A stretch of 47,190 bases of DNA from Stappia sp. MMSF_3263 (GTDB lineage: Bacteria > Pseudomonadota > Alphaproteobacteria > Rhizobiales > Stappiaceae), in NCBI RefSeq assembly GCF_030733745.1, contig NZ_JASHIK010000026.1, forward strand, positions 1-47,190, in the 5' to 3' direction. Below are positions 1-47,190 of the stretch, one piece after another. Both the position numbers and the translations under genes were made by a program. Position 1 is the stretch's first letter. Every line of letters starts with the position of its first letter. The notes under the pieces were generated by a model. It ran no database searches. It was not told the origin of the DNA and saw nothing but the letters and a program-made list of their open reading frames with translations.

Positions 1-51
1 CCGCCGGGGGCCTTCTTCACTTTTGGTCTGAAACCGTCCCGGCCGGCGGCC

Positions 52-2652
<2,601 letters not shown>

Positions 2653-2959
2653 GTTTACCTCCAGATCCGGCCGTCCCCCGAAGCGAGAAGGCCTTTTCGG
2701 ACTGCGGGCCCGCTACGGCACCCGCGCGGCCGTCTTGCAGCCGCTCACAGGATATAGTGTTGCATTTCGACCACAAAAGAGGGGAAGCCCTTAGGCGGTT
2801 CGATTTTTCACAAGCCGCAGCGCCAGCCAAGCACCGCGGCTGCGGGAGAACCGGCAAAGAAAAAGGCCGCGGTGAAACCGCGGCCCTTTCATTTTCTTCT
2901 GCCAGACGATGTTCCCGCAGCGCCGCTTCCTGGCGAGCCGGCACCATCGGACACCGGCC
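2653..2959. other. clpB upstream intergenic region
   Basis: A 307-base gap holding the terminator of the upstream gene (2857-2889) and the presumed clpB promoter. On the minus strand a CTATAT-like -10 element (plus strand 2752-2757) is the only AT-rich box. No good -35 or sigma-32 consensus sits at the right distance, so the promoter is not called. No small gene is visible. Confidence 0.4.
2857..2889 (-). terminator. Intrinsic terminator after the DUF4167 gene
   Basis: A perfect 9-bp stem GGCCGCGGT / ACCGCGGCC (2865-2873 and 2877-2885) closes a GAA loop. On the minus strand it is followed by TTTTTCTTT, and it lies about 75 bases past the stop of the DUF4167 gene. On the plus strand the tail is only CTTTC, so the main direction is minus. 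Confidence 0.85.
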
Positions 2960-3799
2960 TCACGCGTCGCTGGAGGCGGGTTCCGCTTCCGTCGGCTTGG
3001 CGCTGCGCGTGCGCGGCGCCCGGCGGGCTCTCGGCTTCTTTTCGGGTTCACCCCCGGCGAGTGCCGGAGCGGTCTCGGCGGCCGGCGCGTCATCACCGCT
3101 GACAGCCTCCGAACTCGCTGCGGCGTCGGATCCCGCGTCGTCGCCACCGCCCGAGCGGGCCCGGCGCATGCCGCGACCCCGTGCGCCGCGCACCCTGCGC
3201 CGGCTGCGGTCGTCGCCGTCACCGTTGTCGTCGGCCCCCTCGTCCTCGCCGCCATCGGACTGCGAGGCTTCGGCCGACTGTCCCGCACCTGCCGCCTTGC
3301 TGTTCAGCACCGGCATGTTCTCGACAAAAGGCTGCGGCGCATCGAGCGGCATCACCGGCTTGCCGGAAGCGGCCGGCGACGCATCCCGGTCACGGCGATC
3401 ATCCCGGTCACGGCGGTCATTGCGCTCGCTGCGGTCATCGCGGTCGCGACGGTCATTGCGCTCGCTGCGCTCCGCGCGCTCGTTCCGCTCCTCCGCCTCG
3501 TCGCTCTCCTCATCGCCGTCATCGCCACGCGGCAACACCACGGGCTGGTGCATGCTCTGCTGCGCGGCCGCGATGATCCGGAGATAATGCTCTGCGTGCT
3601 GGAAATAGTTTTCCGACATCACCCGGTCGCCCGCGGCGGCTGCGTCACGCGCCAGCTGCTGGTACTTCTCGGCGACGTGATGCGCGGTTCCGCGGATCTT
3701 CACATCGGGGCCATTCGACTCATACGTCCGCGAAAGCGGATTCGGTCCCTTGCGGCCCCGGCCACGAATACGTTTGTTGTTCTGATTTCCTGGTCTCAT
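2960..3799 (-). CDS. DUF4167 domain-containing protein
   Basis: Function unknown; a family restricted to alphaproteobacteria. The conserved domain is residues about 1-75: a basic start MRPGNQNNKRIRGRGRKGPN (RNA-binding-like), then a helical HHVAEKYQQLARDAAAAGD segment. The rest is low complexity: an Arg/Asp/Glu block at about 105-140 with a 12-residue unit SERNDRRDRDDR repeated in tandem, then an acidic/Ala/Pro region and a basic RRRVRGARGRGMRRAR patch. The frame stays open 15 codons upstream (to 3844), but MRPGNQ is the conserved family start. It lies downstream of prmC, separated by a long leader. A nucleic-acid role is inferred only from charge. Confidence 0.9.
   Translation of the reverse strand: MRPGNQNNKRIRGRGRKGPNPLSRTYESNGPDVKIRGTAHHVAEKYQQLARDAAAAGDRVMSENYFQHAEHYLRIIAAAQQSMHQPVVLPRGDDGDEESDEAEERNERAERSERNDRRDRDDRSERNDRRDRDDRRDRDASPAASGKPVMPLDAPQPFVENMPVLNSKAAGAGQSAEASQSDGGEDEGADDNGDGDDRSRRRVRGARGRGMRRARSGGGDDAGSDAAASSEAVSGDDAPAAETAPALAGGEPEKKPRARRAPRTRSAKPTEAEPASSDA
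3414..3469. repeat. 36-bp-period direct repeat inside the DUF4167 gene
   Basis: The 20-mer at 3414-3433 (begins CGGTCATTGCG) recurs exactly at 3450-3469. The 36-base period equals 12 codons, so it encodes tandem copies of SERNDRRDRDDR. Looser copies of CGGTCA/CGGTCG flank both sides. This looks like in-frame slippage expansion. Confidence 0.85.
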
Positions 3800-3848
3800 T
3801 CTGCCGTTTTCTCTCACGAACGGCGACCGGTTGAATCCGGTCAACAGT

Positions 3849-3867
3849 CCGACCCCAACAGGGTCGG
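3849..3867 (-). promoter_or_regulatory. Hairpin in the DUF4167 leader
   Basis: A perfect 7-bp stem with a 5-base loop, 50 bases upstream of the chosen DUF4167 start. No T-tract follows in either direction, so it is not a normal terminator. It may be a 5'-UTR structure; function unknown. Confidence 0.4.
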
Positions 3868-4149
3868 CTCCATGAATCGCAACGACACGAAGTCGGTGTT
3901 GCGTGATCCGAACAAGAGACCTTCGTATGGACGACCTCCGGCAAACGCCGAATGTCCCCGCAAGACTTTAAGGGTTCATCTTGAACAGGCCGTTGCCGAG
4001 TGCCCCCGACCTCAGGGTCGCCGGAGCAGTCTTGCCGACGGTGTACTCCGCCATGCGATACGAGTTGTGGCCGGAACGAAAAGCCTCGAAACTTCCGATC
4101 TGCCTACCCGTGGCTTTCTACGCCACCCCCGTCGGGCCTCGGCGAGGTG

Positions 4150-4178
4150 AAACTAGCCGGTTCCGCCCGCTTTTCCAA
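4150..4178 (-). promoter_or_regulatory. Candidate promoter for the DUF4167 transcript
   Basis: Reading the minus strand, TTGGAA (plus 4173-4178) and TAGTTT (plus 4150-4155) are separated by exactly 17 bases, a sigma-70-like arrangement in otherwise GC-rich DNA. It lies just downstream of the prmC stop and points at the DUF4167 gene. Sequence match only. Confidence 0.45.
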
Positions 4179-4208
4179 GCGTCTTTTTCACAAGCGCCGA
4201 TTCTGCCG

Positions 4209-5102
4209 CTATTTTGCAACACATCGCGTCCGCACGACCCGATCACGCCCGCCAAGATCTTGAAATACCTCGATATCCTCGAATCCAACATCACGCGCCA
4301 GCCGACTGACCGCAGCGGCTTGAGCAGCCCCTATCTCCATGAAAAACGGAGCGAAACGGCCAAGGACGCGACGTCCCTCAGGCAGCATTGCCGCGTAGGC
4401 ATCAAGCCCGTCCGGTCCGGCGAAAAGCGCCAGGGCGGGATCGTGACGTGCCACTTCGGTGCTGAGGCCGGCGGCCTCTCGGGTCGATATATAGGGCGGG
4501 TTCGAGACAAGGAAATCGCATCCCGGCGCAATCGCCGCCGCAAGATCCGCCCGCACCGCCAGGAAGCGCTCCCCGACCCCGCAGCGCAGGGCGTTGCCGC
4601 GTGCCGTCGCCAGCGCACCCGGTGCGATATCGACGGCAAGCGCGAGCGCTTGCGGCAACTCGCTGAGCAGCGCGATGGCAATGGCCCCGCTGCCCGTTCC
4701 GATATCGGCGAAGCGCAAGGCCCGCTGGCGCCCGCCCGTGCGGTCGCACCAGTCCAGCACGGCCTCGACCAGCCGTTCGGTGTCGGCGCGCGGCTCCAGC
4801 GTTTCCCGCGACAGCGCCAGCTCCAGTCCCCAGAACTCGCGCCGGCCAAGGATGCGGCCGACGGGCTCCCCGCCAAGCCGGCGCTCGATGAACCCGGTCG
4901 CGTTGGCGACGACCCCCGCCTCCATCAGCAGATCCGGCTCCAGCACCGCCCGTGAGGGGTCGAGCCCGGCCGCCCCGGTCACCAGCAGCCGGGCATCGAG
5001 CGCGGCCGTGTCGATGCCCCCGGCTGCCAGCCTGTCCCGGGCCTGGCGGACAAGCCGGCCGAGCGGAACCGCCTGGTCCCTGTCCTCCGGCCGTCCCGTC
5101 AC
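4209..5102 (-). CDS. prmC: Peptide chain release factor N5-glutamine methyltransferase
   Basis: Methylates the glutamine of the GGQ motif in release factors RF1 and RF2, using S-adenosylmethionine, in the cytosol. The 297-residue protein has a helical N-terminal substrate domain, the SAM-binding motif [14 protein letters not shown] (about 136-149) and the catalytic signature NPPY at 201-204. It starts with GTG overlapping the prfA stop in a GTGA junction, so translation is coupled to that of its substrate RF1. This gene pair is widespread in bacteria. Confidence 0.95.
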
Positions 5103-6172
5103 AGGCCTTCCGCTGCAAGCAGCGTCGCCTGGTGATCCATGGCCAGCGCGTCGATCACCTCGTCCAGCGCCTCGCCCGAGATGATTTCCGGCAGCTTGTA
5201 GAGCGTCAGGCCGATCCGGTGGTCGGTGACCCGCCCTTGCGGGAAATTATAGGTGCGGATGCGCTCGGAACGGTCGCCGGAACCGACCTGCAGGCGGCGC
5301 GCCTCGGTGCGCTCGCTGGCAAGCCTTGCCCGCTCCTCGTCGAAGATGCGGGCGCGCAGGAGTTGCAGCGCCTTGGCCTTGTTCTTGTGCTGCGATCGCT
5401 CGTCCTGGACGGCGACGACGATGCCGGTCGGGATATGGGTGATGCGCACGGCGGAATCGGTGGTGTTGACGTGCTGCCCGCCGGCGCCCGAGGCGCGGAA
5501 CGTGTCGATGCGCAGGTCGCCGTCATTGATGTCGACATCGACATCCTCGGCCTGCGGCAGCACTGCGACGGTCGCCGCCGATGTGTGGATACGCCCGCCC
5601 GATTCCGTTTCCGGCACCCGCTGGACGCGGTGGACGCCGGACTCGAATTTCAATCGCGCGAAGATCTGGTCTCCGGAAACGGACGCGATCACTTCCTTGA
5701 AACCGCCGACCTCACCCTCGCTCGCCGACAGGACCTCCACCTTCCAGCCCTTAAGCTGCGCGTGACGCTGGTACATGCGGAAGAGGTCGCCCGCGAACAG
5801 CGCCGCCTCGTCGCCGCCGGTGCCGGCGCGCACCTCCAGGATGGCGTTGCGGTCATCGGCGGTATCGCGCGGCAGGAAGCCGATGCGCACCTCTTGCCGC
5901 AATGCCTCGACGCTCTCCTCAAGCTCCCCCTGTTCGAGTTCGGCAAGCGCCCGCATCTCGGTATCGGCGGCAGGATCGGCCAGCATCGCCTCGACACCGG
6001 CAAGCTCCTCCTCCGCCCTGCGCAACGACATCACCCGCGCGACGAGCGGCTCCAGTTCGGCATAGTCGCGCGACAGCTTCACATAGGTGGTCGGGTCCGG
6101 GTTCTGTGTCATCCGGTGTTCGATTTCAGCGAACCGGGACAGGAGACCGTCGAGTTTTTCCGCCGAGATCAT
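5099..6172 (-). CDS. prfA: Peptide chain release factor 1
   Basis: Recognises UAA and UAG stop codons in the ribosomal A site and triggers peptide release. At 357 residues it has the normal RF1 length. The codon-recognition motif is PET at 187-189 ([10 protein letters not shown]), fitting the PxT form of RF1 rather than the SPF of RF2. The catalytic GGQ is at 231-233 within [10 protein letters not shown]. It overlaps prmC by four bases; PrmC modifies this glutamine. The upstream gene ptsP ends 96 bases away, so the two may be cotranscribed. Confidence 0.97.
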
Positions 6173-6268
6173 GGCGTGTGAGCATCCTTGATTGAAAGCG
6201 GGTCGGAACGAGGGCGAAAACAGGGCCCGGAAAATCCAACAGGGCCGGACCGGCGGGACAGTGTCTCG

Positions 6269-8539
6269 CTACAACGCCGTATCGTTGTCCTGAGCGAATC
6301 CGCGCAGGAACTCGCGCAGCTGGCCAGTGCCGCCCGGCTGGTCGAGACGCGGCAGGAAGCGGGCCGACAGGCGGGCGAGATCGAGAGAACGCACCATCGC
6401 CTTGACCGGTCCCAGCGCTGAGGCGGACATGGACAGGCTCCGGTAGCCGAGCGCGGCCAGCGCCATCGCCTCGAGAGGGCGGCCGGCGATCTCGCCGCAC
6501 AACGTCACCGGTGTGCGATAGCTGTCGGCCTTGTCGACAATGTGCTTCAGCGCCCTCAGGAAGGCCGGGCTCATCGTGTCGAACCGGCCGGCAACCCGGG
6601 TGTTGCCGCGATCGACCGCGGAGAAAAACTGGAACAGGTCGTTCGAGCCGACCGAGGCGAAATCGACCGCCTGGAACAGCTCGTCGAGCTGGTAGAGCAG
6701 CGAGGGCACTTCGATCATCACGCCGAGCTGCATCCGTTCCGGCACTTGGTGCCCGTGCCGGCGCAGGTGCTTGATCTCGCGCTCCAGGACGGCCTTCGCC
6801 TGGTGGAACTCGGATACATCCGTGACCATCGGGAACATGATCTTCAGGTCGCGGCCGGCGGCGGCGTGCAGCAGGGCCCGGATCTGGGTGCGCAGGATGC
6901 CCGGCCGGTCGAGGCCGAAGCGGATGGCCCGCCAGCCCATCGCCGGGTTTTCCTCCTGGATGGCGCGCAGGTAAGGCAGCACCTTGTCGCCGCCGATATC
7001 GAGCGTGCGGAAAGTGACCGGCCGGCCTCCGGCCGCGTCCAGCACCTGCCGGTAATAGTCCTTCTGCTCGCTCATCCGCGGAAAGGCGGACGCGACCATG
7101 AACTGGAGTTCGGTGCGGAACAGGCCGACACCGCTCGCCCCGGACTCCGAGACCGCCGGAAGATCGACCAGCAGGCCGGCATTGAGCTGCAGTGAGACCT
7201 CGACACCGTCGCGGGTGATCGACGGCTTGTTGCGCAACCGGCGGTACTGGGCCTGGCGGCGGGCGCGAAACCGCACCTTTTCCGCGTAGGCATTCTCGAT
7301 GTCGGAAGCCGGACGCAGGTGAATCTGGCCGCTTTCGCCATCGACGATCACTGCATCGCCGGACTCCGCCAGGCTGACGAGGTTTTCCGCAAGGCCGACC
7401 GCGGCAATGCCGAGCGCACGGGCAACGATGGTGACATGGCTGGTCGGCCCGCCCTCCTCCAGCGCGATCGCGCGGATGCGGTCGCGGCCATAGTCGAGCA
7501 GCTCCGCCGCGCCCATGTTGCGGGCGACGATCACCGCGTCCTGCGGCAGGCTTTCGGAGACCGGCCCGTGCTGGCGCCCCATCAGCTCGCGGATCAGCCG
7601 GTGCGCCAGATCGTCCAGATCGTGCAACCGCTCACGCAGGTAGGGATCGGTCTGGCGCATCATCCGCGCGCGGGTATCCGACTGGACCTTCTCCACCGCG
7701 GCTTCCGCCGTCAGGCCGTTGTTGATCGCCTCCTCGATCTTCCGGATCCAGCCGCGATCGTGGGCGAACATGCGATAGGCTTCGAGCACCTCCCGGTGCT
7801 CGCCATGCTGGGCGAAATCGCCGGAATTGAGCAGGTCGTCGAGCGAGATCCTGAGCCGGTTGATCGAACGCTCGAGCCGCTCCAGTTCGGCCGCCGCATC
7901 CTCCGCGATCAGATTGGTGACGACGACGCGCGGCTCGTGCAGCACCACGTGGCCGAGCCCGACGCCGTCCGACAGCGCCACACCCTGGAAATGCATCGGC
8001 CGCGAGAGGTCGAGCTTGGTGCCCTGCTGGACGATCGCCTCCAGCTCGCCGGCGGCGACCATCTCGGCGATGACCATCGCCGTGGTCTGCAGCGCCTCGA
8101 CCTCGTCCTCGAAATAGGTCCGGTGCGACTGGTTCTGGACGACGAGCACGCCAAGCGTGCGCCCGGCCCGCAGAATCGGCACGCCGAGGAAGGAATTATA
8201 GGCTTCCTCGCCCGTTTCCGGACGATAGGCGAAGGCGGGATGGGCCTGGGCGTTGGGAAGATTGAGCGGGCGCGCATCCGCCGCGATCAGGCCGACAAGG
8301 CCCTCGCCAACCTTCAGGCTGGTCTTGTGGACCGCATCGCGATTGAGGCCCTCGGTGGCATAGAGCTCCAGCACGCCGTCGGCGCGCAGGATATAGACCG
8401 AGCACACCTCGGCCACCACATTGGCCGCGATCAGGACAACGATCTTGTCGAGCCGCTCCTGCGCGTTGATCGGCTCCGCCATGACCTCGCGGAGGCGCCG
8501 CAACAACACGCGCGGCCCGGCGAGAGTGCTCCGCATCAC
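6269..8539 (-). CDS. ptsP: Phosphoenolpyruvate-protein phosphotransferase PtsP (enzyme I of the nitrogen PTS)
   Basis: First enzyme of the regulatory phosphorelay PEP -> EI-Ntr -> NPr -> EIIA-Ntr, which senses nitrogen and carbon state and moves no sugar. The 756 residues begin with a GAF domain (about 1-170), absent from sugar-PTS enzyme I. The HPr-binding and swivelling domains follow, with the phosphorylated histidine H368 in GGPTSHVT, then the C-terminal PEP-binding barrel with the CGEIAGRPL active-site segment. NPr and EIIA-Ntr are not in this window. It lies 88 bases after lysC, a pairing I recall as common in Hyphomicrobiales. Confidence 0.96.
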   Translation of the reverse strand: MMRSTLAGPRVLLRRLREVMAEPINAQERLDKIVVLIAANVVAEVCSVYILRADGVLELYATEGLNRDAVHKTSLKVGEGLVGLIAADARPLNLPNAQAHPAFAYRPETGEEAYNSFLGVPILRAGRTLGVLVVQNQSHRTYFEDEVEALQTTAMVIAEMVAAGELEAIVQQGTKLDLSRPMHFQGVALSDGVGLGHVVLHEPRVVVTNLIAEDAAAELERLERSINRLRISLDDLLNSGDFAQHGEHREVLEAYRMFAHDRGWIRKIEEAINNGLTAEAAVEKVQSDTRARMMRQTDPYLRERLHDLDDLAHRLIRELMGRQHGPVSESLPQDAVIVARNMGAAELLDYGRDRIRAIALEEGGPTSHVTIVARALGIAAVGLAENLVSLAESGDAVIVDGESGQIHLRPASDIENAYAEKVRFRARRQAQYRRLRNKPSITRDGVEVSLQLNAGLLVDLPAVSESGASGVGLFRTELQFMVASAFPRMSEQKDYYRQVLDAAGGRPVTFRTLDIGGDKVLPYLRAIQEENPAMGWRAIRFGLDRPGILRTQIRALLHAAAGRDLKIMFPMVTDVSEFHQAKAVLEREIKHLRRHGHQVPERMQLGVMIEVPSLLYQLDELFQAVDFASVGSNDLFQFFSAVDRGNTRVAGRFDTMSPAFLRALKHIVDKADSYRTPVTLCGEIAGRPLEAMALAALGYRSLSMSASALGPVKAMVRSLDLARLSARFLPRLDQPGGTGQLREFLRGFAQDNDTAL

Positions 8540-8627
8540 CCGTCAAGCCCCTTCCGCACTGCCTGCACGGGTCCAGGACGCGGCACGCCGCATCCGATAC
8601 GAAGCGTTGCCGGCGGTTGCCGGACGC

Positions 8628-9878
8628 TCACCCGTCCAGATCGTATAGCGAATGGAGAGTCCGCACCGCAAGCTCGGTATAGGCGGAATCGATCAGAACG
8701 GAGATCTTGATCTCCGACGTGGTGATCGCGCGGATGTTGATGCCCTTGTCCGCCAGCCCCTGGAAACAGCGCGCCGCGATGCCCGCGTGGGAGCGCATGC
8801 CGATCCCGATCACCGACACCTTGACCACGTCGCGCGCGCCCTCGATCGCCTGGTAGCCGATCAGGTCCTTCTTCTCGCGCAGGACTGCGAAGGCACGATC
8901 GTAGTCGCTTTCGGGCACGGTGAAGGTGATATCGGTGGTGCGCCCGTCCGGCGATATGTTCTGGACGATCATGTCGACATTGATGTTCGCGTCCGCCAGC
9001 GAACCGAACACGGCGCTGGCGACGCCCGGCTTGTCGGCCACGTTGCGGATGGAGACCTGCGCCTCGTCCTTGGCGAAGGCAATGCCGGTGACAACTTGCT
9101 GTTCCACGATCTCGTCCTCGTCGCAGATGAGTGTACCCGGCGGCAGGCCGCCAGCGCCGACCTGCGGCGCATCCGGGTCGTCGAAACTGGAGCGCACGAA
9201 GGTGCGCACCCCGTGAACCATGGCCATCTCGACCGAGCGCACCTGCAGCACCTTGGCGCCCAGCGAGGCCATTTCCAGCATCTCCTCGAAGGCGATGCGC
9301 TCCAGCCTGCGGGCGCGCGGCACGATCCGCGGGTCGGTCGTGTAGACGCCGTCGACATCCGTGTAGATGTCGCAACGGTCGGCGCGGATCGCGGCGGCGA
9401 GCGCCACCGCGCTGGTGTCCGAGCCGCCGCGCCCGAGCGTCGCGATACGGTTGTCCGGCGCCACCCCTTGGAAGCCGGCGACCACGGCCACCTGGCCTTT
9501 TTCCAGCCGCTCGATCAGCCGGCTGCCGTCGATCTCGGTGATCCGCGCGGCGCCATGCTGGGAATCGGTCTTCAGCGCGATCTGCCAGCCCTGCCAGGAG
9601 CGCGCCTCGACGCCCATGTCCTGCAGCACGATGGCGAGCAGGCCGCTCGTCACCTGCTCGCCCGAGGAGACGATTGCGTCATACTCACGTGCGTCATGCA
9701 GCAGCGATGCCTCGCGGCACAGGCCGACCAGCTTGTTGGTCTCGCCGGCCATGGCGGAGACGACGACGGCGACCTGATGGCCGGCATCGACTTCCCGTTT
9801 CACATGCCGCGCCACGTTGCGGATGCGTTCGAGATTGGCGACGGACGTGCCGCCGAACTTGAGAACCAGACGGGCCAT
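8628..9878 (-). CDS. lysC: Aspartate kinase
   Basis: Phosphorylates L-aspartate, the first step towards lysine, methionine, threonine and diaminopimelate. The 416-residue product opens with the diagnostic MARLVLKFGGTSV. The amino-acid-kinase domain fills about 1-245, followed by two ACT domains (from about 265 to the end) that normally bind inhibitory lysine/threonine. The frame stays open 33 codons upstream, but MARLV is the family start. It is divergent from ubiG across 164 bases. Confidence 0.96.
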   Translation of the reverse strand: MARLVLKFGGTSVANLERIRNVARHVKREVDAGHQVAVVVSAMAGETNKLVGLCREASLLHDAREYDAIVSSGEQVTSGLLAIVLQDMGVEARSWQGWQIALKTDSQHGAARITEIDGSRLIERLEKGQVAVVAGFQGVAPDNRIATLGRGGSDTSAVALAAAIRADRCDIYTDVDGVYTTDPRIVPRARRLERIAFEEMLEMASLGAKVLQVRSVEMAMVHGVRTFVRSSFDDPDAPQVGAGGLPPGTLICDEDEIVEQQVVTGIAFAKDEAQVSIRNVADKPGVASAVFGSLADANINVDMIVQNISPDGRTTDITFTVPESDYDRAFAVLREKKDLIGYQAIEGARDVVKVSVIGIGMRSHAGIAARCFQGLADKGINIRAITTSEIKISVLIDSAYTELAVRTLHSLYDLDG

Positions 9879-10042
9879 GGGATGCGTAGAATGTCTCGAA
9901 ACGGTGTTGGGGCGAACGGCCCGCGAGGGCCGTCCGGATCGGCGCACATCCATACAGACTGCGACGGACGACCGCAACCGCCGCGCTTGACAAAGCCGCC
10001 CGGACCGCCGACCAAACCGTCAGCCAACAGGGGGACGCAGCC
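9879..10042. promoter_or_regulatory. lysC/ubiG divergent promoter region
   Basis: 164 bases between divergent starts. On the plus strand TTGACA (9987-9992) is a perfect -35 for ubiG, but the position 17 bases downstream reads GACCAA, a poor -10, so the promoter is only partly supported. No -10/-35 pair stands out for lysC. No riboswitch-like structure was recognised. Confidence 0.35.
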
Positions 10043-10810
10043 ATGAGCGCGGCAGACGATTTCGGGCACGCTTCGAAAGGGACGGTCGACGACGCCGAGG
10101 TGGCGCGCTTTTCGGCGATGGCCGCCGAGTGGTGGGATCCGGCCGGCAAGTTCCGGCCGCTGCACAAGTTCAACCCCGTACGCCTCGCCTATATCAAGGA
10201 GCAGGTCTCGGCCCGTTTCGACCGTGACGCCAAGGCCCCCGACGCTTTCGCCGGCCTGCGCATCCTCGACATCGGCTGCGGCGGCGGCCTGCTGTGCGAG
10301 CCCATGGCGCGCCTAGGCGCGGCGGTGACCGGTGCCGATGCGTCGGCGACCAATATCGAGGTGGCCCGGATCCATGCCGAAACCTCGGGCCTTGCGGTCG
10401 ACTACCGGGCGACCACGGCGGAGGCTCTGGCGGAGGCCGGCGAGCGTTTCGATGTCGTGCTCAACATGGAAGTGGTCGAGCATGTTGCCGACGTGCCGCT
10501 TTATCTGGAGGCCTGCGCGCGGCTGGTCAAACCCGGCGGGCTGATGTTCATGGCCACCATCAACCGCACGCTGAAGGCCTATGCGCTGGCCATCGTCGGT
10601 GCGGAATACGTGCTGCGCTGGCTGCCGGTCGGCACCCACAATTTCGACAAGCTGGTGCGTCCGGACGAGCTGGAAGGCCCGCTTTCCGCCGCCGGGCTGG
10701 AAGTGATCGACCGCAGCGGCGTCAGCTACAACCCGCTCGCCGACAGCTGGCGGCGCTCGTCCGACATGGACGTCAACTACATGATGCTGTTTTCGCGCCC
10801 GGCCCGATGA
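10043..10810 (+). CDS. ubiG: Ubiquinone biosynthesis O-methyltransferase
   Basis: SAM-dependent enzyme that carries out both O-methylations of ubiquinone synthesis. The 255-residue protein has the UbiG N-terminal signature ([26 protein letters not shown]), the SAM site [10 protein letters not shown] at about 72-81, and the family C-terminus with [12 protein letters not shown] and [10 protein letters not shown]. It is divergent from lysC and overlaps the next hydrolase gene by ATGA, so the two are probably cotranscribed. Confidence 0.97.
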
Positions 10811-11520
10811 AAGGCAACAGCTCCATGGATCCGCTCGTTCTCGTCCCGGGCCTGCTTTGCACCGAGGCCCTCTACACGCCGCAGATCGCGGCCCTTGCGG
10901 CCGACGGCATCTCGGTCGCCGTCGCCGACCACCGAAGCGACGATACCGTTGCGGCCATCGCTACGCGCCTGCTTGCCGAGGCCCCCGCGCGTTTCGCCCT
11001 GGCAGGCCTGTCGATGGGTGGTTATGTCGCGATGGAGGTGATGCGCCGCGCTCCCGAGCGCGTCTCGCGGCTGATGCTGCTCGACACCACCGCACGCGCC
11101 GACCTGCCGGAGCAGACCGAGAACCGTCGCCGCCAGATAAGCCTCGCCGAGGCCGGAAAGTTCGACCAGGTGGCCCCTGCCCTCTACCCGCTGTTTGTCC
11201 ATGAAAACCGACTGGAGGACGCGGCATTGCGCAACATCGTCCTGCAGATGGCCGAGGCAACCGGCGCGCAAGCCTTCATCCGCCAGCAGCAGGCGATCCT
11301 GGCACGGCCGGATTCACGACCCGACCTGCCGTCCTTTTCCTGTCCCACGACGGTCGTCGTCGGTGCCGGCGACCGGTTGACGCCGCCCGACAGGGCCCGG
11401 GAAATGAACGAACTGATCCCCGGGGCCCGGCTCGAGACCGTCGTCGGCGCCGGCCACCTGCCGACGCTGGAAGCCCCGGATGCGGTGACCAAGCTGATGC
11501 GCGACTGGCTGGCGCCCTAG
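10807..11520 (+). CDS. Alpha/beta-fold hydrolase
   Basis: Predicted cytosolic serine hydrolase of 237 residues; substrate unknown. The nucleophile elbow is GLSMGGYV (about residues 65-72), and the catalytic His is expected in [13 protein letters not shown] near the end. There is no lid insertion. Two starts are possible: ATG 10807 overlaps the ubiG stop, while ATG 10825 ([11 protein letters not shown]) has an AAAGG ribosome site at 10811-10814 and gives 231 residues with a neater N-terminus. Its 3' end overlaps the convergent VOC gene by three bases. Cotranscription with ubiG does not by itself imply a quinone substrate. Confidence 0.85.
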
Positions 11521-11990
11521 CCGGCCGCCGCCGCTTCCAGGGCGGCGATGTCCAGCTTCACCATGGTGAGCATGGCTTCGGCGACGCGCTTGGCCACCGC
11601 CGGATCCGGATCGCCCATCAGTTCCGTGAGGCGATGCGGCGTGATCTGCCAATAGAGACCCCAACGATCGCGCAGCCAGCCGCATTGCTGGATCTCGCCG
11701 CCATCCGAGAGCCCGTCCCACAGGCGGTCGACCTCCTCCTGATCCTCGCATTCCATCATCACCGAGAACGTGTGATTGAAGCTCCAGGGTGCCTCGGTCT
11801 CAATGGCGCGATAGCGCTGGTCGCCGAGCCGGAAGGCGGCGATCTTGACGCTGCCGGCCGGTCCCGAGGGAGACTCCGCCGGCAGCGCCGACGTCCACTC
11901 GACAGCTGATCCGGGGATCAATCGGACATAGGTTTCAAGCGCTTCGGCCATGTCGGCCCGAAACCACAGATGCTGGATAACGGTTGCCAT
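11517..11990 (-). CDS. VOC-superfamily protein, PhnB-like (PF06983 type)
   Basis: A 157-residue single-domain protein of the 3-demethylubiquinone-methyltransferase-like / PhnB group of the vicinal-oxygen-chelate fold. Visible features are VIQHLWFRADMAEALETYVRLIPGS at the start and FSVMMECEDQEEVDRLWDGLSDGG followed by CGWLRDRWGLYWQITP. Biochemical function is unproven; the old methyltransferase label is misleading. The start MATVIQ is preferred over an upstream ATG because GGAGG lies 6 bases before it. It is the last gene of a minus-strand trio with the DUF1428 and second VOC genes. Confidence 0.85.
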   Translation of the reverse strand: MATVIQHLWFRADMAEALETYVRLIPGSAVEWTSALPAESPSGPAGSVKIAAFRLGDQRYRAIETEAPWSFNHTFSVMMECEDQEEVDRLWDGLSDGGEIQQCGWLRDRWGLYWQITPHRLTELMGDPDPAVAKRVAEAMLTMVKLDIAALEAAAAG

Positions 11991-12062
11991 CGGATCCTCC
12001 CTGTCCTGCCGTCCGGAGCATGCCTGCCCGCGAACGAATGCGGGCGGCACGCTCCAGCTTGT

Positions 12063-12425
12063 TTACGCGTCGAGCAACGGTGCGAAGCCGCCGAAGATCA
12101 TCCGCTTGCCGTCGAAGGGCATGGCGTCGCCCATGTCCTTCATCCGCGGATCGGTCATCATCTTCTGCACGGCGGCATCCCGCACTTCCTTGGACGGGTA
12201 CTCGATCCAGGAGAAAACCACGACCTCATCCTCGGTCGCCTTCACGGCACCGCGGAAGTCGGTGACCTTGCCGTCCGGCACATCGTCGCCCCAGCATTCG
12301 ACCACCCTTGTCGCACCGAACTCGCGGAACAGGGGGGCAACCTTGGCAGCGAGCTCCAGATAACCTTCCTTGTTGGCCGCCGGCACCGCGACCACAAAAC
12401 CATCGACATAACCCATTGCAACCAT
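12063..12425 (-). CDS. DUF1428 family protein (YbaA-like)
   Basis: A 120-residue protein of the dimeric alpha/beta-barrel type. [18 protein letters not shown] at the start and [11 protein letters not shown] at the end are family hallmarks also present in E. coli YbaA. Function is unknown. The ATG at 12425 has GGGAG 8 bases upstream; the alternative ATG at 12416 would shorten it by three residues. It lies between two VOC genes in one minus-strand run, suggesting a shared response to a small molecule. Confidence 0.85.
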
Positions 12426-12484
12426 GTCCGTATCTCCCGGCATTTTCAGTCGTTGAGTGGAAATCTCGTTCTACCGTCCGCCGT

Positions 12485-12895
12485 CTACATCCGGGCAAGC
12501 GCCGCCTGGTCCATCCAGACCAGTTCGAAGATGTGACCGTCCGGGTCTTCGTAGCTGCGGCCGTACATGAACCCGTGATCCTGGAGCGGACACGGATCGA
12601 CCTGCCCACCGGCCGCCTCGGCCCGGCCGACCATCTCGTCGACCTCCGCGCGGCTCTCCGCCGAGAAACAGAACAACCCCTGCACCCGGCTCTTGGCGTC
12701 GATGATCTCCTTGGAGGTGAAATCGGCGAACCGCGACCGGTCCAGCAGCATGACGACGACCGTGTCCGAATAGACCATCGCCGCGGTCCGATCGTCGCAG
12801 AAACGGGCATCGGCGGTCGCACCCATCGTCTCGTGGAAGCGTCTCGCCCTGGCGACATCCTCAACCGGCAGGTTCAGGAAAAACATCTTCGGCAT
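12485..12895 (-). CDS. VOC family protein (glyoxalase/extradiol-dioxygenase fold)
   Basis: 136 residues with two beta-alpha-beta-beta-beta modules. It begins MPKMFFLNLPVEDVARARRF and ends in GRSYEDPDGHIFELVWMD, where the DPDGHxFE segment carries the usual metal-ligand glutamate. It could be a glyoxalase-type lyase or a resistance protein; the substrate is not deducible. It is first in a minus-strand trio and divergent from a MarR regulator. A palindrome with a T-tract lies about 36 bases upstream of its start. Confidence 0.88.
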   Translation of the reverse strand: MPKMFFLNLPVEDVARARRFHETMGATADARFCDDRTAAMVYSDTVVVMLLDRSRFADFTSKEIIDAKSRVQGLFCFSAESRAEVDEMVGRAEAAGGQVDPCPLQDHGFMYGRSYEDPDGHIFELVWMDQAALARM

Positions 12896-12930
12896 ACTTC
12901 GTCTCCGTACTCGCTCCGCGCCGAAAAAAG

Positions 12931-12952
12931 GTGTGAAACACGTGTTTCACAC
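12931..12952. promoter_or_regulatory. 22-bp perfect palindrome upstream of the VOC gene (operator or attenuator)
   Basis: The half-site GTGTGAAACAC is followed directly by its exact reverse complement. As RNA on the minus strand it could fold to a 9-bp stem with an ACGT loop followed by CCTTTTTT, a terminator-like form just before the VOC start. As DNA it is a classic dimer-binding site. The sequence cannot decide between these. Confidence 0.7.
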
Positions 12953-12964
12953 GCCTTGCGCGTA

Positions 12965-12992
12965 TTGACTTTTAGGTTGATATCAACATAAT
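12965..12992 (+). promoter_or_regulatory. Probable marR promoter with operator in the spacer
   Basis: TTGACT (12965-12970) and CATAAT (12987-12992) are 16 bases apart. The spacer contains most of the perfect 12-bp palindrome GTTGATATCAAC (12976-12987), placed to block RNA polymerase. A start site 6-7 bases after the -10 falls at the ATG (12999), so the mRNA may be leaderless; no ribosome site is visible. Confidence 0.65.
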
Positions 12993-12998
12993 TATGCC

Positions 12999-13505
12999 AT
13001 GTCAAAGAATGTTCCGTTCGATACGACGATCCATGTGCGCGACACCTGCCTGTGCCTGCATGCCCAGCGTGCTGCGCGGGCGCTGGCGCGCCGGTTCGAC
13101 GAGGCACTGCGCCCGGTCGGCCTCACCAACGGACAGTTTTCCCTGCTGATGTCGCTGAACCGACCGCATCCGCCGTCGGTCGCGCCGGTGGCTCGTCTTC
13201 TGGCGATGGATCGCACGACGCTGACGGCCGCCCTGAAGCCGCTCGAACGGCGCGGGCTCGTCATCACGGAGCCGGATCCGAAGGACCGGCGCAGCCGGCT
13301 CCTGCGACTGTCGGAAAAGGGGCACGAGATCCTGCTCGCCGCCCTGCCCATCTGGCGGGCGACACATGCCGCTGTCGATGCCGAGATGCAGGAGGACCTG
13401 CCGGAGATCCGTCAGGGCGATCTGCAGGCCATGCTGGTCGCGCTGGGCGGGACGGGGATGGAACGCGTCAATTCCGGTCCTCGGGCAGGACCGGAAGCGG
13501 CATGA
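12999..13505 (+). CDS. MarR-family transcriptional regulator
   Basis: A 168-residue winged-helix dimeric regulator. The DNA-binding part includes LTNGQFSLLMSL, VAPVARLLAMDRTTLTAALKPLERRGLV and the wing DPKDRRSRLLRLSEKG (about 45-110), flanked by dimerisation helices. CLCLHAQRAAR near the N-terminus carries two cysteines that could sense oxidants. Gene order and the spacer palindrome suggest autorepression and control of the divergent VOC/DUF1428 genes. The last 38 bases overlap the convergent DUF1178 gene. Confidence 0.92.
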   Translation: MSKNVPFDTTIHVRDTCLCLHAQRAARALARRFDEALRPVGLTNGQFSLLMSLNRPHPPSVAPVARLLAMDRTTLTAALKPLERRGLVITEPDPKDRRSRLLRLSEKGHEILLAALPIWRATHAAVDAEMQEDLPEIRQGDLQAMLVALGGTGMERVNSGPRAGPEAA

Positions 13506-13998
13506 CGGCAACGCCCTCATCGAGAAGCTCGCGGACCTCTTCCCTGGAGGCCGCGCCATAGATGCCGCGCGCTTCCTTCTCGCCATAATGGATCTTGCGC
13601 GCTTCCTCGGGAAAGGCTTCCCCGACATCGACCGCGTTTGCCGTCACCTGCGCCCGCAATGCACGCAGCCTGGCAATCAGCTCCGCCTGTCCGGGCACTG
13701 TCGCCGTGGCGACAGGTTCCGTTCGGGCCTGGGGCTGCGATCCGGTGACGACGGGCCCGGCAGGACCGGAGCCCGCGACGCCCGCTTCCGCCGCCGCCGC
13801 GACCTGGTGTCCGGTCCGCGCCTCGCGGGCCCGCGAGGTCGCCACGGCCGGCGTCATCAGCTTCTTTTCGACATGGAGCGTCCCACAAGCCGGACACGCG
13901 ACAAGGCCGGCGTCCCGTTGGCGCTCGAAATCCTCGAAACCGCGAAACCAGGCCTCGAATTCGTGCCCGTTGTCGCAGCCAAGCGCGTAGCGGATCAC
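13468..13998 (-). CDS. DUF1178 family protein
   Basis: A 176-residue proteobacterial protein of unknown function. The N-terminus has a zinc-ribbon look, with single cysteines in IRYALGCDNGHEFEAWF and the pair CPACG at about 35-39. The middle is Ala/Pro-rich and variable. The C-terminal IHYGEKEARGIYGAASREEVRELLDEG is the family hallmark. It starts with GTG overlapping the nitrilase stop (GTGA), so it is translationally coupled. Its 3' end runs 38 bases into the convergent marR gene. Confidence 0.93.
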   Translation of the reverse strand: MIRYALGCDNGHEFEAWFRGFEDFERQRDAGLVACPACGTLHVEKKLMTPAVATSRAREARTGHQVAAAAEAGVAGSGPAGPVVTGSQPQARTEPVATATVPGQAELIARLRALRAQVTANAVDVGEAFPEEARKIHYGEKEARGIYGAASREEVRELLDEGVAVMPLPVLPEDRN

Positions 13999-14849
13999 TC
14001 GGCTGCCTCCGTTTCGCGGCCCGCCTGCCGGACTGTGAAACCGCGCTGGTTGGCAATCGCCGGAATGCGGCGGCGCGCCTCGGCCGCCTGGGACAGGTCG
14101 AGCCTGGCCAGGGCAAATCCCGGTTCGGCGTGGTCGATCTCGGTCAGCACCTCGCCCCAGGGCGCGACGATCAGGCTGTGGCCATAGGTCTCTCGGCCGT
14201 CCTCGTGGCGTCCCCCCTGCGCGGCGGAGATCACGAAGGCCCCGTTCTCGATCGCTCGTGCCCGCTGCAGCACGTGCCAGTGCGCCTCGCCCGTCTGCCG
14301 GGTAAAGGCGGCCGGCGCCGTCAGGATCTCCGCGCCCGCGCCCGCCTGGGCGCGAAACAGCGCGGGAAAGCGGATGTCATAGCAGATGCCCATGCCCAGC
14401 CGCGCCTGCGGCAGCCCGACGACCACCGCCGCCTCGCCAGGGCCGTAGGTAGCGGATTCGCGCCAGCTCTCGCCATTGGGCAGATCGACGTCGAACATGT
14501 GGATCTTGTCGTAGCGCGCCGTCAGGCTGCCGTCGGGCGCGAACAGGAAGCCGCGATTCGCAGCTTTCGCCTCGCCCGTGCGGATCGCCATCGACCCGAC
14601 GTGAAGGAAGATGCCCAGTTCCTTGGCAAGCTCCGAAAAGGCGGCGACGCCTGCATCTTCGCCCTCGGGCGCGATCTTGGCGAAAAGGTCCGACCGGCTC
14701 TTCTCCAGCAGATTGGTCATTTCCGGCGTCTGCACATAGGTGGCGCCGGCAGAGGCCGCTTCCCGGATCAGGGCCGCGGCCGCTGCGATATTGGCGCCCG
14801 GGTCGCGCCCGCTGCGCATCTGGATGACCGCCGCGACAAGTTCGCTCAT
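13995..14849 (-). CDS. Carbon-nitrogen hydrolase (nitrilase superfamily, Nit-like)
   Basis: A 284-residue cytosolic amidohydrolase with the Glu-Lys-Cys triad visible as E43 (QTPEMTN), K115 (YDKIHMFD) and C156 (GICYDIRFP). It resembles the Nit1/Nit2/YafV group, some of which hydrolyse deaminated glutathione or omega-amides. The neighbouring glutaredoxin gene fits a glutathione-repair role, but that is inference. The start MSELVAAVIQMRS follows grxC by 32 bases and replaces a longer unconserved extension. Confidence 0.93.
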   Translation of the reverse strand: MSELVAAVIQMRSGRDPGANIAAAAALIREAASAGATYVQTPEMTNLLEKSRSDLFAKIAPEGEDAGVAAFSELAKELGIFLHVGSMAIRTGEAKAANRGFLFAPDGSLTARYDKIHMFDVDLPNGESWRESATYGPGEAAVVVGLPQARLGMGICYDIRFPALFRAQAGAGAEILTAPAAFTRQTGEAHWHVLQRARAIENGAFVISAAQGGRHEDGRETYGHSLIVAPWGEVLTEIDHAEPGFALARLDLSQAAEARRRIPAIANQRGFTVRQAGRETEAAE

Positions 14850-14881
14850 GTCCCTCGTCCCTGCTTGTACCGACAGTGCCC

Positions 14882-15148
14882 TCAGGCGCTCGCGAGCAGC
14901 GCGTCCAGCTTGCCGGCGCGCTCGAGCGCCATGAGCTCGTCGCAGCCGCCCACATGGGTCTCCCCGATGAAGATCTGCGGGAAGGTCGTGCCGCCGTGCC
15001 CGGTCGCGGCACGCTCGATCATTTCCTTGCGCAGCCCCGGATCGAAGGTCGCGTCCATTTCCCGGAACGCCACCTCCTTCTGCTGCAAGAGCTTCTTCGC
15101 CATTGCGCAATAGCCGCACATCTGACGCGTATAGATCTCGACCGACAT
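14882..15148 (-). CDS. grxC: Glutaredoxin 3
   Basis: An 88-residue glutathione-dependent thiol-disulfide oxidoreductase. The dithiol active site is C11-G-Y-C14 (TRQMCGYC); TTFPQIFIG holds the cis-proline and HVGGCDEL the glutathione-binding GG segment. The start MSVEIY fits the family; a longer in-frame extension lacks homologous character. It is in a minus-strand run comF - grxC - nitrilase - DUF1178. Confidence 0.96.
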   Translation of the reverse strand: MSVEIYTRQMCGYCAMAKKLLQQKEVAFREMDATFDPGLRKEMIERAATGHGGTTFPQIFIGETHVGGCDELMALERAGKLDALLASA

Positions 15149-15281
15149 CGCACCCCGTTCCCGCGTTGGCCACGGGGCCATTCGACCCCGTTCCTCTTTG
15201 ACAAGCATATATTGAGCTTTGCCGGCTGGCCGCAAGCCCTTGCCTGCCGCCATGCCGTCGCCGGTCGCGCCCAACCGTCCG

Positions 15282-16109
15282 TCAGCCGAGCGGCGTCTCG
15301 GCGCCCGCATGGGCGAAAACCAGCACGTCCACCGACAGCGCCCCGGCCCGCAGCAGGGCGCGCGCCGCGGCCTGCACCGTCGCACCGGTCGTGTAGACAT
15401 CGTCGACAAGCACCGCCCGCCGGCCGGAGAGCTGCATCTCCCCCTCTTCCGTCACCGCAAAAGCCCCGCGCACGTTGCGCGCGCGGGCCGCCGCATCCAG
15501 GCCCACCTGCCGTTTCGTCGCCCGTTTGCGCAAGAGAGCCTGCGCGGCGACCTGAAGACCGCTTCTGTCTCCGACCGATCGCGCCAGCAGGCCGGCCTGA
15601 TTGTAGCGCCGGTTCCAGCGGCGCATGCCGTGCAATGGCACGGGAACAAGCACCGGCGCGGCCCCGTCCGGCGAAACAGCCAGCAGTTCCGCCCCGGCCC
15701 GCACCATCCAGCCGCCCATCGCCGGCGCCAGCGACGGACGATCATGATACTTGAGCCGCGCCACCAGCGCCCGGGCCGGGCCGTCATAGGCGGCAACGGA
15801 CCTGAGGCGGTCGAAGACCGGCGGATGCGCGATCGCCTGCGGCGACAGGGCGCCCGGTCCCAGTTCGTAGGCGAACGGCACGCCGAGCCGCTGGCACCAG
15901 GGCGGCGACAGGAAGGGCATGCGGGCCCAGCACGCGGCGCAGATCGACCCGTCGCTGGCGACCAGCCGGTCGCAGGCAAGGCAGGTCGGCGGCAACAGCA
16001 CACGCAGCAGGCCGGACATGCTCCGCGTCATCGTTTCCGCAATCGCGCCGGGCGCCGCGGACAAGGTCCGCGACAGGGTCCCGGTCGCCGGGTCCTCGGT
16101 TCTGTCCAT
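15282..16109 (-). CDS. comF: ComF family phosphoribosyltransferase-like protein
   Basis: A protein of about 275 residues with the ComF plan: an N-terminal zinc-finger-like CLACD...CAAC cluster, a linker, and a type I phosphoribosyltransferase fold ending in the PRPP-loop-like RAVLVDDVYTTGAT. ComF proteins support DNA uptake in competent bacteria, but most carriers are not known to be competent. The start is uncertain: ATG 16109 is used, ATG 16031 (MTRSMSGLL) would remove 26 residues, and the frame is open to 16184. Confidence 0.9.
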   Translation of the reverse strand: MDRTEDPATGTLSRTLSAAPGAIAETMTRSMSGLLRVLLPPTCLACDRLVASDGSICAACWARMPFLSPPWCQRLGVPFAYELGPGALSPQAIAHPPVFDRLRSVAAYDGPARALVARLKYHDRPSLAPAMGGWMVRAGAELLAVSPDGAAPVLVPVPLHGMRRWNRRYNQAGLLARSVGDRSGLQVAAQALLRKRATKRQVGLDAAARARNVRGAFAVTEEGEMQLSGRRAVLVDDVYTTGATVQAAARALLRAGALSVDVLVFAHAGAETPLG

Positions 16110-16217
16110 GCCGCACCTGATCCCTGTCGAGCTGGCCGCAGATGACACGGGAGCCATTGAACCCGGGACACACGCGGAACACAACCTTGAGGCGATATTG
16201 CATGCAGCCGGAAAGGC

Positions 16218-16880
16218 TCAGTCCGCCGCAGCCGTCTCGGGCAGCGGGAACGCCTTCACGAAACGCTGCAGCGCGCCCGGGTCGCCGTCCACCTGCGCAT
16301 CGCCGGCCGCGACCGCGTCGAGCAACGTCCTGCTTCCGAAAACGATGCCGTCGACAATGTCCGAAGACGCCGTGATCGACGCGTCATGCGCTCCCGCGAC
16401 CGAGACGTCCTGGAGGATGTCCAGACCCTTATGCGTTCCCGCGACCACGGCCCCTCCCCGGGGCATGTCGAGAAGGATCCGGAAGCCACCCGCCTTCCGC
16501 GGCCGATACATGGCGCGCAGGGCAAGAAGCAGCCCGGCGCGGGTCATCGGCAGGTCCGGCCTGAGGAAGGGCGAGCGCGCCGCCCATCTGCCCAGCGACA
16601 GGATCGGTTCCTCCAGCTCGCGTCCCCATTCGGTCAACTCATAAATCCAGGAAGCGGCCGGCGGCGGCAACTTGCGGCGACGCAGGATGGCCGAGGCCTC
16701 GAGGCCCTCGAGCCGCTGGGTGAGCACGTTGGGGCTGATCGAGCGCAACTCCTCGCGCAGGTCCGTGAACCGCTTCGGCCCGAACATGAGTTCCCGCGCG
16801 ATCAGAAGCGCCCAGCGCTCCCCGATCAGGTCAAGGGCATGCGCCATGGCGCAGCCGTCATCATAGCTTCGACCCTTCAT
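16218..16880 (-). CDS. HxlR-family transcriptional regulator
   Basis: 220 residues. The N-terminal winged helix (about 1-100) has the HxlR signature: CAMAHALDLIGERWALLIARELMFGPKRFTDLREEL, then ISPNVLTQRLEGLEASAILRR. The extra C-terminal half (about 120-220) resembles the SCP2-like ligand domain found in long HxlR members, ending in a DGDPGALQRFVKAFPLP segment. It is divergent from an efflux pump gene with an inverted repeat between them, so it probably controls itself and the pump. It normally represses until an electrophile or drug binds. Confidence 0.9.
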   Translation of the reverse strand: MKGRSYDDGCAMAHALDLIGERWALLIARELMFGPKRFTDLREELRSISPNVLTQRLEGLEASAILRRRKLPPPAASWIYELTEWGRELEEPILSLGRWAARSPFLRPDLPMTRAGLLLALRAMYRPRKAGGFRILLDMPRGGAVVAGTHKGLDILQDVSVAGAHDASITASSDIVDGIVFGSRTLLDAVAAGDAQVDGDPGALQRFVKAFPLPETAAAD

Positions 16881-16912
16881 GATCCTCTTTCAGAACTTAT
16901 TAGTTGTCTTTT

Positions 16913-16928
16913 AGGACTAAATAGTCCT
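16913..16928. promoter_or_regulatory. Probable HxlR operator
   Basis: The inverted repeat AGGACTA-AA-TAGTCCT lies in the AT-rich 118-base gap between divergent hxlR and MFS genes, 33 bases before the hxlR start. TATATT at 16930-16935 abuts it and could be part of a promoter. Binding is inferred from symmetry and position. Confidence 0.6.
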
Positions 16929-16998
16929 TTATATTGATACCACGCCCGATGGCGGCGACCAAGCGGGCGCCCGAACGAGATCAACAGCGGAGGAGACA

Positions 16999-18489
16999 AT
17001 GGACGACGGACACCTGCAACCAAGGGCAGGCAGGCGCCAATGGCTGGCGATGGCCATTCTCGCCTTGCCCTGTTTGCTCTACTCGATGGATCTCACCGTT
17101 CTGAACCTGGCCATGCCGGAGCTTTCGGCCGCGCTCGAGCCAGGCCCGGCCGAGCTTTTGTGGATCGTCGACATCTACGGTTTCGTCCTCGCCGCCGCCC
17201 TCATTCCGATGGGCGTGTTCGGCGACCGGATCGGCCGTCGCCGCCTGCTGCTCTGCGGCGCCTTCGCCTTCGGTGCGGCCTCCGCCTTCGCCGCTTTCTC
17301 CACCTCGGCCCCGATGATGATCCTGGCGCGCGCACTTATGGGTCTTGCCGCCGCGACTCTCGCGCCCTCGACCCTGTCCATGGTCAGCACCCTGTTTCCC
17401 CATCCCCTCGACCGGCAGAAGGCCATCGGCGTGTGGATCGCCAGTTTCTCCTGTGGCGGCGCGCTCGGCCCGCTGATCGGCGGCCTGCTCCTGGAATATT
17501 TCTGGTGGAGTTCCGTGTTCCTGGTCAACCTGCCGATCATGGCGTTGTTGCTGGTGCTCGGCCCCCTGCTCCTGCCCGAGGCGCGCGACCCCGAGGCGCC
17601 CAGGCCAGACCTTTGGAGCGCACTGGCGCTGCTGCTCAGCGTCCTTGGCCTCGTCTATGCGATCAAGCAGTTGGCGGCGCATGGCTGGAGCGCACAGGCA
17701 GGTATCGCGCTGATCCTGTTCGTCCTCGCCTACACGCTTTTCCACCGCCGTCAGCGAAAACTGACGGTTCCCTTCCTGGATCTCTCGTTGTTCTCCTCGC
17801 CACGCTTCTCCGCGGCCCTTGGTATCAACGTGCTCGGCTTTTTCATCGCCTTCGGCAGCTTCCTGCTGATCGCCCTCTATCTCCAGCTGGCACTTGGCCT
17901 CTCGCAGCTGCACGCCGGCATCGCCGCCGCCCCGTCCGGCGTCGCCTTCGTCGCTGGCGCCCTGCTTGCCCCCATGCTGGCACAGCGAATCGGCACTCCT
18001 GCCCTCATGGCCGCCGGCTTTCTCGTCGCCGCCTCGGGCTTCGGCCTTCTCGCCATCGCAGCGGGCGAGGCCGAGCTGTCGTTGCTTGTGATCGGCTATT
18101 GCGTTTTCTCGCTCGGGCTAGCTCCGGTCTTCACACTCACCACGGACGTCATTGTCGGCTCGGTGCCGCCGGCCCAGGCAGGCGCTGCCGCCGGTCTCTC
18201 GGAAGCCAGCACCGAGCTTGGCGGCGCTTTCGGGATCGCTGTCCTGGGGAGCCTGATGACAGCCCTCTACCGGATCGGGCTTGCCGAGCTTCCCGAACTC
18301 GCCGCCATGCCCATAGGCCAGGGCCTGGAGGGTGCCGACGGCCTGCCGCTTCCAGCCCGCGCGGCCTTTGGACAGGCACTCCAGATGTCCGCCCTCCTGT
18401 GCGGCACCCTCGCGCTCGCCGGCACCGCACTCACCCTGTTCATTCGCAACCGCGCGCCCGCTCGCCAGACAAGGGAAGACACACCGTGA
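16999..18489 (+). CDS. MFS efflux transporter, DHA2 (EmrB/QacA) type
   Basis: A 496-residue inner-membrane drug:H+ antiporter with about 14 predicted helices. It starts RQWLAMAILALPCLLYSMDLTVLNLAMPEL, where the helix-1 aspartate is the family proton/substrate residue. GVFGDRIGRRRLLL is the loop 2-3 motif A, and LGPLIGGLLLEYFWWSSVFLVNLP is motif C. Its GTGA junction with the following glutathione transferase gene implies cotranslation. With the divergent HxlR regulator it forms a resistance cassette; the substrate is unknown. Confidence 0.93.
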   Translation: MDDGHLQPRAGRRQWLAMAILALPCLLYSMDLTVLNLAMPELSAALEPGPAELLWIVDIYGFVLAAALIPMGVFGDRIGRRRLLLCGAFAFGAASAFAAFSTSAPMMILARALMGLAAATLAPSTLSMVSTLFPHPLDRQKAIGVWIASFSCGGALGPLIGGLLLEYFWWSSVFLVNLPIMALLLVLGPLLLPEARDPEAPRPDLWSALALLLSVLGLVYAIKQLAAHGWSAQAGIALILFVLAYTLFHRRQRKLTVPFLDLSLFSSPRFSAALGINVLGFFIAFGSFLLIALYLQLALGLSQLHAGIAAAPSGVAFVAGALLAPMLAQRIGTPALMAAGFLVAASGFGLLAIAAGEAELSLLVIGYCVFSLGLAPVFTLTTDVIVGSVPPAQAGAAAGLSEASTELGGAFGIAVLGSLMTALYRIGLAELPELAAMPIGQGLEGADGLPLPARAAFGQALQMSALLCGTLALAGTALTLFIRNRAPARQTREDTP

Positions 18490-19106
18490 AGCTCTATTTC
18501 GCCGAAACCACCGCCTCGTGGAAGACCTGCGCCGTGGCGCGTCATCTGCAGCTCGACATCGAATTCCATCGCCTCGACCTCATGAAGGGGGAGCAGCGCA
18601 CGCCGGAATTTCTTGCCATCAACCCCAATGGCAAGGCGCCCGCACTGGTCGACGGCGAGCTTCGGTTGTGGGAATCGAACGCCATCATGTGTCACATGGC
18701 GCTCAAGCAAGGTTCGCCCCTTTGGCCGCGCGACCACGCCCAGGTCGAGGTGATCCGCTGGTTCGACTGGAGTTCCAGCCATTTCTCCCGCTTCGCCGGC
18801 GAGCTCTTTTTCGAGCATGTCATCCGCAAAAGGTTCGGCCTCGGCGAGCCGGACGGGAAAGCTGTCGAAGAGGCGCTCGGCTATGTCCGCCGTTATGGCG
18901 CCATTCTTGATGCTCACCTCTCGGACCGCTGCTTCCTCCTCGGTGACACGCTGACGCTCGCGGATTTCGCCGTCGCCACGACGCTTCCCTACGCCGACGA
19001 GGCGGGAATACCGCTCGACGCGTTTCCCTCCGTCAGACGCTGGCACGACCGTCTGATGGAGCTGCCAGCGTGGCGATCGCCCTTCGCCGACCCGGCCGGT
19101 GACTGA
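18486..19106 (+). CDS. Glutathione S-transferase family protein
   Basis: A 206-residue cytosolic transferase with a thioredoxin-like N-domain (KLYFAETTASWKTCAVARHLQL; INPNGKAPALVDGELRLWESNAIM, with the cis-Pro and E-S glutathione-binding pair) and an all-helical C-domain ending LADFAVATTLPYADEAGIPLDAFPSVRRW. It starts with GTG inside the stop of the MFS gene; no better ATG exists. The pairing with an efflux pump suggests conjugation followed by export, which is inference. Confidence 0.92.
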   Translation: MKLYFAETTASWKTCAVARHLQLDIEFHRLDLMKGEQRTPEFLAINPNGKAPALVDGELRLWESNAIMCHMALKQGSPLWPRDHAQVEVIRWFDWSSSHFSRFAGELFFEHVIRKRFGLGEPDGKAVEEALGYVRRYGAILDAHLSDRCFLLGDTLTLADFAVATTLPYADEAGIPLDAFPSVRRWHDRLMELPAWRSPFADPAGD

Positions 19107-19145
19107 TCGGCGATTGATCGACGGCTGATCGGCGGCTGATCGGCG
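19102..19145. repeat. Four 11-bp tandem repeats at the GST stop codon
   Basis: Units of consensus GCTGATCGGCG at 19102, 19113, 19124 and 19135. The last two are identical; the first differs at one base and the second at three. The TGA in the first unit is the GST stop. Because the period is 11, later TGAs fall in the other frames. Confidence 0.9.
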
Positions 19146-19204
19146 CGGGCGCTACCTACGGCAGTCCGGCAGGAGGCCGGTGAAGGACCGGGAGCCGCCG
19201 CGCC

Positions 19205-20134
19205 ATGTCAGCATCCGACACCAGCCGTCCGGAACTTTTCGACCGGGCGCTGCTTGCCCGCCGGCGGGCCCGGGCGCTTGCCCGCGCCAATGGAGCCCCC
19301 GGCATCGACTTCCTGCTCGCCCACGCGGCCGCCGATCTCGGCGAGCGCCTGGCGGCGGTCAGCCGGCAGTTTGCCGTCGCCGTCGATCTCGGCGGACACC
19401 GGGGCCATCTGGCGCATGCCATCGCCGCCTCGGGGCGTGCCGACCACGTGCTGCGCGCCGATCTTTTCCTCGCCGACGCGGCGACGCCCGGCTGCGATCT
19501 CGTCATCGACGATGAACTGCCTCCCTTCGCCGGCGCCTCGCTCGATCTCGTCTGCTCCGCCCTGTCCCTGCATCTGGTCAACGACCTTCCCGGCGCCCTC
19601 GCGCAGATCCGCCGGGCCCTGAAGCCGGACGGCCTGTTCCTTGCCGCTCTTCTGGGCGGCGACACGCTGTTCGAATTGAAGGACGCCTTGATGCGCGCCG
19701 AGATGGAGGTCTCGGGCGGCGCCGCGCCGCGTGTCGCTCCCTTTGCCGACACCCGCGCCCTCGGGGCGCTGCTGCAGCGCGCCGGATTCGCCTTGCCCGT
19801 TGCCGATGTCGACCGGCTGACGGTGCGCTACGACACGATGGGCGGCCTGGTCGACGACCTGCGCGCCATGGGCGCGGCCAACATGCTCTTGGAGCGGGCC
19901 CGCACGCCGCTGTCGCGCGCCGTTCTCGCCCGCGCGTCCAGGATCTATGCCGAACGCCACGCCGATCCGGACGGGCGCATCCGCGCCACGTTCGACATCG
20001 TCTCGCTGTCCGGATGGGCTCCGCACGAAAGCCAGCAGAAGCCGCTCAAGCCCGGCAGCGCGCGCGCCAGCCTCGCCGACGCGCTGGCCGATATCGAGCA
20101 CAAAAAAAAGGACCCTGGCGAGAGGTCCTCCTGA
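19205..20134 (+). CDS. SAM-dependent methyltransferase, NDUFAF5/BioC-like
   Basis: 309 residues. The N-terminal LFDRALLARRRARALA is typical of the alphaproteobacterial family related to mitochondrial NDUFAF5, which modifies a complex I subunit. The SAM site is AVDLGGHRGHLAHAI (about 59-73), followed by LVCSALSLHLVNDLPGALAQIRRALKPDGLFLAALLGG. Substrate here is not proven; BioC is a less likely alternative. In related genomes I recall this gene next to comF, so the HxlR cassette would be an insertion. The last codons also encode the terminator of the convergent pilin gene. Confidence 0.88.
   Translation: MSASDTSRPELFDRALLARRRARALARANGAPGIDFLLAHAAADLGERLAAVSRQFAVAVDLGGHRGHLAHAIAASGRADHVLRADLFLADAATPGCDLVIDDELPPFAGASLDLVCSALSLHLVNDLPGALAQIRRALKPDGLFLAALLGGDTLFELKDALMRAEMEVSGGAAPRVAPFADTRALGALLQRAGFALPVADVDRLTVRYDTMGGLVDDLRAMGAANMLLERARTPLSRAVLARASRIYAERHADPDGRIRATFDIVSLSGWAPHESQQKPLKPGSARASLADALADIEHKKKDPGERSS
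20102..20129 (-). terminator. Intrinsic terminator of the flp gene, inside the methyltransferase coding end
   Basis: On the minus strand a 6-bp stem AGGACC/GGTCCT with a 9-base loop is followed by eight T residues. It lies 27 bases past the Flp pilin stop and entirely within the last codons of the convergent methyltransferase gene, where the A-run encodes its lysines. Confidence 0.8.
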
Positions 20135-20155
20135 ACGTTCTTTCAAGGCACGGGG

Positions 20156-20371
20156 TCAGATATTCGACAGGGCGCTCGCAACGACGGAGAAGACGTCGTT
20201 CCCGACCATGCTCTGGATGCTGAGCAGCGCCGCGATGATGGCGATGGAGACAAGGCCCATGATGATCCCGTACTCGATCATCGTGGCCCCGGCTTCGTCC
20301 CGGCGCAGGGTGCCAGCGAGATCGACGAACTGGTCGCCACGGTCGCGCATTCTCTCGAGATGTGACTGCAT
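20156..20371 (-). CDS. Flp-type IVb pilin (orphan)
   Basis: A 71-residue prepilin. The class IVb cleavage site is G28|A29 in DEAGATMIEYGIIMGLVSIAI, with E33-Y34 at +5/+6 as in Flp pilins. It is followed by a single hydrophobic helix and a short VGNDVFSVVASALSNI tail. The leader before the site is long (28 residues) and charged. No tad/cpa assembly genes are in the window, so it would depend on a distant locus or have another role. A terminator follows. Confidence 0.9.
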   Translation of the reverse strand: MQSHLERMRDRGDQFVDLAGTLRRDEAGATMIEYGIIMGLVSIAIIAALLSIQSMVGNDVFSVVASALSNI

Positions 20372-20425
20372 CTGCCGTGCCCCTGTCTGTCTCTTGACGC
20401 CGGGACGGAGGGATCGCTCCCCTTC

Positions 20426-20824
20426 TCAGGCGAGATCGATCAGATGCGGGATCAGGGGCTCGTCGGCGGGCGGCATCGGGTAGTCCCTGAGCCGCACCGG
20501 TCTCACCCACTTGATCGCCTGGCCTTCGCGGCCCGCAACCGTGCCCGACCATCGTCGGCACACGAAAAGTGGCATGAGTAAGTGAAATTCCTCGTAAGCG
20601 TGGCTCGCGAAAGTCAGCGGGGCGAGGCACTCTTTCTTAACCGTGATGCCGAGCTCTTCTGCCAATTCGCGAATGAGCGCATCCTCCGGCCGCTCACCGG
20701 GCTCGAACTTGCCGCCGGGAAACTCCCACAAGCCCGCCATTGCCTTGCCGTCCGGGCGCTGTGCGATCAGCACGCGGTTGTCGGCATCGAGCAGGGCGCA
20801 GGCGGCGACCAGCAGCAACTTCAT
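20426..20824 (-). CDS. mutT: 8-oxo-dGTP diphosphatase MutT (Nudix)
   Basis: 132 residues; hydrolyses oxidised guanine nucleotides so that 8-oxo-G is not built into DNA. The Nudix box is complete: G38 x5 E44 x7 R52-E53 x2 E56-E57 x G59 (GGKFEPGERPEDALIREL and following). The tail AIKWVRPVRLRDYPMPPADEPLIPHL is typical of MutT. It ends a minus-strand run argJ - GNAT - mutT. Confidence 0.93.
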   Translation of the reverse strand: MKLLLVAACALLDADNRVLIAQRPDGKAMAGLWEFPGGKFEPGERPEDALIRELAEELGITVKKECLAPLTFASHAYEEFHLLMPLFVCRRWSGTVAGREGQAIKWVRPVRLRDYPMPPADEPLIPHLIDLA

Positions 20825-20896
20825 CGGCAGCTCCGTTCCGTTTCGGGACGCACCGGCAAGGTTTCGCTCACCATGCCGGTGAAATACGCTGAAAGA

Positions 20897-21742
20897 TCAA
20901 GACCCATGCGGGTGCTCGGACGGCAGGCGGTAGTGATAGGCATAACCGTCGCCAAACCCCAGGCGCCTATACAGAGCGCGGGCAGGCCCGTTCTCCGCCG
21001 TCACCTGCAGCCATGCAAGACGGCAACCGGAGGCAGCCCCGCGCGCCATCGCCGCCTTCACCAGCCGCGCGCCAAGACCGGCCCGCCGCGCCATTGGCGC
21101 CACGGCAAGGTCGTAGATGCCGAACATGTCGCGGTCGGCAACGCCAAGCACCACGCCGAGCGGGCGACCGTCGTCACCCTCGGCCAGCAGCGTCACCCGG
21201 CGGACCGCGATCCGCTGAAGCGCGTCGCCAAGCCGCGTCACGGCCAACGGCGTCACAGCCTCGGGGCGGGTGCCACCAATGGCAGCGAAGGCCGACAGGA
21301 ATTCCTCAAGCGTGCAGGAGCGCAGGCGCGCAGCCCCCGCCGTGGCGACCTCCCGCGCTTCCGTCTCGTCCACCCCGATCGGCCGGATCCAGACATCCGT
21401 CTCGCCCGTGCGGCCCCAGCCCCCGGCATCGGCGATCGCCACCAGCGCCGGCGGCGTCAGTGGCGTGTGGCGCAGGTGGAAGACAACGTCATTGTCGGCG
21501 AAGACGGCAAGCATCGCGTCGAGCCGCGCGCGCGCATCGGCATCGTCGAGCGGATCCATCACGTTCAGCGAGTTGACCCGCCGCGCCGGATTGCCCGGCG
21601 ATATCCGGGCAAGCCAGCTCCCGTCCATGACAAGCCGTTCGCTCGGGAATCCGTTGAGATTGGCGTCCTCGATGGCCCTGATCAGGGCCAGGTCTGCACC
21701 GGCGGCCGGGTCGGCCGTCGGATCCCCGTCAATCCGGTTCAT
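20897..21742 (-). CDS. GNAT family N-acetyltransferase
   Basis: 281 residues with the acetyl-CoA fold in the last third: DMFGIYDLAVAPMARRAGLGARLVKAAMARGAASGCRLAWLQVTAENGPARALYRRLGFG, holding the R/QxxGxG/A-type loop and the final GF motif. The first 180 residues form a degenerate second GNAT-like or substrate domain (NLNGFPSERLVMDGSWLARIS). Substrate unknown. It starts 56 bases after the argJ stop in the same operon, a neighbourhood I recall as conserved, but not evidence for a role in arginine synthesis. Confidence 0.88.
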   Translation of the reverse strand: MNRIDGDPTADPAAGADLALIRAIEDANLNGFPSERLVMDGSWLARISPGNPARRVNSLNVMDPLDDADARARLDAMLAVFADNDVVFHLRHTPLTPPALVAIADAGGWGRTGETDVWIRPIGVDETEAREVATAGAARLRSCTLEEFLSAFAAIGGTRPEAVTPLAVTRLGDALQRIAVRRVTLLAEGDDGRPLGVVLGVADRDMFGIYDLAVAPMARRAGLGARLVKAAMARGAASGCRLAWLQVTAENGPARALYRRLGFGDGYAYHYRLPSEHPHGS

Positions 21743-21798
21743 GTCGTGCTTTCCCCGCCGGCCGGATGTCGCGGCCAGCCTTGTCTCCGGCCGGATCG

Positions 21799-23031
21799 TC
21801 AGGACCGGTAATCGCCATTGATGGCCACATATTCCTTGGTCAGGTCGCAGGTCCACACGGTCGAGCGGCCCTGCCCCAGGCCGAGATCGACGCGAACAGC
21901 GATTTCCTCCCGACGCATCACCGCCGAGGCGGCCTCTTCCGAATAATCGGGATCGCGCTCGCCATCGACCGCCACCCGCACGTCGCCAAACCAGATCGCC
22001 AGCCGGTCGCGGTCGGCCGGCTCGCCAGCCTTGCCAACGGCCATGACGATGCGGCCCCAATTGGCGTCCTCGCCGGCGATCGCCGTCTTCACCAGCGGCG
22101 AGTTGGCGATCGAGAACGCGATCCGCCGCGCCGAGGCGTCGGTTTCCGCTCCCGTGACGGTGATCCCGACGAACTTGCGCGCGCCCTCCCCGTCCTTGAC
22201 GATCCAGTGAGCAAGATCCCGCATCACCTCCGCAAGGGCCGCGCGGAACGGCCCCAGCCGCGGGTCGTCGGCATGTTCGATTCGCGCCCCGCCGGCCTTG
22301 CCGGTGGCAAACAGCAGCACCGTGTCGGAGGTCGACGTGTCGCCGTCGATGGTGATCGCGTTGAACGTGTCGCCGACCGTGGCCGACAGGAGCTCCTGCA
22401 GCACGGAGGCCGCGATCGGCGCGTCGGTGAACAGGAAGGACAGCATCGTCGCCATGTCGGGCGCGATCATCCCCGCGCCCTTGGCGATGCCGTTCAGAAC
22501 CACCGGCGTGCCGCCGAGGTCGACGCTCCGCGACACCGCCTTGGGGAAGGTGTCGGTGGTCATGATCGCCTTCGCCGCCGCCTGCCAGTCGCCGGCCACC
22601 GCGTCCCGCGCCAGATCGTCGACCACGCCGGCGAATTTTTCCGCCTTGAGCGGCTCGCCGATCACCCCTGTCGAGGCGAGAAATACCTCGCCCGGCGCGC
22701 AGCCGAGCGCGTCTGACACGTAGCGCGCCGAAAGTTCGGTCGCCTCCCGCCCCTTGCGGCCGGTGAAGGCATTGGCATTTCCGGAGTTGACGAGCAGCGC
22801 CCGCGCAGTGCCGCCGGCCAGGTTGGCCCGGCACCAGTCGACGGCCGCCGAGGGGCAGCGCGAACGGGTGAAGACGCCGGCGACCTCCGCGCCCCCGTCC
22901 ATGAGCGCCAGAAACACGTCCGTGCGCCCCTTGTACTTGATGCCGGCCGAGGCGGTGGCAAAGCGGACGCCGCCAACCTGCGGTAACTCGGGATAGGACT
23001 TCGGGGCGAGCGGCGAGACGGCCGTGGACAT
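21799..23031 (-). CDS. argJ: Bifunctional ornithine acetyltransferase / N-acetylglutamate synthase
   Basis: Moves the acetyl group from N-acetylornithine to glutamate in arginine synthesis and can also make N-acetylglutamate from acetyl-CoA. The 410-residue precursor cleaves itself between A194 and T195 in [18 protein letters not shown]195 becomes the N-terminal nucleophile of the beta chain. [14 protein letters not shown] and the C-terminal [16 protein letters not shown] are family signatures. The start MSTAVSP is chosen over a long unconserved extension. Confidence 0.97.
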
Positions 23032-23105
23032 CGGGCACTCCCTTGAAATGCGGGCATAAAGAGACTGTCGCGAGCCTTGCCCGATCGATGCCCGAGGCGC
23101 AAGCC

Positions 23106-23384
23106 CTATCGTCCGGCGCGGTCTCGCGCCGGATGCAGGAAGCCGGCGAACCGGCGATGCAGGAAGGGAATAAGCCCCCACACCATCGCAACGACGATGA
23201 TCGGAACGAGAACCAGCGTCTGCTGCCAGAGCGCCCAGCCCGCAGTCAGCGGCACGATGGCATAGAGCAACAGGGTCACGAGGGGGTAGACGCCGGCAAA
23301 GACCAGCAAGGCAAAGCGCGGGCGTGACAGCACCGGCCGCGCATCGGGCGCGGCTGCCGGGGACGAGGCTGTTGCAGCGGACAT
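23106..23384 (-). CDS. Small two-helix membrane protein
   Basis: 92 residues from MSAATASS, with two hydrophobic segments (about 26-48 [21 protein letters not shown] and 54-74 [21 protein letters not shown]) and a basic C-terminus [19 protein letters not shown]. The pattern resembles the two-helix tail on some membrane-linked antibiotic-biosynthesis-monooxygenase-like proteins, but no enzyme domain is present here. Function unknown. It sits between ppi and argJ on the same strand. Confidence 0.7.
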
Positions 23385-23455
23385 GGCAAGGCTCCTGAAA
23401 GGATTGGACAAGGCCGGCGAACGCAAATGAAACGGACAATGGACCGGACAGTGAA

Positions 23456-23478
23456 ACGGCCGCCCTGGGGGCGGCCGT
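23456..23478 (-). terminator. Terminator after the parvulin gene
   Basis: A perfect 10-bp stem ACGGCCGCCC/GGGCGGCCGT with a 3-base loop, 74 bases past the parvulin stop. On the minus strand it is followed only by TTTCAC, so the T-tract is weak; it could also be an RNA-stabilising hairpin. Confidence 0.6.
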
Positions 23479-23551
23479 CCGATTGTTCGTCGATGGCTGG
23501 CGACAGCTCCCTGCCGGGCCGGCAGCGCCTGCCTGAGCGCCGAAAGCCGGA

Positions 23552-24463
23552 TCAGTCGGCCTTCTTCGGCGCCTCGCCGGATGCCTCGTCACCGGTGGCC
23601 GGCGTTTCGCCCTCGGCCGCCGGCGCCTCGGTTGCCGTCACCTCGATCGTCGTCTTGGCCTTCAGCTCCTCCAGCACCTCGGAATAACGGGCGCGCAGCA
23701 GCTGCTGGCGCAGCCGGTCGCGCACGTCGGCAAGGTCCGGGGCGGGCTGCTTGCGGGCGTCCTCGATCTTGATCACGTGCCAGCCGAACTGGGTCTCGAC
23801 CGGCTCGGAGGAGTGCTTGCCGACCTCGAGCTCGAAGGCCGCCTTCTCGAATTCCGGAACCATGCGCCCACGGGTGAAATAGCCGAGGTCCCCGCCATTA
23901 GGGCCGGAAGGCCCGGTCGACTTCTCCTTGGCCAGCTCGGCGAAATCGCGGCCGCCGTCGAGTTCGGCGATCACGGCCTCCGCCTCTTCCTTGCTCTTCA
24001 GCAGGATATGGCTCGCCTTGCGCTCCTCCTCGCCGGCATAGTCGGCGAACTCCTTGTCATAGGCGGCCTGCACGGCTTCTTCGCTCACCTTGCCTTCGAT
24101 TTCCCGGGCAAGATAGGCATTGCGCAGCGCCCGCATGGTGAGGAACTCGACCTGGCGCTTGAACCCGTCCTCATCGGCGATGCCGGCGGCCTCGGCAGCA
24201 TTGGCCAGCACTTTCATGTCGACGACGACGTCGGTGAGCACCTTGCGCCACTGCGTCGGCGGTACCTGCGACAGCTGCTCGGAAAAATCCTGCGAGGCAA
24301 AGGCGATGTCCGCCTCCGTCACCGTGTCCTCGCCGACCTTGGCGACGACGCCGGCCGGATCCGTTGCCTGCTCCTGGGCAAGCGCGGCCGTCCCGACAAA
24401 GCTGCCGGCGATCGTCGCGGCAAGCGCTGCGCGACGCACCGTCGCGGCAAAATTGCGTGTCAT
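23552..24463 (-). CDS. Periplasmic parvulin-type peptidyl-prolyl isomerase
   Basis: 303 residues with a signal peptide ([20 protein letters not shown]...ALA, cleavage before QEQ at about 30). A SurA/PrsA-like N-terminal chaperone region follows (to about 145), then a PpiC/rotamase domain ([17 protein letters not shown] ... [22 protein letters not shown] ... [10 protein letters not shown], about 150-245). The tail is acidic and Ala/Glu/Pro-rich. It probably helps fold exported proteins and fittingly is divergent from secA. The start follows the signal-peptide logic; the frame extends 26 codons further upstream. Confidence 0.92.
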
Positions 24464-24789
24464 GCTCTTTCCTTGTGATCTTGTGTTTGCTCCGGCCGGG
24501 CGTCTCTCCCGCGCCCGCGGCTCCGTCCTCACTTGCGGCAACAGGCCCGATTACGGGGCGGCAGCCGGGATGTGTGCCAGTCGCGCGGCGTTGACAACCT
24601 CCGGACCCCCTCTTATCTGTCGAACGTCCTCCTTGAAAGGCCGGACAACCCCAGTCGAGCGTGCGTTCGTCTCGCCCCCCAATGCGGCGGTTCTGAGGCT
24701 CGCGCATGTCTGTACCGTCAATCCGATCCCCGGGTTGCAGCCGGCAACCAAGCGCCGACGCGACCTGTATCAAGAATAAGGACCGCCAC
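24464..24789. other. parvulin/secA divergent intergenic region
   Basis: 326 bases between divergent genes. It holds a good secA promoter (24591-24619) and about 165 bases of secA leader. No SecM-like arrest peptide or other small gene could be supported, and no promoter for the parvulin gene stands out. Confidence 0.5.
24591..24619 (+). promoter_or_regulatory. Probable secA promoter
   Basis: A perfect -35 TTGACA (24591-24596) is followed after 17 bases by TATCTG (24614-24619) or after 16 by TTATCT. The box lies in a relatively AT-rich patch and points at secA, giving a leader of roughly 165 bases. Confidence 0.65.
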
Positions 24790-27570
24790 ATGGCCGGCCT
24801 CGGCGCACTCGCCAAGAAGCTCTTCGGTTCCGCCAATGACCGCCTCATCAAGCAGTTGCGGGGCCGCGTCGTGGCCATCAACGCGCTTGAGGACGAGCTT
24901 CGCGCCCTGAGCGATGCGGACCTTCGCGCCCGCACCGACGTGTTCCGCAAGCAGCTCGCCGACGGCGCCAAGCTCGACAGCCTGCTGGAACCGGCCTTCG
25001 CCACCGTCCGCGAGGCGGCCCGCCGCGTCCTCGGCCAGCGTCACTACGACGTCCAGCTGATCGGCGGCATGGTGCTCAATGCCGGGCAGATTTCGGAGAT
25101 GCGCACCGGTGAGGGCAAGACGCTGGTCGCCACCCTGCCGGTCTATCTCAACGCGCTCGCCGGCAAGGGCGTCCATGTCGTTACGGTCAACGACTACCTG
25201 GCCTCGCGCGATGCCGAATGGATGGGCCGCATCTACCGTTTCCTCGGCCTTACGGTCGGCGTCATCGTGCACGGTCTGACCGACGAGGAGCGCAAGGCCG
25301 CCTACGCCGCCGACGTGACCTACGGCACCAACAACGAGTTCGGTTTCGACTACCTGCGCGACAACATGAAATACGAGCGCGGCTCGATGGTGCAGCGCGG
25401 GCACAATTTCGCGATCGTCGACGAGGTGGACTCCATTCTCGTCGACGAGGCGCGCACCCCGCTGATCATCTCCGGCCCGCTGGAGGACCGCAGCGAGTTC
25501 TACAACACGGTCGACGCCTTCATTCCCGCCCTTTCGGACGAGGACTTCGAGCTCGACGAGAAGCAGCGCTCGGCGACCTTCACCGAGGCCGGCAACGAGA
25601 AGCTGGAAACCCTGCTGCGCGAGGCGGAACTGCTCAAGGGCGACAATCTCTACGACGTGGAGAACGTCGCGGTCGTCCACCACCTGCAGCAGGCGCTGAA
25701 GGCGCACAAGCTGTTCCAGCGCGACAAGGACTACATCGTCCGCAACCGGGAAGTCGTGATCATCGACGAGTTCACCGGCCGCATGATGCCGGGCCGGCGC
25801 TATTCGGAAGGCCTGCATCAGGCGCTCGAGGCCAAGGAAAAGGTCGCGATCCAGCCCGAGAACCAGACGCTCGCCTCGATCACCTTCCAGAACTACTTCC
25901 GCCTCTATAACAAGCTCGCCGGCATGACCGGCACCGCCCAGACCGAGGCCGAGGAATTCGCCAATATCTACGGCCTCGACGTGGTCGAGATCCCGACCAA
26001 CGTCGCCGTTCGCCGCGTCGATGACGACGACGAGGTCTACCGGACCGTCGAGGAGAAATACAACGCCATCATCGAGCTGATCGGCGACTGTTTCGAGCGC
26101 GGCCAGCCGGTCCTGGTCGGCACCACCTCGATCGAGAAGTCCGAGCTGCTCGCCGCCAGCCTGAAAAAGGCCGGCTACCGGCAGGTCGACGTCTCCGATC
26201 CCGATGCCTTCATGCCGCTGTTCACCGCCAAGGGCACGAAGAAGGAAAAGATCTTCGCGGTGCTCAACGCCCGCTACCACGAGCAGGAAGCCTCGATCAT
26301 CTCGCAGGCGGGCCTTCCCGGCGCCGTCACCATCGCCACCAACATGGCCGGCCGCGGCACCGATATCCAGCTCGGCGGCAATGCCGAGATGCGCATCGAC
26401 CACGAACTTGCCGAGATGGCCGAGGGCGACGAGCGCAGCAGCCGCGAGGCGACGATCCGCGCCGAGGTCGAGGAGCGCAAGCAGCAGGCCCTCGCCGCCG
26501 GCGGCCTTTACGTGATCGGCACCGAGCGTCACGAGAGCCGGCGCATCGACAACCAGCTGCGTGGCCGTTCAGGCCGCCAGGGCGACCCCGGCCATTCCAA
26601 GTTCTTCCTGTCCCTGCAGGACGACCTGATGCGCATCTTCGGCTCCGACCGCATGGACGGCATGCTGCAGAAGCTCGGGCTCCAGGAAGGCGAGGCGATC
26701 GTCCACCCCTGGATCAACCGGGCCCTTGCCAAGGCGCAGCAGAAGGTCGAGGCGCGCAACTTCGACATCCGCAAGAACCTGCTCAAGTTCGACGACGTCA
26801 TGAACGACCAGCGCAAGGTCGTCTTCGACCAGCGCATCGACCTGATGGATGGCGAGGCGGTGGCCGAGACCGTCACCGACATGCGCCATGACGTGATCGA
26901 GGATCTTGTCGCTCGCCACATTCCCGAGAAGGCCTATCCCGAACAGTGGGACACCGAAGGGCTCCAGACGGAGGTCCGCCGGCTTCTCAACCTTGACCTG
27001 CCCGTCGTCGAATGGGCCGCGGAGGAAGGCATCGCCGACGAGGAGGTCATCGAGCGGCTGAAGACGGCCGCCGACGAGGCGATGGCGCGCAAGGTCGGCC
27101 AGTACACGCCCGACATCATGCGCCAGGTCGAAAAGGCCGTTCTGCTGCAGACGCTCGACCACCTGTGGCGCGAGCATCTCGCCAATCTCGACCACCTGCG
27201 TTCGGTGATCGGCTTCCGCGGCTACGCCCAGCGCGACCCGCTGCAGGAATACAAGACCGAGGCCTTCACCCTGTTCGAGAGCATGCTCGCCAACCTGCGC
27301 CAGGCAACGACCGCCCAACTCATGCGCGTGGAGCTGGTCCAGGAGCAGCCGCCGAGCCTGCCGGGCGATGACGAGCTGCCGCCCATGCATGCCCAGCATC
27401 TCGATCCGATGACCGGCGAGAACGAGTTCGACACGGTGGCACAGGCGCCGGCGCCCGGCGCCCCGCGCGATCCGGCGAACCCGTCGACATGGGGCAAGGT
27501 CGGCCGCAACGAGGCCTGTCCCTGCGGCTCCGGCAAGAAGTACAAGCACTGCCATGGCAGCTTGGCTTAG
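24790..27570 (+). CDS. secA: Preprotein translocase ATPase SecA
   Basis: Drives unfolded preproteins through SecYEG with ATP. The 926 residues include the nucleotide-binding [17 protein letters not shown], the DEVD box in [21 protein letters not shown], the NBD2 segment [15 protein letters not shown] and [10 protein letters not shown], and a C-terminal SecB/zinc tail [14 protein letters not shown] with the intact C-x-C-x8-C-H pattern. The start [18 protein letters not shown] is the family start; a 28-codon upstream extension is not. A 12-bp inverted repeat with a T-tract begins 9 bases after the stop. Confidence 0.98.
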
Positions 27571-27578
27571 GAATTTAC

Positions 27579-27630
27579 AAAACCCAGCGAGGTCAATCGT
27601 GTTTCCGACGTATGTCCATCGCTGGGTTTT
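27579..27630 (+). terminator. Long-loop inverted repeat after secA, overlapping the next gene's start
   Basis: AAAACCCAGCGA (27579-27590) is exactly complementary to TCGCTGGGTTTT (27619-27630), with a 28-base loop and one further T. This is a plausible secA terminator. The loop holds part of the GAGG ribosome site (27589-27592) and the GTG start (27599) of the downstream gene, so folding would also hide that start. Confidence 0.65.
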
Positions 27631-28396
27631 TCCTTATATTATAATTACATCTATTATTTCTGCATTTATATTTATGGTAATCGGAATTTTAGGAAGTAAT
27701 TCTGATTTTCTAACAGCCTCCGCGTCATTGGGCGGCGTATCCGCAGCCCTTTCCGCTCTATTCATATATATCAAGACATCAGAACAAAAATATTCATCCG
27801 ATCATGTCGAACTGGTCGAGAAAAGCTTCATCGAGGCAATAAACATAATCGACCTCGGCCAAAACAGAGGAAATTACTTGAATGCAGCTCGCATTTTGAA
27901 AAATACAAGAGAAATAATAGATCGAAACTTAAAAACTGAATATGCACCCGTATATCTAGCATTACTGCTCAGGTATTCTCTAACAATAAGAGAAAAAGTA
28001 GGTATTGACCGAAAAAACAATAATCCGTCTAGATATCTTGGTGGCAGAACAGGAGATATGTTCCGAGCCTATGCGGAGCTTTCAGCGGAGGGAAATCGAT
28101 ACGGTGGGCTTGGGTTTACGTCTATGGAATTAGGTGGCCTACCGATCCATGAAGGCTCTCTATATGAAATTTATCTCTCCACTAAATTTCCATCTGAAAG
28201 TTCCTTGATTAGGATCGAGAATAAATTTTCCGAATCTATTCTAAAAGAGGCAGTTCACGACTTTCCTGCACTTCTTGATTATATAAAATTCTTGCGAAGA
28301 CACAATGCCGTCGATGGAATAGTATATAGAATTGAAGATGACAAGACTTTAACAGAGGTCTACTCACTCTCCGATGAAAACAAACGCTGCTCTTGA
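27599..28396 (+). CDS. AT-rich orphan gene: two-helix membrane protein of unknown function
   Basis: Not recognised. From GTG 27599 (GAGG 6 bases upstream) it encodes 265 residues; ATG 27554 inside secA would give 280. Two transmembrane helices lie at about 10-31 (VFPYIIITSIISAFIFMVIG) and 38-58 (LTASASLGGVSAALSALFIY), then a roughly 205-residue, mostly helical, presumably cytosolic region rich in Lys/Asn/Ile and with no catalytic motif I know. Base use differs sharply: 60-base samples at 27661 and 27901 are 30% GC and 28021 is 48%, against 60% in secA at 27241. ATA, AGA and TTA codons are common. The stop overlaps the cyclase start by 23 bases. It is probably horizontally acquired; a defence or superinfection-exclusion role is only a guess. 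Confidence 0.8.
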   Translation: MFPTYVHRWVFPYIIITSIISAFIFMVIGILGSNSDFLTASASLGGVSAALSALFIYIKTSEQKYSSDHVELVEKSFIEAINIIDLGQNRGNYLNAARILKNTREIIDRNLKTEYAPVYLALLLRYSLTIREKVGIDRKNNNPSRYLGGRTGDMFRAYAELSAEGNRYGGLGFTSMELGGLPIHEGSLYEIYLSTKFPSESSLIRIENKFSESILKEAVHDFPALLDYIKFLRRHNAVDGIVYRIEDDKTLTEVYSLSDENKRCS

Positions 28397-29555
28397 AGAC
28401 ATCGAGGACTGGCTGATCCGCGAGGCGCTCGGCCAGCCGGATATCGGAGAGATGTTCGCCGGCTTCTGCGAACGTCTGGCCGCGGCCGGAATGCCGGTCG
28501 AGCGCGGGATGCTCACATGGGCGACCCTGCACCCGCTGGTCGAGGCCGAATCGGCCTTCTGGCGCGCCGGCCATGCGGCCGAGATCTCCCAGTACCGGCA
28601 TGACGAGGAAGAAACCGAAGACTGGCTGCAGAGTCCGATCCGCGCCGTTCTGGAGGCACGCGAACCGCGCCTGCGCCGCCGCCTGTCGGGCGGCAACGCC
28701 GTTTTCGAGTACCCGCTCCTGACAAGCCTCAAGGACGAGGGCTACACCGACTATCTGATCCTCTCCACCCCGTTCGACCTGCCGACCGTCACGGATTTCG
28801 GCCGCTCCGGCATGCTCGTCACCTGGGCGACCAGGGAGCCCGACGGCTTCTCCGACCAGACGGTGGAAGGTCTCGACTATCTGCAGCTGCGCCTGGCGCT
28901 GGCCTGCCGGGCGACGATCCAGACGCGCATCGCCCGCACCCTGGCCGAGACCTATCTGGGCGCGCGCGCCGGAGGGCAGGTGCTCGCCGGGCGCATCCGG
29001 CATGGCGACGGCGAGACCCTAGACGCGGTGATTTTCTACTCCGACCTGCGCGGCTCCACGGCGCTCGCCGACCGGCTGGAGCCGGACGCCTACATGGCGC
29101 ATCTGAACGCCTATTTCGAGGCGACCGCCGGTGCCGTGATGGCGAGCGGCGGCGAGGTACTCGACTTCATCGGCGACGCGGTGCTCGCCGTCTTCCCGAT
29201 CGGTGCGGACGGGGTCGCACCTGCCGCCTGCCGGGCGCTGGAAGCCGCCGACGCCGTTCTCCTGCGCCTGCGCGAGGCACAGCGGATCACCGTGCATCCG
29301 CTCAACTGCGGCATAGCGCTGTCCTCCGGCCAGGTGATGTTCGGCAATATCGGCGTGCCCGCGCGACTGACCTTTTCCGTCATCGGCCGCACGGTCAACG
29401 CCGCCGCCCGCATCGAGGCAATGACCAAGCAGCTCGGCCGGCCGCTTCTCGTCACCGCCGAGATCGCCGCCGCCGCCCCGCGCGACTTTGCCAGCATCGG
29501 TCGCTTTCATCTCGCCGGCTTCGGCGAGGAGGTGGAACTGCACGCGCCGCTTTGA
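28374..29555 (+). CDS. Class III adenylate/guanylate cyclase
   Basis: 393 residues. The first 200 form an uncharacterised sensor-like domain seen in many rhizobial cyclases. The catalytic domain (about 218-390) has both metal aspartates, D224 (FYSDLRGST) and D268 (FIGDAVLAVF), plus GNIG and the transition-state Asn and Arg in VNAAARIEA. The usual nucleobase-selecting Asp before TVN is Arg here (VIGRTVN), so the purine cannot be predicted safely. ATG 28374 has no good ribosome site and its first codons lie in the AT-rich gene, so ATG 28453 (MFAGFCERL) is an alternative start. Confidence 0.9.
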   Translation: MKTNAALEDIEDWLIREALGQPDIGEMFAGFCERLAAAGMPVERGMLTWATLHPLVEAESAFWRAGHAAEISQYRHDEEETEDWLQSPIRAVLEAREPRLRRRLSGGNAVFEYPLLTSLKDEGYTDYLILSTPFDLPTVTDFGRSGMLVTWATREPDGFSDQTVEGLDYLQLRLALACRATIQTRIARTLAETYLGARAGGQVLAGRIRHGDGETLDAVIFYSDLRGSTALADRLEPDAYMAHLNAYFEATAGAVMASGGEVLDFIGDAVLAVFPIGADGVAPAACRALEAADAVLLRLREAQRITVHPLNCGIALSSGQVMFGNIGVPARLTFSVIGRTVNAAARIEAMTKQLGRPLLVTAEIAAAAPRDFASIGRFHLAGFGEEVELHAPL

Positions 29556-29572
29556 CGGCCGCCGGACGCGGA

Positions 29573-29603
29573 AAGGGCGCGTCGCGGTGCCGCGCGCGCC
29601 CTT
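29573..29603 (+). terminator. Candidate terminator of the cyclase gene
   Basis: A 9-bp stem AAGGGCGCG/CGCGCCCTT with a 13-base GC-rich loop begins 18 bases past the cyclase stop and is followed by CTCG, so the T-tract is minimal. It could serve both this gene and the convergent L,D-transpeptidase gene. Confidence 0.5.
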
Positions 29604-29666
29604 CTCGCCAATATCATCCGTGACGGGAAACCTGCCCGGCCACGGCGGCCGGGCATCAGGCCCTTG

Positions 29667-30296
29667 TCAAAGCACCGTCACCTGCGCCCCGATCGTGACG
29701 CGGTTGTAGAGATCCTCGACATCCTCGTTGAGCATGCGGATGCAGCCGGAGGACACCGCCCGGCCGATCGACCAGTCCTCGTTGGTGCCGTGGATGCGGT
29801 ATTCCGTGTGCCCCAGATAGAGCGCCCGCGCACCCATCGGATTCTTCGGTCCGCCCGGCATGTAGGACGGCAGGTTGCGGCCGTTCTTGCGTTCGCGGAT
29901 GATCATTTCCTTCGGCGGCGTCCAGCCCGGCCACTTGGCCTTGCGCGTCACCTTCTCGGTGCCGGCCCAGGAAAAGCCCTCGCGGCCGACGCCGATGCCG
30001 TAGCGCACCGCGCGCCCGCCCGGCAGCACGTAATAGAGATAGCGGTCGCCCGTATCGACGACGATCGAGCCCGGCTTCCGGTCGGTGCGGTAGCGCACCT
30101 CGGTGCGCTTGTACTTCTCGCGCACGATCTTGCCGGCCGCCTCCGGCGTGATCCGGTAGGTCTGCCAGCTCCGGGTCACCGGGTCGTAGTAGCGCTCGGT
30201 CTGGGCCTGCGCCGCGCCGGCCATCGAGGCCACCGCCAGCATTCCCGCCAGCGCCCCCGCCAGCGCGATGCCGGCCATTCCCGCAAATATCCGCAT
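29667..30296 (-). CDS. L,D-transpeptidase (YkuD domain)
   Basis: 209-residue secreted enzyme that crosslinks peptidoglycan or attaches proteins to it. The signal peptide spans about 1-31 (MRIFAGMAGIALAGALAGML...AQA). The YkuD motif is complete: H169 in HGTNED and the nucleophile C185 in SSGCIRM. It is a short, single-domain member with no LysM or other wall-binding module, common in several paralogues in Hyphomicrobiales. Confidence 0.93.
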   Translation of the reverse strand: MRIFAGMAGIALAGALAGMLAVASMAGAAQAQTERYYDPVTRSWQTYRITPEAAGKIVREKYKRTEVRYRTDRKPGSIVVDTGDRYLYYVLPGGRAVRYGIGVGREGFSWAGTEKVTRKAKWPGWTPPKEMIIRERKNGRNLPSYMPGGPKNPMGARALYLGHTEYRIHGTNEDWSIGRAVSSGCIRMLNEDVEDLYNRVTIGAQVTVL

Positions 30297-30353
30297 GATG
30301 TCTCCTCGTCGCCGATCGCGACCGTAACAACCGGCGGCGAGCTTACACGCGGC

Positions 30354-31280
30354 TCACGCGCCGCGCCGCTCCTGTTTGGCGAGAAACGCAAGGACGTCGG
30401 CACGATGTGGCAACGGCGCAACAGCCCCGTAGCCGCACACCGCGAGCGCCGCCGCCGCGTTGGCGTGATGCGCCGCGGCCAGCCCGTCGCCGCTCCTCAG
30501 GAACTCCGCCAGGAACGCCCCGTCGAAGGCGTCGCCCGCCCCCGTCGCATCGACCGCCTCCACCTTGTGCGACGCGATCCGCTCACGGCCTTCCGGGCCC
30601 GAATAGTGCACACCCTCCGCGCCCAGCGTCAGCGCCACCCGCTTCGCGCCGAGCGCGTGATAGTGAGCTGCGATCTCCTCCGCCGTTTCCAGCCCGGTAA
30701 GCAGCCGCGCATCGTCAAGGCCCGGCAAGAGGATGTCCGCCATCGCGGCGGTCGCCTCGACCACCGCCCGGGCACGCGGCAACGGCCACAGCGCCAGCCG
30801 CAGGTTGGTGTCGTAGGAGATCAGTCCGCCTGCCTCGCGCACCTCCTCGATCGCCGCGAAGACCGTGTCGCAGGCACTTTCAGAGATCGCCTGGCTTATC
30901 GCCGAAACGTGCAGCACGCGGGTCTCGCGCAGCAACTCGAACGGCAGGTCATCGGGTCGCATGAGGCTCGCCGCCGAGCCGCTGCGGCGGTAGGAAAAGA
31001 CATGCCCCTCGGGCCCGTGCGTGACGAAGTAGATCCCGGTCGGGGCCTGCGCCATGCGCAGGACACCGGCATCATCGACCCCTTCACGCGCCCACAGGTC
31101 ATGAAACAGGTCGCCGAACACATCCGCGCCCGTCGCCCCGACATAGCCGGCCGCGGCTCCCTGGCGCGCGGCAGCCACCGCCGCGTTCGACGTGTCTCCA
31201 CCAAAGCCCTGCAGATAGGCTCCCCCCGGCGCCGACTGGTTGAACTCGATCATCGGCTCGCCAAGGCACAGAATATCCAT
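30354..31280 (-). CDS. kdgK: PfkB-family sugar kinase, probably 2-keto-3-deoxygluconate kinase
   Basis: 308-residue ribokinase-fold enzyme. The N-terminus LCLGEPMIEFNQ and GGDTSNAAVAAARQG match KDG kinases; the C-terminal signature DATGAGDAFDGAF holds the catalytic base D250 and the anion hole. Expected reaction: KDG + ATP to KDPG, feeding the Entner-Doudoroff pathway. No other uronate or ED genes are adjacent, so another ketose or nucleoside kinase is possible. Direct repeats upstream (31331-31350) may be its operator. Confidence 0.82.
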   Translation of the reverse strand: MDILCLGEPMIEFNQSAPGGAYLQGFGGDTSNAAVAAARQGAAAGYVGATGADVFGDLFHDLWAREGVDDAGVLRMAQAPTGIYFVTHGPEGHVFSYRRSGSAASLMRPDDLPFELLRETRVLHVSAISQAISESACDTVFAAIEEVREAGGLISYDTNLRLALWPLPRARAVVEATAAMADILLPGLDDARLLTGLETAEEIAAHYHALGAKRVALTLGAEGVHYSGPEGRERIASHKVEAVDATGAGDAFDGAFLAEFLRSGDGLAAAHHANAAAALAVCGYGAVAPLPHRADVLAFLAKQERRGA

Positions 31281-31330
31281 CTCTTTCCAAACGCTCCGTC
31301 TCTGTCTTCCTGCGGTCGTGGGATCCCGCC

Positions 31331-31350
31331 GATTTCAATCGATTTAAATC
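31331..31350. promoter_or_regulatory. Paired near-repeats upstream of the sugar kinase
   Basis: GATTTCAATC (31331-31340) is followed immediately by GATTTAAATC (31341-31350), one base different; the second is a perfect 10-bp palindrome. They sit 51 bases before the kinase start in an otherwise GC-rich gap. A repressor site is a plausible but unproven reading. Confidence 0.45.
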
Positions 31351-31544
31351 TCTTGCGATGCCGGCACCGCGCTTGTCAAGACAGCCCCGGGAGCGGCTGG
31401 GTCCGGCATCGGACGGGGCAGGATGGCAAGTCCTGGTGAACAATGACGGAGGAAGCGATTTTCGGCATCGCCCGGTCTCGCCTGTCGCGCCCGCCCGTGC
31501 CAGAAAGGGCGACCTCACACCGGAACCAGACCGGAGCCAGAACC

Positions 31545-32318
31545 ATGTCCGCCTCTGCCCAGATCCTGCCCTTCACCGAAAGCGGCGCAGGCGATGCCCC
31601 GCCCTTCGTCCTGCTGCACGGTTTCGGCGGCGACGCGCGCGGCTTCGCCCGTCTCCAGGACGACCTTGCCGCGAGCCGCCGCGTCATTTCCTTCGACCTC
31701 CCCGGCCATGGCCGGGCGCTCGACTGGCCGCGCATCGGGGGCGCGGGCGTTGCCGCGCGCGCCGTCGCCGCTTCGCTGGAAGCGCTGGAACTGGAGCGCG
31801 TGCATCTGGTGGGGCATTCCATGGGCGGGGCGGCGGCCGCGATCATGGCGCTGAAACAGCCCGAGCAGCTCGCCAGTCTGACCCTGCTCGCGCCCGGCGG
31901 CTTCGGGCCGGAGATCAACCACAAGCTTCTGCGCCGCTATGCGGCGGCACGCGACGCGGAGACGCTGGAACCCCTGCTGGAGCAGTTTTTCGGCTTTTCC
32001 TTCTCGCTGCCGCGCCTCGTGATCCGGCAGTCGGCGGAAGCGCGCGCCCGGCCCGGCGTCTGCGAAACCCTGGTCGAGATCGTCGAAAGCCTGCTCGACG
32101 GCCCCCGGCAGCAGACCCTGCCGCTGGACGAGATCGCCACACTCGGCCTGCCGGTGCGCCTTGTCTGGGGGCGCCAGGACCGTGTCCTGCCGGTTTCGCA
32201 GACGCAAGCCGTGCCCGGCGCCTTCGCCCTGCATCTGCTGGAGGGGGTCGGCCACATGCCGCACCTGGAGGCCCCCGGCGCGATTGCCCGCATCCTGCGC
32301 GAGCAGGCAGGCGCCTGA
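31545..32318 (+). CDS. Alpha/beta-fold hydrolase
   Basis: 257-residue predicted serine hydrolase, divergent from the sugar kinase gene. It has the oxyanion HGFGGD, the nucleophile elbow VGHSMGGAAAAI and the His segment VGHMPHLEAP. Sequence style is close to the hydrolase-like domain of acetoin-dehydrogenase E2 proteins, but no lipoyl domain is present. The ATG at 31545 has GGAG 8 bases upstream; an in-frame ATG at 31443 would add 34 unconserved residues. Substrate unknown. Confidence 0.88.
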   Translation: MSASAQILPFTESGAGDAPPFVLLHGFGGDARGFARLQDDLAASRRVISFDLPGHGRALDWPRIGGAGVAARAVAASLEALELERVHLVGHSMGGAAAAIMALKQPEQLASLTLLAPGGFGPEINHKLLRRYAAARDAETLEPLLEQFFGFSFSLPRLVIRQSAEARARPGVCETLVEIVESLLDGPRQQTLPLDEIATLGLPVRLVWGRQDRVLPVSQTQAVPGAFALHLLEGVGHMPHLEAPGAIARILREQAGA

Positions 32319-32335
32319 CGCTCCCGTCCCGGCAC

Positions 32336-32368
32336 GAAAAAGGCCGCATCCCTCTTCAGGATGCGGCC
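32336..32368 (-). terminator. Intrinsic terminator of ppa
   Basis: A perfect 10-bp stem GGCCGCATCC/GGATGCGGCC with a 7-base loop. On the minus strand it is followed by TTTTT, and it lies 29 bases past the ppa stop. On the plus strand it may also stop the convergent hydrolase transcript, though only CCCCCTT follows. Confidence 0.85.
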
Positions 32369-32396
32369 CCCTTGACCACGTTCGCCCGTGACTGGC

Positions 32397-32933
32397 TCAG
32401 GCCTTTGCGCCCTTGGCCCGCTCGATCGATTCCAGGATGATGCGCTTGGCCTCGTCCGGCCCGCCAAAGCCGGTGATCTTCACCCACTTGCCCGGCTCCA
32501 GGTCCTTGTAGTGCTCGAAGAAGTGCTTGATCTGCTGGATCGTGATGTCCGGCAGGTCCTCGTAATGGGCAACGTTCTCGTAGCGGCGCGTCAGCTTCGC
32601 GGACGGCACCGCGATCAGCTTCTCGTCCATGCCCGCCTCGTCTTCCATGAACAGCACGCCGATCGGCCGGCAGTTCATGATCGCGCCCGGCACGATCGGC
32701 CGCTGGTTGGCGACGATGACGTCGACCGGGTCGCCGTCGCCGCACAGGGTATGCGGCACGAAGCCGTAGTTCCCGGGATAGCGCATCGGCGTGTAAAGGA
32801 AGCGGTCGACATACATCGCCCCCGCGTCCTTATCCATCTCGTACTTGATCGGCTCGCCGCCAACGGAGACCTCGACGATCACATTGATGTCTTCAGGCGG
32901 GTTTTTCCCGATCGGAACGGCGTCGATACGCAT
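32397..32933 (-). CDS. ppa: Inorganic pyrophosphatase (family I)
   Basis: Hydrolyses pyrophosphate to phosphate, pulling biosynthetic reactions forward. The 178-residue cytosolic enzyme has the usual length, the signature [12 protein letters not shown] with metal-binding aspartates, [28 protein letters not shown] at the active-site edge, and [11 protein letters not shown] near the C-terminus. It is a single gene with its own terminator. Confidence 0.97.
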
Positions 32934-33091
32934 GAATTAGGCTCCTCGATTGGTCGTTGGCGGCTGTATCGCAAGCACCAGAGCCAAAGGCAAGCCGGAA
33001 TTTGTGCAGTGCAACTTAATGCCGAGGCATCGCGCGGACTACGGATCGGCCGCGCGAGACCCCGCCGCTCGGGGTTCGGGACGTCCCGGCC

Positions 33092-33685
33092 TCAGCGGTA
33101 GAGCTCGGCAAGACGCGCCGTGTCGCGGGCGCTGTCCATCCCGCCGCCAAAACGGCCGAGCGGATAGGCTTCCTCGACCAGATAGGGGCCGCCACCGATG
33201 CTTGCCCTCGACGAGAACAGCACGAAGCGGGCCGCCGTGAAGGGCGGAGCCTGGAAGTCCCCGCGCTCGGCAAGCCAGCGCGCCACGTCCTGGTTGGACG
33301 AGGAGCGGCACCGCGCCAGTGTCACATGCGGCATGTATTTGCGCCGTTCCGCCGGCAGGCGCAGCCGCTGCAGGATGCGCTCCTGCTCGGCCTGCAGCTC
33401 CATCAGCGCCGGGTTGGGTTCGACCCTGGCCCAGACCGCATGCGGCTTGCCATTGCCGAAGGACCCGAGCCCGTTGAGCCGGATCTCGACCGGATCGCGG
33501 CGAATGCGGTCGAGCGCATCGGCCACCTCGTCGGCCATGCGGTCGTCGATGTCCCCGATGAAGCGCAAGGTGATGTGGTAATTCTCGGTGTCGATCCAGC
33601 GGGCGCCGCGCAGGCCGCCGCGTAGGAAGGAGAGCGTGAGACCGGTCTGGGCCGGTATCTCAAGCCCGGTGAACAGTCGAGGCAT
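33092..33685 (-). CDS. thpR: RNA 2',3'-cyclic phosphodiesterase
   Basis: 197-residue 2H-phosphoesterase. It opens 2',3'-cyclic phosphates on RNA ends and was first described as a 2'-5' RNA ligase. The two catalytic H-x-T-x motifs are HITL (about 38-41) and HVTL (about 120-123). MPRLFTGLEIP at the start is typical. It is a monocistronic minus-strand gene in front of ppa. Confidence 0.94.
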   Translation of the reverse strand: MPRLFTGLEIPAQTGLTLSFLRGGLRGARWIDTENYHITLRFIGDIDDRMADEVADALDRIRRDPVEIRLNGLGSFGNGKPHAVWARVEPNPALMELQAEQERILQRLRLPAERRKYMPHVTLARCRSSSNQDVARWLAERGDFQAPPFTAARFVLFSSRASIGGGPYLVEEAYPLGRFGGGMDSARDTARLAELYR

Positions 33686-33756
33686 GGTTGAACCCTCCGC
33701 TGTCGCCGATATCCGGTATCAGGAAGCCTTTTCCGCTGCACTGCAAGCGAAAACGA

Positions 33757-33780
33757 AACGCGCTGGTTTCCCAGCGCGTT
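33757..33780 (-). terminator. Terminator of the aldo/keto reductase gene
   Basis: A 10-bp perfect stem AACGCGCTGG/CCAGCGCGTT with a TTTC loop. On the minus strand it is followed by TCGTTTTCG. It lies 88 bases past the reductase stop and before thpR. Confidence 0.7.
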
Positions 33781-33867
33781 CCGCTATGTCTCCGTCATCG
33801 GCGGGCCGCGCACGGTCCGGCCGGGCGAACGTCATGTCCGCCGGCTGATTCGTTTCCCCGGGGGTCC

Positions 33868-34920
33868 TTACGGGCAGGGGCTGCCGTGATGCTGGAAGAG
33901 CGTGTTGATGCGCCCCTCGATCTCCTCCGTGATGGTCACCTCGAGCGCGCCCAGGTCATGCTCGAGCTGGGCGAGCGAGGTCGCCCCAAGGATCACCGAG
34001 GTCATGAACGGACGCGACAGGGCGAAGGCGATCGCCAGCTGCGACGACGACAGGCCGAGTTCGTCCGCCAGATCCAGATAGGCGTTGATCGCCGGTTCCG
34101 CGCCCGGCTTTTCGTAGCGCTGCAACCGGTCGAACAGCGTCTTGCGGGCACCGGCGGGAAGCACGCCATCGCGATACTTGCCGGTGAGATAGCCCTGCGC
34201 CAGCGCCGAATAGGCAAGCAGGCCGACCTGTTCCCGGTGGGCGATCTCGGCGAGCGCCGTCTCGAAGGTGCGGTTGACGAGGCTGTAGGCGTTCTGGATC
34301 GAGACCACGCGCGGCAGGCCCATCTTCTCGGCCACGGCAAGAAACCGCATCGTGCCCCAGGCGCTTTCGTTGGACAGGCCCACCTGTCGGATCTTGCCGG
34401 CCTTGACCAGGTCGCCGAGCGCCGCCAGCGTTTCCTCGATCGGCGTCTCGTCGTCGCAAGGGGCCGGGTCTGTCCAGATCGTCGGATTGGAGCCGAAGCC
34501 CGATACGTTCCGGTCCGGCCAGTGCAACTGATAGAGGTCGATATAGTCAGTGCCGAGCCGCTTCAGGTTCTTGTTCACCGCCTCCTCGACATGGGCGCGC
34601 GTCAGCTTCGCCGGGACGCCGCCATCGCGGAACCAGGTGTTCTCCGAGCGGCCGACGACCTTCGTCGCCAGCACGACCTTGTCGCGGTTGCCGCGCGCCT
34701 TCATCCAGGTGCCGATGATCTCCTCGGTGCGCCCCTGCGTCTCCGCCTTCGGCGGGATCGGATAGAGCTCGGCCGCGTCGAAGAGATTGATGCCCCGCTC
34801 GAGCGCGAGGTCGAGCTGGGCATGCCCCTCGGCCTCGGTGTTCTGCTCGCCGAAGGTCATGGTGCCAAGCGAAAGGCTTGAGACAAAGATGTCCGTGCGT
34901 CCGAGACGGCGCTGTTCCAT
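33868..34920 (-). CDS. NADP-dependent aldo/keto reductase (Tas-like)
   Basis: 350-residue TIM-barrel oxidoreductase. The catalytic Asp and Tyr are visible in LFDAAELYP, the Lys in KVVLATKV and the His in LYQLHWPDRN. LGATSLAQLEHDL is the NADP-binding end. The MEQRRLGRTDIFVSSLSLGTMTFGEQN start and length match E. coli Tas, whose physiological substrate is unclear. The frame stays open 27 codons upstream, but the conserved start is used. Confidence 0.93.
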   Translation of the reverse strand: MEQRRLGRTDIFVSSLSLGTMTFGEQNTEAEGHAQLDLALERGINLFDAAELYPIPPKAETQGRTEEIIGTWMKARGNRDKVVLATKVVGRSENTWFRDGGVPAKLTRAHVEEAVNKNLKRLGTDYIDLYQLHWPDRNVSGFGSNPTIWTDPAPCDDETPIEETLAALGDLVKAGKIRQVGLSNESAWGTMRFLAVAEKMGLPRVVSIQNAYSLVNRTFETALAEIAHREQVGLLAYSALAQGYLTGKYRDGVLPAGARKTLFDRLQRYEKPGAEPAINAYLDLADELGLSSSQLAIAFALSRPFMTSVILGATSLAQLEHDLGALEVTITEEIEGRINTLFQHHGSPCP

Positions 34921-35072
34921 GGCGGATCTTTCTTGCTGGTTCTGGACTGTCAGAAATATGGAGGTGGTGGCGAACTTGGCGGCAACCGGCGCGTCCGTCA
35001 ACCACCTCGCCCGCTCCGCGTCGCAAGTGACGAAAAGACAGGCAGGTGGCGCGAAATTGGCGCGCCGCCGGT

Positions 35073-35750
35073 TCAGCCTTTCGCGGCGCGTGCCTGCGCG
35101 ATCAGTTCCTCCACCCGGGGCAGGATGCCCTCGACGATGATGGCGACGCCCTTGGCCGTGGGGTGGATGCCGTCGGGCAGCACGGTCTCGGCCGACATCG
35201 GAATGCCTTCCAGGAAATAGGGATAGAGCAGCGCGTCATGGGTTTCGGCAATTTCGCCGAACATGGCATCGAAGGCCTCGACATAGTCGGGGCCCAGGTT
35301 GCGCGGCGCGCGCATGCCCGCCACCAGCACCGGCAGCCCGCGCTCGCGCAGGCGGGAAACAATGGCCTCCAGGTTGCTCCGCGCCGAGGCGACCGGCAGT
35401 CCGCGCAGCGCGTCATTGGCGCCCAGCTCGACGATCACCGCATCCGCATCCTCGCCGACCGACCAGTCGAGACGCGCAAGGCCCCCCGACGTGGTGTCGC
35501 CGGAAACTCCGGCATTGACGACCTCGACCTCGTGTCCGCGCTCCGTCAGCGCCGCCTCGAGCTGCACGGGAAAGGCGGCCGCCACCGGCAGCTGGTAGCC
35601 CGCGCTCAGGCTGTCGCCCAGCGCCACGATGCGCAGCGGTTCCGCCACCGCGGGAGACGCCGGCGCCAGCGATGTCGCCGCCGCAAGAGCGAGAAAAACT
35701 GTAACCAAACGTATCACCACGGCTGATCCTCTGGACGCGGTCCCTGTCAC
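35073..35750 (-). CDS. tesA: Arylesterase / lysophospholipase TesA-like (SGNH hydrolase)
   Basis: 225-residue secreted esterase/thioesterase. A signal peptide covers about 1-36 (VIRLVTVFLALAAATSLAPASPAVA). The SGNH blocks are visible: S47 in ALGDSLSAGY, Gly in NAGVSGDTT, Asn in ELGANDALRG, and D193/H196 in LPDGIHPTAKG. It is divergent from an ABC exporter, the same layout as tesA-ybbA-ybbP in E. coli, which supports orthology. Confidence 0.93.
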   Translation of the reverse strand: MTGTASRGSAVVIRLVTVFLALAAATSLAPASPAVAEPLRIVALGDSLSAGYQLPVAAAFPVQLEAALTERGHEVEVVNAGVSGDTTSGGLARLDWSVGEDADAVIVELGANDALRGLPVASARSNLEAIVSRLRERGLPVLVAGMRAPRNLGPDYVEAFDAMFGEIAETHDALLYPYFLEGIPMSAETVLPDGIHPTAKGVAIIVEGILPRVEELIAQARAAKG

Positions 35751-35828
35751 TTCCCATATCGCCTTTGGCCTGCAAGGCTGCCAGACGCCGGATTTCCATC
35801 GACATCGACCCGTTCATATAGGCACCGC

Positions 35829-36545
35829 ATGACCGACCGAACAGCCTTGGCGCCCCTGATTTCCCTTTCGGGCGTCCATCTCAGTCTCGGCCGTGACGCG
35901 GGACGCGTGCACATCCTCAAAGGCGTCGACCTTGGAATCTCCTCCGGCCGCACCGTCGGCATCATCGGCCCGTCCGGGTCCGGCAAATCGACGCTGCTGA
36001 TGGTGATGGCCGGCCTGGAACGCGCCGACAAGGGCAGCGTCACGGTCGGCGGCGCCGAACTGACCGGCATGTCGGAGGACGCGCTCGCCCGCTTTCGCGG
36101 CCGCTCCATCGGCATCGTCTTCCAGTCATTTCATCTGATCCCGAACATGACAGCGCTGGAAAATGTTGCGGTGCCGCTGGAGCTTGCCGGTATCCCCGGC
36201 GCCTTCGAGGCGGCTCGCGAGGAACTCGCCGCCGTCGGGCTTGCCGACCGCGTCGACCACTATCCCGCGCAGATGTCGGGCGGCGAGCAGCAGCGCGTCG
36301 CCATCGCCCGGGCGCTGGTGACCAAACCGCCGGTGCTGCTTGCCGACGAGCCGACCGGCAATCTCGACGAGACCACCGGCGCTCAGATCGTCGAACTGAT
36401 GTTCTCCGCCACCCGCGAGCGGGGCATGACGCTCGTCATGGTCACCCATGACGCCGCTCTGGCACGGCGCTGCGACGAAACGATTCGCGTTCGCTCCGGC
36501 CGGATCGAGACGCTGGAAGCTACCCCCGCCCTCGGGGAGGCGTGA
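35829..36545 (+). CDS. ABC transporter ATP-binding protein, YbbA/LolD type
   Basis: 238-residue ATPase of the MacB/LolD clade: Walker [10 protein letters not shown] at 47-55, Q-loop [17 protein letters not shown], signature [15 protein letters not shown], Walker [13 protein letters not shown] and H-loop VTHD. It pairs with the large permease that follows two bases later. Position beside tesA identifies it as YbbA-like rather than true LolD. Substrate unknown; a role in envelope lipid or toxic-molecule removal has been proposed for the family. Confidence 0.93.
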
Positions 36546-36547
36546 GC

Positions 36548-39130
36548 ATGCACGGCGTCCATCCCGCGTCGGCCGCCCGCGGCCCGCGCCTTCCGCTTTC
36601 CCTTGCCCTGCGTTTCGCGCTGCGCGAGATGCGCGGCGGGCTGAAGGGCTTCTACATCTTCATCGCCTGCATCGCGCTCGGCGTCGCCGCGATCTCCGGC
36701 GTCGCCTCGGTTTCGCGGGCGCTGGTCGAGGGTATTTCCGCCGAGGGCACGACCATCCTGGGCGGCGACATGTCCTTCCGCCTCATCCACCGCACCGCCG
36801 ATGACGCCGAACTGGCCTGGCTTCGCGAGACCGGCGAGGTGTCGCGCATCGCCACGCTGCGCGCCATGGCGCGGGTGGCGGAGAGCGGCGAGCAGACGCT
36901 TGTCGAACTGAAGGCCGTCGACAGCGCCTTCCCGCTCTACGGGGAGATGCGCCTTGAGGAGGGCAAAGCGCTGGAAGACGCGCTTGCCCCCAGGGACGGC
37001 TTTCACGGCGCCGTCGTCGAGCCCGAACTCCTGGTGCGTCTCGGCCTGGAAAAGGGCGACACGATCAGCCTTGGCCGCGCCACGATACGCATCGCCGACA
37101 CCATCGTCGCCGAACCGGACCGGTTGAGCGACGGCATTAATTTCGGCCCGCGAATGATTGTCTCCGATGCCGGCCTGGCGGCAAGCCAGCTGGTCCAGCC
37201 GGGCAGCCTCGTGCGCTGGATCTACCGCCTGCGCCTGCCCGCCGGCACCACCGCGACGGATATCGAGGGGATCGAAAGCCAGGCCAACGAACGCTTTCCG
37301 CTGGCCGGCTGGCGGATCCAGTCCCGCGCCAACGCCGCCCCCGGCCTGCAACGCAATATCGGCCGGCTCGCCCAGTTCCTGACGCTGGTCGGCCTCACGG
37401 CGCTGGTCGTCGGCGGTGTCGGCGTCGCCAATGCCGTGCGCGCCTATCTCGACGCGAAGCGCCCGGTCATTGCCACCTTCCGCTGTCTCGGCGCCGATGG
37501 CGATTTCGTCTTCCGCGTCTATCTGTTCCAGATCCTCTTTCTCGCCGGCCTCGGCATCGCCGCCGGCCTTGTGCTCGGCATGGCGATCCCCTTCGCCGCC
37601 GCGAGCTTCCTTGCCGCAGTCATTCCCGTCAACGCGGTCGCCGCGATCTATCCGGCGGAACTGGGCCTTGGCGTCGTCTATGGCGGGCTCACCGCGCTCG
37701 CCTTCGCGCTCTGGCCGCTGGGGCGGGCCCATGACGTGGCGCCAAGCCTGCTGTTTCGCGATGATGTTTCGGCCGCAAGACGCATCCCGCGCCTGCGCTA
37801 CGTGCTGGCGACCCTGGTCGCCGTCTCGGCCCTTGCCGGCCTCGCGGTGGTGCTGTCCGGCGACCTCAGGATCTCGCTGACCTATGTCGGCGCCACCATC
37901 CTCGTTTTCCTGCTCCTGATGCTGATCGCCCGTCTCATCATGTCCGTTGCCCGGCGCCTGCCGGCCCCGCGCGGTGCGGAACTGAGACTGGCGCTCGCCA
38001 ACATCCATCGGCCGGGCGCACTGACCCCTTCCGTCGTGCTCTCCCTCGGCCTCGGCCTGTCGCTGCTCGTTGCCCTCGCCCTGATCGACGGCAACCTGCG
38101 CCGCGAACTTGCCACCACGATCACCGCGGAAGCGCCGAGCTTCTTCTTCCTCGACGTGCAACAGGGCGAGCGCGAGGCCTTCGATGCCCTGCTTGCCCGA
38201 GAGGCACCCGGCGCGAGGATCGACGGCGCGCCGATGCTGCGCGGCCGCATCAGTGCCGTCAACGGCGTGCCCAGCGACCAGATCGTCGCCTCGGAGGGCG
38301 GCGCCTGGGTCCTGCGCGGCGATCGCGGCATCACCTATGCGGCGACCAAGCCGGACAATGCGGTCCTGACCGAAGGCGCCTGGTGGGACGAGGACCATTC
38401 CGGCACGCCGCTCGTCTCCTTCGAGGCCGATGCCGCCAGCGACCTCGGCCTGAAGCTCGGCGACACGATCACCGTCAATGTGCTTGGCCGCGAACTGACC
38501 GCGACGATCGCCAACTTCCGCCGCGTGGAGTGGGAATCGCTCGCCATCAACTTCGTCATGGTGTTCTCGCCCAACACCTTCGCCGGCGCGCCGCACACCC
38601 ATCTGCGCACCCTCGCCTATTCCGATGGCGGCAGCGACGCGCGGGAGTTCGCCCTGCTGAAGACCCTGTCGGCACAGTTCCCGACGGTGACCGCGGTGCG
38701 CGTCAAGGACGCCATCGAGCAGGTCAACAGCCTGGTCGAACAACTGGCCTGGGCGATCCGCGCCGCGGCGTCGGTGACGCTCGTTGCCTCGGTGCTGGTG
38801 CTGGGCGGCGCGCTTGCCGCCGGTCATCGCCACCGGGTCTACGACGCGGTGATCCTCAAGACGCTGGGGGCGACCCGGGCCCGGCTGATCAAGAGCTTCG
38901 CCCTGGAATACGCGATGCTCGGCCTCGTCACGGCCACCTTCGCCGTGATCGCCGGCACGCTCGCCGCCTCCTTCGTGCTGGTCGAGATCATGGACGCGAG
39001 TTTCACCTTCCTGCCGGCAACAGCGATCGGCGCGGCGCTCGCCGCCCTGGTGCTCACCGTCGGCTTCGGCCTCATCGGCACCTGGCAGGTTCTCGGCCGC
39101 AAGCCCGCGCCCGTGCTGCGCAACCTGTGA
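36548..39130 (+). CDS. FtsX-like ABC permease, YbbP type
   Basis: 860-residue inner-membrane protein with two FtsX-like permease units. There is a helix at about 30-50 (FYIFIACIALGVAAISGVAS), a long periplasmic region, three helices around 280-400, a second periplasmic domain (about 530-720) and three helices to the end. GHRHRVYDAVILKTLGATRARLI is the coupling segment to the ATPase. ATG 36548 is preferred because GGGGAGG lies 7 bases upstream; GTG 36542, overlapping the ATPase stop, is too close to it. Confidence 0.93.
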   Translation: MHGVHPASAARGPRLPLSLALRFALREMRGGLKGFYIFIACIALGVAAISGVASVSRALVEGISAEGTTILGGDMSFRLIHRTADDAELAWLRETGEVSRIATLRAMARVAESGEQTLVELKAVDSAFPLYGEMRLEEGKALEDALAPRDGFHGAVVEPELLVRLGLEKGDTISLGRATIRIADTIVAEPDRLSDGINFGPRMIVSDAGLAASQLVQPGSLVRWIYRLRLPAGTTATDIEGIESQANERFPLAGWRIQSRANAAPGLQRNIGRLAQFLTLVGLTALVVGGVGVANAVRAYLDAKRPVIATFRCLGADGDFVFRVYLFQILFLAGLGIAAGLVLGMAIPFAAASFLAAVIPVNAVAAIYPAELGLGVVYGGLTALAFALWPLGRAHDVAPSLLFRDDVSAARRIPRLRYVLATLVAVSALAGLAVVLSGDLRISLTYVGATILVFLLLMLIARLIMSVARRLPAPRGAELRLALANIHRPGALTPSVVLSLGLGLSLLVALALIDGNLRRELATTITAEAPSFFFLDVQQGEREAFDALLAREAPGARIDGAPMLRGRISAVNGVPSDQIVASEGGAWVLRGDRGITYAATKPDNAVLTEGAWWDEDHSGTPLVSFEADAASDLGLKLGDTITVNVLGRELTATIANFRRVEWESLAINFVMVFSPNTFAGAPHTHLRTLAYSDGGSDAREFALLKTLSAQFPTVTAVRVKDAIEQVNSLVEQLAWAIRAAASVTLVASVLVLGGALAAGHRHRVYDAVILKTLGATRARLIKSFALEYAMLGLVTATFAVIAGTLAASFVLVEIMDASFTFLPATAIGAALAALVLTVGFGLIGTWQVLGRKPAPVLRNL

Positions 39131-39323
39131 TCGGCGCCGCGCGAATTTGCCTGAGCGGCCTTGCCGGCGCCGTTGCGGAACCGGCCATCGCGCCCCGGCG
39201 GTGGCATGTTTCTCCCCAGCCATGTCGCCCCGGGGGTTTCAATACGCGCATATCACGCTAGTCTCGCCGACGTTTGGCCGCCCTGCGTTCCGGGGTGGCA
39301 GTGCCATTTCGGGGGACACCAGC

Positions 39324-40103
39324 ATGACCAGACCCGCATTCCACCGCGCGCCGAAGACACGGCTGCGCACCGCCTGTGCCGCCCTGCTCGCCGCCACGCT
39401 GGCACTTAGCGCGACCGTCGCCCGGGCGGAATCGCCCTTCCACACCGGCGTCTGGCAGGTCAACGAGCCGACCGGCGCGCGTGGCCTCGTCGTCAGCGAC
39501 TGGCTGATCTTCGAGGACGGGCTGCCCAAGCGCTGGCTCTACCGCCGCGCCGGCACCAACGACCAGAACCAGTTCGACTTCCTCGTCCGCAACATGGGCG
39601 AAAGCACCTATGCCCCGGTCCAGGTCCGCGTCTATCGCACCGGCGACCACGAGATGAAGTTCACCACGTTCGAGAAGGGCAAGGAGCCGGTCGAGCACAC
39701 GTCCAACCGCCTCTCGATCCCCAACTACAAGAACTCCTGCCTGTCGGTGGAGAACAAGGGCGAGCGCCTCTTCGGCTCCTGGACCGGCACGACGGCCTCC
39801 TCCTTCAAGCGCCTGCGCCTGTCGAAGACCAAGCTCACCATTGACGGCCAGTCGCGCAGCGTCGATGTGTCCCCGGTGCGGGTCGGCCGTCTCGGCATTG
39901 TCGAGAACGGCCAGCCGATCGCCTTCCTCACCGATGCCGGCGGCGACTACGCCGTCGTGCAGTGGTTCAAGCCCGGTGTCGACATCGCCACCATGGGTGA
40001 TCCGAAGAAGGAGATCCTCGACTTCGCCCGCGAGGAAATCGTCCGCTGGCCGGGCGGCACCTGCGACCGGCAGATTGCCTCGCGCCTGAAGGCGATGAAG
40101 TAG
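39324..40103 (+). CDS. Secreted protein of unknown function
   Basis: Not recognised. 259 residues with a clear signal peptide (about 1-35, RLRTACAALLAATLALSATVARA before ESPF) and a good GGGGGA ribosome site. The mature part is beta-rich and soluble, with two cysteines (NSCLSVENKG; GGTCDRQIAS) that could form a disulfide, and a basic SFKRLRLSKTKLTIDGQSR stretch. WLIFEDGLPKRWLYRR and DAGGDYAVVQWFKPG look like ligand-binding strands. Its GC content matches the genome, so it is probably an old lineage gene. It lies between the YbbP-type permease and the ybhL leader on the same strand. Confidence 0.8.
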   Translation: MTRPAFHRAPKTRLRTACAALLAATLALSATVARAESPFHTGVWQVNEPTGARGLVVSDWLIFEDGLPKRWLYRRAGTNDQNQFDFLVRNMGESTYAPVQVRVYRTGDHEMKFTTFEKGKEPVEHTSNRLSIPNYKNSCLSVENKGERLFGSWTGTTASSFKRLRLSKTKLTIDGQSRSVDVSPVRVGRLGIVENGQPIAFLTDAGGDYAVVQWFKPGVDIATMGDPKKEILDFAREEIVRWPGGTCDRQIASRLKAMK

Positions 40104-40165
40104 GGCCTCGCCCCGGGCACCCTCAGGAGGATTAACCTCCGCGAAAAAATGACAGAACGGTAATG

Positions 40166-40270
40166 TGCCCGGAACCGATTGCATCTTGTTCCGGGCATGG
40201 CTTGCGCCCATATTCGGAGGGATGTGTGCGCAAGCTGGCCTGATGAGGGGCCATTTGCGCGGCACGCAAG
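40166..40270 (+). ncRNA. Structured leader of the BI-1 gene, candidate ybhL RNA motif
   Basis: A perfect 10-bp hairpin TGCCCGGAAC/GTTCCGGGCA (40166-40175, 40188-40197) is followed by CTTGCGC (40201-40207), which can pair with GCGCAAG (40228-40234) or, by six bases, with CGCAAG (40265-40270). The latter can instead pair locally with TTGCG at 40255. Further small hairpins lie near 40271-40300. A ybhL leader motif upstream of this gene family in alphaproteobacteria is established (Rfam ybhL leader); I assign it by position and structure, not by a covariance search. Confidence 0.55.
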
Positions 40271-40365
40271 GGTCTCGGAGACCATCGATCGCGCGTCGAT
40301 CGCCTGCATCCGATGGCCGGGGACCGCCCGAAAGGGCATATGTTTCAAGCATAGAGAGGATTTCG

Positions 40366-41151
40366 ATGTCGACCTTCGACCGCAATTCCAACACCAGGTA
40401 CGCTGCGGCCGGCGCGCAAGCACAGGCCGGCGTCTATGACGAGGGCCTGCGCGCCTACATGCTGGGCGTCTACAACTACATGGCGTTCGGCCTTGCCATC
40501 ACCGGCGTGCTCGCGCTGGCGACCGCCTATTTCGCCACCACGCAGGATTCTGCCCAGGCCGTGGCGACGCTCGGCAACGGCACGATGCTGACCCAGCTCG
40601 GCTACATGCTCTATGGCAGCCCGCTGAAGTGGGTGGTGATGCTCGCCCCCCTCGCCATGGTGTTCTTCCTCAGCTTCAAGGTCCAGTCGATGAGCGCCTC
40701 CACGGCGCAGATCACCTTCTGGGCATTTGCAGCCCTGATGGGCCTGTCGCTGTCCTCGATCTTCCTGGTCTACACGGGCGGCTCGATCGCGCGGGTGTTC
40801 TTCATCACCGCCGCCTCCTTCGGCGCACTGAGCCTTTACGGCTACACGACGAAGAAGGACCTGTCGGGCTGGGGTTCGTTCCTGTTCATGGGCCTGATCG
40901 GCATCATCATCGCCTCGCTGGTGAACCTGTTCCTCGCCTCCTCGGCGCTGCAGTTCGCCATCTCGGTGATCGGCGTGCTGGTCTTCGCCGGCCTGACCGC
41001 CTACGACACCCAGCAGATCAAGCAGATGTACCACGCCGGCGACAGCTCGGAGGTCTCCGCGAAGAAGTCGATCATGGGCGCCCTGCGCCTCTATCTGGAC
41101 TTCATCAACCTCTTCCTGATGCTGCTGCAGCTGTTCGGCAACCGCGAGTAA
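40366..41151 (+). CDS. Bax inhibitor-1/YccA family membrane protein (YbhL-like)
   Basis: 261-residue inner-membrane protein with seven predicted helices, from YNYMAFGLAITGVLALATAYF to LYLDFINLFLMLLQLFG. The second-to-last helical segment with FAGLTAYDTQQIKQMYHAG carries the BI-1 family Asp of the pH-sensing, calcium-leak type. Physiological role in bacteria is poorly known. The start is ATG 40366, with GAGAGGA just upstream; the frame continues through the leader, but those codons are within RNA structure and not conserved-looking. Confidence 0.93.
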   Translation: MSTFDRNSNTRYAAAGAQAQAGVYDEGLRAYMLGVYNYMAFGLAITGVLALATAYFATTQDSAQAVATLGNGTMLTQLGYMLYGSPLKWVVMLAPLAMVFFLSFKVQSMSASTAQITFWAFAALMGLSLSSIFLVYTGGSIARVFFITAASFGALSLYGYTTKKDLSGWGSFLFMGLIGIIIASLVNLFLASSALQFAISVIGVLVFAGLTAYDTQQIKQMYHAGDSSEVSAKKSIMGALRLYLDFINLFLMLLQLFGNRE

Positions 41152-41197
41152 TCGCGGCCGCGGCTGGCGCAGGCCGGAAACGGTACGCAACAACGAC

Positions 41198-41230
41198 AAA
41201 GGGCGCGGGGACATCACCCCGCGCCCTTTT
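41198..41230. terminator. Bidirectional terminator between BI-1 and DUF2794 genes
   Basis: A perfect 10-bp stem GGGCGCGGGG/CCCCGCGCCC (41201-41210, 41217-41226) with an ACATCA loop, followed by TTTT on the plus strand and TTT on the minus strand. It lies between two convergent genes and probably serves both. Confidence 0.9.
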
Positions 41231-41297
41231 GCATTTCCGCCCGCCGTAGCCGCGCCGAGCCTCAAACGCTCCCGCAGCCGGGTCGGACCGGGTCCGT

Positions 41298-41696
41298 TCA
41301 CACCAGGCTCAGGTGACGCTTCTTTTCGAAAACCTTGAGCACCTGGGCAAGATCGCCGCCGCGCTTCAGGATGATGCCGCCGGTGCCGAGCACCGCATAG
41401 GCGCCCTGGCGGCGGGCGTTTTTCGGCACCTTCTCGATGCGGAACAGCGGCATTTCCGAACTGCGCCGGAAGATCGAGAAGACGGCCCTGTCCTTGAGAT
41501 GGTCGATGGCGTAATCGCGCCATTCTCCTGCCGCCACCCTGTAGCCGTAGACGCGCAGGATCTGGTCGAGCTCGCGCCTGTGGAACGCGACGATCGCACT
41601 GGCGGGGGCCGGTGCGGCGGAGCTTCGCGGGGCAGGGTCGGCAACGGCCTGCGGCCCGGCCCCGAAGCGGGATCCCTCTTCGTCGAACTCGCTCAT
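41298..41696 (-). CDS. DUF2794 domain-containing protein
   Basis: 132-residue alphaproteobacterial protein of unknown function. The conserved core is FHRRELDQILRVYGYRVAAGEWRDYAIDHLKDRAVFSIFRRSSEMPLFRIEKVPK, with KKRHLSLV at the end; the first 35 residues are variable. The start MSEFDEEG has GGGAGG 4 bases upstream; an upstream in-frame ATG would add five residues. It faces the BI-1 gene across a shared terminator. Confidence 0.9.
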   Translation of the reverse strand: MSEFDEEGSRFGAGPQAVADPAPRSSAAPAPASAIVAFHRRELDQILRVYGYRVAAGEWRDYAIDHLKDRAVFSIFRRSSEMPLFRIEKVPKNARRQGAYAVLGTGGIILKRGGDLAQVLKVFEKKRHLSLV

Positions 41697-41944
41697 TGCG
41701 CCTCCCGCCATGGTGAGCCCGGATCGGGATTCGGGCCGTCTGGTCCCGTCGTCACGGCCTGCCGCCGTCATCCAGTCGTCATGATGGTCTCCGTGGTCCG
41801 CCTTTGGCAAGGCCCCAGTCCCGTCTCCCGCCGTCGCATGGGCCCATGCGCGCCGGGCCAGCCGGGTGCCCGCGTCCAGGGCCTGTCAAACCTGGCTGGC
41901 CGGGCTGTGTTCGCCTTCTTTTTCAGACCTCTGTCCGGTTCCTT

Positions 41945-42147
41945 GTCGATTTCATAGTTTTGCCCCAATGCAGCCCCGACGACGCCATCTTGGACCGCGA
42001 GATTGGCATCGTTGCATCAGGGATTGTCGGCAAGGCTTCGGTACGCAACAGCCCCCCAGCCCCCCGGGGTTTTGCCGCAAGAGTTCCCGGATCCGCCTCG
42101 CGGATCGGCACTGCAACCGGAAGGGCCGGCTATATGCCGGCCCTTTT
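41945..42147 (+). ncRNA. Candidate small RNA (unidentified)
   Basis: Inside the long gap are, in order, a long imperfect hairpin (41978-41990 with 42000-42013; 13-bp stem with one mismatch and one bulge), a small hairpin GATCCGC/GCGGATC (42090-42106) and a strong intrinsic terminator (42121-42147). A weak promoter-like pair, CTGTCC and CATAGT 16 bases apart, lies just upstream or at its 5' end. It does not match any RNA family I know (not 4.5S, 6S, tmRNA or RNase P by inspection). The 5' end is a guess. Confidence 0.4.
42121..42147 (+). terminator. Strong intrinsic terminator in the long intergenic region
   Basis: A perfect 10-bp stem AAGGGCCGGC/GCCGGCCCTT with a TATAT loop, ending in TTTT on the plus strand. 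No protein gene ends upstream on this strand, which implies a non-coding transcript. Confidence 0.85.
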
Positions 42148-42276
42148 CCCGTTTCAGGGATCCCGTTCTTTCGTCCCCCCTTCCAGGCGACACTTTTTCC
42201 CCGCCGCACGCATCTGGCGGGGACACGTCTGTCTCGCTGCCTTTTGTCCCTTGCCGATCGGCGCTATCATGGGCGC

Positions 42277-42798
42277 ATGAGTCTCGGCCTGACTGCCCTG
42301 CGCCCCGCGCGCCACGACGATGCCGAAGCGCTCGCCATCATCCACGAGGATGCCTGGCGATCGACCTATCGGGGCGTGATCGACGGTCTCGAGCTGGAGC
42401 GGATGATCTCCCGGCGCGGACCGAAATGGTGGCGCACCGCCTTGTCGCGCGGCGTCCGCATACAGATCCTGGAAGTCGCCGGCGTGGCCGCCGGCTACGC
42501 CACCTACGGGCGCAGCCGGATGCGCGAACTGCCCTTCGAGGGCGAGATCTACGAACTCTATATCCGCCCCGACCACCAGGGCCTGGGCTTCGGCGCGGAA
42601 CTGTTCGACGCCGCGCGTGCCGCGCTTGAGCGCTCCCGCCTTTCCGGCCTCGCCATCCGCGTGCTCAAGGACAATGACGCGGCCATCGGCTTCTATCTCA
42701 GGCGCGGCGGTCAGGTGCTGATGACCAGCCGCGAACGCATCGCCCAGACATCGCTGGAACTGACCGTCTTCGGCTGGTTCGCCGACGACACGGGCTGA
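42277..42798 (+). CDS. GNAT family N-acetyltransferase
   Basis: 173-residue acetyltransferase. The acetyl-CoA site is in IYELYIRPDHQGLGFGAELFDAARAALERS, and LAIRVLKDNDAAIGFYLRRGGQV is the C-terminal strand/helix. It resembles RimI-like or amine N-acetyltransferases; substrate unknown. The start MSLGLTALRPARHDD is the natural family start. It is convergent with the flavoprotein gene, three bases apart. Confidence 0.9.
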   Translation: MSLGLTALRPARHDDAEALAIIHEDAWRSTYRGVIDGLELERMISRRGPKWWRTALSRGVRIQILEVAGVAAGYATYGRSRMRELPFEGEIYELYIRPDHQGLGFGAELFDAARAALERSRLSGLAIRVLKDNDAAIGFYLRRGGQVLMTSRERIAQTSLELTVFGWFADDTG

Positions 42799-42801
42799 GC
42801 C

Positions 42802-43380
42802 TCACACCGCCTTGCCGAGCCTGCCGACCCGCGCGATCCAGCCCTTGCGTGTTTCCTCGCTCGAGCCCTGCACCGGCGAGAAGGTACGGAAGCGGATGCC
42901 CTTGAAGCCGCAAAGCCCCAGGATCTGCGATTTCATCGCCCGGTATCCCGGCACCCGCTCGACCAGGTAGAGATACCAGCGGGGCGAATCCGCCGTCACC
43001 AGCACCTCGGCCGTGCGCCCTGCAAGCAGCTGTTCGGGCAGCGCCTGGCCCTCCTTGTACTTGAAGGCGAAGCCCGGCAGCAGCACCCGGTCGATAAGCC
43101 CCTTCAGCTTTGCCGGCATCAGGCCCCACCACATCGGGTGGACAATCACCATGTGCTCGCACCAGGCGATCTTCTCCTGCACTTCCGCAAGACACAGCTC
43201 CAGCGGCTTGTCGACACCAAAGCCCGCGCCCATGTCGGGATCGAAGCTCATTTCGCACAGGCGCAGCAGCTTCACGTCGTGGCCGGCCTGCCAGGCTCCA
43301 TCGGCATAGGCGGCGGCCAGCGCTCCGCACAGGCTGTCGGGGCCGGGATGTCCGTCCAGAACCAGAATGCGTTTCGGCAT
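42802..43380 (-). CDS. NAD(P)H-dependent oxidoreductase, flavodoxin-like (MdaB/Kef-ancillary type)
   Basis: 192-residue FMN/FAD flavoprotein. The N-terminal ILVLDGHPGPDSLCGALA binds the flavin phosphate, VIVHPMWWGLMPAKLKGLIDRVL is the quinone/NAD(P)H signature, and PGFAFKYKEGQALP follows. It probably reduces quinones by two electrons, avoiding radical formation. It is divergent from a TetR regulator with two palindromic operators in the gap, so it is likely de-repressed by quinones or electrophiles. Confidence 0.9.
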   Translation of the reverse strand: MPKRILVLDGHPGPDSLCGALAAAYADGAWQAGHDVKLLRLCEMSFDPDMGAGFGVDKPLELCLAEVQEKIAWCEHMVIVHPMWWGLMPAKLKGLIDRVLLPGFAFKYKEGQALPEQLLAGRTAEVLVTADSPRWYLYLVERVPGYRAMKSQILGLCGFKGIRFRTFSPVQGSSEETRKGWIARVGRLGKAV

Positions 43381-43416
43381 TGTCTCTCTCCGGGTTCGAG
43401 TGTATCCATGCATAAT

Positions 43417-43428
43417 TGACCGCGGTCA
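43417..43428. promoter_or_regulatory. TetR operator 1
   Basis: Perfect 12-bp palindrome TGACCGCGGTCA, nearest the flavoprotein gene. It shares the half-site TGACC with operator 2; the centre-to-centre spacing is 32 bp. Confidence 0.7.
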
Positions 43429-43447
43429 TTTTTTGATGCCTCATTTT

Positions 43448-43461
43448 TTGACCATGGTCAA
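43448..43461. promoter_or_regulatory. TetR operator 2
   Basis: Perfect 14-bp palindrome TTGACCATGGTCAA, nearest the tetR gene. An 11-bp direct repeat TCATTTTTTGA (43426-43436 and 43441-43451) links the two operators. Confidence 0.7.
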
Positions 43462-43522
43462 TAATTAATTCGCGCGGCGTCTTCACGCCGTGTGCGACCC
43501 CATCGCCAGGGAAAGGACAGGG

Positions 43523-44152
43523 ATGGTCGGACGTCCGCAGAAGCGTACCCGCGAGACCCGCGACAAGATCCTCGCCGCGGCGTGCGACCTGTTCGACGCG
43601 CGCGGCTACGAAGAGACAAGTGTCGATGCCGTGGCCGAGCGCGCCGGCGTTGCCAAGGCAACCGTCTTTGCCCACTTCACCGACAAGACGAGCCTGCTGA
43701 TCGCAGCGCGGATCGGCAGCCTCGACGCGCTCGCGGAGGCGATGCGCGCGGCGATCGACAAGGGGCCATCCGGCGATCCGGCCGACTTCCTTGCCGGCCT
43801 GTTGCACCCCTGGTTGTCGCTCTACCGCGCCGACCCGGAGTTCGCCCGTCTCTATCTCGTCCAGTCGACGCTCAAGGACGCCCCTTGGACCCGCCAGTTC
43901 CTGGACATCTGCTACCGTCTGGAGGAGGCTGTCATCGAGGCGGTCACCTTGCTGCAGCGCGCCGGCCACCTCGCCGCCGGTGCCGAGCCCGTGCTTCTCG
44001 CGCAGGGAATACTGGCCTTTTTCTACCACATGATCGTCGGCTTCAGCATCGGCGCCATTGCGCAGGCCGAGGAGCAAGCCGCCATCTTCGACCGGCTCGT
44101 CTCCCGCTGGTTGTCGACCGCGCGCCCTCTTGACGCAGATGGTGTTTCCTGA
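43523..44152 (+). CDS. TetR/AcrR family transcriptional regulator
   Basis: 209-residue dimeric repressor. The helix-turn-helix is KILAAACDLFDARGYEETSVDAVAERAGVAKATVFAHFTDKTSLL (about 16-60), and the all-helical C-domain binds an unknown ligand. The start MVGRPQKRTRETRD has AAGGA upstream; GTG 43490 would add eleven unconserved residues. The paired palindromes upstream suggest control of itself and the divergent flavoprotein. The following TRAP operon, 160 bases away, may or may not be in its regulon. Confidence 0.92.
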   Translation: MVGRPQKRTRETRDKILAAACDLFDARGYEETSVDAVAERAGVAKATVFAHFTDKTSLLIAARIGSLDALAEAMRAAIDKGPSGDPADFLAGLLHPWLSLYRADPEFARLYLVQSTLKDAPWTRQFLDICYRLEEAVIEAVTLLQRAGHLAAGAEPVLLAQGILAFFYHMIVGFSIGAIAQAEEQAAIFDRLVSRWLSTARPLDADGVS

Positions 44153-44312
44153 AAAGTTGCAAGTGAAACTAATATGGACCGTATCGGCCGTTTGCCGTCA
44201 CCTTCAGGAGGCTTTCCGGGAGAAGACGCCACCGGCCGCGTGCGAAAGACCAGAACGGATGCCGGCGCAGGAAAACGAGGCGCCAGGACGTCCGGATCAA
44301 GGGAGGACAGGA

Positions 44313-45347
44313 ATGCACTTCAGGACCAGTTCCATCGGGCTCGGGGTTGCCGCCCTCGGCCTGCTCATCGCCGCCGGACTCACCGGGGCCCGCGCCGAGA
44401 CGACGCTCGTCATGTCGTCCTGGCTGCCGCCCAAGCATCCGCTTGTCGAAAACGCCATGAAGCCCTGGGCCGACGATGTCGAGAAGGCAACCGAGGGCCG
44501 CGTCAAGGTGCGCGTGCTGGCGAAGCCCCTCGGCGCGCCGCCGGCCCATTTCGACATGGCGCGCGACGGTGTCGCCGACATCACCTACGGCCTGCATTCC
44601 TTCACCCGCGACGACCGTTTCCTGCGTTCGCGCATCGGCCAGTTCTCCTTCCTCGGCGACAATGCCGTGGCGGTGTCCAAGGCCTATTGGGACGTCTATG
44701 CCGGCTCGCTCGACGCCGCCGGCGAGCATGAGGGCGTCAAGCTGCTCTCCGTCTTCGCTCATGGCCCCGGCATGGTTCACAACAACCAGCGCAAGATCGA
44801 GACGCCGGAGGGCTTTTCCGGCCTGAAGCTGCGCACGCCCGGCGGCTACATCGCCGACCTGATGCAGGATCTCGGTGTCACCACCCAGTTCATGGGCCCG
44901 GGCGAGGTCTACGAGAAGCTGTCGCGCGGCGTCATCGACGGCGTCACCTTCCCGATGGAGGCGCTCAAGGCCTTCCGCCTTGCCGATCACCTGACCCATT
45001 CGATGACCGTTCCCGGCGGCATCTACAACACCTCCTGGTTCCTGGTCATCAACCAGGCCAAGTGGGACGCCATCTCCGACGCCGACAAGGCGGCCATCGA
45101 GGCCCTGTCGGGCGGTGCCTTTGCCGAGCGGGCCGGCGCCGTGTGGGACGCGGCCGATGCCGGCGGCGCGGCGCTCGTCGCCGAGACGAAGATCGAGGTG
45201 CACGAGGCCAATCCTGCGGTGCTCGCCGCGATCAAGGAACGGGCCGCAAAGTACGAGGCCGAATGGGCCGGGGCGGTCAAGGCGCAGGGCTTCGACGGGG
45301 CCGCCGCCCTCGCTGCCTTGCGGGCCCAGACCGGCGTTTCCTTCTGA
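44313..45347 (+). CDS. TRAP transporter substrate-binding protein (DctP family)
   Basis: 344-residue periplasmic solute receptor with a signal peptide (about 1-28, ending ARA). TTLVMSSWLPPKHPLVENAMKPWADDVEKATEGRVKVRVL opens the fold, and GLKLRTPGGYIADLMQDLG holds the conserved arginine that usually binds a carboxylate. The ligand is thus probably an organic acid, identity unknown. GGGAGG precedes the ATG. It is first of a three-gene operon with the membrane subunits. Confidence 0.93.
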   Translation: MHFRTSSIGLGVAALGLLIAAGLTGARAETTLVMSSWLPPKHPLVENAMKPWADDVEKATEGRVKVRVLAKPLGAPPAHFDMARDGVADITYGLHSFTRDDRFLRSRIGQFSFLGDNAVAVSKAYWDVYAGSLDAAGEHEGVKLLSVFAHGPGMVHNNQRKIETPEGFSGLKLRTPGGYIADLMQDLGVTTQFMGPGEVYEKLSRGVIDGVTFPMEALKAFRLADHLTHSMTVPGGIYNTSWFLVINQAKWDAISDADKAAIEALSGGAFAERAGAVWDAADAGGAALVAETKIEVHEANPAVLAAIKERAAKYEAEWAGAVKAQGFDGAAALAALRAQTGVSF

Positions 45348-45354
45348 CGCCCTG

Positions 45355-45858
45355 ATGCCCGAGCAACCGAAAGCACCGGTCCGGCCGCAGCGCCGGACCG
45401 CGTGGGGCCTGATCGAGACGGCGTTGTCGGCGGGAGCCGGCGCGCTGCTTCTCGCCCTCACATTCATCACCTGTATCGACGTCGTCGCCCGCTACTGGTT
45501 CAACGCGCCCCTGTCCGGCGCCTATGAACTGACCGAACTGTTTCTCGCCGCCCTTGTCTTCCTCGCCCTGCCGATCACCACCGGGCGCGGCGAGCATGTC
45601 GAGGTCGACCTGATCGACGCGGTCGCGGGCGGTGCCATTTCCCGCATGGCCCGTCCCGTCACCGGGCTCCTGACCGCCGGCGTGCTTGCGCTCTTCGCCT
45701 GGCGGCTGTGGGAACACGCCCTGCGGCTCGCGAGCGACGGGGCAATCAGCGATAGCCTGGCGCTGCCGATCGCGCCCGTCGCCTTCCTTGCCGCCATTGG
45801 CTGCGGCCTTGCAAGCCTGCTCGCCATTTCCCGCGCGCTGCGCCCAGCCGCCGCCTGA
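45355..45858 (+). CDS. TRAP transporter small membrane subunit (DctQ family)
   Basis: 167 residues with four predicted helices (about 20-42, 54-75, 95-118, 135-157). DVVARYWFNAPLSGAYELTELFLAALVFLALP is the DctQ hallmark. It forms the membrane complex with DctM and starts 7 bases after the dctP stop. Confidence 0.92.
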   Translation: MPEQPKAPVRPQRRTAWGLIETALSAGAGALLLALTFITCIDVVARYWFNAPLSGAYELTELFLAALVFLALPITTGRGEHVEVDLIDAVAGGAISRMARPVTGLLTAGVLALFAWRLWEHALRLASDGAISDSLALPIAPVAFLAAIGCGLASLLAISRALRPAAA

Positions 45859-45870
45859 CCGGATCCCCCC

Positions 45871-47190
45871 ATGACGGAATCGCTTGTCGGCTTCGCCGTT
45901 CTGCTCGTCCTGATCTTCCTCAAGATGCCGGTTGCCTTCGCCATGGCGCTGGTCGGCATCGCCGGCTTCGCCCTGATGCGCGGGCTCGACGCCAGCCTTG
46001 CCATGACCGGCACGCTGGTCTTCGATGCCGGCCTTGCCTATTCGCTCTCGGTGGTGCCGCTGTTCATCTTCATGGGCAACGTGCTCGCCCGCTCCGGCGT
46101 CAGCCACGGCCTCTATGCAGTCGCCAACCACGCAACGGCACGCATGCGCGGCGGCCTTGCCATGGCCTCGGTGATCGCCTGCGGCGGCTTCTCCGCGGTC
46201 TGCGGCTCCTCCCTCGCCACCGCCGCCACCATGTCCAAGGTGGCGATGCCCTCGATGCGCCGCTACGGCTATGCCGACAGCCTCGCCGCCGGCTCGATCG
46301 CCGCCGGCGGCACGCTCGGCATCCTCATCCCGCCCTCCGTCATCCTGATCATCTACGGGCTGTTGACCGAATCCGACATCGGCAAGCTGTTCATCGCCGG
46401 CATCGTGCCGGGTCTTGTCGGCCTCGTCTTCTACCTCCTCGCCGTGCAGGTCGCCGTCTGGCGCAATCCCGGGCTCGCGCCGCCGGCGACGGACCTGGAA
46501 CCGCTGACCCGGCGCGACGGGCTTGGCGTTGCCGCCCTTGCCCTGCTCTTCGCCATCATCATGGTCGGCATCTATGGCGGCTTCTTCACCCCGACCGAGG
46601 CGGCCGGCATCGGCGCCGGCACCGCGATCCCCATCTCGGCCCTGTTCGGCCGGTTGAAACTGTCGGCGCTGCTCGAGGCGATCGGCGAAAGCGCGCGGGC
46701 GACCGCGATGATCTTCGCCCTGATCATCGGCGCCGACATCTTCACGAACTTTGTCAATTTCGCCGGCCTGCCGGACGCCCTGTCCGAGGCTGTCACCGGC
46801 CTGGACGTCAGCCCCTGGCTGGTGATCCTGGCGATCGTCGCGGTCTACATCCTGCTCGGCTGCGTGCTGGAAAGCCTGTCGATGATCCTGCTCACCGTGC
46901 CGGTCTTCTATCCGCTGGTCAGCAATCTCGACTTCGGCTCAGGAATGCTCGCGGATCCGGAACTGGTGCTGATCTGGTTCGCCATCGTCGTCGTCGTGGT
47001 CACCGAGATCAGCCTGATCACCCCGCCCGTCGGCCTCAACGTCTTCGTCCTCAGGAGCGTCCTGGAAGACGTCAGCCTGACGACGATCTTCAGGGGCGTC
47101 ACCCCGTTCTGGATCGCCGACATCTTCCGCCTGGCGCTGCTGATCGCCGTTCCCTGGATCTCGCTCTGGCTGGTCACGGCGATGCGCTGA
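45871..47190 (+). CDS. TRAP transporter large permease (DctM family)
   Basis: 439-residue sodium-coupled translocation subunit of the ion-transporter superfamily, with 11-12 predicted helices. GNVLARSGVSHGLYAVANHATARMRGGLAMASVIACGGFSAVCGSS and GGTLGILIPPSVILIIYGLLTE are family signatures, the latter holding the helical-hairpin ion site. A second hairpin lies near SLITPPVGLNVFVL. It is complete: the TGA stop is the last codon of the window. Confidence 0.95.
   Translation: MTESLVGFAVLLVLIFLKMPVAFAMALVGIAGFALMRGLDASLAMTGTLVFDAGLAYSLSVVPLFIFMGNVLARSGVSHGLYAVANHATARMRGGLAMASVIACGGFSAVCGSSLATAATMSKVAMPSMRRYGYADSLAAGSIAAGGTLGILIPPSVILIIYGLLTESDIGKLFIAGIVPGLVGLVFYLLAVQVAVWRNPGLAPPATDLEPLTRRDGLGVAALALLFAIIMVGIYGGFFTPTEAAGIGAGTAIPISALFGRLKLSALLEAIGESARATAMIFALIIGADIFTNFVNFAGLPDALSEAVTGLDVSPWLVILAIVAVYILLGCVLESLSMILLTVPVFYPLVSNLDFGSGMLADPELVLIWFAIVVVVVTEISLITPPVGLNVFVLRSVLEDVSLTTIFRGVTPFWIADIFRLALLIAVPWISLWLVTAMR

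Follow-up and report, generated by a model that had tools for sequence, protein, structure and literature searches.

A short AT-rich segment with an orphan reading frame in the place of the secA–cyclase spacer of Stappia sp. MMSF_3263

Introduction

For variable segments lying between backbone genes, illegitimate recombination assisted by homology has been proposed as the cause, and the process is one described for naturally competent bacteria (Touzain et al. 2010, PMC2884548). Here we describe an AT-rich segment between secA and a nucleotide cyclase gene in Stappia sp. MMSF_3263, studied in a stretch of 47,190 bases (the window). The insert is like the variable segments in being short, in lacking mobility genes and in substituting for another segment between core genes. 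It is unlike them in its length of about 800 bases, compared with under 500 bases for their microdiversity class, in that the comparison is between species of a genus rather than between strains and in that the insert is strongly AT-rich and without any match.

Results

Base composition and reading frame

The locus had been described, from its letters only, as an AT-rich gene between secA and a cyclase gene, and measurement of the whole interval agreed with this. The conserved left neighbour, secA (24787..27570, plus strand), was identified by its Pfam SecA domains, and the conserved right neighbour (28374..29555, plus strand, with its ATG at 28374) by Pfam as a cyclase (PF00211). Between them, occupying what comparison with congeners indicates to be the place of the native spacer, lie 803 bases (27571..28373) with a GC content of 0.39; this value, 39% for everything between the stop codon of SecA and the start codon of the cyclase, compares with approximately 65–67% around it and with 0.60–0.74 in the remaining 500-base tiles of the window. 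The orphan ORF (27599-28396, plus strand) runs from a GTG at 27599 to a TGA at 28394-28396 and encodes 265 amino acids, while an in-frame ATG at 27554, within secA, provides an alternative start that would add 15 residues to give 280. The GC contents at its codon positions 1, 2 and 3 are 0.45, 0.37 and 0.34, compared with 0.69, 0.38 and 0.90 for secA and 0.72, 0.49 and 0.86 for the cyclase, a third-position value of 0.34 against 0.86–0.90, and its frequent codons include ATA (10), AGA (7) and TTA plus CTA (12).

The plus strand is free of stops for 267 codons across the whole insert, whereas in 2000 first-order Markov copies of the insert the longest run averaged 68 and reached at most 166, so that the open frame of the ORF is not due to chance. 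We also surveyed a sample of 427,190 bases of the same genome, comprising the window and 19 stretches from four contigs chosen by convenience; six of the 1669 overlapping 500-base windows fell below 0.45 GC, two of them in the insert and four in one other island. The genome holds one copy of the ORF.

A second AT-rich orphan, a 382-residue ORF with a GC content of about 0.42, was noted on the minus strand of contig C49 at 21226-24629 (1226-4629 of stretch L096). It has no Pfam, PADLOC or plasmid match, is present in one of the 14 genomes of the genus and shares four bases with the beginning of an extra EF-G gene. The extra EF-G carries an N-terminal extension of about 63 residues; the usual rpsG-fusA copy is on contig C34, and each of three congeners searched has one EF-G, which matches the extra EF-G from residue 64-65 on. 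A transposase-like remnant, an integrase-type frame recognized by eye, lies upstream of the 382-residue ORF (L096 4734-5621, minus strand). A GS..DFD stretch in this ORF presumably recalls nucleotidyltransferases, and it is conceivable that the ORF encodes an effector and that the extra EF-G beside it is a spare or resistant copy of its target.

The secA–cyclase interval in relatives

The gene is absent from 13 congeners, in which we compared the secA–cyclase interval. All 13 have a counterpart of the cyclase (E 1e-157 or better) and, in 12, secA and the cyclase are neighbours without the ORF, from which we conclude that the cyclase predates the ORF at this locus. The flanking backbone genes are conserved and collinear in the relatives, and the same gap is filled in different ways: by a spacer of 96-168 bases, the stop codon counted, in eight of the 13 (L003-L007, L013-L015), by an unrelated, host-like ORF of about 290-300 residues in four (L008, L010-L012; interval GC 0.62-0.69) and by the present ORF here. 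Of these four gap ORFs the L011 copy was tested, and it passes the Gly_transf_sug cut-off. For the remaining congener, L009 (G007), secA is absent from the 1.5 kb fetched upstream of the cyclase counterpart. In its place is an ORF that by eye resembles a TRAP-transporter binding protein. Four further genomes of the family (L017, L018, L023 and L024) keep the secA–cyclase pair, with gaps of 107-310 bases.

Tiles flanking the insert match all ten of ten congener stretches, and the insert tiles at 27701 and 28001 match none of the ten. The spacers of the five nearest congeners contain a GC-rich hairpin with a T run (two were folded) and, a few bases ahead of the start of the cyclase, a GGAGG. Even the closest genome has an identity of only about 80% in this gene, and the spacer used for comparison is that of the congeners, not the former one of the lineage itself.

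Junctions

At the left junction SecA ends in SLA-stop, compared with ALA-stop in the nearest congeners; the GGAA after the stop still resembles the congener spacer, and the similarity then stops. On this resemblance, the four or five bases that directly follow the stop may be native, and the left boundary of the insert is fuzzy by a few bases. At the right junction similarity returns at the cyclase start (ATGAAAAC vs TTGAAAACC), the identity of the cyclase to the five nearest congeners being 0.63-0.70 over the first 30 bases, 0.93-1.0 over the next 30 and 0.87-0.90 over the following block. The spacer of the congeners is not present here; the insert replaces it. Except for the first base, the last seven codons of the ORF and its stop (28373..28396, plus strand) coincide with the 5′ end of the cyclase, translated in a different frame. 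The C-terminus of the ORF is thus chimeric, and its DENKRCS residues are host-derived and not those of the donor. The gene had been thought to be fitted exactly between its neighbours, and this did not hold: it overlaps the cyclase ORF by 23 bases, nothing is left of the native spacer beyond the possible few bases at the left, and its reading frame runs across the right junction.

No direct repeats flank the insert in 27400-28600, the ORF has no mobility domain in Pfam, and no known mobile element within the libraries searched explains the insert. Neither a mobility gene nor end repeats nor a recombination site were seen at the insert, from which we infer entry by recombination. Among the candidates rejected was an insertion sequence or small transposon, because direct repeats are lacking and no remainder of the native spacer was seen; the same observations disfavour simple transposition. 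Near the left end of the insert the transposon test turned up a perfect inverted pair of 12 bases, which is a local hairpin. An integron gene cassette was also rejected, as the overlap of the ORF with the cyclase ORF leaves no downstream bases for an attC site, a judgement made from the positions of the two ORFs.

The hairpin and the two start sites

The GTG of the ORF is covered by a hairpin (27579..27630, plus strand) whose 12-base arms pair perfectly and which has a T run behind it; it is a possible secA terminator. Folded as RNA it has an energy of −26.7 kcal/mol (z −6.2). Among the 14 genomes of the genus it has a single occurrence, at the position occupied by the terminator-like hairpin of the congeners. 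Our terminator scan allows loops of 3-8 only and therefore did not list it. The hairpin contains both the Shine–Dalgarno (SD)-like GCGAGG and the GTG of the ORF, the SD-like pairing being −7.7 kcal/mol at the GTG and −1.0 kcal/mol at the ATG at 27554. The promoter scan gave two weak sites, about the shuffle level (mean 1.3, sd 1.0), and Rfam gave one match, of E 0.36 and under its gathering score. If the hairpin acts as a terminator, the ORF would be translated from read-through transcripts only.

The best SD-like pairing of the cyclase is −7.0 kcal/mol, 15 bases from its ATG, a strength comparable with that of the best 5% of random sites; the five nearest congeners have values of −9.8 to −13.6 kcal/mol near the start. 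A weak cyclase SD is also found in L014 (−6.8) and L017 (−0.3). The stop codon of the ORF begins 20 bases past the A of the cyclase ATG, and this spacing makes it plausible that translation of the cyclase is coupled to that of the ORF.

The protein product

Hydropathy upheld the two N-terminal membrane helices that had been noticed, placing membrane segments at about residues 9-33 and 37-58, with about 205 residues after them. The product is probably an inner-membrane protein with an N-terminal pair of membrane helices, and the domain that follows is probably cytosolic. The description of that domain as helical stood in part: the structure models of the portion after the membrane segments, of low confidence as a whole, contain a helical stretch, three helices at residues 67-134 with moderate confidence, and most of the remaining residues have a pLDDT below 50.

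No family had been recognized by eye, and searches with the product gave the same result. In Pfam there was no match past cut-off; ComR_TPR alone came up, at a subthreshold E of 0.03-0.1, and no nucleotide-binding family was matched; PHROGs, NCBIfam and PADLOC, the last searched at E up to 10, gave no match, and no solved structure was matched among the PDB sequences (best E 0.53). At E ≤ 0.01 the protein is present in one of the 14 genomes of the genus, that is, its own, and no relatives besides this copy were found in 397 genomes of the order or 385 of the class, nor any relatives in 369 genomes of another class, a search run without a positive control. These surveys, and one of 398 genomes of the phylum, overlap in part. 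In the phylum survey nine other genomes matched the ORF at E 0.014-0.092, a smaller number than the approximately 40 expected by chance at E 0.1 per genome. Re-inspection found a chemoreceptor-like frame at one of the nine loci and an amidotransferase-like frame at another (both named by eye), and, at L040, a frame of 110 residues, not gene-like, in which 24 residues around PS-K/R-YLG-x-RTGD are 54% identical; the other six gave nothing useful and none of the nine was counted as a relative.

By protein there was no relative in 72,556 plasmid records or 50,697 phage records, and by DNA there was no match in plasmids. Viral contigs and genome contigs gave word matches, none of which was confirmed, in scans that require exact 8-residue words and so detect close relatives only. 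The orphan status of the gene was thus sustained in the family libraries and in the phage, plasmid, viral-contig and genome collections searched, and neither a donor nor a second copy was found there.

A hydrophobic five-residue rhythm at residues 166-200 prompted the idea of a pentapeptide-repeat protein. The membrane form of these proteins, with two N-terminal helices, a helical linker and the repeats, was seen in six plasmid proteins, and the ORF is like it in having two N-terminal membrane segments and then a helical stretch. For the profile, a linker motif was matched by 109 plasmid records, and six of the 40 listed were used. The identity was rejected: profile comparison with hhalign gave a probability of 3.7%, over 34 columns of the membrane part only, and PF00805 was not matched with the E limit set to 10, a search in which filters drop most weak matches. 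Of 30 loci of the order with pentapeptide-repeat proteins, 28 gave an ORF, and the wanted architecture was found by eye in none.

Discussion

The most probable reading, to which we assign a probability of roughly 0.6, is that a short foreign segment acquired in this lineage replaced the secA–cyclase spacer through recombination and carries one membrane-protein ORF. The foreign origin of the ORF is well supported, because its composition, its lone occurrence, the replaced spacer, the intact flanks and the chimeric right end all argue for acquisition. Recombination through secA on the left together with a non-homologous join on the right would be the cheapest route: foreign DNA would enter by recombination started in the flanking core gene, and the non-homologous join would close the right side of the insert. 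The transcript of the ORF would then arise from secA read-through past the hairpin that covers its start codon, and its expression would be low or conditional, given that hairpin, while the cyclase, deprived of the close ribosome-binding site of the nearest relatives, would now be translated by coupling to the ORF.

The intact ORF fits a working gene and a young fragment alike, and we rate these two about equally likely. A non-functional foreign fragment, its frame still open by chance, would agree with a reading frame cut at the right end, with the hairpin over the start and with the absence of relatives; however, 267 stop-free codons in AT-rich DNA, with an SD-like site at the GTG, point to what was once a real gene and is undecayed, and we consider such a fragment rather unlikely. 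If the ORF works, it might be a membrane-acting accessory protein of phage or plasmid origin, in exclusion or defence for example, a role that would come naturally to cargo of this type, but this is a guess and an unlikely one. The same low likelihood attaches to a phage-exclusion or defence gene in the form of a membrane-anchored effector carried as bare cargo. The foreign composition, the lone gene with two membrane helices and a further domain, and the variable nature of the place between the core genes all suit it, but PADLOC and PHROGs are without a match, relatives are absent from the phages, plasmids and viral contigs searched, no defence neighbours were seen at the locus and the C-terminus is chimeric. 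It is more doubtful still that the ORF is the first member of a new family of membrane effectors with two helices, in phage exclusion or defence, which would travel as a bare gene and insert behind a core gene, and would be kept almost silent by the hairpin over its start codon until secA read-through rises, with the cyclase tied to it by translational coupling.

Two other explanations appear very improbable. The sequence-only reading had raised a nucleotide-sensing link to the cyclase, in which the ORF would be a membrane effector that senses the cyclic nucleotide made by its neighbour; the two ORFs are indeed adjacent, on the same strand and overlapping by 23 bases. This link was not supported, as the enzyme has an ordinary PF00211 domain and adjoins secA without the ORF in 12 of the 13 congeners, so that adjacency is no argument for partnership, and the ORF has no match to a nucleotide-binding family. 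Equally remote is an assembly error that put foreign DNA between two host genes: the assembly is a draft of 50 contigs and the insert occurs in no second genome, but the sequence on both sides is that of the host, arranged as expected, on a single contig of 47,190 bases, and the completeness of the assembly is given as 99.87% and its contamination as 0.79%.

The evidence for an acquired segment speaks more to the origin of the ORF than to its role, and the ORF would gain importance only if a membrane function were shown. The type of event, a variable segment between core genes, is already known. Orphan genes of foreign origin such as this one are common, and the lesson is therefore modest. What the locus presents is a clean instance of replacement by a single gene between two core genes, in which both junctions can be read by comparison with congeners, and it indicates that such a join can make the end of a protein chimeric and remove the close ribosome-binding site of the next gene.
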